From: Clostridiales bacterium
Lineage (GTDB): Bacteria; Bacillota; Clostridia; Lachnospirales; JAISYE01
Length of the DNA stretch: 36,104 bases
Direction: 5' to 3'
Assembly: GCA_031297485.1 (NCBI GenBank)
Contig: JAISYE010000100.1
Coordinates: 1 to 36,104, forward strand
Made by a program: the position numbers and the translations under genes. Under the pieces are notes generated by a model, which ran no database searches, was not told the DNA's origin, and saw nothing but the letters and a program-made list of their open reading frames with translations. This document shows, in pieces, positions 1-36,104 of this stretch (position 1 is the first letter of the stretch; every line of letters starts with the position of its first letter).

Positions 1-375
1 CTGGACAGACTCTACAATTACATTTACGGCGATTATGAAATATTACGCCAGGAAGGAGTGTATGAGATGATAGCGGATAGGTTGGTTTTGGCTACCGATA
101 TTGCGGAAGCGCGGGGTAAGAAATTGGGTAAGAAACTGGGTAAAAAATTGGGTAAGAAGCAGGGTGTAAAACTGGGTAAGAAACTGGGTAAGAAGCAGGG
201 TGTGAAATTGGGCAAGGAGCGTGGCAAAAAACTGGGTAAGAAGCAGGCGAAAATAGAATATGCTCTTGGCATGTTGCGGGAGAATATTCCGGTTGAAACC
301 ATCGCTCGTATTACGCGTCTGCCGACAGCGCGGATATTATCACTGACCACACAAAGCAACCCTGAACAGAATTGA
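1..375 (+). CDS. Rpn/PD-(D/E)XK-type transposase-like protein, C-terminal part
   Basis: The reading frame is open at the left edge of the window, so the N-terminal nuclease domain is missing from view. What remains starts LDRLYNYIYGDYEILRQEG, runs through MIADRLVLATDIAEARGKK, then a block of Lys-Leu-Gly-Lys-Lys repeats (about residues 38-82 of the fragment), and ends with a short helical domain (ALGMLRENIPVETIARITRL). This order, a nuclease core followed by charged Gly-rich repeats and a small helix-turn-helix-like tail about avoiding or binding sites, is known from the Rpn family of recombination-promoting nucleases and related PD-(D/E)XK transposase-like proteins. In that family the repeats are usually Glu-Gly-rich; here they are Lys-Leu-Gly. 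A GTG at 58 could be called as a start, but the frame continues upstream, so it is not needed. A hairpin terminator follows at 387. Family call is by pattern only. Confidence 0.6.
   Translation: MDRLYNYIYGDYEILRQEGVYEMIADRLVLATDIAEARGKKLGKKLGKKLGKKQGVKLGKKLGKKQGVKLGKERGKKLGKKQAKIEYALGMLRENIPVETIARITRLPTARILSLTTQSNPEQN
115..243 (+). repeat. 12-base tandem repeat inside the Rpn-like gene
   Basis: About ten degenerate copies of a 12-base unit close to AAGAAACTGGGT encode the repeating peptide KKLG. Some units read AAGCAGGGTGTA instead and give KQGV. The unit length is a multiple of three, so gain or loss of copies keeps the frame. This is a coding minisatellite and not a CRISPR array: there are no unique spacers. 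Confidence 0.85.
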
Positions 376-722
376 GTAAACCAGCGGCAGCGGCTGTTCG
401 GCACGGCAGCCGCTGCTGTTTTCCTATTCATGAGATTACTGCGAATTCCTAAATACGCTAACTATAACCAGTTCAATCCACATTTGGCCGGTAACCCCAA
501 ATGACTAATAGAGGAGCTTGCTCGACACGTATAACGTCAAAAGGCTTCGCTTTCGGCCGGGGCTGGAACATCCGGAGGGGCCAAGTCCGGCGCAACGGCG
601 GCTTCACCGTTAATAATCCATATCTGGGGCGAGGCTCGGGCAACCACTTTCCAGATTTATAATATGTGCCTACATCATTTTAAACACGTCAAATACAGTA
701 TCAAACGGAGGTTTTTAAGCGG
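376..722. other. Intergenic spacer with dispersed repeat motifs
   Basis: No coding region is supported here. Besides the terminator, the spacer holds a copy of the ATCCACAT repeat (470-491), which recurs after clpA and near 8740, and a copy of the short hairpin motif GAGCTTGCTCGAC (514-526), which recurs in four or five other spacers. The last bases carry the ribosome binding site GGAGG for the gene at 723. I see no convincing promoter. Confidence 0.55.
387..420 (+). terminator. Probable Rho-independent terminator after the Rpn-like gene
   Basis: A 10-base-pair GC-rich stem (387-396 with 407-416, GCAGCGGCTG pairing with CAGCCGCTGC) encloses a 10-base loop and is followed by TGTTTT. It lies 11 bases after the stop codon of the upstream gene, which fits termination of that transcript. 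Confidence 0.6.
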
Positions 723-1946
723 ATGAAAGCAGTAATAATGGCAGGAGGCAAGGGCACGAGAATCGCAAGCCTAAATTCCGAAGTTCCAAAGCCAATGATA
801 CCAATTGCGGGGAAGCCGGTTTTGGAACATCAAATTGACTGTCTGCGAAGTCAGGGGATAACAGACATACAATTGATAATCGGACATTTAGGCAATGTGG
901 TAAAAGAGTATTTCCAAAGCAGCGTAAGCTACATTACCGAAAGCGAGCCGCTTGGTACGGCGGGAGCGTTGTACTACCTAAACGGACAAGTTGAGGACGA
1001 TTTTCTGCTGATTCACGGCGATGTGATATTTGATATTGATGTTGAGCGTTTCCGTGAGTTCCACCTTAAGCGGGGCGGATTAGTCACAGTGTTTACGCAT
1101 CCCAACGACCACCCATATGACAGTGGTATTGTGATTGCGGACAGTAACGGTAAAGTCACAAAGTGGCTGAGTAAGGAAGATGAGCGCGGTTGGTACAAAA
1201 ACCGTGTAAACGCGGGGTTGCATATGATGTCGCCAAAGCTGCTTAACCGTTTCACAGAGGCGCGCAAAACCGACCTGGACCGTGATATACTCAAGCCGCT
1301 GATATCCGAAAACTCCCTGTTTGCCTACGATTCCCCGGAGTACGTAAAGGATATGGGCACACCCGAACGCTGTTATGAAACAGAGCGGGATATCCTCACA
1401 GGCAAAGTCCGCGCGAAGAATTTACGTAACAAACAGAAGGCGCTGTTCATAGACCGTGACGGCACAATCAACAAGTTTGCCGGATTCCTGAGGAACATAG
1501 ATAACTTTGAATTGATTGAGAATACGACAGACATAATTAAAGCGGCCAATAAAGAGGGATACCTTGTAATCGTTGTGACAAATCAGCCCGTAATTGCCCG
1601 CGGGGAGCTTACTTGGCCGCAATTAGAGGAAATTCATAATAAAATGGAGACATTGCTAGGCCAGCGCGGAGCCTATGTTGACGATATTTTCATATGCCCC
1701 CACCACCCGGACAAAGGTTTTGAGGGCGAACGCCCCGAGTATAAAATCAGCTGCGGCTGCCGCAAGCCCAAACCAGGCCTGCTTTTACAAGCGGCGCGGA
1801 AATATAATATAGACCTAAGCCGCAGCATTATGCTTGGCGATAGCGAAAAAGATATGCTCGCGGGGGAAGCCGCGGGTTGCAAAAGTGTACTTATAGACCA
1901 TATTAACCCCAGTGGTGTATCCATTGATATTTTAAAGGAGCAATAA
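723..1946 (+). CDS. Bifunctional heptose-1-phosphate nucleotidyltransferase / heptose-1,7-bisphosphate phosphatase fusion (HddC-GmhB type)
   Basis: Two enzymes are fused in 407 residues. Residues 1-230 are a sugar-1-phosphate nucleotidyltransferase: the signature AGGKGTR (7-13), PKPMIPIAGKP (22-32), and the metal-binding HGD near 98-100. This half resembles HddC, which transfers GMP to D-glycero-D-manno-heptose 1-phosphate. Residues 238-400 are a HAD phosphatase of the GmhB/HisB-N type: the nucleophile motif DRDGTIN (244-250), TNQ (286-288), a zinc loop with C325, H327, C344 and C346, and GDSEKD (372-377). GmhB removes the 7-phosphate of heptose 1,7-bisphosphate. Together they give two steps of nucleotide-heptose synthesis in one chain. 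The start has GGAGG about 11 bases upstream. The gene stands alone, but a GmhA-like isomerase, the first step of the pathway, is encoded at 26122-26703. An HddA-type kinase is not in the window. The exact sugar is inferred, not shown. Confidence 0.85.
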   Translation: MKAVIMAGGKGTRIASLNSEVPKPMIPIAGKPVLEHQIDCLRSQGITDIQLIIGHLGNVVKEYFQSSVSYITESEPLGTAGALYYLNGQVEDDFLLIHGDVIFDIDVERFREFHLKRGGLVTVFTHPNDHPYDSGIVIADSNGKVTKWLSKEDERGWYKNRVNAGLHMMSPKLLNRFTEARKTDLDRDILKPLISENSLFAYDSPEYVKDMGTPERCYETERDILTGKVRAKNLRNKQKALFIDRDGTINKFAGFLRNIDNFELIENTTDIIKAANKEGYLVIVVTNQPVIARGELTWPQLEEIHNKMETLLGQRGAYVDDIFICPHHPDKGFEGERPEYKISCGCRKPKPGLLLQAARKYNIDLSRSIMLGDSEKDMLAGEAAGCKSVLIDHINPSGVSIDILKEQ

Positions 1947-2295
1947 ACGTTTTTGGCCAATAGCCGCGCTTGCTCGACGCGGCAGTTGCAACCGCAAATT
2001 CCGCGGGGATGGGGGCGAACACAGTTCGCCCTAACATAATTTATAAGCGGATACACCTCTGGGATATGTCTGAAAACTGGATTCCGATATGCAAGCCCGA
2101 CAAAACGCGAAATCGCGGTGGTTTTCTTCGAAATTTCGCGCTCTAAGGAATTTTCAAATACGCCTTAAAGCTTTGAATATTTCGCCGAGCAAGCTTATCT
2201 CATGATAGCGCTAAAGATAGTCTGGCCCCACCCAAATTTTGAAAGCCCCATTCAATATCAAATTAAAGCGCTAAATTTTAAAGCAGTTAATTTTA
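1947..2295. other. Intergenic spacer, mostly repeats
   Basis: No gene is supported. The spacer contains a hairpin motif copy at 1966-1978, a perfect 7-base-pair hairpin GGCGAAC/GTTCGCC at 2012-2028, a copy of small inverted-repeat element family 2 (2061-2164), another hairpin-motif copy on the opposite strand (2183-2197), and then AT-rich sequence leading to the minD promoter. There is no T-rich terminator directly after the heptose fusion gene. Confidence 0.55.
2061..2164 (-). repeat. Small inverted-repeat element, family 2, copy 1
   Basis: Read on the minus strand this begins GGCGTATTTGAAAATTCC and ends GGAATCCAG followed by TTTTCAGACATATCCC. The second copy, at 16282-16366 on the plus strand, shares both ends and the internal CTTAGAGCGCGAAATTTCGA block. 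Each copy has imperfect terminal inverted repeats and an inner palindrome around CGCGAAATTTCG. This copy carries about 19 extra bases in the middle, including GTCGGGCTTGC. No coding capacity; the organisation is that of a MITE-like element. Confidence 0.7.
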
Positions 2296-2324
2296 TTGAC
2301 AAAACCCATTTCATTTATTACTAT
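2296..2324 (+). promoter_or_regulatory. Sigma-A type promoter for minD-minE-rodA-mgsA
   Basis: A perfect -35 box TTGACA (2296-2301), a 17-base spacer, and a -10 box TACTAT (2319-2324). The expected start is near 2331, leaving an untranslated leader of about 80 bases before the minD ATG at 2414. Its presence suggests that minD starts the transcript here and is not read from an upstream minC or mre gene. Confidence 0.75.
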
Positions 2325-2413
2325 ATGTTTAAATATTGGGTTAATAGTTAGTATTGGATATGTTATGACTAGAATAATTATCCTTTATATACATAGACCT
2401 AGGAGGAATTTGG

Positions 2414-3211
2414 ATGAGTGAGGTAATAGTAATTACGTCAGGCAAGGGCGGTGTAGGCAAGACGACAGCGTCCGCCAATTTAGGCACAGGTCTTGCCGCG
2501 CTGGAAAAAAAAGTCGCCATGGTGGACGCTGATATAGGACTCCGGAATCTGGACGTTATATTGGGTCTTGAAAACCGAATAGTCTACGACCTTATAGACG
2601 TTGTGGAGGGCAATTGCCGTCTTAAGCAGGCGTTAATAAAGGACAAGCGCTACAGCAACCTTTTCCTGCTGCCCGCGGCGCAGACAAAGGATAAGACGGC
2701 GGTCAACCCTGAACAAATGCAAAAATTGTGTGATAATCTGCGAGAGGAATACGATTATATAATAATCGACTGCCCCGCGGGTATAGAGCAGGGTTTTAAA
2801 AACGCCATAGCAGGCGCGGACAGGGCCATAGTAATCACTACGCCCGAAGTTTCGGCTGTGCGTGACGCGGACAGGATAATCGGCCTGCTGGAATCAAGCG
2901 ATTTAAAAAGCCCGTTGTTAATACTAAACAGGATACGTTCGGACATGGTAAAGCGCGGGGACATGATGGCGCTGGACGACGTAACGGATATTCTGGCCAT
3001 AGACGTACTGGGCGTGGTACCGGATGACGAAACTATAGTCATATCGGCCAACAAGGGCGAGCCGGCGGTAATAGACGAGAAGTCCCGCGCCGGGCAGGCG
3101 TTTCGCAACATATCCAGACGAATATTGGGGGAGCAGGTGCCTCTGATGAAACTGGACGTGGAGGAGAAACTACTGGACAAGCTGAAAAATTTTTTCCGTA
3201 CGGGAAACTAG
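2414..3211 (+). CDS. minD: Septum site-determining ATPase MinD
   Basis: MinD is the membrane-cycling ATPase that recruits the division inhibitor MinC and is released by MinE, keeping Z-rings away from the poles. The 265-residue product has the deviant Walker A motif SGKGGVGKTT (9-18), VDADIGLRNLDVILG (switch I region, about 37-51), and the Walker B-like YIIIDCPAG with conserved GIEQGF. The C-terminal end (KLLDKLKNFF) forms the amphipathic helix expected for membrane binding. Length is normal for the family. The ATG is preceded by AGGAGG with a spacing of 7 bases. It is followed after 3 bases by minE. Unusually for Clostridia, minC is not directly upstream and is not elsewhere in this window. 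Confidence 0.97.
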   Translation: MSEVIVITSGKGGVGKTTASANLGTGLAALEKKVAMVDADIGLRNLDVILGLENRIVYDLIDVVEGNCRLKQALIKDKRYSNLFLLPAAQTKDKTAVNPEQMQKLCDNLREEYDYIIIDCPAGIEQGFKNAIAGADRAIVITTPEVSAVRDADRIIGLLESSDLKSPLLILNRIRSDMVKRGDMMALDDVTDILAIDVLGVVPDDETIVISANKGEPAVIDEKSRAGQAFRNISRRILGEQVPLMKLDVEEKLLDKLKNFFRTGN

Positions 3212-3214
3212 AAG

Positions 3215-3529
3215 GTGAGCACATTGGGTTTACTGGGAGGATTTTTCGACAAAAAAGCGTCGTCAAAGGATATAGCCAAGGACAGGCTAAAGTTGGTGCT
3301 TATACACGACAGGGCAAATTGTACGCCGGAAGTATTGGATATGCTAAAGGTCGATATATTAAACGTAATAGCAAATTACATGGAGATAGATGAAGATGAA
3401 ATGGAAATCCAAATATCCCATACGCCGAAGAACGAAAACGGCGAGGTAATGCCTGTTTTGTACGCCAACATACCAATCAAGTCGATAAAAAAGACGCAAA
3501 AAGCGCATCAAGGCCAGAACGGCGGGTGA
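3215..3529 (+). CDS. minE: Cell division topological specificity factor MinE
   Basis: MinE stimulates MinD ATP hydrolysis and sets up the Min oscillation. The 104-residue protein starts with GTG only 3 bases after the minD stop. The N-terminal LLGGFFDKK segment is the membrane-targeting helix, the DRLKLVLIHDR segment (about 22-32) is the MinD-contact region, and the C-terminal half (VDILNVIANYMEID through MPVLYANIPIKSIKK) is the dimer domain. The gene lies in the same transcript as minD and rodA, with rodA starting 4 bases after its stop. Presence of MinE instead of a DivIVA-MinJ arrangement is typical of Clostridia and Gram-negative bacteria. Confidence 0.95.
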   Translation: MSTLGLLGGFFDKKASSKDIAKDRLKLVLIHDRANCTPEVLDMLKVDILNVIANYMEIDEDEMEIQISHTPKNENGEVMPVLYANIPIKSIKKTQKAHQGQNGG

Positions 3530-3533
3530 GCCT

Positions 3534-4673
3534 ATGTTAAAGAGGAGTTTGGCGTCCTTTGATATTTTACTGGCGCTGGCCGTGTGCGGGCTGTGCGTGT
3601 TCGGCATAATAATGGTGGGAAGCGCCACAAATATCAACGACCCTGCGACGACAAGCACAATGTACGACATGCAGAAAGTGTGGTTTGCCATAGGCTTGGT
3701 GCTGATGCTCGCGGCCGCGCTGATAGACTATCATTTTATCTGCGGTTTTTATATAATAATTTACCTTGTAAATATAATATTGCTGGTACTGGTGCTGTTT
3801 GTAGGGGCCGAAGGCGACGACCCGTCCCGCTGGATACGATTCGGCACGACGGGCCTTGCCGCCAGGTTCGGCATCCAGCCGTCAGAGTTCTCAAAGGTGT
3901 TTATGATTTTGTTCCTCTCCAAATTCCTGGAAAAGAGAAACGTCAACAAGGTTTTAGTACTGCTGTGCGCCATTATCTCAGTTGCCCTGCCCGTGGCGCT
4001 TATACAAATGCAGCCTTCGCTTTCGGCAATGATGATTGTGGCCTTTATAGGAATACTGATAATTTACGAGGCCGGCCTGCACTACCGTTATGTTGTTATT
4101 GCCCTGCTGCTTGTTGCGCCCGCGGCTGTTTTTTTATATATTGACCTAAACAAGGCGCAGCATATTATAGTGGATAAAATTCTTTCGGATTATCAAATAA
4201 CCCGGATTTTGGATTTTTTTAACCCGGATGAAAGCACGGCGACGGCGTTCCATTTGCAGCGCTCCATAAGCGCCATAGGCTCGGGAATGCTGCGCGGCAA
4301 AGGCTTGTACAACGGTATCGTGGCGGTGCCGGCCGCGTATACGGATTTTATTTTCGCGGTTATAGGTGAAGAGTTTGGCTTTGTGGGCTGTATTACTGTT
4401 ATGGCGGTCATGCTGTTCATAATTTTTAAATGTGTGGTTACAGCGTATAAAGCGCCGGATTTATTGGGCAAGCTTATAGCAGCCGGCGTCGCGGGTATGA
4501 TAGCGTTTCAAACCTTTGCCCACATAGGAGTGGACATCGGCCTGCTGCCAAACACCGGAGTCCCCCTTCCGTTTATCAGTTACGGAGGCAGTTCCATGTG
4601 GATCAACATGGTTTCTGTTGGACTTGTGCTTAATGTCGCTATGACTAAACAAAAATCTATTTTTGAGGTGTAG
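3534..4673 (+). CDS. rodA: SEDS peptidoglycan glycosyltransferase RodA
   Basis: RodA polymerises lipid II during lateral wall growth together with a class B penicillin-binding protein. The 379-residue product is an integral membrane protein with about ten hydrophobic segments, beginning LLALAVCGLCVFGIIMVGSAT. Diagnostic SEDS blocks are present: GIQPSEFSK (about 118-126), QRSISAIGSGMLRGKGLYNG (about 243-262), the YTDFIFAVIGEEFGF region with its conserved Asp and Glu-Glu, and NTGVPLPFISYGGSS near the C terminus. Position between minE and mgsA matches the clostridial cluster in which this paralogue is RodA rather than FtsW. The ATG overlaps no gene and has a GGCGGG sequence upstream. Confidence 0.93.
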   Translation: MLKRSLASFDILLALAVCGLCVFGIIMVGSATNINDPATTSTMYDMQKVWFAIGLVLMLAAALIDYHFICGFYIIIYLVNIILLVLVLFVGAEGDDPSRWIRFGTTGLAARFGIQPSEFSKVFMILFLSKFLEKRNVNKVLVLLCAIISVALPVALIQMQPSLSAMMIVAFIGILIIYEAGLHYRYVVIALLLVAPAAVFLYIDLNKAQHIIVDKILSDYQITRILDFFNPDESTATAFHLQRSISAIGSGMLRGKGLYNGIVAVPAAYTDFIFAVIGEEFGFVGCITVMAVMLFIIFKCVVTAYKAPDLLGKLIAAGVAGMIAFQTFAHIGVDIGLLPNTGVPLPFISYGGSSMWINMVSVGLVLNVAMTKQKSIFEV

Positions 4674-4677
4674 TTTT

Positions 4678-5073
4678 ATGAATATAGCGTTAATTGCCCA
4701 CGACAATAAAAAAAAGTTGATGGAGAACCTTTGTATAGCATATAGGTTTATACTCAACAAACACACTCTGTATGCCACAGGCACTACAGGCCGCATTATT
4801 GAGGAAGCCGCCAATATTACAGTTAACAAGTACCTGGCCGGCCACTTAGGCGGCGAACAGCAGCTAGGCTCACAAGTAGCGCATAATGACATCGACCTCG
4901 TTATCTTCCTGCGGGACCCCTTGGCGCCTAAACACTACGAACCAGATATCCACAGCGTCATGCGCCTTTGTGATATTCACAACATCCCCCTGGCCAGCAA
5001 CCTGGCTACAGCCGAGGCGCTGCTGCTCGCCCTGGACCGCGGCGACTTGGACTGGCGGAAAATTGTGCGGTAA
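4678..5073 (+). CDS. mgsA: Methylglyoxal synthase MgsA
   Basis: MgsA converts dihydroxyacetone phosphate into methylglyoxal and phosphate, a bypass of lower glycolysis. The 131-residue product contains IALIAHDNKK (3-12), LYATGTTGRII, and the C-terminal RLCDIHNIPLASNLATAEALL and RGDLDWRK blocks, matching the Bacillus-type enzyme. I chose the ATG at 4678 over a longer TTG frame at 4663 because GAGGTG lies 7 bases before it. Two positions differ from the E. coli enzyme as I recall it: the catalytic Asp71 in GGDQQ is Glu here (LGGEQQLG), and His98 aligns with Tyr in KHYEPD. These may be lineage variants rather than loss of function. It is the last enzyme gene of the minDE-rodA transcript. Confidence 0.93.
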   Translation: MNIALIAHDNKKKLMENLCIAYRFILNKHTLYATGTTGRIIEEAANITVNKYLAGHLGGEQQLGSQVAHNDIDLVIFLRDPLAPKHYEPDIHSVMRLCDIHNIPLASNLATAEALLLALDRGDLDWRKIVR

Positions 5074-5175
5074 TTTCGCCGGGTTCTCTGTGGTGTATAA
5101 TTTTTTGTATTTAAACCCATAATAGTAGCCGTAGAGTTTGCTCTATAAATCTCTTCCTGAAAGGAGGCGGCTATT

Positions 5176-5268
5176 ATGGACAACACCACTAGGAACAATA
5201 ATAACCCCAAGAAGTCTGACAGAACGGAATTCTCGGATGAGAACAACTGTGAAAAAAATAAGAAGTAA
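5176..5268 (+). CDS. Very small hydrophilic protein (30 residues)
   Basis: A 30-codon frame begins MDNTTRNNNN and ends CEKNKK. It is rich in Asn, Lys, Asp and Glu and has no membrane segment. Support comes from a strong AAAGGAGG ribosome binding site 7 bases before the ATG and a strong hairpin terminator starting 4 bases after the stop, so the small frame exactly fills the end of a transcript. It may be the last gene of the minDE-rodA-mgsA unit or have its own promoter in 5074-5160, where I see no clear boxes. I do not recognise the family and give no function. Confidence 0.6.
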   Translation: MDNTTRNNNNPKKSDRTEFSDENNCEKNKK

Positions 5269-5271
5269 CAG

Positions 5272-5307
5272 ACAAAACACCCGGAGCGCCAGCTCCGGGT
5301 GTTTTGT
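5272..5307. terminator. Strong hairpin terminator, probably bidirectional
   Basis: A perfect 16-base-pair stem (5272-5287 with 5292-5307; left arm ACAAAACACCCGGAGC) with a 4-base loop GCCA. The right arm ends in GTTTT and the left arm begins with CAAAA, so it can end transcription from mgsA on the plus strand and from the SGNH hydrolase gene on the minus strand, whose stop lies about 20 bases away at 5328. Confidence 0.85.
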
Positions 5308-5327
5308 GTGCCGCCAATCGTACACCG

Positions 5328-6041
5328 TCAGGCAGGCGCGGAAGAACAGCGCGGCAGCAGCGCGTCCGCAAACTCCATAAAAGCGGAAGTGATTATACCC
5401 TGCCCGTCAGTGTTTGGATGAATACCATCCTCGCAAAGATACCCGTCGATACGGCGGTGACATAGGAACGCGCCGCGCAAGTCCGCAAGGGGCGCGGCCG
5501 CCGAACGCGCGATACGCTCTACCGCCCTGGAGTAGCTTTCCTGAAAACGGTATATCGTCGTAATGCTGCCGCCCATCCACTTCAGCACATTGGCTTTATT
5601 CAGGTTCCTGCAGAACCAGTCGAAAAACTGCTGAGGCTCAAGCGGCGGCAAATTAGTCAAAATTGGGACAATCCCACACAATTTCAGCTTTTCGATTAAT
5701 CTGTGATACGTGTCCTCGAACAGAGCAAGCGGGGTGTGAGGCTCATAGTCCCCGTCCGGGTCGGCGGCGATTTTCTCCCAGTTAAAATCGCAGTCATTAC
5801 CGCCGAAGTCCATTACAATTGCCCTGCAGTCCGGTTCGCCCCGCAGAAAACGCTCTATATGCTCCGCGCCCTTGATAACGGTACAGCCCATTTTGGAACG
5901 GTTGGTTATCTTAAGCCCAAACCTGCGGCTAAGCAAGTCCGTGTCAATATGGTTGTCAACGCAGTAGCGCTGCTGGCGGTTCAACTGGACCCCCTTGAGA
6001 ATCGAGTCGCCGAAAACCTCAATTTTACGGATTATCTGCAT
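5328..6041 (-). CDS. SGNH/GDSL-family hydrolase
   Basis: A 237-residue cytoplasmic-looking hydrolase, no signal peptide. The serine nucleophile motif is VFGDSILKG with Ser13; block III is FGGNDCDF (Gly81-Asn82 for the oxyanion hole); block V is EDGIHPN with Asp205 and His208. This is the SGNH esterase/lipase/acetylhydrolase layout at normal length. The start at 6041 is chosen because AAGGAGGT lies 6 bases before it; an upstream ATG and GTG overlap that binding site. It begins 28 bases after the stop of the glycyl radical enzyme gene and is almost certainly co-transcribed with it, so its substrate may be an ester or acyl product linked to that enzyme's pathway. The substrate itself cannot be read from the sequence. 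Confidence 0.85.
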   Translation of the reverse strand: MQIIRKIEVFGDSILKGVQLNRQQRYCVDNHIDTDLLSRRFGLKITNRSKMGCTVIKGAEHIERFLRGEPDCRAIVMDFGGNDCDFNWEKIAADPDGDYEPHTPLALFEDTYHRLIEKLKLCGIVPILTNLPPLEPQQFFDWFCRNLNKANVLKWMGGSITTIYRFQESYSRAVERIARSAAAPLADLRGAFLCHRRIDGYLCEDGIHPNTDGQGIITSAFMEFADALLPRCSSAPA

Positions 6042-6069
6042 ACGATTACCTCCTTTCATCACATGCGCA

Positions 6070-8259
6070 TTATTTCAAATACCTGTCCACCACCTGCTGG
6101 CGGTATTCCCGCGAAAGTGAGGCGAAAAAGGCGCTGTAGCCCGTAACGCGCACCACCAGGTCTGGGTGTGAGTCCGGGTTTTCGTGGGCTTCCCGTATCT
6201 GCTCCGGCGTAATGCAATTTAAGTTTATTAACGTGCCGCCCATCTGGTTGTGAGTGTGTATTAACGCGCATAAGGCGTCAATACCGCCGGCGTTCTTTAC
6301 CAGCGCGGTGTCGATGTCCAGGTGCAGGGGCGCGGAATTGCCGTAGCCCGGCTGTGCCTTGGCTACAGCCGTCGCCTTAAGAGAAGGCGAAAAGCTCATA
6401 ACGCCTGCGGAAAAGCCCGGGTCCGGCTCGTTGGAGTGGGAAATAGGCTCGCCGGCCAGCCTGCCGTTGGGCGTGGCCGGAAGGTCCTCGCCGTAGGCGT
6501 ATATGTCGCCGTGAGAGAACATGCCGGGCACAAGCCGCAGGTTGTGCCGCGGCGTCTGCCTGCGCAGCACAAACTCGACAAATTTATCGCGTATGCGCAG
6601 CGCCCAGGGAAGCGCTCCGGATTCCGGATGCCCAAACCGTGGTATGTTCTTCATCATCAGGCGCAAATTCTCGTTACCCGCGTAGTTTTCACGCACCGCC
6701 CGATACATCTCGTTCCAGGTAACGCGTCCTTCCCTTACAACACGCTGCTCTATTGCCGCGAAGGAATCCGCCACTGTTGCCAGCGCTATTCCGTCCACGT
6801 TCAGGTTTAAAATATCCACCCCGCCGCTGGCGCTGTTTACCCCGCGCTCTATCGGCCCGTGGCAGAACAGGTTAAGCACAAGCTCCGGCGTGTTGCGCGA
6901 CACAACCTCGTAATGCCAGTCGTAACCATCCCGTATACAGTCCACCATTATTTCCAAATGCTTGCAGAAATACTGCCACAGGGCCTCCATACTCCGTTCC
7001 TCGCCCGACATTGTGTCGTCCAGGGCATGAAGAAGCGCCCAGGCCATATTAAGCCGCGTAACATCCTGCAGCGGGTACTCTATGCCAGGCAGCGCCACCC
7101 AATTGCAGCCCACCTTCGCGCGCATACGGGCCAATTCTATGGGATGCCCCTGCCGCGTGTAGCCTTCCTCTATGCCCTGCGAAAGAGAAAAACTAGGACC
7201 GCTTCCCTTTTCAAGTATATATTCCAGCGCCCTGCGCAGCAACCTATCGTCGCTGCCCTCAAACACGCGCACCGCCAGGTTATAGGGTATGGCCAGCTCG
7301 TGGGCTGCCTGTAAAATAAGAAACGACAAGGGGCTGGTCAGCTCGCGGATGCCGTCCGGCGACTGACCGCCCACCTGGGAATAATGGGTGTCGTTGTAAA
7401 ACAGGCTGGCGAGTATCCATACGGCTTCCTCGTCGGTAAGCCCGCCATTGCGTACGTCGGTTTCATAAAAGGGCCGCAGTAGTTCGTCCAGCTGGCTTAA
7501 GGCTCCCCCGGCAAAATATGTGCGGTCCACGCTTTGGAAAACGGCCAGCAGCTGACACGCTTCCCTGAAAGTCCGCGGCGGGCCTGCCAAGAGATTCTCC
7601 AGGCCATGGGCAATACGGGAATAATTTTGCTTTTCCCAGGCGTCCAGGCTTAGTTCCGCCCGACGCCGGGCTTCCTTGGCGTGGTTTTCCGTATAGTCCA
7701 GGATACCGGCCATAGTAGCTTCCTCGCCCGCGTAGAACTCCCTTCCAATAGCCGAGTGCAAGCTTGACACGGCGGGGCTGTTTCTTCTGCCGCAGCGCCG
7801 GATTTTTTCCATAATACCAGGGAAACCCTCGCGCAGACCGATTTCCATATCCGGGCCCAGATGGTTCATGGCGCCTATGCCGCTTTGGTGGATACCGTAC
7901 TTTTCCTGCGTGGCCTTTAAATGTTCCGGCCTATCTTCCGGGCGCAGGCCGATATTCGCGAAGTTCTGAAACGCTCCAGCCCAGGCTCCCGCAAGGGCGC
8001 TTTTGGGATGAATGTACACCGGCATTTCCTTAAAGAACCGGCCCAGGTTCCTGCCAATACATTCCGCGCCGTAGAGTATGCCGTTTTCGTCAGGGTACTC
8101 GGGCTCAAAGGTGAAGGAATCGAAGCATATAAAGCCGTGGTCGTCAATATTTATGGCGCCGCCGTACCGCTCCAGCTTTTTGCGGTTTTCCGCAAGTTTT
8201 GTGTCGTGCAGCGCCTTAATGCGCTGCTTAATGTCCGCTGACAGTTTTACAGGTAACAT
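6070..8259 (-). CDS. Glycyl radical enzyme of the pyruvate formate-lyase family, unknown substrate
   Basis: The 729-residue product has the C-terminal glycyl radical motif RVTGYSAFF with the radical-bearing Gly at 707, and an active-site Cys in GCNWVALPGIEY (Cys385). Formate-lyases have two adjacent Cys here, and dehydratases such as CutC, glycerol dehydratase and hydroxyproline dehydratase have Cys-Val-Glu or similar. Cys-Asn-Trp fits neither, so the reaction is unassigned. The barrel is otherwise complete, slightly shorter than the usual 760-850 residues at the N terminus. The ATG at 8259 has TAGGAGGG upstream; the open frame extends further but lacks a binding site. The SGNH hydrolase follows in the same transcript. 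A radical SAM activating enzyme is normally adjacent, yet none occurs in this window, so activation must come from elsewhere. Expect strict anaerobic function. Confidence 0.88.
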   Translation of the reverse strand: MLPVKLSADIKQRIKALHDTKLAENRKKLERYGGAINIDDHGFICFDSFTFEPEYPDENGILYGAECIGRNLGRFFKEMPVYIHPKSALAGAWAGAFQNFANIGLRPEDRPEHLKATQEKYGIHQSGIGAMNHLGPDMEIGLREGFPGIMEKIRRCGRRNSPAVSSLHSAIGREFYAGEEATMAGILDYTENHAKEARRRAELSLDAWEKQNYSRIAHGLENLLAGPPRTFREACQLLAVFQSVDRTYFAGGALSQLDELLRPFYETDVRNGGLTDEEAVWILASLFYNDTHYSQVGGQSPDGIRELTSPLSFLILQAAHELAIPYNLAVRVFEGSDDRLLRRALEYILEKGSGPSFSLSQGIEEGYTRQGHPIELARMRAKVGCNWVALPGIEYPLQDVTRLNMAWALLHALDDTMSGEERSMEALWQYFCKHLEIMVDCIRDGYDWHYEVVSRNTPELVLNLFCHGPIERGVNSASGGVDILNLNVDGIALATVADSFAAIEQRVVREGRVTWNEMYRAVRENYAGNENLRLMMKNIPRFGHPESGALPWALRIRDKFVEFVLRRQTPRHNLRLVPGMFSHGDIYAYGEDLPATPNGRLAGEPISHSNEPDPGFSAGVMSFSPSLKATAVAKAQPGYGNSAPLHLDIDTALVKNAGGIDALCALIHTHNQMGGTLINLNCITPEQIREAHENPDSHPDLVVRVTGYSAFFASLSREYRQQVVDRYLK

Positions 8260-8498
8260 AGTATTCCCTCCTAAGGAAATGTGAAAGGTCAAAAAATTAA
8301 GACCTTGGGGCTCTGCCCCAAACCCCGCTGGGGATTTCATCCCCAGACCCCTTCTTAAGGGCGACGGGTGTAGCGCTTTTGATACAGGTACATCCTTCGG
8401 AAATGCGTTGAAGCGTTCGCATTTTCGTCGAGCAAGCCCGACTACCCCCTGTGAAGGAGTTTGGCGTTTAATTATCCTCATTCCTATATTCGTGGTTT
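8260..8498. other. Upstream region of the glycyl radical enzyme gene
   Basis: Contains a GC-rich block (about 8305-8352) with GGGGCTCTGCCCC and CTGGGGATTTCATCCCCAG hairpins of the kind that are scattered in many Firmicute chromosomes, and a copy of the hairpin motif on the minus strand (8427-8442, GTCGAGCAAGCCCGAC). The minus-strand frame of the enzyme stays open through this region, but without a start supported by a binding site. I see no clear promoter. Confidence 0.5.
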
Positions 8499-8600
8499 AG
8501 AGCATATCCCTTAATAAACAAGAATACCGATTTTGCGCCATTTTTGCGTTTCAACAAATCCAATATTTAAACCATTCTGTTTTATTCAGGGATAAGCCCT
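8499..8600 (-). repeat. Small inverted-repeat element, family 1, copy A
   Basis: On the minus strand this reads GGGCTTATCCCTGAATAAAA at the left end and TTATTAAGGGATATGCTCT at the right end. It matches copies B (11735-11836) and C (16681-16780) through most of its length, including ATGG, the AAATAYTGGATTTG block and GCGCAAAATC. Terminal inverted repeats are about 13 bases (AGAGCTTATCCCT type). About 102 bases, no coding capacity, MITE-like. Confidence 0.8.
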
Positions 8601-8923
8601 AATATCAGCTGCGGCTTTTTATTTTATGGGTCTTTTAAAATTTGGATGGAGCCGCAGGCGTTCGACACCTGCTTTCTTGCCGCCATCCTGCTATTATAAC
8701 GGCAAACCCTAATATGTAATCTATTGGGGCATCCGTAACCCACCCGGATGTGGATTAAAACAAATAAACTATATAAAGGACGTTTTTCGCCCTCGCGCTG
8801 TCTTATGTTAAAAAAAGACAGTAATAATATTATTATAGCCTAAATTAATTTCATAAACAAATCCTATTTTTGTAATAAAAGTTTATAAAAACCAGCAAGT
8901 AATTATTTACAAATAGACGCTAA
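8601..8923. other. Intergenic spacer before the KilA-N remnant
   Basis: No gene is supported. There is an interrupted hairpin bounded by GGATGG and CCATCC (about 8643-8688) with an inner GCAGG/CCTGC stem, a minus-strand copy of the ATCCACATCCGG repeat (8735-8756), a hairpin CTGTCTT/AAGACAG, and a 14-base palindrome TAATAATATTATTA near 8822-8835. The last may be part of an operator of the lost gene, but this is speculation. Confidence 0.45.
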
Positions 8924-9406
8924 ATTTCCGTTGAGTTCAAACTGTACATCATCAAAGACTATCAGCGGCTCAAAGCGGACGAAAACAGTCGAATATCGCT
9001 TGATTGGAACGTCAAGCGGATTCTTGCCAAAGTCAACTACAGCATACACACCGATGCCATCCATGACAATCTCATTCCGCCTGAGCTTACTCCGCGTCAG
9101 CGGTCGTTCATCTATGCGGACGAAGCTGATTTGTTGAATACGGCTCTGTTTGGAATGACAGACGCAGAGTGGCGCAAAGCACATCCTAATAAAGCTGATA
9201 ACGGCAATATGCGCAACTACGCTACGATTGAGCGGTTACTTGTACTTGCGAACCTTGAGAACGTAAACGCTTTGTACATCAATAAAGGAATGCCGCAAGC
9301 GGAGCGTATTGAGGAACTCAATCGGCTGGCGCGTTCGCAGATGGCGGGCCTGCTGTCGAACAGCAGCGTAAAGAGGCTTAAAGCATTGGAGAACGGAGAG
9401 AAATGA
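8924..9406 (+). pseudogene. KilA-N domain protein, 5'-truncated remnant
   Basis: From 8924 to the stop at 9404-9406 one frame is open for 160 codons. It begins directly after an in-frame TAA and has no start with a binding site. The peptide runs VEFKLYIIKDYQRLKADE, SLDWNVKRILAKVNYSIH, LIPPELTPRQRSFIYADEAD, LLNTALFGMTDAEWRK, then NMRNYATIERLLVLANLENVNAL and ends at ALENGEK. These blocks are the middle and C-terminal parts of the KilA-N domain proteins seen in phages and accessory islands. The N-terminal DNA-binding part is absent, and upstream sequence is repeat-rich, so this looks like a decayed gene. A start at TTG 9131 would give only 91 residues and is unlikely to be meaningful. It marks a former mobile or phage insertion. 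Confidence 0.7.
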
Positions 9407-9568
9407 ACTTCCCAACTATCATAGATACATTCGACAACATCAGCGAATGTAGATTGAAACTATATTCTAATGACTCTGCTGCAAAAGCAATATTTATTCA
9501 TTCGCGTGAATATTTAAGACTTTATATATTCGTGTTTATTTGTGTTCAATAGTTGGGCTAAGCCCGAC

Positions 9569-9633
9569 ATTCGTGGTTTTAATAATAGTCGAGCTTGCTC
9601 GGCAAACAAGTGACTAAAAGCAAAACCACGAAT
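9569..9633. repeat. Inverted repeat ATTCGTGGTTTT with nested hairpin
   Basis: A 12-base perfect inverted repeat (9569-9580 and 9622-9633) encloses 41 bases that include the hairpin motif GTCGAGCTTGCTCGGC (9588-9603). The outer sequence continues as AAACACGAA on one side and the flanking TTCGTGTTTATT at 9529-9540 is a second inverse match to AATAAACACGAA at 9631-9642. It sits at the 3' side of rsmA. Part could act as a terminator; most likely it is another repeat element. Confidence 0.5.
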
Positions 9634-9661
9634 AAACACGAACGGTTCAAGACAAGCTCGG

Positions 9662-10564
9662 CTAAAGGTTCGCGAGATTACCGCGCTTTTCGCGGAGATT
9701 GCACATCGCGTTAAACACAGCCGCCATTTCCGCAATGGAAAGGGCTTCGCCGCGCGTCATACTGTCCATGCCCAGGCTGGTTAAAATATCCGTCAGTTCT
9801 TGCTTGGAAAATCCAGAGCCAGTCAGGCAGTTTACCATAGTCTTGCGGCGTGTGGAAAATATTTGCCGCACGAAACAGAAGAAGAGCGCCTCGTCAGAGA
9901 CACGGGCGCGGGCGTCCGGCAGCGGGGTAAGGCGCACAACCGCGGAATCCACCTTCGGGCGCGGCAGAAAGCAGTTGCGCGGCACGTTTGCGGCAAGGTA
10001 CGGCTCGGTGTAAAACTGGGCGGCTACAGACAGCGCCCCGTAATCCTTTGTGCCTGGCGCGGCGGCCATGCGCGCGGCCACTTCTTTTTGTAGCATCACC
10101 GTTATGCCGCCCAAGTGCGCGCGGTGTTCCAGCAGTGCCATAATAACCGCTGTCGCCGCATAGTAAGGCAAATTAGCCACAACAACCACCCGCCCTCCGG
10201 TCGTACCGGCCCCGCCCGAGCGCGCTATAAGCGAGTTCAAGTCCAGGCGTAAAATATCGGCGTTTATGACTTCCACATTGTCATAACCCGCCAAGGTCTC
10301 ACGCAAAATAGGAAGCAAGGCGGCGTCAATCTCAACCGCCGCCACCGCCCGGGCGCGGCGTGCCAGCGCCTGGGTCAGCGCGCCCGCGCCCGGCCCCACT
10401 TCTATCACAAAGTCCTCGGGCGCTATATTGGCTGACGTTACTATTTTATTCAGGACATGGGCGTCAATGAGAAAATTCTGGCCGAACCTTTTTTTGATAA
10501 TAAAGCCGTGCCGGTTTATCAGCGCTTTTACGCAGGCGGCGGAAACAGCCGTATTATCCCTCAT
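9662..10564 (-). CDS. rsmA: 16S rRNA (adenine1518-N6/adenine1519-N6) dimethyltransferase RsmA
   Basis: RsmA (KsgA) dimethylates two adjacent adenines in the helix 45 loop of 16S rRNA during small-subunit assembly. The 300-residue product shows KKRFGQNFL (about 24-32), the SAM-binding VGPGAGALT (about 56-64), the NLPYY catalytic motif, and FLPRPKVDSAVV followed by the C-terminal helical domain. Length is standard. It starts 11 bases inside the 3' end of the GerMN lipoprotein gene, so the two are translationally coupled. The C-terminal tail is a little longer than usual (EKRGNLANL). No oddities in the catalytic motifs. Confidence 0.96.
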   Translation of the reverse strand: MRDNTAVSAACVKALINRHGFIIKKRFGQNFLIDAHVLNKIVTSANIAPEDFVIEVGPGAGALTQALARRARAVAAVEIDAALLPILRETLAGYDNVEVINADILRLDLNSLIARSGGAGTTGGRVVVVANLPYYAATAVIMALLEHRAHLGGITVMLQKEVAARMAAAPGTKDYGALSVAAQFYTEPYLAANVPRNCFLPRPKVDSAVVRLTPLPDARARVSDEALFFCFVRQIFSTRRKTMVNCLTGSGFSKQELTDILTSLGMDSMTRGEALSIAEMAAVFNAMCNLREKRGNLANL

Positions 10565-11519
10565 TGGGCGTAACCGTTACGGTCGTCAGTTCAGCGCCTG
10601 CAACCGAAATTATGACTCTTGAGACGCCGTAGAATTCGCCGAGGGTTTTGCCCAAGCATTCCGCGCTGGCGGACCCGTCGTCAAAAGCCTGGTTAAGGTC
10701 CAGGGTCAGCGCGTTTTCTGACCGGTCAACAGTGATAGAGTTAATGGAGGTGTTTGCGGTCAGCAAGGGCAGGCGTCCTTCAGGGGCGATTTTAAGTTCC
10801 GTTTCCAATATTTTTTTCAGGTCCGCGTTTGTGCCCAAGGACAGCGAACGGGTTTCAGCCTCAACCGACGCGGACGCGTCTGCCGTATACACGTTCAGGC
10901 TTACCTCCAAGGGGGCATCTTCAACAATGTTCTTTAGATTGATTACTATTTCCGTTTCGTCGCTTTGCAAATACGACATTCGTACTACGCCCACGCCCTT
11001 GGCGTAATAGATTTTTTGTATTCGTCCGTCGGTATAATTGGTAGCGACTATAAGGGTTTCGAAATTCCCGTATGGGGTTTCAATCGGTTCGTCCACATAG
11101 GGCACAAGACTGACGGAGTTTATGTCCGCCTCCCACATCGCGCCCGGGTACAGGGGTTCCTGCAGCAGCAGCATTTCACCGTTGCTTTCGAAGCCGGTTA
11201 TATCCTCATAAAAATTTACCAAGGGGTCGCCGTAAATTAACTTTAACGCGCCGTCTTCGTACTGCAGCACCTCGGTTGACACCGTGCCGTTACTTACGTC
11301 AGTGCGCCGCTGCACGCGGCTGCCGTTTACTATGGTGGTATAAATGCTGAACGAAATATTCTCGCCCTCATACTCGTACAGCGTATTCTCACGTATGGGC
11401 GCGTACTCTATTACCGTGCCCGCCGACTCGGGCGGCGAAGGTGCGGGCGTTTCCCGCGTACACGCTGCCGGCAAGGCCAGCGCAGCCGCCAATACAATTG
11501 GAATGATTCTCTTTGTCAC
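10554..11519 (-). CDS. Lipoprotein with C-terminal GerMN domain
   Basis: The 321-residue product begins with a Lys-Arg start and a hydrophobic stretch (IIPIVLAAALALPAAC), with Cys as the probable lipidation site, although the residue at -3 is Pro or Leu-Pro and so the lipobox is imperfect. A Pro-rich linker follows. The C-terminal 100 residues (LPLLTANTSINSITVD, ALTLDLNQAF, LGKTLGEFYGVSRVIISV) match the GerMN domain found in GerM and other sporulation or germination proteins. The middle part is a beta-rich domain I do not name. Start is GTG 11519, with AAAGGAGC 6 bases upstream; a longer frame to 11558 lacks one. It overlaps rsmA by 11 bases. Surface location is likely; a sporulation role is possible but not shown. 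Confidence 0.78.
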   Translation of the reverse strand: MTKRIIPIVLAAALALPAACTRETPAPSPPESAGTVIEYAPIRENTLYEYEGENISFSIYTTIVNGSRVQRRTDVSNGTVSTEVLQYEDGALKLIYGDPLVNFYEDITGFESNGEMLLLQEPLYPGAMWEADINSVSLVPYVDEPIETPYGNFETLIVATNYTDGRIQKIYYAKGVGVVRMSYLQSDETEIVINLKNIVEDAPLEVSLNVYTADASASVEAETRSLSLGTNADLKKILETELKIAPEGRLPLLTANTSINSITVDRSENALTLDLNQAFDDGSASAECLGKTLGEFYGVSRVIISVAGAELTTVTVTPNEG

Positions 11520-11612
11520 AATTATGCTCCTTTTTTTATTCGTCAAATAAATCCGCATGTGCCTCTATTCGGGAAAGCAAAAGAACCAGAAGCCCCTTGT
11601 CTATCTTGTAAA
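11520..11612. other. Short spacer upstream of the GerMN lipoprotein gene
   Basis: The first part carries the lipoprotein gene's ribosome binding site. The remaining bases to 11861 are occupied by two abutting small inverted-repeat elements, annotated separately, and 25 bases before the chromate transporter stop codon. I see no other gene in 11520-11861. Confidence 0.5.
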
Positions 11613-11735
11613 TTAATACTACAGCGTGAGTTCTGAGAACAACAACGCAGAAATCAGGGATTTCTCGCCGCCGCAATAAATGCGGCAGACCAACAATAAA
11701 GCCCATTTCTGCAAAATTTCACGCTGTAGTGTTAA
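11613..11735. repeat. Small inverted-repeat element, family 3, flanked by TTAA
   Basis: The 18-base ends are TTAATACTACAGCGTGAG on the left and, on the opposite strand from 11735, TTAACACTACAGCGTGAA. They match at 16 of 18 positions. Both ends carry TTAA, which may be a duplicated target or part of the repeat. The interior (87 bases) has hairpins GAAATCAGGGATTTC and GCCGC-AATAAA-TGCGGC but no reading frame. The right end directly touches family 1 copy B. MITE-like. Confidence 0.72.
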
Positions 11736-11836
11736 GAGCTTATCCCTGAATAAAACAGAATGGCGTAAATACTGGATTTGTTAAAATGCAGGAATGGCGT
11801 AAAATCAGCAGTCTGCCTATTAAGGGATAAAGCTCT
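11735..11836 (+). repeat. Small inverted-repeat element, family 1, copy B
   Basis: Runs from AGAGCTTATCCCTGAATAAA to CTATTAAGGGATAAAGCTCT, the two ends being inverted repeats with one extra base. The interior is nearly the same as copy C and close to copy A. It begins at the last base of the family 3 element, so the two inserted side by side or one within the other's end. Confidence 0.82.
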
Positions 11837-11861
11837 AAAAGTGCCGCATGTTACATCCGCC

Positions 11862-12446
11862 CTACAGCTTAAGCACAATACCGGCCACAGCGGCGGCGGC
11901 GATAATACCGGCGGGGTGCAGGCGCTCCCATTTGCGCAGGATAAAAAACGCCGCCGCGAATACGGCCAAACCCTTCAGTTTAACGGTGGTCTCTCCATTA
12001 AAAAGGTCCATAAGCCTTTGCGTCTCAGTAAAAAGCGGGTTACGAATAACAGTGGCAAAAGCAAAATCCGCGCAGGCCCAGATAATAAGGGCAGTTACAG
12101 CCGGACGCATTCCGTAAAGAGCCGCGGCAACATGCCGGTTTTCTGAAAACTTGGCCAGCGCCTTAGCGGCGAAAAAGGTAATAAGCGCCGAGGGCGTAAT
12201 AAGCGCCAGGGTCGCCGCGATTCCGCCCGGTATGCCGGCGGCGGCCCAGCCCGCGTATGTGGCCATGTTTATCCCTATAGGCCCGGGCGTAGATTCTGAT
12301 ATTGCTATCATATCCATTAATGTCTCGTTTGTAAACCAGGGATATTTTTCCGCCATAGCCTGCAGGTAGGGTATGGTGGCATATCCACCCCCTATGGCGA
12401 ACAGCCCGGTCTTGAAAAACTCATAAATCAGCGTAATAAAAATCAT
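11862..12446 (-). CDS. Chromate transporter family protein, second subunit (short-chain CHR)
   Basis: A 194-residue integral membrane protein starting YEFFKTGLFAIGGGYATIPYL, with the family hallmark ISESTPGPIGINMATYAGW (about 49-67) and about five to six hydrophobic segments. This is a single CHR domain. In Firmicutes such proteins come in pairs of short-chain subunits that together equal the ten-to-twelve-segment ChrA. Its partner ends one base upstream, so they are co-translated. The substrate may be chromate or sulphate, but members of this family are often transporters of unknown anions; assigning chromate resistance would go too far. Confidence 0.88.
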   Translation of the reverse strand: MIFITLIYEFFKTGLFAIGGGYATIPYLQAMAEKYPWFTNETLMDMIAISESTPGPIGINMATYAGWAAAGIPGGIAATLALITPSALITFFAAKALAKFSENRHVAAALYGMRPAVTALIIWACADFAFATVIRNPLFTETQRLMDLFNGETTVKLKGLAVFAAAFFILRKWERLHPAGIIAAAAVAGIVLKL

Positions 12447-12447
12447 T

Positions 12448-13014
12448 TCACTGTTGTCCCTTTCTGTTCGACCGTTCCTTAATTATTATTCCGCTTATTA
12501 TACCGCAGATTACAGGCACAGCCGGCGAAACCGCCAGGCAAACAAAGGCGCCGAGCGACGCGGCGAAAATAATTACGCCAAATATATCCTTTACCCCTGT
12601 GGCCCACATCTTAACCGCCGTGTTTAATATAAGCGCCAGCACCGCCGCCCGTATCCCGTTAAACGCGTGCCCCACAGCCTCTGTTTCCATAAAACCGGTA
12701 ATAAACCCCGCGATAATAAGGATGATTATTATGGACGGCAGTGCCATACCCAGGCCGGCGGCAAGCAGGCCCGGCAGCTTCCGGCGCCTGTAGCCCACCA
12801 GCATGGAGGTGTTTATGGCAATTACACCGGGCAGGCACTGGGCAACAGCGAAATAATTTATTACATCCTCGTCAGCCAGCCAGCCCAGCTTGATTGTCAA
12901 CTCCCGGCGCATAAGGGGCAGCATGCTGTAACCCCCGCCAAAGGTCAACGCGCCTATCCTGGCGAATACAAAAAATATGTGCAGTAGTTCCCTCATAACA
13001 TCACCTGTGCTCAT
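12448..13014 (-). CDS. Chromate transporter family protein, first subunit (short-chain CHR)
   Basis: A 188-residue membrane protein with FFVFARIGALTFGGGYSMLPLM near the N terminus and FAVAQCLPGVIAINTSMLVGY (about 51-71), the equivalents of the conserved CHR blocks in the partner gene. The ATG at 13014 overlaps the stop of the large FliK-like gene as ATGA, which indicates translational coupling. A second ATG at 12996 with AGGTG in front could be the actual start and would shorten the protein by six residues. It sits between the FliK-like gene and the second CHR subunit in one minus-strand transcript. Confidence 0.88.
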   Translation of the reverse strand: MSTGDVMRELLHIFFVFARIGALTFGGGYSMLPLMRRELTIKLGWLADEDVINYFAVAQCLPGVIAINTSMLVGYRRRKLPGLLAAGLGMALPSIIIILIIAGFITGFMETEAVGHAFNGIRAAVLALILNTAVKMWATGVKDIFGVIIFAASLGAFVCLAVSPAVPVICGIISGIIIKERSNRKGQQ

Positions 13015-16000
13015 ACTTCGGCTTCATACGTGAACAGCTTTGGCGCCTCAACCGCAGCTTCCACTTCCTCGGCCAGTATATCCCTCGGCAAGCCGGAGTC
13101 AAACTCAATGCCCAGCGCGTCAAAACCCGCGTCAGTTACCAAGGCCCGCAGAGTTTCCGCGTTTTGCCGCAGGTGTTCCAGCCCCGCGCCGGAATCCGAT
13201 GTGATTTTAAAGGAAACCCCGCTGCCGCCGGTATCAACACGAATTTGCACCTTACCCAGCGCCTTTGTGTTCAGCGCCATTAACAGCGTGCCTTTGTCCG
13301 CGAAACGCTCGTTTAAAATATACAAGTTAAGCCCCACTGTCCTGCCCCCCAGACTGACCGGCAGCCGCAAGTCGCGCCCGCCCTGTTCCCACAGCCTGTT
13401 TTGCACTTTTATGGCATCGCGCGCAAGCCGGTATTCCTCCAGCATGCCGCCCTGACTGTGCTCCAAACGCCGCAGCCTATCATAATAAAACGAAAAAATT
13501 TCTTCCGGCGTCCTGCCCGCCCGCAGCGCTTGCAGCCCGTCGGTTGGGACCGGAACGTCCGGCGGGACCGAAACCTTCGGCGGTTCTGAGTCCGGTTCTT
13601 CATCCGATGCCTGTATGTCCGGACTTTTGTCCAGCGTATCCGCGGTCAAATAGGGGTTTTTAACCAACGCTCGCACAGCCGCTATATTCGCTGGCGTCAC
13701 CGGTATTTCCATACGCTCCATCCAATAGAGTAGCGCGGGCGCTTGGTACGCCTGGCGCAGCGCCTCGGCCGCCTCCGCGTACTGGCGCCCGGCCTCGGCA
13801 TCCGCTGTCTGCCGCAGCTGGGCGAAAATTTCCTCCAAGGGCGTATCCTCCAGGGTCGGAACGCCCCGAGTATTCCCGCCGCCGCTTAAAATATCCCGCG
13901 TTACTTGTCGCAGCCTGTCTGGCTCGGCTTCCCTGCCAAAGGCGCGGGCAAGCAGGTCGTAATAGGCCGCCGTGACCAATTCCACACTCCGGGCGTTTTC
14001 GTCAGAGTCCGCCACGGAGAGGTCCGGCGCCGCGAACATTTCGTTGTACCGTGACATGTTCTCCGCCGTGCGTCCCATGCGGGCAGTCAGAAGCGTCCCG
14101 TCCCTGCAACGGGCGTCTTCTCCGGTAAGCCGCGCGGCCTCCCGTTGCAGCGCTTGCGTAATCTTCCCCCGTATGGTGTCCTCTGAAAAACGCAGTTCTT
14201 CCAACAGGCCAAAATTGCCGTCAATCTGTCTGTCAAGCGCCTGATGGGGCCGCAAGTATTTTGACGCGGAAAGCAGCCCGCCCAGCGTTAATTCCCCGCC
14301 CTTTGCCGCCGCGCACAGGGCCGCGCCGCCGTTGCCCCGCACAGCGTAGAGCAGGCGGTATAAGGCTATTAAGAAGCCGCGGCTGTTAGGGTCCAGCTGC
14401 CCGTCGGCGTCCATGTCAGCGGTGTATTCCGCCAGTTTATCCTCCAGCCCTGTTCCGAAGATATCGTTAAACGTGTCTATATACTCAAGGACTTCATCCA
14501 AATGCATTTCCAAGGGGTTTAAGCCGTCCTTCAACATAGAGGCCGCTATAAAGGGGTGCAGCCTGTTCAGGGTTTCGTCTATTTTCAGACTCAGCAGCTT
14601 AACCTGCGTTAGATTTTCCTGGGTAACATCCATCATATTCCGCGACAGTATCATCGCGGCCTTGATATTTTCCTCCCTTGGCTCCAGCGAAAGAGATTTT
14701 AACAATTCTGGGAACTGGGACCGCACGCGTTCAAAACTATCGCCGTACACACTTTGCGGCGCCGCGGCAAAGGTCTCGTAGGCGCCAATGCCTTCGGCGC
14801 ACGCGATATGCATGGCATCCACCGTAAAGGATATTTTCCCCAGCAGTACATCCCCCATGATGGAGTGCTTTATTGTTCCAATATCGCCAAGTTTTACAAA
14901 CAGCTCGGACATGAGGGGCAAGTGCTCCTGGCTTGCGCCCGCCAAGCGCAGGCTTCTCGCGTATCGCGACTCCTGTGCCCGCAAAGCGTCCAGTCCTGCC
15001 TGGGCTGTTTCTGTGTCAATATCTATTCCGCGCAGACGGTAGGATGCTTCGTATATCATTTGCAGCCGGCGCTCGGCCTGACCCCTGCGGGCCACTATGT
15101 CCTTCAGTTCCCGCAGGTTAAGGTCGGCGGGGGCGCGGTCTTCGGCGGCATATTCCCTCATAATTCCGCGCAAGTCATCTTCATTGACATTCTCACCCAA
15201 GTTCCGCAGAAACAGAAAATTTTCCACGTTATCCCGTGTCACAGGGAGTTCCCTCTGGATAAGCGCCTTGGCTGCGTCCAGGTTTTCCTCGCCGGCTTGC
15301 AGGCCTTCCCGCCGGAAGGTTTTCAGCACTTCCGGCAGCAGCGTCTCAAAGGGTTCGGTATCTGCCGCGGGCACGTTCTCCGCGCCGGAATGTTTCGCTA
15401 TATAGATATTCGCAAGCGTAAGCGCCTTGCCCTCCCGTAGCAGGCCGGCCGCCGACTGTTCGTCAAGGGTTTTTACGCCGCGGAACTGTTCCAGCGCCGC
15501 CTCCACGGTATTTCCGCCGCCCGCCGGAGCCGCGTCGTCGGCAAGCTCGTTTATAACCGAGGTCAGCAGCCTCAAGTCTATTCTATTCAATGAAAATCCC
15601 GCGGCTATCAATTCACGCACGGCGTTAATGTCCGTGCCTTCCCCGCCGCGCGTCACGCGCCTCCGGATTTTTGACAGGGCCCGCATGGATTTTATCCGCT
15701 CTTTAAGTTCCGACTCCGCGCTGACTCCGCGCTCGCCTAACCCCGCCTGCCGGAACAGCGCCTTTAAATCCGCGTTGGTCCGCCGGCTTTCCGCGTCCCG
15801 TGTCCGCGCCACCTGTTTAAGCCGCGCTTGGTTCCCTTCGCTTTTTATTACCTGAAAATAGAGCTCGTCGCCCACTTCGCCGCGCACAGACCCGCTGTCC
15901 GCGTCGAAATTTATCCCTTCCGCCGTAGTCATGTAAGTACGCGACTCACTTTTTCCTATTACCATGGCCTGTATTAAGCTTCCGGCGGGATACATGGACA

Positions 16001-16088
16001 TTCCGCGCTCATGCTCACGCTCGCGTGTTTCGTATATATAGCCCTGCACAATCGCTTTTTTATCATTTACTATATCGAACGTGTTCAC
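13011..16088 (-). CDS. Large protein with FliK-like C-terminal domain, function unknown
   Basis: A 1025-residue soluble, Glu-, Arg- and Ala-rich, mostly helical protein without signal peptide or membrane segment. The first 100 residues contain a small beta-rich module (AGSLIQAMVIGKSESRTYMT, VGDELYFQVIKSEGNQARLKQ) resembling the start of FliK-like proteins. Repeating helical units follow through about 150-830, including motifs of the kind VTRDNVENFLFLRNLG, VTQENLTQVKLLSLKI and VTPANIAAVRALVKNP, spaced through the protein. The C-terminal 110 residues (LRLPVSLGGRTVGLNLYILN, GKVQIRVDTGGSGVSFKI) resemble the hook-length-control C-terminal domain. Start GTG 16088 is preferred because GGGAG lies 8 bases before it. 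No flagellar genes are near; the gene is coupled to the CHR transporter pair. I infer a FliK-related fold only. Confidence 0.7.
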   Translation of the reverse strand: MNTFDIVNDKKAIVQGYIYETREREHERGMSMYPAGSLIQAMVIGKSESRTYMTTAEGINFDADSGSVRGEVGDELYFQVIKSEGNQARLKQVARTRDAESRRTNADLKALFRQAGLGERGVSAESELKERIKSMRALSKIRRRVTRGGEGTDINAVRELIAAGFSLNRIDLRLLTSVINELADDAAPAGGGNTVEAALEQFRGVKTLDEQSAAGLLREGKALTLANIYIAKHSGAENVPAADTEPFETLLPEVLKTFRREGLQAGEENLDAAKALIQRELPVTRDNVENFLFLRNLGENVNEDDLRGIMREYAAEDRAPADLNLRELKDIVARRGQAERRLQMIYEASYRLRGIDIDTETAQAGLDALRAQESRYARSLRLAGASQEHLPLMSELFVKLGDIGTIKHSIMGDVLLGKISFTVDAMHIACAEGIGAYETFAAAPQSVYGDSFERVRSQFPELLKSLSLEPREENIKAAMILSRNMMDVTQENLTQVKLLSLKIDETLNRLHPFIAASMLKDGLNPLEMHLDEVLEYIDTFNDIFGTGLEDKLAEYTADMDADGQLDPNSRGFLIALYRLLYAVRGNGGAALCAAAKGGELTLGGLLSASKYLRPHQALDRQIDGNFGLLEELRFSEDTIRGKITQALQREAARLTGEDARCRDGTLLTARMGRTAENMSRYNEMFAAPDLSVADSDENARSVELVTAAYYDLLARAFGREAEPDRLRQVTRDILSGGGNTRGVPTLEDTPLEEIFAQLRQTADAEAGRQYAEAAEALRQAYQAPALLYWMERMEIPVTPANIAAVRALVKNPYLTADTLDKSPDIQASDEEPDSEPPKVSVPPDVPVPTDGLQALRAGRTPEEIFSFYYDRLRRLEHSQGGMLEEYRLARDAIKVQNRLWEQGGRDLRLPVSLGGRTVGLNLYILNERFADKGTLLMALNTKALGKVQIRVDTGGSGVSFKITSDSGAGLEHLRQNAETLRALVTDAGFDALGIEFDSGLPRDILAEEVEAAVEAPKLFTYEAEV

Positions 16089-16281
16089 CTTATTCACTCC
16101 CAATATTTTTAATACGCCTGCTTATGCCATAAGAACAGATCAAAGTATATCACACTGTAAATATACTCTCAACAGGAATATCCATTTTTATAAATGGACA
16201 AGGCGGCTATTCAGAGGTTGACAAGGCGGCTGAAATTTCCTCTTGGCTTTTGCCCTGTCCTTGCTATACTATATAACCTAA
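16089..16281. other. Spacer with direct repeat before the family 2 element
   Basis: Non-coding. The 12-base word GACAAGGCGGCT occurs twice 23 bases apart (16197-16208 and 16220-16231), just upstream of the possible promoter for the small gene at 16384; it could be a regulator site. Nothing else is evident. Confidence 0.45.
16243..16270 (+). promoter_or_regulatory. Possible promoter for the small gene at 16384
   Basis: A weak -35 TTGGCT (16243-16248), a 16-base spacer, and a good -10 TATACT (16265-16270). The family 2 element lies between it and the small gene, so the element would be in the transcript leader. Confidence 0.35.
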
Positions 16282-16366
16282 GGCGTGTTTAAAAATTCCT
16301 TAGAGCGCGAAATTTCGAATGAAACCGCTGCAATTTCGCGCTGGAATCCAGTTTTCAAACACATCC
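16282..16366 (+). repeat. Small inverted-repeat element, family 2, copy 2
   Basis: Runs from GGCGTGTTTAAAAATTCC to GTTTTCAAACACATCC. The left part (CCTTAGAGCGCGAAATTTCGA) and the right part (TTTCGCG, GGAATCCAGTTTTCA) match copy 1 at 2061-2164 in inverse orientation, while the middle is shorter. The internal arms GCGCGAAATTTCG and CAATTTCGCGC can form a stem-loop. Confidence 0.72.
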
Positions 16367-16383
16367 TAAAAAGAGGTACGGCT

Positions 16384-16551
16384 ATGGCAAGGCTCAAGTC
16401 TGACATCTTGTTGTTTAAAATGACGCTCGTAAAATACAGGCATTTGCTGAAACGCCTTGCGGCAGCGGTCCTGAAGATTAGTGTCAAGGATATAGAGGAG
16501 TTGCGCCGAGATGTGACAATCGAAGGTATATGCTCAAACAGCCTTCTATAG
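16384..16551 (+). CDS. Small basic protein (55 residues), unknown
   Basis: A frame of 55 codons begins MARLKSDILLFKMTLVKYRH and ends ICSNSLL. It is Lys-, Arg- and Leu-rich with amphipathic helical character and has no membrane segment. AGAGGT lies 7 bases before the ATG, and a hairpin with a T run follows at 16595-16625. The gene starts 17 bases after the family 2 element. These signals argue for a real small transcript unit, but I do not recognise the family. A chance frame inside a repeat-rich spacer is the alternative. Confidence 0.45.
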   Translation: MARLKSDILLFKMTLVKYRHLLKRLAAAVLKISVKDIEELRRDVTIEGICSNSLL

Positions 16552-16594
16552 ACCATAGGACGAATATAAGAAATATCGCTAGAACGCAGCAACA

Positions 16595-16625
16595 AAGCGC
16601 CGGGAAAATCCCAAGGCGCTTTTTT
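16595..16625 (+). terminator. Rho-independent terminator
   Basis: AAGCGCC (16595-16601) pairs with GGCGCTT (16615-16621), continued inside by GGGA/TCCC with a two-base bulge, followed by six T residues. It lies 43 bases after the small gene's stop. Confidence 0.75.
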
Positions 16626-16680
16626 AACTTATTCTTTAATGGCGCTATTCTTAATGGACCGGAACCCGTTATAACTTAAA

Positions 16681-16780
16681 GGCTTATCCCTGAATAAAGC
16701 GGAATGGCTTAAATACTGGATTTGCTAAAATGCAGAAATGACGCAAAATCAGCATTCTTGCCTATTAAGGGATAGGCTCT
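16681..16780 (+). repeat. Small inverted-repeat element, family 1, copy C
   Basis: Runs from GGCTTATCCCTGAATAAAGC to CCTATTAAGGGATAGGCTCT. It is very close to copy B. Its last two bases are part of the minus-strand stop codon of the gene that ends at 16779, so the element supplies that gene's stop. Confidence 0.82.
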
Positions 16781-18383
16781 AAATATAGAAAGGATTCAGA
16801 GTCACGGCTTCCCTGAATACCTGGCTTTCCTTCACTACGCTGGGGTAAAATTGGTGGGCCTTTTTCTTTTTAACCTTGCGCACTTCCATATCCATCCGGA
16901 TGGTACTGTCGTGTGACTCCGGCATATAAAAGGGCGGCTCGCAGTTTAAGAGCAAAACAAATTTATGGCCCGCAGCTAAGTTAAGCTCGCTTAATGTGGC
17001 TGAGTCCGCCATTTTAGCCTGCTTTTTCCCCACGGGTGAAGCATAGGCGGTAAAGGCGCTTTCCGTTGTGTCGGCAAAAAATTTATAGTCCATATTAATT
17101 AGAAAAAGGAATTCAAAACATATCTCTATATATGCGTCATGGAGCGACATACATTCCAGGAAATCAATAGTTTTCCAAAACTCGCTGTTGTTGCGCGGAT
17201 ATATTTTAATCTCGTAAACGTATTGCGAATCCGCGTACAAGGCACTGTTAATAAAAAGCTCTGACCTTATGGCGCTGGGAAGCGGGTCAAGGCTTTTAGC
17301 GAGCAGGCATCCCCACAATACGGAAACAGGCATATTGCGGGGCGCCGCAAGGGCGTATTGGTTTTTTGCCGGCACGCCAAAAAAGTCCGCGCCCAGCTTA
17401 GTAAGATGATAGCGTGAACAAGGAGCGAACATGGCCACGTCCAGTTCGTCGCAGCCATCCTCAAAAACGTCCGCGGCGTACTCCATCTCCCTGTGCATTT
17501 CCATTGGCGCCGCGAATTCCACGGAAATAAACCGCAGGTAGTAAGCAAAGGGCGTAAAAAAGAACTTGTCCAATAAAATCCCAAGGTAAAAAGTACCTGA
17601 CACAATGGAATGGTGAAGATCCGTTATGGACTCGAAGTCCTGCGCGTCTATGTCACTGCTGTGAATGCCCATTTTTATAAAAAAATACCCAAGGATATCA
17701 TCTGTTATAACAGGATTTCTCAACAGGGAATCAATATAGTCCGGGGTGACAAAAACGCTGTGGTCCACAAGCGCGTTAATGCGTTCGGACACCAGTTCTT
17801 CCGCGGCGCGTACTATTTTTTCAAGTTTTTCACGGTTGCTTAGAGTGTTAAACCGCAGGCTTTCACTGGTTAGCTGCGCCCTGTTCGCGTAAATGGACGG
17901 CATTTTGCCCACCAGACCCAGCCGCTTTGCTATCGCCAGCATGTATTCGGCATAGAACGGGTCGAATACGCTGACATTCTTTAAAACTAGTGCCATATGT
18001 TCATTTGAAAGGCTGTCGTCGCCATATAATTCAAAATCCGGCATGCAGGTGTCCAGCAGCACTTGAAAGTCGGATAAAAAGGGGTGGTTGTCCAAGGTAT
18101 AGCGCAGCGCTTCGTGCCGAATGGCGCCCAAACGCGCGGCGGTGCTTACCTTTATAACCGGATAATATTCGGTTTCGCCCTTTTCCGCGTTCAGCCATGT
18201 AAGTAAATTAGCTGGTGTTAAAATTGTATTTTTAACTATTGCGGAATAATACCAGCGGCGGTAAAATGAGGCGATGTACTTAATAAGCCTGGTTTTTTTG
18301 CGCGCGGTAATGGCCTTATACGCTTCGCTAAATTCTGTATTAAACATATGGTTTATTGCTTCGTACAATTCTTCGTGACTCAT
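16779..18383 (-). CDS. Conserved-looking protein with possible pRiA4b ORF-3-like C-terminal domain
   Basis: A 534-residue soluble protein, no signal peptide. Residues 1-370 are helical and not recognised. The C-terminal part (about 385-520: YVYEIKIYPRNNSEFWKTID, SLHDAYIEICFEF, MDYKFFADTTESAF, ATLSELNLAAGHKFVLLLNCE) has the order of the pRiA4b ORF-3-like domain: a beta strand, a WRxI-like segment, SLxDLHxxI helix, a his/phe-rich strand and a final LYxFDxGD-like strand, although the last motif is replaced by LLLNCEPP. That assignment is an inference from pattern. The stop codon is partly provided by the right end of a family 1 element, so the original 3' end may have been different. It is divergent from clpS with 111 bases between them. 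Confidence 0.55.
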   Translation of the reverse strand: MSHEELYEAINHMFNTEFSEAYKAITARKKTRLIKYIASFYRRWYYSAIVKNTILTPANLLTWLNAEKGETEYYPVIKVSTAARLGAIRHEALRYTLDNHPFLSDFQVLLDTCMPDFELYGDDSLSNEHMALVLKNVSVFDPFYAEYMLAIAKRLGLVGKMPSIYANRAQLTSESLRFNTLSNREKLEKIVRAAEELVSERINALVDHSVFVTPDYIDSLLRNPVITDDILGYFFIKMGIHSSDIDAQDFESITDLHHSIVSGTFYLGILLDKFFFTPFAYYLRFISVEFAAPMEMHREMEYAADVFEDGCDELDVAMFAPCSRYHLTKLGADFFGVPAKNQYALAAPRNMPVSVLWGCLLAKSLDPLPSAIRSELFINSALYADSQYVYEIKIYPRNNSEFWKTIDFLECMSLHDAYIEICFEFLFLINMDYKFFADTTESAFTAYASPVGKKQAKMADSATLSELNLAAGHKFVLLLNCEPPFYMPESHDSTIRMDMEVRKVKKKKAHQFYPSVVKESQVFREAVTLNPFYI

Positions 18384-18424
18384 ATCAGCACCATGCTTTC
18401 AAGAAACTATTCGAGAATAACAGC

Positions 18425-18454
18425 TTGATTGTAACAGAAGGTTAGTGCTAAAAT
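18425..18454 (+). promoter_or_regulatory. Probable clpS-clpA promoter
   Basis: TTGATT (18425-18430), 18-base spacer, TAAAAT (18449-18454). The word CTTGATT at the -35 box and AATCAAG across the -10 box form an inverted repeat that could be an operator. Confidence 0.5.
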
Positions 18455-18494
18455 CAAGTCACAAAAATACCTAACTTTACGGGAGGGTTTTAAG

Positions 18495-18797
18495 ATGGCG
18501 CGACAAACTGTATTGCGGCGCGAAACGGCGGAAATAGTTAAAACGCCGGAAATGTATATTGTAGTCATGCATAATGACGATTATACGACAATAGATTTTG
18601 TGGTGGAAGTGCTGATGAAGATATTTCACAAAAGCTCCGCCGAGGCGTCCGCCATAATGATGGAAGTGCATACGCGGGGCGAGGGTATAGCCGGCATGTA
18701 CACATATGACCTTGCGGTAACAAAGAAAGCGCAGGCCGAACGGCTGGCCGGCGAAAGGAATTTCCCGCTGCGCCTGTCTGTGTACGCGGCTGGTTAA
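18495..18797 (+). CDS. clpS: ClpS adaptor protein (N-end rule recognition)
   Basis: ClpS delivers proteins with N-terminal Leu, Phe, Tyr or Trp to ClpAP. The 100-residue product has a flexible N terminus, then MYIVVMHNDDYTTIDFVVEVL (the Asn-Asp-Asp substrate pocket with the DFV helix), HKSSAEASAIMMEVHTRGEG (the ClpA-contact helix region with VHxxG), and a C-terminal strand FPLRLSV. GGGAGGG lies 8 bases upstream of the ATG. It precedes clpA by 15 bases, and both are in one transcript. The ClpS-ClpA pair is well known in Proteobacteria and also in a part of the Clostridia. Confidence 0.94.
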   Translation: MARQTVLRRETAEIVKTPEMYIVVMHNDDYTTIDFVVEVLMKIFHKSSAEASAIMMEVHTRGEGIAGMYTYDLAVTKKAQAERLAGERNFPLRLSVYAAG

Positions 18798-18812
18798 GGA
18801 GCTGGATATATT

Positions 18813-21098
18813 ATGAAGTTAGACGACATAAGCAGCCAGGTATATGTGGTAGCGCTTAACGAGGCGCGTTTGCAGCATCATGAGTACATCACGCCGGAGC
18901 ATTTCTTATACGCCGCGCTGATGTTCGACGCCGGCCGGCAGATGGTATCGGGCGGAGGCGGTAATTTGGACGCTATAAACCGGGATTTGCGCCTTTTTTT
19001 TGAAAAGCACATTACATGGAAAGCAAAGGATGACCCTCTGGAGTCATTTGAATACATCCGCATGTTCGAGCTGGCGACGGCCCAGGCCCATTCCAGCGGC
19101 AGAAAGGTACTGCTCTTGGGGAATATACTCGCGGCCATATTCAATTTGCAGGAATCATTCGCCTGTTACATCCTGCTTAAGAACGGGGTAGACAAGCTGA
19201 AATTCTTAAAATTTATTTCCCACGCGGCGAGCGCGCCTAACGGTGTGAACGCCCCCAAGCCACGGCATGGAACGCAGGAAGAATTTACGGACGGCGTTTG
19301 GGCCGCCGCGGAAAAGAAACTGTCAGACGAGGATTTTTTGCGGGCATATGCGGTGGACTTGTCCGACAAGGCCAAGCGCGGTATGTTCGACCCACTGGTA
19401 GGCAGGGAGGATATCTTCGAGCGTACTATACAGGTGCTAAGCCGCAGGCTTAAGAACAACCCGTTGCACGTAGGCGACCCCGGGGTAGGCAAGACCGCCC
19501 TTGTGGAAGGGCTGGCCCAGAGGATATGCGACGGGAACGTGCCTCCTGTTTTAATAGGCGCGCGGATTTTCCACATCGACGTAGGCGCGGTGGTGGCTGG
19601 CACCAGGTATAGAGGTGATTTTGAGGAGCGGATGCTTCGCGTTTTGGACATTATATCACGCCACAAGAAGCCCATTGTGTACCTGGACGAGATACACTCG
19701 GCGATTGGCGCGGGCGCGGCCTCTGGCAGCGGAATGGACGCCACGAGCATAATAAAGCCCTACCTGGCCAGCGGACAAATACGGTTTATAGGGTCAACGA
19801 CCCATGAGGAATATAAGAAGTATATAGAAAAGGACAGAGCGTTTTCCCGCAGGTTTGAGAAGATAGAGGTAACCGAGCCGACTGCGGCGGAATGTGTGGA
19901 CATATTAAAGGGACTGCGTGTCAAGTACGAAGAACATCACGACGTATTGTACTCGGACGAGGTAATAACGCTGATATGCGAGCTTTCCGCCAGGCATCTG
20001 CGCGAGCGGTTCCTTCCGGACAAGGCCATAGACGTAATGGATGAAACAGGGGCGTATATCCGCACCCAGGATGTAAGCGGCCGAAGGAGAGCGGTTTCGG
20101 TAAAGGATGTAGAACGCACGGTAGCCCTTATGGCCAAAATACCGGAGAATACTGTGTCAGCGGGCGAGGCGGACAAACTGCGGCACTTGGGCGGCGGCAT
20201 GAAGGCCCTTATATTCGGGCAGGACGAGGCAGTGGACGCGGTGGCGGACGCTATAAAGGCGGCGAGGTCGGGCTTGAACGATATGGACAGGCCGGTGGCG
20301 AGCTTTTTGTTTGTAGGCCCTACGGGGGTAGGCAAGACAGAGGTTGCGAAACAGCTGGCGCGGCTCTTGGGTATAGGCTTCAGCCGTTTTGACATGAGCG
20401 AGTATCAGGAAAAACATTCGGTGGCGCGGCTCATAGGGGCGCCGCCCGGCTATGTAGGGTACGAGGAAGGCGGGCTGCTGACCGACGCAGTGCGCCGGAC
20501 GCCGCACTGCGTACTGCTCTTGGACGAGATAGAGAAAGCCCATGCGGATGTTTACAACGTACTGCTGCAAATAATGGATTACGGCAGTTTGACGGATTCC
20601 TCAGGAAAGAAGGCGGATTTCCGCAATGTCATTATTGTAATGACCTCCAACGCCGGAGCGCAGGAGATGCGCAAGCGCATAATAGGGTACGAGCAGAGGA
20701 CCCATAGCGCGGACGCGGTTTATAAGGCTGTGGAAAAGATTTTCAACCCAGAGTTCCGCAACCGCCTGGACAAGGTTGTACTCTTTAACCCTGTGGATAT
20801 GGGCATGGCGCTCAAGGTAGCGAAAAAAGCCGTAGACGCCCTTGCCGAACGCCTGGCCGCAAAGGGCGTCGGTATTGAGGTGGCTGCCGAAGCCTACGAG
20901 TACATTGCGTCCAAGGGCTTTTCGGAGGTTTACGGCGCGCGCGAAATTATCCGCGTAGTGGAAAACGAGATAAAGCGCAAGCTGGTTGACGAGGTGCTGT
21001 TCGGCGGCCTGAAAGGCGGCGGCAGCGTGGAGGTTGGGCTTGACGGCGGGAAACTTGCTATCCATTACGTTTGTTTAGTTCAATCCACATCCGGCTGA
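18813..21098 (+). CDS. clpA: ATP-dependent Clp protease ATP-binding subunit ClpA
   Basis: The 761-residue product is a double AAA+ unfoldase that feeds ClpP. The N domain (1-140) begins DDISSQVYVVALNEARLQHHEYITPEH. The first ATPase has Walker A GDPGVGKT (221-228) and Walker B IVYLDE (288-293); the second has Walker A GPTGVGKT (502-509) and Walker B LLLDE (568-572), then TSNAGA. There is no ClpB/ClpC-type coiled-coil M domain, so it is ClpA. The ClpP-docking loop that is IGL in E. coli ClpA reads IGY (624-626), a conservative but notable change. The last six or so residues (VQSTSG) are encoded inside an intergenic repeat, and the stop codon lies in it, so the C-terminal tail may have been extended by that repeat. 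Confidence 0.95.
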   Translation: MKLDDISSQVYVVALNEARLQHHEYITPEHFLYAALMFDAGRQMVSGGGGNLDAINRDLRLFFEKHITWKAKDDPLESFEYIRMFELATAQAHSSGRKVLLLGNILAAIFNLQESFACYILLKNGVDKLKFLKFISHAASAPNGVNAPKPRHGTQEEFTDGVWAAAEKKLSDEDFLRAYAVDLSDKAKRGMFDPLVGREDIFERTIQVLSRRLKNNPLHVGDPGVGKTALVEGLAQRICDGNVPPVLIGARIFHIDVGAVVAGTRYRGDFEERMLRVLDIISRHKKPIVYLDEIHSAIGAGAASGSGMDATSIIKPYLASGQIRFIGSTTHEEYKKYIEKDRAFSRRFEKIEVTEPTAAECVDILKGLRVKYEEHHDVLYSDEVITLICELSARHLRERFLPDKAIDVMDETGAYIRTQDVSGRRRAVSVKDVERTVALMAKIPENTVSAGEADKLRHLGGGMKALIFGQDEAVDAVADAIKAARSGLNDMDRPVASFLFVGPTGVGKTEVAKQLARLLGIGFSRFDMSEYQEKHSVARLIGAPPGYVGYEEGGLLTDAVRRTPHCVLLLDEIEKAHADVYNVLLQIMDYGSLTDSSGKKADFRNVIIVMTSNAGAQEMRKRIIGYEQRTHSADAVYKAVEKIFNPEFRNRLDKVVLFNPVDMGMALKVAKKAVDALAERLAAKGVGIEVAAEAYEYIASKGFSEVYGAREIIRVVENEIKRKLVDEVLFGGLKGGGSVEVGLDGGKLAIHYVCLVQSTSG

Positions 21099-21176
21099 AA
21101 ACCAGATGACGACATAACCTTGTAAATGACACCTTGTGAATGACGTTTCGATCCACATTCGGGTGGGCCAGATGAC
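21077..21176 (+). repeat. Two copies of the ATCCACAT repeat after clpA
   Basis: AGTTCAATCCACATCCGG (from 21077) and TTCGATCCACATTCGG (from 21147), each followed within 12-20 bases by CCAGATGAC. Other copies are at 470-491 (plus) and 8735-8756 (minus). Between the two copies here there is a direct repeat CCTTGTAAATGAC / CCTTGTGAATGAC. The clpA stop codon (21096-21098) lies in the first copy. Confidence 0.65.
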
Positions 21177-21401
21177 CATATGCCCTGAGGTCTTGAAGCC
21201 TTGAGTATTCGCCTAATGCGCAGTCCTCAGGATTCATGTAATTATAATATACTCGCGAACAAATACATTTAATTGTAATATACTCGCGGACAAATACATT
21301 TGCCATAAGCAGGGGCGGACCACAGTTCAACTCTGCAAGGCTATCGGCAAATCTTAACGTTCGCGAGTATAGCATTATGGCGCTAAAATTACAAAAAGCA
21401 G
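21099..21401. other. Intergenic repeats between clpA and the glycan operon
   Basis: Beyond the ATCCACAT copies this spacer contains a tandem duplication of about 33 bases with TATACTCGCGRACAAATACATTT and an inverted copy of its core at 21359-21371. No gene and no clear terminator for clpA or for the converging operon can be recognised. Confidence 0.45.
21248..21371. repeat. Inverted repeat TATACTCGCGAAC with an extra tandem copy
   Basis: A perfect 13-base inverted repeat: TATACTCGCGAAC at 21248-21260 and GTTCGCGAGTATA at 21359-21371. A second direct copy, TATACTCGCGGAC, lies at 21280-21292. The 124-base interval has the size and end structure of another small element, but no second genomic copy is in the window. 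Confidence 0.55.
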
Positions 21402-21662
21402 TCACTCTGGATTCCGCCCGAATCTTGAAAGAGCCAGATTTATATACTCTCCGCAAGTTGTTATTAGAACATCAAAATCGTACCCCAGAACGCCTTTATA
21501 CGCATCACCTATTGTCTTTACATAATTTACAAGAATTGCTTTGTTATCCTTACTATACTCATTGAGAAAGCTACGCACTGAAATAATCGTCGAGCGGATT
21601 TACATTATCGCGACGAAGATTATTGATATTACAGTTGTAGCCGCAAGGATACACTTAGACAT
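21402..21662 (-). pseudogene. Small membrane protein gene with one in-frame stop
   Basis: An ATG at 21662, four bases after the stop of the oxidoreductase gene and with AGCAGGTG as binding site, starts MSKCILAATTVISIIFVAIM, a hydrophobic segment. The next codon is TAA (21600-21602). The same frame then stays open for 65 codons (IRSTIISVRSFLNEYSKDNK, ILVNYVKTIGDAYKGVLGYD, EYINLALSRFGRNPE) before TGA at 21402-21404. The continuity across the stop, together with tight coupling to the operon, suggests an 86-codon gene broken by a single nonsense change. Alternatives are a real 20-residue peptide, translation restart at GTG just after the stop, or a base error. I do not recognise the family. Confidence 0.5.
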
Positions 21663-21666
21663 ATTT

Positions 21667-22653
21667 TCACCTGCTCTGCTCGTATATGCTTTCAACGAGC
21701 GTCATAACCCGTTTCGCGTCAGCTATAGTTCCGTTTACTAAAGGTTTACCATTTCTCACGGCATCAAAGAATTCTGCCGTTTCATAGTCCCACGAGTTAT
21801 CACTGTCAAAACATAATGTGTGTTCAAGCGGATTGCCAAGCTTACCGTCTTTAATTTCGAGGTCTTTATGGTAATACGTTATACGTTCTTCTCCGTAACT
21901 GCGTGTCCCCGTCAGAAGTCCGTTAAGCGCGATATAGCCGTCTGTAAAAATTATGTCCATATCAAACTTATGTTTCCATTGAATCGCCGAAGAGTGCAAA
22001 CTCGCAATCTTTCCATCCTGTGTTTTGAGTACGGCGAACGCGCTGTCTTCAGTTGGCATATTGCGCCAAACGAGCCTGTCTACATTTCCGTGTTCGACAG
22101 TCAAATCACCGAGAAACCAGCACATTAAATCAAGCATATGAATACCTTGGTCAAGCAGAATACCGCCTCCCGACAGTTCCGGGTTATTACGCCATTCTTT
22201 CGTAAAATCAACGTTACCTGCTTTACCGTAAATCCCGCGAACACAAACAACGCCTCCGAGAAGTTTTGAGTTAATCAGTGTTTTGGCTTCTATAATAGAA
22301 TTGTGATAGCGATGATTAAAACCGAATTTCAGAATGCTGTTTCCGGTATTGTACGCATCTTCCATTCGCAATGTGTCCGCAAGGTTGCGACCGGGCGGCT
22401 TTTCTGAAAACACATGTATACCCTGTTCGATGGCGTAACAAACAATGTCGGGTATAACGCTGTTTATCGTGCAAACGAACACGGCATCAGGGTTAGTCTT
22501 ATCAATACATTCTTTCCAGTCGGTGAAATCATAGCCTGGGACGACATCGCAAGTTCCGACAAGTTCAAACCCTCCGTGACGGGAAATGGCATCGCGGCGA
22601 CGCTTTCCCATTACCCCCATACCAAGTATTGCGGTTCGTATTTTATTCGTCAT
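21667..22653 (-). CDS. Gfo/Idh/MocA-family sugar oxidoreductase
   Basis: A 328-residue NAD(P)-dependent dehydrogenase. The N-terminal Rossmann fold has AILGMGVMGKRR (8-19) for the dinucleotide, then AVFVCTINSV and the catalytic Lys in HVFSEKPPGR (about 83-92). The second domain has the conserved GGGILLDQGIHMLDLMCWF, with the His used in catalysis by many members. Typical substrates are nucleotide-linked or free sugars oxidised at C3 or similar positions. It starts inside the last codons of the Zn-ribbon methyltransferase gene (ATGA overlap) and is followed by the small broken membrane gene. The natural substrate is likely an intermediate of the operon's sugar, unassigned. Confidence 0.9.
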   Translation of the reverse strand: MTNKIRTAILGMGVMGKRRRDAISRHGGFELVGTCDVVPGYDFTDWKECIDKTNPDAVFVCTINSVIPDIVCYAIEQGIHVFSEKPPGRNLADTLRMEDAYNTGNSILKFGFNHRYHNSIIEAKTLINSKLLGGVVCVRGIYGKAGNVDFTKEWRNNPELSGGGILLDQGIHMLDLMCWFLGDLTVEHGNVDRLVWRNMPTEDSAFAVLKTQDGKIASLHSSAIQWKHKFDMDIIFTDGYIALNGLLTGTRSYGEERITYYHKDLEIKDGKLGNPLEHTLCFDSDNSWDYETAEFFDAVRNGKPLVNGTIADAKRVMTLVESIYEQSR

Positions 22654-23609
22654 ACAGTATCGCCTTTCTTTCGGGCTACAAGCCGTGCATGGGAACTCAA
22701 ATTTGATTTTTGGATAAATCTTTGAAATTCAGTGAGTATACTCTCATCACTATTCTTAGAGAGATATTTCAAAAATAAATTATCATCGGGTAATTTCTCA
22801 ATATTCTCCATAACATAACGTATATCTAGATTACCCGGACTCGTTATTTCAAGCAGTTCAAATCCAGTCTTTTCAAGCGAGATTTGAAGTCCTTTGATTG
22901 ACGGAAGCGTTGTATGCTCAAAGGGGTAAATCGTATCTGTTGCTCCTTTTAGTGTCAGAACATCGAAACCGCTCCCAACGCGCGCGCTTAAAAACAATAA
23001 ACCATTAGGTTTTATAAGGGAATATATCTTCTCAAATGCCTGTATGGGATTTGTTTCATATTGGATTTGCGTTAAAAATAAAACTATTTCAGCTTCTGTA
23101 TTTGCTTGTACCAAGTCAGAAACAGCAGTATATTCTGAACTGAAAGACTTAATCATTTCCCTGAAAACATTGTATCGGTTGCCGATGTCTAATATACTGA
23201 AGTTTGCGGACTTGCCGAAATAGCGGGCAGAGCGGAACTTGAACCAGAATACCAATTCATCCCACATTTTTAAGCGTTTCACGCTTGCGATTTCTTGGTA
23301 TTCATCTGATGAACGAAGCGCCGTAATTGGAGTATATGCACGATATTCATCAACAATAGACTGTTCAGCAGGTGCAAAAATACTCCAGCAACGGTCACAT
23401 CTAAAAAACGGAATCGTATCTATGGCAGTGAACAAATCGGTTTCATCAGACCCGCAAAGCGGACATTTCTCATTTTTTGCCGCTGAAAGCGATATATGGT
23501 GCTGACGAACAAATTCCGCCGCAAGTTGCCTTTCAAGTGAAAAGAAAGATTTGTCGTTCAGACGCTGACTTAATCCTTCGTTCTCTGTGAAGCTATAAGC
23601 TTTAAGCAT
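22650..23609 (-). CDS. SAM-dependent methyltransferase-like protein with N-terminal zinc ribbon
   Basis: The 319-residue product starts MLKAYSFTENEG. Residues about 50-80 form a zinc ribbon with two CxxC pairs (CPLCGS and CDRCWSIF). The rest follows a class I methyltransferase pattern: a motif I-like FSILDIGNRYNVFREM (about 140-155), IVLFLTQIQY in the place of motif II, and the post-catalytic LLFLSARVGSGFDVLTLKG and HTTLPSIKGLQISLEKTGFELLEI. The glycine-rich SAM loop is degenerate (DIGNRYN instead of DIGCGTG), so methyl transfer is not assured. I use ATG 23609, overlapping the previous stop by 8 bases with AAGGA upstream; ATG 23615 is also possible. Sugar C-methyltransferases of nucleotide sugars share this zinc-ribbon layout. 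Confidence 0.72.
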   Translation of the reverse strand: MLKAYSFTENEGLSQRLNDKSFFSLERQLAAEFVRQHHISLSAAKNEKCPLCGSDETDLFTAIDTIPFFRCDRCWSIFAPAEQSIVDEYRAYTPITALRSSDEYQEIASVKRLKMWDELVFWFKFRSARYFGKSANFSILDIGNRYNVFREMIKSFSSEYTAVSDLVQANTEAEIVLFLTQIQYETNPIQAFEKIYSLIKPNGLLFLSARVGSGFDVLTLKGATDTIYPFEHTTLPSIKGLQISLEKTGFELLEITSPGNLDIRYVMENIEKLPDDNLFLKYLSKNSDESILTEFQRFIQKSNLSSHARLVARKKGDTV

Positions 23610-24357
23610 ATTCATATTCCTTAAGCAGTTCGTCCGTAGCCGCGCAGGCAAAATCACATCTGAACAGCTTGTCGTTTTCATGGGCTTTCAGCGAAATCGC
23701 ACCTTCTGCGGCTTTGACGATAGCGGCGGCGGCGGCGACATCCCAAAGTCTAATGCTCATTTCGCTGTACAAATCAACGCGTCCGCAAGACACAAATGTT
23801 CCCATTATGGCTGCGGTTCCAAGCATACGTACTTTTTTAACGCGCTTAACACGATTGATAAAATATATTAAGTTATCATTTGATAGTTCAAAAGCATTTG
23901 GAAATCCTGTTGCCATTACCGCATTATTCAGTTTCGTAACTCCTGAAGTCTGAATTTGCTTTCCGTTTAAGGTAGCACCGTTACCTACGACTCCGACGAA
24001 TAGTTCTTCCGCAACAAAACGATTAACAACGCCGATGAGAGGTTCATTGTTCTTATATAACGCAATGGACACACACGAAAGCTCCCCCAAATCTTTGAAA
24101 TAGTTTACGGTTCCGTCAAGAGGGTCAATTATCCATTTCAGTTCACTTTCGTTACCTACAATGCCGCTTTCTTCGGTCAAAACGAATAATCCGGAAGGGA
24201 ACAATTCATCCAAAATGATTTTTTCTGCCGCTTTATCGGTTGAAAGTTTAATGTCGTGCATCAAGTCCTCATCAACACGAATATCTCTGCGCTGTTTAAG
24301 GTATTCACCCGCTTTTTGTGCGGCAGAAACCGCGAGTTTCAAATAATCATTATTCAT
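23602..24357 (-). CDS. Inositol monophosphatase-family phosphatase
   Basis: A 251-residue Mg-dependent phosphatase. The metal ligands are visible in LTEESG (60-65, Glu62 and Glu63) and IIDPLDGTVNY (76-86, Asp78, Asp81), and in the C-terminal WDVAAAAAIVKAAEG. Family members hydrolyse inositol phosphates, fructose bisphosphate, histidinol phosphate, 3'-phosphoadenosine phosphate or sugar phosphates. In a glycan operon with a GmhA-like isomerase and a CMP-transferase, removal of a phosphate from a sugar intermediate is the best guess. The start overlaps the dehydrogenase stop by 8 bases, and the end overlaps the methyltransferase start by 8 bases. Confidence 0.92.
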   Translation of the reverse strand: MNNDYLKLAVSAAQKAGEYLKQRRDIRVDEDLMHDIKLSTDKAAEKIILDELFPSGLFVLTEESGIVGNESELKWIIDPLDGTVNYFKDLGELSCVSIALYKNNEPLIGVVNRFVAEELFVGVVGNGATLNGKQIQTSGVTKLNNAVMATGFPNAFELSNDNLIYFINRVKRVKKVRMLGTAAIMGTFVSCGRVDLYSEMSIRLWDVAAAAAIVKAAEGAISLKAHENDKLFRCDFACAATDELLKEYEYA

Positions 24358-25240
24358 TCAAATCCCTCAGTAAATTATTAACTGCTTGTATTTCCATTTC
24401 AACGCGGCAAAGTTTTGTTTGCGTCGCTATGTGTGGAGTGAGAATTGCGTTGTCAAGTTCCGCGAGTATGCCCGAATACGGTTCTGCGCTGAATGTGTCT
24501 GCGTAGTAATAACCGAGTTTGCCGGATTTCAGAGCATCATATATTGCACCCTCGTCTACCAGACCACCGCGAGCCGTGTTTAGCAGTACCGCACCATCTT
24601 TGAATAGCGACAACTTCTCCATACCGATTACCTGTTCATTCCCCGCCGCGTGAAGAGATACCGCGTCAGCAAGCGGCAACAACTCATCCAGAGGCGTTCC
24701 GTTTGGCAGAGAGCACGGGTCGTATTTCAAAATTTCCACACCGAATGGTTCAAGTAACCGCTCGAACTCACGCGCGATACGACCGTAACCTATAAGCAAA
24801 ATTTTACTGCTGCGAACGGAAAAGCCCATACGCTTTTTCCAGTTCCCGGCGTGTATATCGGAGTTTGCAAACGGAATTTGCCTTACTATTGCAAGCAATG
24901 CCGCAAGTGTCATCTCGGCAACAGCATACGTTGGAGCATCAGGCGTGTTTGAAACCTTAATATTATGCTTCTCAGCCGCCGCTAAATCAACATTATCGAC
25001 ACCTATGCCGACTCGCGCAATTGCTTTTAGTTCAGAGCAAGCCGAAAAAACTTTTTCGTTAAGAGGTTCAAGACCGGCAAGTAGACCCACACAACCGAGC
25101 AAATGCGCGATGATTTCGTCTTCGGTCAGCTTGCGTTTGTATGGGTTCGGGACGACTTCATAGCCGTCAAGCAACTGCATAACCTCGGCTTGCGGAGGAT
25201 TTGATGTCCCAACTGCGATTTTGCCTAAATATTCTATCAT
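24350..25240 (-). CDS. D-isomer-specific 2-hydroxyacid dehydrogenase
   Basis: A 296-residue NAD-dependent dehydrogenase of the phosphoglycerate dehydrogenase group. It shows ELKAIARVGIGVDNVDLAAA, the NAD-binding ILLIGYGRIAREF, the catalytic Arg in LLNTARGGLVDEGA, the Glu region DTFSAEP and the catalytic His in ILTPHIATQT. Length is that of the catalytic and nucleotide-binding domains without an ACT domain, so it is not likely to be the allosteric SerA. AGGAGA lies 6 bases before the ATG. It follows the TylF-like gene by 9 bases. A 2-oxo or 2-hydroxy acid intermediate, such as an acidic sugar branch or glycerate-type decoration, is likely to be made by this operon. Confidence 0.92.
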   Translation of the reverse strand: MIEYLGKIAVGTSNPPQAEVMQLLDGYEVVPNPYKRKLTEDEIIAHLLGCVGLLAGLEPLNEKVFSACSELKAIARVGIGVDNVDLAAAEKHNIKVSNTPDAPTYAVAEMTLAALLAIVRQIPFANSDIHAGNWKKRMGFSVRSSKILLIGYGRIAREFERLLEPFGVEILKYDPCSLPNGTPLDELLPLADAVSLHAAGNEQVIGMEKLSLFKDGAVLLNTARGGLVDEGAIYDALKSGKLGYYYADTFSAEPYSGILAELDNAILTPHIATQTKLCRVEMEIQAVNNLLRDLNE

Positions 25241-25249
25241 TTATCTCTC

Positions 25250-26122
25250 CTATATTTTTATTATCTGCAATGACAAATTGTCCGATATACACGCTTTCGC
25301 GACAGGCTTCCCAAGCTCATTTTCAAAATCTTTGACCGCTTGTTTAACTCCGGGCAGTTCCGGGTGAAAATAATCGTGCAGAAGAATCACCCCCCCCCCC
25401 ACGATACGGGGATAAAAGAACCGTAACGCGTTTAGTGTGGGCTGATGCAAATCCATATCAAGATTAACGAACATAAACGTATCTTTTACGCCTGAAAAGG
25501 TTTTAGGAACATAGCCTTTTTTTATTATCACATTCTCTTTGTACGGCATATTTTCAAGTACAGATGTTTCATCCGTTGGGAAGCCTCCGGGTTTGTTGAA
25601 ACCGCCATTCAAGAACGCCGACTGATTCAACTCGCGTTCTTTCTGTATATCCTTTTCCGCAAAACCCTCGAACGTATCAAACAAGTAGAGTTTTCTGTTA
25701 GGGAAAAGTTTACTTATATGCCAAGCAAACGCACCCTGATGCACACCACACTCTGCTACTGCACCCTCAATAGATTCATCGCTGATAAACCGGGCATAGT
25801 TGCGGAGGAACTGCGTTCGGGGAGCGTTTTCCTGTATTTTATCAAGCGTATAAACGACGATTTTAGATTCGGGCACACCTAATCCTAGCAGGTTGCACTT
25901 CATCTTCTCCCGCGCCTGAACGAACTTGTTGCAGATTACAATCTTGTCGTATTCTTTTCCCAAGACAACCAAAGGATTATACACGGGTAACTTTTCTCGG
26001 AGATACGTTTTACCCCACATTTCGGAATTGTCGTCAAGATAACCAGTGATGTTCTCCCTCTTCGCAAACTGCTGGTGATAGCGAAAAGAATAGTGAGAAC
26101 AACCATATAGGTAAGTTGTCAT
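25250..26122 (-). CDS. TylF/MycF-type O-methyltransferase with in-frame 11-G tract
   Basis: A 290-residue protein. The N-terminal 100 residues look like a nucleotide-binding module of the type found before FkbM/TylF proteins (TTYLYGCSHYSFRYHQQF, YDKIVICNKF). From about 105 it follows the TylF/macrocin O-methyltransferase pattern: GAVAECGVHQGAFAWHISKL (SAM loop), LYLFDTFEGF, MFVNLDMDLHQPT (metal-site Asp222 and Asp224) and VILLHDYFHPE (His249, Asp250). Between them, residues 242-244 are three glycines encoded by a run of 11 G on the coding strand (25390-25400). In the present state the frame is intact. A one-base change would remove the HDY metal site, so this is a candidate phase switch. GGGAGG lies in front of the ATG, which overlaps the previous stop. 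Confidence 0.87.
   Translation of the reverse strand: MTTYLYGCSHYSFRYHQQFAKRENITGYLDDNSEMWGKTYLREKLPVYNPLVVLGKEYDKIVICNKFVQAREKMKCNLLGLGVPESKIVVYTLDKIQENAPRTQFLRNYARFISDESIEGAVAECGVHQGAFAWHISKLFPNRKLYLFDTFEGFAEKDIQKERELNQSAFLNGGFNKPGGFPTDETSVLENMPYKENVIIKKGYVPKTFSGVKDTFMFVNLDMDLHQPTLNALRFFYPRIVGGGVILLHDYFHPELPGVKQAVKDFENELGKPVAKACISDNLSLQIIKI
25390..25400 (-). repeat. Poly-G tract (11 G) in the TylF-type methyltransferase gene
   Basis: Eleven C on the plus strand, eleven G on the coding strand, covering the third base of a Val codon, three Gly codons and the first base of the next Val codon. This is the longest homopolymer I noticed in the window and sits upstream of the catalytic HDY motif. 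Tracts of this length are known to slip during replication in phase-variable surface genes of Campylobacter and Helicobacter. Confidence 0.9.
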
Positions 26123-26703
26123 TAGTGTTTGCCTCCCATAAATTTATCGAGATACGCGTCAAGTAACGCATGAAGAAGCACAGCGTGAGCAGATTCAACC
26201 AAGCCGTAAGTCGGTAGCGGAACATAAAAGTTCAAATCACCGAATTTCCGCGACTTGTTATCTTCGCCTTTGCCGCTAAGCGTAACAACGAACATACCCT
26301 TTTCGTGAGCTGTGTTAATTGCCTTAATCACATTCGGTGAATTCCCGCTTGATGAAATAGTAATAAGAACATCATTAGGAGTTCCTATTTTACCGATTCT
26401 GTAGGCAAAAACATCATCATAAGAAATATCGTTGCTAATTGCCGTGATATGAGATGTTTCCGAAATAGTGTACGTTTTCATATCGGCGTTTTGAAAACAA
26501 TCATGCGACAAATGCTCCGCCATAGTACAGCTTGCGCCGTTGCCGCAGAAGAAAAACGTGCCGTCTTTTTCTTTGCGGTCGTGGACAAGGTGAATCCATT
26601 GCTCGAACGCTTCGTCAAGTTCCTGCTGCTTGCCGTCAAATGTCGAAATAGTTTTGTTCAGCGCATCCGATGTTGCTTTCGTGTAGTTCGATAGATAGCT
26701 CAT
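26122..26703 (-). CDS. SIS-domain phosphosugar isomerase, GmhA-like (sedoheptulose 7-phosphate isomerase type)
   Basis: A 193-residue single SIS-domain protein. The layout is that of GmhA: an N-terminal helix, TFFFCGNGASCTMAEHLSHD (the phosphate-binding GNGxSxxxAEH block with a Glu near 65), DVLITISSSGNSPNVIKAI, and YGLVESAHAVLLHALLD with a conserved His near 180. GmhA makes D-glycero-D-manno-heptose 7-phosphate from sedoheptulose 7-phosphate. The partner phosphatase and nucleotidyltransferase could be the fused protein at 723-1946. Arabinose-5-phosphate isomerase (KdsD) is less likely because no CBS domains are present. Start ATGA overlap with the cytidylyltransferase gene and stop overlap of one base with the TylF-like gene. 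Confidence 0.87.
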   Translation of the reverse strand: MSYLSNYTKATSDALNKTISTFDGKQQELDEAFEQWIHLVHDRKEKDGTFFFCGNGASCTMAEHLSHDCFQNADMKTYTISETSHITAISNDISYDDVFAYRIGKIGTPNDVLITISSSGNSPNVIKAINTAHEKGMFVVTLSGKGEDNKSRKFGDLNFYVPLPTYGLVESAHAVLLHALLDAYLDKFMGGKH

Positions 26704-27392
26704 AAATTCAAATACCTCTCTTGTTGTTTATTTATTCTTGATAAAAGAATACCCTCTGCAATTCGCCATTCTTCAAGAGTGTCAAGGTCGCATGACTCGT
26801 CTTTCGGTATTGCAAAATAGCCGACCTTGCCGCCGAAAACAGGGTTAACGCCGTTCTCCTGATTTTCAATAAACTTATCGCGCCGCCAAGCGGTTATAGC
26901 CCAAATGACTTCATCAACAGGTTCTAATAACTGACTGTTGATTTTCTCCGCAAAGGTGAAATTCAACGGCTCGCCTTTATAAAAACTTTCAGCCTGAACG
27001 GAAATGGTCGACAGAACCGTATCATAATCGGATATTTCTACAAATTTTACGAAGTTTGCAAGCGTTTCGGCTTTCAAAAGCGGCGACGTAGGATTAACCA
27101 TTATCACATAATCACACGCGTGCTTTTTACAAAATTCATAAGTGAAGTCGCGGTTTGTCGCGGTGTCGGTTGCGAGTTCAGGCGGTCGCTTATGAAATTT
27201 AGCCCCCATAGTTTCAGCAACGCGTCCGAGTTCTTCAGATTCGCTGTTTACCAATATACTTTCAAATAATCCACTGTTCACAGCAAGCTCAATAGGGTAT
27301 TGAATCAGAGGTTTATCTATCATATACCGAATGTTCTTTTTCGATATTCTTTTTGAACCGAGTCGCGCAGGTATCATAGCTATCATTCGCAT
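26700..27392 (-). CDS. Acylneuraminate-type cytidylyltransferase (CMP-sugar synthetase family)
   Basis: A 230-residue nucleotidyltransferase. The N-terminal IPARLGSKRISKKNI (7-21) is the CTP-binding loop typical of NeuA/KdsB-like enzymes, and VIMVNPTSPLLKAETL (about 95-110) and ILVNSESEELGRVAE are also typical. The end (DESCDLDTLEEWRIAEGIL) matches the LDI/DTxxDW block. The family activates 9-carbon or 8-carbon acidic sugars with CMP. No NeuB-type condensing synthase and no NeuC-type epimerase are in the window, so the acid substrate is open; the YhcH-like neighbour is also linked to sialic-acid-type sugars. The ATG has GGGGTG upstream and overlaps the YhcH-like gene by 10 bases. Confidence 0.9.
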   Translation of the reverse strand: MRMIAMIPARLGSKRISKKNIRYMIDKPLIQYPIELAVNSGLFESILVNSESEELGRVAETMGAKFHKRPPELATDTATNRDFTYEFCKKHACDYVIMVNPTSPLLKAETLANFVKFVEISDYDTVLSTISVQAESFYKGEPLNFTFAEKINSQLLEPVDEVIWAITAWRRDKFIENQENGVNPVFGGKVGYFAIPKDESCDLDTLEEWRIAEGILLSRINKQQERYLNL

Positions 27393-27841
27393 AAATGCAC
27401 CCCATATTTAATCACAAATTTCTTAACATGTTCCGCGCCAAGAGCGAACATTTGCGGTCTGTGCGCCTCATTCGGGAACAGCATCGCAAAATATCCCTCT
27501 GGCAATTCAAGCGATGCTATCTTTGGGCCTGTGTTATAAAATTCAACATCGTTCTCATCGTCATAAGCTGTTTCAAGCGTAAGCAAATCGCGCCTGAAAA
27601 TATCTATCCCCTCAGTTCCGGCTATAACTGACTGAATATCTATATACGAGTTGTGCGCTTCAACGCGACCTCGTTCAGGTGTGCGAAGAGGGTAACTTTG
27701 TACACGGGCGAATATTTCTTTGCCTATTATCGGGTATTCGCCGTCTGCAATCTCAAAAGTTGCTTTTTTGAGAAATACCGCGACCTCATCCTTATACCGA
27801 GGTATATAATTTAAGACATTTGATATGTGACCTAAAACCAT
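27383..27841 (-). CDS. YhcH/YjgK/YiaL-family protein (NanQ anomerase-like)
   Basis: A 152-residue cupin-like protein with EAHNSYIDIQSVIAGTEGID, LPEGYFAMLFPNEAHRPQM and the C-terminal KKFVIKYGVH. These are the conserved blocks of the YhcH/EbgC/NanQ family, in which His and Glu residues bind a metal; a member in E. coli (NanQ) speeds up anomerisation of sialic acid. The start at 27841 overlaps the giant glycosyltransferase stop as TAATG. A longer open frame runs to 27892 but it is inside the previous gene. Next to a CMP-sugar synthetase, a role in supplying the right anomer is a reasonable inference. Confidence 0.9.
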   Translation of the reverse strand: MVLGHISNVLNYIPRYKDEVAVFLKKATFEIADGEYPIIGKEIFARVQSYPLRTPERGRVEAHNSYIDIQSVIAGTEGIDIFRRDLLTLETAYDDENDVEFYNTGPKIASLELPEGYFAMLFPNEAHRPQMFALGAEHVKKFVIKYGVHLCE

Positions 27842-30800
27842 TACTTTGCCCCGTTTCTTTCTGTATTGAAGTAGTTGTTTACTAATGTGCAAATTTCTTT
27901 AACGCAGGCAACCCGTCCACGGTCTGAATATATAACATCGTAAATATTAGGGCTGTCGTAGGATTCAGACAGTTTCCATAAATCACACATAGAAATCCGC
28001 CCCGCGCCATAGTCAATAGTAGAATCCTTGTGCATAACGGAAATCTTACAGGCATTTGCCGATTCAATTACATCCATTAACCCGGAACGCAAGCCGATAA
28101 TGCAACCTGCCAATTCGACAGCTGGGACAATTTCATCAAGCGGAACAGAAAAGGCGACCATCCCCTGAATGGGATTTTCTGCAGGATTATTTTCGTTTAC
28201 ATTCGTTGCGACGACGTAGCCGAGATGGTTTAGCTCTTGAGCTAATTTTTCCCAAAAACGTACAGGCAGCGCTTTTACAGACTTTGCGTAAGGGGCGAGA
28301 ATTATTGTGTTCTTAGGAACTAAGTTGTTTTTCTTAAAATAATCTTGAATATCGTGACTCTTAAAGTGCGTGCAAACGCTACTACCTGTTTTATCGTCTT
28401 TGAACTTGCTATAAAACCGAATAACATTTGGAATGCGATTACCTAATAGCAATTTTACGATGTTAGTGTGTACGCTATTCATAAATAGATGCCATTTAGC
28501 AATATGCATACCACTACCAGTAACGAAAGATAGAACCATGCCAATATTTATTATTTCATCTTTTGTCAACACTACAGCATCTCGTATGCCATACAATTCT
28601 GCGACAGTTCTTCCGCCTTTGCCAAACACCCAATAGTTTATTGCTTTTGACTCATCTGGTTTCATATAATCAGCTAACAAATAGTATAAATCACCGATTG
28701 CAGGTGTGGAGAGATATATTTCTGTTTCCAAACCATGATTTCTAAGAGTCTTTGCATACGTTGAGAAACAAGCCATAACTTTATTTTGATAGATGTTTCG
28801 CAGGTGTAATGGCACAGCAATCGCAGAATTCCCTGCTTTTGCCTTGACACGTTTGTATATTTTCTCAAAACCTAAGCAAACTGTGTACCAAACTCCGTGG
28901 TCTTTCATGCACGCATTAAAGCGAGCATAATAACTCATCACTTTATCCGACTGCGGTTTTACAAACCATTTATCTAATTCATACCTGTAGAACTCAATCC
29001 GCATTTTTCTTTCTTCGGTAGTGATACTTTTTACACTGTATTTCTCTTCTTCACTTTGAAGAAGAGAACATACTATTACAGATTTCGCTCTTCTAAGAAA
29101 ATCGGGGTTAACCTGTTCAACATTGCGTACATAATAAGAGGCAAGTATTTGAGTTATAATATCTGGAGCTATATTCACACCATCGCATTTAGAGAAAAAT
29201 AATTCATACGCTCTTTTCACGGCTCTATTTGGTTCTTCAATTAAATATTTACCATATGCCCGCGAACAATAATCAAGCAAAAAGAGTCCACAATGATAAA
29301 CAACTGCATCAACGTTGCCACGTTCATGATTGATTAAAGCGCAATAATAATGATACGGTCCTATGCAAAGAACTTCTTCAGAATTCATTGATAGAATTTC
29401 ATCATACTGTCCAAGATAATACAAAGCTTCAAGCAGAAAAGACTGTTCAATGTCGTTTGAGGACAAAAGTACAGCATTATGAATATAAAACTGACTTTTG
29501 ACTTCTTCAAAGCTAGAAAGCAAATCCCTTTGACCTGTCTTAGTTACAGAATACTTTTCAAATTCTGTATCAGCGAATTGCTTCAGTGGGCTATAGTCAA
29601 TAGCGGTAGTAATATACTCAGTCTCATGATTTATTATAATTCCATACAAATAGTTCTTTAGTCGTTTCTGCTTTAATTCACACCATGTAAGCATTGAAAC
29701 TTTCATTTCGCTTTTGTAAGAATTGTAATTATATTTTAAGCTTTCTGGATACCGTTTGTGACACAAAAAGTTACCTACAACATATTCAATAACATTAACA
29801 ATTCTGCTGCTGGCACCAAACGATTCGGGAGTATACTTGTTTACTACTGATTCATCATAAGATATGCCGTGCGGCATAAATTTAGGAACGTCAGTAATGT
29901 TGACAAGGCAGCCTGTGTCCTTAAAAAAAGCTTCTTCGTTTTTATAATTTTCAATTCGCTTATCATATCTGTCTTCCATACTATACCCTGTTACTATACA
30001 TAAACCTTTGCGTTCAGCCAAAATATCTAAGACTGAAGTAGTGAATAGTGTTATCACACTATGACTTTGTTTAATAAGAGTACGCATTGGAAGATGTTCT
30101 TCAAGCAGAATTAAATTATCAGGGAGTTCGTTATTAGAGCGTTCTTCTATAATATCATAAAGGTGAATCGCGTTATAATGAAACTTCGAACCGCCTTGAT
30201 TTCGTAACCAACGAGGTTTTACTATAATTTCGTAGTCAGGATTTTCGTGAGCAATTCTCAAAAGCATATCAGCAATTTGTGATTTCCCTTCCAATCCATA
30301 CGGTATGTGACCGCTGTCTATATATAAAATCTGCTTTTTTTCAACAATCTCTTCATCAATCGTTATTTCATCAAAAGGACGCCCTGTAGTCATTTCAGCA
30401 TAGTCCAAGCAGAATATCGGCTTTCTATCAACTGGTCTGAATACAAATTCTGCAATATTAGAACAATATTTGGCTGTCTCTAAGTCAAAAGAAAATGTAT
30501 AAATGTCTTTATCAATAACAAGCTTTGCGGCATTCTGCCCGCCTAAAGTGCAATCATATCTATTCAATCTAGTTCCGGAAAGTAGTCCCAAATCGTATGT
30601 CGGTATCTTAAGCTCTGACAATATCCTTCTTTGCGCCACAGCATCACGTGGCAAATATAAATCTAAAAGATGACCTCGCGACAGCATCTCGCGGCATATA
30701 GGAAGCAAACTCCAAGCCTCACCATCGCTGTGAGCAAGGATTGCGATTCTCATTGGTCTTGATATATCAGTCAATAAATTATTTTGGTTTTTCTCCATAT

Positions 30801-31854
30801 TCTTAGCGTAATCAGCTCTCCACTCGTAATTTGAAGTTTCCTTTGTTAGACCAACATTAAGCCTAACAACATCATATGGAATGGTAACCCCATCACCATC
30901 GTTAAATTCGGAAATAAAATGAGGTTTGTACAATACAAGGGAATATTTACGGTTGTTTTGCCAATAATTACTCCAATTTAAGTAATGCTCAAAATATAAA
31001 TTTTCGACATAAAATGTTTCAATATTTAGTAATCCAGCATATCTCAAAAATCCAAAAAATCCATCTATCTGTTGATAGTAAACATGAGGAGCAATTTGAT
31101 AACTTCTCAGTTTGTCAGTCAATTTTGATGCTTGCAAGCAAATTTTAATAGCATCGAAATGGTTCTTTACAAACGAAATTCCAAATGTCCATTGAATTCT
31201 TTGCGTATACCAAAAATCAAGCGAAAAAATATCTATAGAATTTTTTTTTGCAAACGTTTCCGCTTCTTTTAGTATTTTTTCACATTGCTCCGGATTCGCC
31301 ATTAACATTGTGTCATCTGCATCAATATTCCAGAAATATTCAATGTTATTCAATTTAGCATGAACAAAAGGGGTAAATAATGCAGCACCGATGTTTATCC
31401 AACGACCGGCAATGATAGGAGAATCTGCGAAACCGGGATGCCTTAAAATTTCTTCCATTTCTGCATCTAACTTCTTTTTTATTAGCTCACTTATTCTCCA
31501 CGAACCGCATAATTTTGATAAAAATTTTGAACGTAAAAGCTTTATAGTAAGCCTCATCATATTGCGTCTGAGTCTGCCTTTAGTAAATTTATAAGGAGTT
31601 ACAAAAACCTTATTAAACGTCTTTCTGTCGCTCTCTAAAAACTTAGGTTCTGCTTTACCGTTTTCAACGTAGTAAAGCCGTATGCGTTCACGCAAATCTG
31701 CGTTGTCCACTAAAATGTAATAGTCGGCACCGTATTCTTCAACAATATCTATCCAATGGAGCAGACATTTTATCTGAAAATTGTCCCCGCCATTTGTTTT
31801 AAGATAAAAGGTTGGTACGTTCAAATTTGAGTTACTGTTTTTCATAGTTTTCAA
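27841..31854 (-). CDS. Giant multi-module glycosyltransferase (about 1337 residues)
   Basis: I see three catalytic-looking modules. Residues 1-350 form a GT-A-like domain (FYLKTNGGDNFQIKCLLHW, and the Asp-rich YFWNIDADDTMLM near 173-185 like a metal-binding DxD). Residues 366-720 are a GT-B-like domain (PMRIAILAHSDGEAWSLLP, ILYIDSGHIPYGLEG, EIIVKPRW, LIKQSHSVITLFTTSVLDILAERK), which resembles glycerophosphotransferase/capsule-type transferases. Residues 770-990 are helical and TPR-like. The C-terminal 320 residues are a GT9-like domain (TPAIGDLYYLLADY, NTIILAPYAKSVKALPVRFW, AGCIIGLRSGLMDVIESA) that is a paralogue of the gene at 32345-33376. The start is TTG 31854, 6 bases after GGGGAGAG; ATG 31845 is an alternative. 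It is coupled to the truncated paralogue upstream. Confidence 0.75.
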   Translation of the reverse strand: MKTMKNSNSNLNVPTFYLKTNGGDNFQIKCLLHWIDIVEEYGADYYILVDNADLRERIRLYYVENGKAEPKFLESDRKTFNKVFVTPYKFTKGRLRRNMMRLTIKLLRSKFLSKLCGSWRISELIKKKLDAEMEEILRHPGFADSPIIAGRWINIGAALFTPFVHAKLNNIEYFWNIDADDTMLMANPEQCEKILKEAETFAKKNSIDIFSLDFWYTQRIQWTFGISFVKNHFDAIKICLQASKLTDKLRSYQIAPHVYYQQIDGFFGFLRYAGLLNIETFYVENLYFEHYLNWSNYWQNNRKYSLVLYKPHFISEFNDGDGVTIPYDVVRLNVGLTKETSNYEWRADYAKNMEKNQNNLLTDISRPMRIAILAHSDGEAWSLLPICREMLSRGHLLDLYLPRDAVAQRRILSELKIPTYDLGLLSGTRLNRYDCTLGGQNAAKLVIDKDIYTFSFDLETAKYCSNIAEFVFRPVDRKPIFCLDYAEMTTGRPFDEITIDEEIVEKKQILYIDSGHIPYGLEGKSQIADMLLRIAHENPDYEIIVKPRWLRNQGGSKFHYNAIHLYDIIEERSNNELPDNLILLEEHLPMRTLIKQSHSVITLFTTSVLDILAERKGLCIVTGYSMEDRYDKRIENYKNEEAFFKDTGCLVNITDVPKFMPHGISYDESVVNKYTPESFGASSRIVNVIEYVVGNFLCHKRYPESLKYNYNSYKSEMKVSMLTWCELKQKRLKNYLYGIIINHETEYITTAIDYSPLKQFADTEFEKYSVTKTGQRDLLSSFEEVKSQFYIHNAVLLSSNDIEQSFLLEALYYLGQYDEILSMNSEEVLCIGPYHYYCALINHERGNVDAVVYHCGLFLLDYCSRAYGKYLIEEPNRAVKRAYELFFSKCDGVNIAPDIITQILASYYVRNVEQVNPDFLRRAKSVIVCSLLQSEEEKYSVKSITTEERKMRIEFYRYELDKWFVKPQSDKVMSYYARFNACMKDHGVWYTVCLGFEKIYKRVKAKAGNSAIAVPLHLRNIYQNKVMACFSTYAKTLRNHGLETEIYLSTPAIGDLYYLLADYMKPDESKAINYWVFGKGGRTVAELYGIRDAVVLTKDEIINIGMVLSFVTGSGMHIAKWHLFMNSVHTNIVKLLLGNRIPNVIRFYSKFKDDKTGSSVCTHFKSHDIQDYFKKNNLVPKNTIILAPYAKSVKALPVRFWEKLAQELNHLGYVVATNVNENNPAENPIQGMVAFSVPLDEIVPAVELAGCIIGLRSGLMDVIESANACKISVMHKDSTIDYGAGRISMCDLWKLSESYDSPNIYDVIYSDRGRVACVKEICTLVNNYFNTERNGAK

Positions 31855-31871
31855 ATTAGTCTCTCCCCAAT

Positions 31872-32348
31872 TCAATTTGCTTTATACCAATCCAACATAT
31901 TAACGCCTTTATAACCGCAAAGAGCTAAACTCCCGGTTCTTTTACAGCATACAGCAAAGGTGTTGGACGACTGATGTAACCACTTTATATTTAGTTTATC
32001 GCCATAAAAGGCGGTGAATCTATCACTTGGAATAACCAATCTATATTTGACGCAAACAATGTGTCCCCGCAACAGTGGAAATAACTCTGAAACGCGCTTC
32101 TCATTTTTGCCGCCGCACAAAAATACAAAGTTTCCGGTCAATTCACGTAGTATTAACCCGCAAAGGTAATAATCGCCTGTACCGCGCATTGTCGTTGCGA
32201 AAATATAACAGTCTGTGCCGTGCGAACGTTTTACTTTTGCGTATAGCCTGTAACCGCAAAGGATATTTGTCATAAAGTCAATAAATATCGCAAACGGAGG
32301 ACAAATAATCGCAACTGTTCGGTAAACAGACTTCAGATATTCCCTCAT
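31872..32348 (-). CDS. Truncated paralogue of the GT-B-like transferase (N-terminal half)
   Basis: A 158-residue protein that aligns with the first half of the next gene upstream in the operon: the same spacing from the start to CGYR-YAK-KR, then CYIFATTMRGTGDYYLCG against CVICACAWEGTGDYYICG, and CGYKGVNMLDWY against PGYKGLEIVDTF. It stops there, exactly at the expected linker between the two Rossmann halves, and lacks the donor-side half with FIGLRSGL. It may be a relic after a deletion, or a stand-alone acceptor-binding partner. The start overlaps the full paralogue's stop (ATGA), which keeps translation coupled. Confidence 0.65.
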   Translation of the reverse strand: MREYLKSVYRTVAIICPPFAIFIDFMTNILCGYRLYAKVKRSHGTDCYIFATTMRGTGDYYLCGLILRELTGNFVFLCGGKNEKRVSELFPLLRGHIVCVKYRLVIPSDRFTAFYGDKLNIKWLHQSSNTFAVCCKRTGSLALCGYKGVNMLDWYKAN

Positions 32349-33376
32349 TGACTAAATACCCTTAAAATGTCTGACGCAATCTGTTCCCAATTACCCCAAG
32401 CCGGCGCCGCCTCGAACTCAATCGCGTCATCACACAATCCCATATGGTTAAGCCCCGTAAATTTAAGAGAAGTGCCGTCAGGCCAGTATTTTGCCTCATA
32501 AGGGTGAAGAATTATCTTCTTTGCTTTTGTAGTGCTTATAATATCGCACAGACCGCTGCGAAGACCAATGAATCCGCCTGCCGCGTCGAGAAACGGCACA
32601 ATGTGTCTGTACGGCACGAGAATCGGCTTAGCATTCGGCAAAGGTTCTTCGTTAGCCGCGCAGTTTGTTAAAACGCTGTAACCGCGATTAATCAATTCGT
32701 TGATTATGATTTGCCATAGTTCCGATGGTGGAGAGCTTTCTGTCAGACTTGACGTAAAAGGAGATATGAGAACTGTTTTATAAAATTGGGCTTTAGTTTT
32801 TTCAAATAACTCATCAATAATTTTAGAGTCAGCATCAAATTCCGGTATCTCTGGTTTAATATCTCTTGGCAAATTGAACCCTCCGTAAACAAAAGTATCG
32901 ACTATCTCCAAACCTTTATAACCCGGCAAATAACCAACCGGTACTTGCTGAATAACACCCCTTGCTAAATCAGGGTCATCGCTGTTGTATTGCAGCCAGT
33001 AAAAATCTATATTACAGAATACCGCTAGCCATCTGACATACCAGTAATCATTTATACTATCAGGTATATATGTTTTGCCTGTGTTTGAGTCAAAGAGTTC
33101 GACAATCCTTTGTTTTGCGCTATCAAGGCAAATGAATTTATAATCCGAGACATTATTGATTCGCACCCATTGTTTCATATACATGCCGCATATATAATAA
33201 TCCCCCGTACCCTCCCAAGCACAAGCACAGATTACACAATTAACGCCGAATTTGCGCTTGAATTTAGCGTACTCTCTGTATCCGCAGATTTCCACAAGCC
33301 CGTTTCTAAGAACCGGAAACAATCTTCGCAGTATAACTAATAGGTTCTTCAGGCGGGTTTTTAGCCGCTTCATCAT
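32345..33376 (-). CDS. GT-B-like glycosyltransferase, GT9-related fold
   Basis: A 343-residue protein with two Rossmann-like halves: the N half has CVICACAWEGTGDYYICGMY and the C half has FYKTVLISPFTSSLTESSPP, LWQIIINELINRGYSVLTNC and VPFLDAAGGFIGLRSGLCDII. The second-half pattern (hydrophobic strand, small residue, GLRSGLxDxI) corresponds to the nucleotide-sugar-binding part of heptosyltransferases and related GT9 enzymes. The start ATG at 33376 is supported by GGGGAGA 6 bases upstream and by equal N-terminal length in the truncated paralogue. It overlaps the upstream gene by 71 bases, which is unusually long. Acceptor and donor are unknown; nucleotide-heptose is possible. Confidence 0.72.
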   Translation of the reverse strand: MMKRLKTRLKNLLVILRRLFPVLRNGLVEICGYREYAKFKRKFGVNCVICACAWEGTGDYYICGMYMKQWVRINNVSDYKFICLDSAKQRIVELFDSNTGKTYIPDSINDYWYVRWLAVFCNIDFYWLQYNSDDPDLARGVIQQVPVGYLPGYKGLEIVDTFVYGGFNLPRDIKPEIPEFDADSKIIDELFEKTKAQFYKTVLISPFTSSLTESSPPSELWQIIINELINRGYSVLTNCAANEEPLPNAKPILVPYRHIVPFLDAAGGFIGLRSGLCDIISTTKAKKIILHPYEAKYWPDGTSLKFTGLNHMGLCDDAIEFEAAPAWGNWEQIASDILRVFSQ

Positions 33377-34052
33377 CAGCAGTCTCCCCTTGTTTCAAGA
33401 ATTCGAGTATCTTCATGTCATCATCGGTCAAGGGTTCCTGTTCGACAGAACGCAATATAATCTGCGAAGTTTTCGGCTTTTTGTAATCAGGCGCGGACAA
33501 TCGAGTATACGGGTACACGCGGTATACGCCGATAACAAATATTTCTTCCGCCGTGATACCCCTTGTGCCGACTATGCGTGAGCCGTTGCGCCCGTAAGGC
33601 TCGTCAAGGCTTGCGCAGAAAAATCGTTTATCGAAGTTGTACAGGCAATAAAACTGCATAAGTTCCTCGGCGTTTTTGCGCGGACAGCGGACGATGGCAT
33701 GGATGTTCTTTGAAAACAGACTTGCACTTTTCTCCACCATTTCGCTGTCAGTCAAAATAATCGCTTTAATGAATTTGTGCTGTTTTAGCATCTGCTCTAA
33801 ATACCGCAAAGCGAAGTAGTTGTCACGGTCATTAACCTCTGGCATAAGAACGACGGCAGTTCTGTTTATGTCGTTCTTATTTTTGTAAAGTTTCTTATAC
33901 TTTTTTAGTGTCGTTCGCCAGTACCACCAACCGTGATACGCTTTTACAAGGTTTTTGCGCAGTTGCTTGCGCACTTCTTTCAAGTGTTTTTCAACTTTGC
34001 GCTTTTCCTCTTTTGAAAGCGGCGGACGCTCATTTTTTTGTTCGTCACTCAT
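33306..34052 (-). CDS. Protein of unknown function in the glycan operon
   Basis: A 248-residue soluble protein. The first 50 residues are highly charged and predicted helical (SKEEKRKVEKHLKEVRKQLR). The middle forms a Rossmann-like alpha/beta segment (RTAVVLMPEVNDRDNYFALR, FIKAIILTDSEMVEKSASLF, IHAIVRCPRKNAEELMQFY), followed by FDKRFFCASLDEPYGRN and a poorly conserved Glu-rich tail. No catalytic motif is recognised. The ATG at 34052 has GGGGGAA upstream and overlaps the nucleotidyltransferase-kinase stop by 8 bases. Its position between activation enzyme and glycosyltransferase suggests a role in glycan assembly, but this is not evidence of function. Confidence 0.6.
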   Translation of the reverse strand: MSDEQKNERPPLSKEEKRKVEKHLKEVRKQLRKNLVKAYHGWWYWRTTLKKYKKLYKNKNDINRTAVVLMPEVNDRDNYFALRYLEQMLKQHKFIKAIILTDSEMVEKSASLFSKNIHAIVRCPRKNAEELMQFYCLYNFDKRFFCASLDEPYGRNGSRIVGTRGITAEEIFVIGVYRVYPYTRLSAPDYKKPKTSQIILRSVEQEPLTDDDMKILEFLKQGETADDEAAKNPPEEPISYTAKIVSGS

Positions 34053-35562
34053 TTTTATTCCCCCACAGTGATTCTTCAAGATAAAACAATCCGTTGTAAA
34101 AAGCCCCGCAAACGCTGTCGTAGTCTTCCCAAGCGTATGTGCTGAGAGATAGCCATATCACGGCGTGAATCAGTTTAATCTCATTACGGTTTACAATCCC
34201 GTCAAGAAGTCTGAAAAACCCGTCCTCAACATCGCGCCAACCGTTTGTTTCAATATCCAGTTTCACGCTGTTTTCACATATTTCAAGCGTAAACTTTTTA
34301 ACATTAAATCTATCATAGTCACCGACAATCGAGTAATAAAGCTTTGCCCAATCATACTGCGGGTCGCCGTAGTTTTCGGTGAAGCCGAAGTACCCGCGCG
34401 GGTCTATAAATACGGGGACGGCATCGTTTCTTAACATCATATTGCAAAACGTGTTATCGCCGTGAATAAACTTGAAGTACGGCACTCTGTACTTTGCAAA
34501 CGCGTTTTCCAGCACGTTGCGATAAAAGTAAATATTATGACACTTACGGTTGTTTACCGTTATATATCCATCATCGGCAAGCGGAACGAGATTGCGGATT
34601 TTATCTATCCTGGCAAACGTCTTATCAACATACGCGTTTTTAATACTGAAATAGTCTGTCGGCGCACTTGATTTGGAGTGTAATTCTTTTATCGTGTCAA
34701 CCAGTTTTCGGAGTATATCAAGACGTTGTTCGCGGGTAAAATCATATTCCCAAATGTTCTTGCCGTTGATTTTTTCCATTATAAACGGCTCAAATGAGTC
34801 TATCCTCGGAATCTGCGTAACGCCAATATCTTGCGCCATTTTATACCAAGCCTTTTCGCGAACGGCAAGTTTACGCCCCTGTTCATCAATGCCCCACTTA
34901 ATCAGCTTTCCGTCATCTGTCTGTTCAATTCTGTTAAATGGTCTGCAACGCGAAGTTTCAAGTTTTTCGTATTCCTCTATCAAACCAAACTCTTTTGTTC
35001 GTATAAGCGGAATTACACCAAATGTCTTTTTTTTACTTTGAAGCCAACGAACAAACTCGCCTTCTTCGGGGACATCAGCAATTTTTGATTTATCCGTGAA
35101 TACGAACAATCCTGCGACCCCGCAAGTATCGGAACATTCTTCGGCGAATATATCATCCTCATATTTCCAACGGCTCGGGAATCCTACAGAAAGCCCAATA
35201 TAATCCGCAGTTTCATTCGGAACGCTGAATTCGTCAGGCAGAACTAAATCACACCATATCAGCATAAACGGCGCGTTTTCAGGCAAATATTCAAGAGCCT
35301 GTCCGACACCTCCGCATGTTCCCGATGCACCGTTCGCGTTTACTGTAATGAACTGCACGTCGGCAAACGCGGCAAGATACTTATCAAGAACATCAAACTT
35401 GTAGTCACCGATTATAATAAATTTCTTAGCTGGAAATTTACGAAATAGATGAAACAGCATCGGCAAGTTATCCACAGGCACAAGCGCTTTGGGCTTATTT
35501 GCCGTTAGGTGCTTCATCCGAGTACCCTTACCGCCCGCCTGAACGATTATGTAGTCAAACAT
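34045..35562 (-). CDS. Nucleotidyltransferase fused to an aminoglycoside phosphotransferase-type kinase
   Basis: A 505-residue bifunctional protein. Residues 1-205 are a sugar-phosphate nucleotidyltransferase: VQAGGKGTRMKHLT (7-20), NKPKALVPV (22-30), WCD (103-105), the likely metal-ligand Asp. Residues 210-500 are a kinase of the APH/choline kinase type: AVREKAWYKMAQ, the Brenner motif FIHGDNTFCNMML with His367, Asp369 and Asn374, and VFIDPRG with the metal Asp387. The combination resembles AmgU-AmgK-like anomeric kinase plus uridylyltransferase pairs or LicC-LicA-like choline activation. The substrate cannot be read from the sequence. This is the first intact gene of the operon in the window. 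AGG and AAGGG are weak in front of the ATG at 35562. Confidence 0.82.
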   Translation of the reverse strand: MFDYIIVQAGGKGTRMKHLTANKPKALVPVDNLPMLFHLFRKFPAKKFIIIGDYKFDVLDKYLAAFADVQFITVNANGASGTCGGVGQALEYLPENAPFMLIWCDLVLPDEFSVPNETADYIGLSVGFPSRWKYEDDIFAEECSDTCGVAGLFVFTDKSKIADVPEEGEFVRWLQSKKKTFGVIPLIRTKEFGLIEEYEKLETSRCRPFNRIEQTDDGKLIKWGIDEQGRKLAVREKAWYKMAQDIGVTQIPRIDSFEPFIMEKINGKNIWEYDFTREQRLDILRKLVDTIKELHSKSSAPTDYFSIKNAYVDKTFARIDKIRNLVPLADDGYITVNNRKCHNIYFYRNVLENAFAKYRVPYFKFIHGDNTFCNMMLRNDAVPVFIDPRGYFGFTENYGDPQYDWAKLYYSIVGDYDRFNVKKFTLEICENSVKLDIETNGWRDVEDGFFRLLDGIVNRNEIKLIHAVIWLSLSTYAWEDYDSVCGAFYNGLFYLEESLWGNKNE

Positions 35563-35589
35563 TTAGCTTAGTCCCTTTCCGCACCAATA

Positions 35590-36104
35590 TCACAGATAAA
35601 ACCTTCTCAACATAGTTTTTGATACGTTCCGTTGATTAACACTCTTAAAACATCTGCCGCATATGAAGTATTTATAATATGTCAAAGCTGCAAAATTTGC
35701 AGGTTCGGGTTCAAATGTGAATATTTTTCCATTAGTCGCTCTTTTAGCGAAATACAAGGCGGTATCGCCAATGTTTCCGCCAATGTCAAATACAACAGCG
35801 CTCTCATGAACTGAAACCTCATCATTGTAGGTGTATCCCTCGACGGTAAAAATTTCTTTCATAGATAATGCAAATCTATCCCTGTTCCAATCTGCCAGTT
35901 ACCAAATGACTTAAACCAAGACAAATAGTCGTTCTTGTTTTCTTCATACTTTTTATTTAACTTAGCCCAATGTTCTGGTGGATGCACACCATACTTTTTC
36001 AAGGCAATACTGTACGGCATAAACATCAGCGCGAATTTCAAACGAACTATTTTGCTGAGTAAATCTCGGGAACGGTCATCACTAAGCAACCCATAAAGAT
36101 AATC
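35590..36104 (-). pseudogene. FkbM-family methyltransferase, frameshifted and cut at the window edge
   Basis: Two frames together give one protein pattern. The first (36104 to 35859) starts outside the window with DYLYGLLSDDRSRDLL and ends ...NWQIGTGIDLHYL at a TGA. The second begins ATG 35862 (ATGA overlap) with EIFTVEGYTYNDEVSVHESA, then the SAM-binding VFDIGGNIGDTALYFAKRA and IFTFEPEPANFAAL of FkbM proteins, and ends early at 35590. FkbM proteins usually carry 100 or more residues after the EPxPxN motif, which are absent here. So the gene seems to have one frame change near 35860 and a lost C terminus. Two separate coupled genes are less likely. The part beyond 36104 cannot be judged. Confidence 0.6.

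Follow-up and report, generated by a model that had tools for sequence, protein, structure and literature searches.

Slippage at G tracts has precedents, with tract lengths measured, in Campylobacter (PMC6321876) and in the pili of Bifidobacterium breve (PMC9187656). Genomes of Campylobacter jejuni carry 18-39 poly-G/C loci each, and 81 putative loci were counted in subsp. doylei 269.97 (PMC6321876, PMC8355987). The Clostridia genome analysed here shares with the C. jejuni phasome its pure G/C mononucleotide tracts, their location both within and between genes, the in-frame on/off logic and a complement of tens of loci. However, while surface-glycan and flagellar genes are the targets in C. 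jejuni, solute-binding lipoproteins and AraC or two-component regulators dominate here, and the host belongs to a Clostridia lineage with both MutS and MutL. Similarly, the sortase-pilus switch of B. breve, with lengths measured in the population, has in common with the present case a Gram-positive-type gut bacterium and an intragenic G11/G12 tract that joins or splits an open reading frame (PMC9187656), but B. breve is an actinobacterium with one or two pilus loci per genome, whereas dozens of loci with many functions are found here in one genome. Phase variation by DNA inversion is known for glycan use in Bacteroides and for pdcB/pdcC and CmrRST in Clostridioides difficile (reviewed in PMC11868660); these systems likewise switch nutrient acquisition or signalling proteins at random, but through site-specific inversion rather than mononucleotide repeat length. 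The text of that review does not mention Firmicutes, Gram-positive or poly-G, and searches of the open-licence literature brought up no account of poly-G phasomes for either Lachnospiraceae or Clostridia. Repeat-driven phase variation has so far come mostly from surface structures in host-adapted pathogens.

The window, which denotes the whole stretch of 36,104 nt analysed here (contig C100 of a 3.53 Mb genome in 299 contigs), contains exactly 11 C on the plus strand at positions 25390-25400, corresponding to 11 G on the coding (minus) strand of a TylF-type (PF05711) methyltransferase gene (25250-26122, minus strand), which is in its full-length state of 290 aa at the present tract length. The tract is read as GTG GGG GGG GGG GTG, encoding Val241-Gly242-Gly243-Gly244-Val245, and stands seven residues ahead of His249-Asp250-Tyr251 (HDY; 25378-25370, minus strand). 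It is the sole G or C run of at least eight in the window, where shuffles gave a mean of 0.76 matches, with four reached in 1/100, and where extrapolation of the run-length decay predicts ~0.0006 runs of at least ten. The 11 pure G lie above the working cut-off of at least seven G/C used by PhasomeIt (PMC6321876). Recomputation of the open reading frame for tract lengths of 8 to 14 showed that the frame is kept at lengths 8, 11 and 14 (289, 290 and 291 aa), with stops at 244 and 245 aa for lengths 10 and 13 and at 258 and 259 aa for lengths 9 and 12. A change of a single unit thus swaps the 290 aa product for one of 244 or 259 aa, and the HDY motif is lost in both off frames, each stop preceding the motif. 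The coordinates, residue numbers and reading frame given for the tract in the preliminary description of this DNA were reproduced by the sequence and this recomputation; the loss of catalysis that it expects from one G lost or gained is probable.

Residues 102-269 of the protein match the TylF / macrocin O-methyltransferase family with a Pfam score of 49.5 bits against a curated cut-off of 23. Methyltransf_24 is matched as well, and ~100 N-terminal residues fall outside the Pfam domain. Its solved relatives by sequence are TylF-type O-methyltransferases, including CalS11 (4gf5), the mycinamicin enzyme MycE (4x7u) and 4cdz/5i10. The likeness consists of the domain match and a motif alignment around LDMDL and GG-x(4)-(H/D)DY, in which the GG pair and DDY of the solved enzymes align with the GGG and HDY of the window. 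The solved members differ in having DDY rather than HDY and in the absence of the additional N-terminal residues, and they act on antibiotic-sugar substrates, which is not implied for the window protein. HD occurs in nearly all homologues from the order, with DDY in one. The designation of HDY as a metal-binding motif therefore stands as a motif of the subfamily on the homologue alignment, with metal binding itself presumed from the family. A single-sequence structure prediction gave a pLDDT of 34 and a model of no use.

Downstream, 9 bp past the methyltransferase stop, lies a gene for a D-isomer 2-hydroxyacid dehydrogenase (24350-25240, minus strand), on which the methyltransferase off state may exert polarity. 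Directly upstream, with a one-base overlap, is a gene for a SIS_2 domain protein of the sugar isomerase type (26122-26703, minus strand), next to a CTP_transf_3 cytidylyltransferase of the CMP-sugar type (26700-27392, minus strand), and the same-strand glycan-type cluster further includes an NTP-transferase/APH-type kinase fusion (34045-35562, minus strand) as well as YhcH-type and glycosyltransferase-like genes. It is from these nucleotide-sugar and glycan-type neighbours that a methylated glycan is suggested as the product. An FkbM-type methyltransferase region at ~35560-36104 (minus strand) appears to be broken by frameshifts without any poly-G tract, and is possibly a decaying gene. A small open reading frame with a K/G-rich tandem repeat (KKLGKKLGKKQGVKLG) occurs at 58-375 on the plus strand, and an Rfam search of the window returned no matches.

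Genome-wide, 89 G or C runs of at least ten were counted. Among 1.05 Mb of the genome, made up of stretches picked around tracts so that tract density there is not the genome average, G/C runs of lengths 4 to 9 number 5093, 889, 104, 7, 1 and 2, and those of lengths 10 to 14 number 27, 35, 9, 2 and 1. The 74 runs of at least ten compare with ~0.018 expected from extrapolation of the decay. Both the gap and the second mode are also present in the first 20 contigs, a set chosen by order and irrespective of tracts. A second length mode was not found for A/T runs in the 1.05 Mb. The tract at 25390-25400 is a member of a separate class of 10-12 G tracts that is spread over the genome, and it is not a product of chance. 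Runs of 22, 32 and 64 and clusters at the ends of contigs C55 and C209 were set aside as sequencing-artefact-like; the poly-G ends of C55, C209, C244 and C299 are plainly artefactual and fit the Illumina artefact of PMC9187656. Clean tracts are found within 125 bp of contig ends in 10/~80 cases versus 1.7 expected, but contig breaks at tracts were dropped as proof of length heterogeneity, since the G-end read artefact (PMC9187656) could cause them.

Judged from these sequence features, the tract is very probably a slipped-strand phase switch and part of a poly-G phasome that extends over the genome with roughly 55-75 loci, by which genes are randomly switched. Replication slippage would add or remove one G at 25390-25400, shifting the frame before HDY and giving a truncated, probably inactive methyltransferase, and a further length change would restore the full-length enzyme. 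Tract lengths would be expected to vary within the population and off states to lose function. Loss of mismatch repair was rejected as a cause of the tracts, as both MutS and MutL are found in the genome; these proteins would lower slippage rates, yet phase variation is compatible with their presence.

The state of each tract gene was called with a home-made model of hexamer coding potential, for which 446 long open reading frames of the genome served as the training set, as the best reading across the tract at its present length, one base less and one base more; this scoring superseded a 150-bp frame-scoring scheme that was too strict. Seventy-nine tracts of at least nine could be distinguished in the sampled DNA, with 25 intragenic and in frame, 12 intragenic but read through only after a change of one base in either direction, 6 close to 3' ends, 30 intergenic, 3 unclear and 3 artefact-like. 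The window tract was binned with the 3' ends because of the short following sequence and a low model score, but is intragenic and in frame by Pfam and homologue evidence. Genes that are out of frame, by the hexamer model and Pfam, include those for a 2472-aa SLH/pectate-lyase-like surface protein (C29), solute-binding proteins (C88, C236), response regulators (C14, C26), AraC-type regulators (C60, C284), an AraC-GH39 fusion (C280) and a methyltransferase (C270). Unique flanks surround 24/25 of the in-frame and 12/12 of the out-of-frame coding tracts, which are thus not copies of one element. Spread by one mobile repeat was accordingly rejected for the coding tracts; it may apply to 12 of the 30 intergenic tracts, which adjoin or sit inside high-copy, modular dispersed repeats and may have another origin. 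Intergenic tracts in unique DNA occur 5-125 bp upstream of starts, for example those of an ABC permease (5 bp; C245), a hybrid kinase (10 bp; C201), an epimerase/UDP-galactopyranose mutase (66 bp; C295), an SBP_bac_5 protein (80 bp; C112) and an SLH protein (88 bp; C90).

Two dispersed repeats were observed in the window. One, of ~100 bases with TATCCCTTAATAGGC/AGGGATAAGC ends, is found at 8511-8600, 11733-11823 and 16677-16768, as well as at L117:10172-10263 and L125:16614-16705; it has a mean column identity of 83% over these five copies, many genome copies and no Rfam match. The second is a high-copy repeat built of modular pieces, found at 8279-8392 of the window and at the end of L115 (C168), with tens of matches in the 1.05 Mb.

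The frame states and positions of the tracts also bear on programmed slippage, whereby RNA polymerase or the ribosome would slip on a tract of fixed length and produce a constant mixture of full-length and truncated protein. Long homopolymers can promote transcriptional slippage, and the occurrence of tract genes in both states is compatible with leaky expression. A programmed site, however, should keep to a single conserved length and a single state, whereas the tracts lie in and out of frame, range from 10 to 13 in length and occupy unrelated sites, and frame slippage has no role at the unique intergenic tracts upstream of starts. This mode of expression is considered improbable.

Thirty genomes of the order contain a homologue of the methyltransferase at E<=1e-20. 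Where the motif could be read, nearly all of these homologues show HD(Y/W/F) together with a Gly pair encoded by mixed codons; most are without a run. Several nevertheless carry runs: an in-frame G12 lies near the N-terminus of the G004 homologue, a contig of G026 starts with G12 at this same homologue site, and in G256 a G10 is situated inside the N-terminal GGG motif and is out of frame, since the start codon and ILIWGGG share a frame that differs from that of GGGQWGRK. Furthermore, the G080 homologue has a G9 at the window's own motif, while the G9 of G310 and the G8 of G385 are placed elsewhere in the gene. Besides the window, three homologues contain runs of at least ten G versus ~0.035 expected by a rough hand estimate from genome tract counts (P ~7e-6). 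On and off states therefore both occur in the gene family, the window and G004 being in frame and G256 out of frame at G10. TylF relatives were sought in named genomes, with none confirmed. Homologues with mixed glycine codons and no run, which had been put forward in advance as counter-evidence to a switch, do make up most of the family, but the idea is not overturned by them, because several homologues carry runs elsewhere in the gene.

The tract could alternatively be a static coincidence, with the conserved Gly-Gly before HDY merely written in GGG codons beside GTG. The conservation of GG at this position in homologues indicates that glycine is tolerated by the protein, and GGG makes up 21% of Gly codons. 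Against this, the Gly codons are mixed in homologues, Gly3 triplets written entirely in GGG are ~11-fold above expectation (18 observed versus 1.7), and codon chance gives no second mode such as that seen genome-wide, where runs of 7-9 are near-absent and those of 10-12 common. Such a coincidence is thus very unlikely, and a switch selected at conserved glycines fits better than chance codons with the repeated, independent tracts in Gly-coding motifs. That Illumina-chemistry poly-G calls were inserted into this metagenome-assembled genome is hardly credible, for although reads turning all-G past a G-tract have been described (PMC9187656) and some contig ends are of this kind, the internal tracts are clean, 10-12 long and bordered by ordinary flanks, often in frame within conserved domains (e.g. 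VGGGVILLHDY), and tracts recur within this gene family in other genomes that were assembled independently. The preliminary description is borne out in part: its phase switch is well supported by the genome-wide 10-12 G class, the in-frame and out-of-frame genes and the homologue tracts, and its glycan component is presumptive.

Of the 392 genomes sampled in the order, 279 lack an exact 10-G run. The count is 29 in this genome, 23 in G136 and 8 in those that follow, so that the present poly-G set is the richest of those sampled. Most of the order thus conforms to the expected rarity of poly-G in Clostridia, whereas this genome does not. The tract loci of G136 are sharply bimodal in length (none at 6-8, 23 at 10 and 5 at 11). 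G136 (L255-L282) belongs to another family of the order and has surface-type targets, with 5/28 tracts at most 21 bp from contig ends. The tract genes of family f5 and G136 include glycosyltransferases, an FkbM methyltransferase, an AlgX-like acetyltransferase, flagellin, LRR and Ig-like surface proteins, a sulfatase, a GHKL kinase and others, and the target list of this genome differs from theirs. The MinD protein of the genome has 73-82% identity to those of uncultured Clostridia, Defluviitaleaceae and Anaerotignum, which is consistent with placement in a Lachnospirales-like order.

By Pfam, the tract genes of this genome encode SBP_bac_1, SBP_bac_8 and SBP_bac_5 lipoproteins, AraC/YesN regulators, AraC-GH39 fusions and YesM-type kinases (C173 in frame; C232 and C296 at the 3' end). 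In the lipoprotein genes, the tract falls mostly within the linker that directly follows the lipobox. Further tract genes encode PRD/AAA, PucR, TetR and LuxR regulators, an HD response regulator, an MFS sugar transporter, an ABC permease and SLH and Ig-like surface proteins, and a few are glycan genes. The genome has 37 HTH_18 and ~49 SBP_bac_1 matches, and with an assumed 3300 genes, intragenic tracts are found in 8/36 HTH_18 genes (Fisher P ~2e-8) and in 8/49 SBP_bac_1 genes (Fisher P ~2e-7). Unusually, ABC solute-binding lipoproteins and AraC/YesMN-type regulators are over-represented among the targets, which are not confined to surface glycans. Several proteins combine an AraC-type DNA-binding domain with a GH39-like domain, in L114 (C160), L095 (C49) and L137 (C280), each copy with a poly-G tract inside the gene or at its edge.

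Random switching would chiefly hit the lipoproteins that bind solutes for ABC sugar/peptide importers, along with AraC/YesN regulators and YesM-type kinases, in addition to surface and glycan genes, and a clonal population could come to hold many combinations of on and off states, by which the phasome may diversify nutrient use and the surface glycan. The chances are about even that this is a free-living or gut member of the Clostridia whose poly-G phasome, equal in size to those of the richest Campylobacter genomes, mainly randomises nutrient uptake and regulation through solute-binding proteins, AraC/YesMN regulators and sugar permeases, resulting in combinatorial metabolic individuality with surface glycan switching a minor part. 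If true, phase variation would be extended to metabolic bet-hedging in the Clostridia, a group central to gut communities, and part of the pseudogenes annotated, and of the differences between strains, in metagenome-assembled genomes of this kind would represent switch states.
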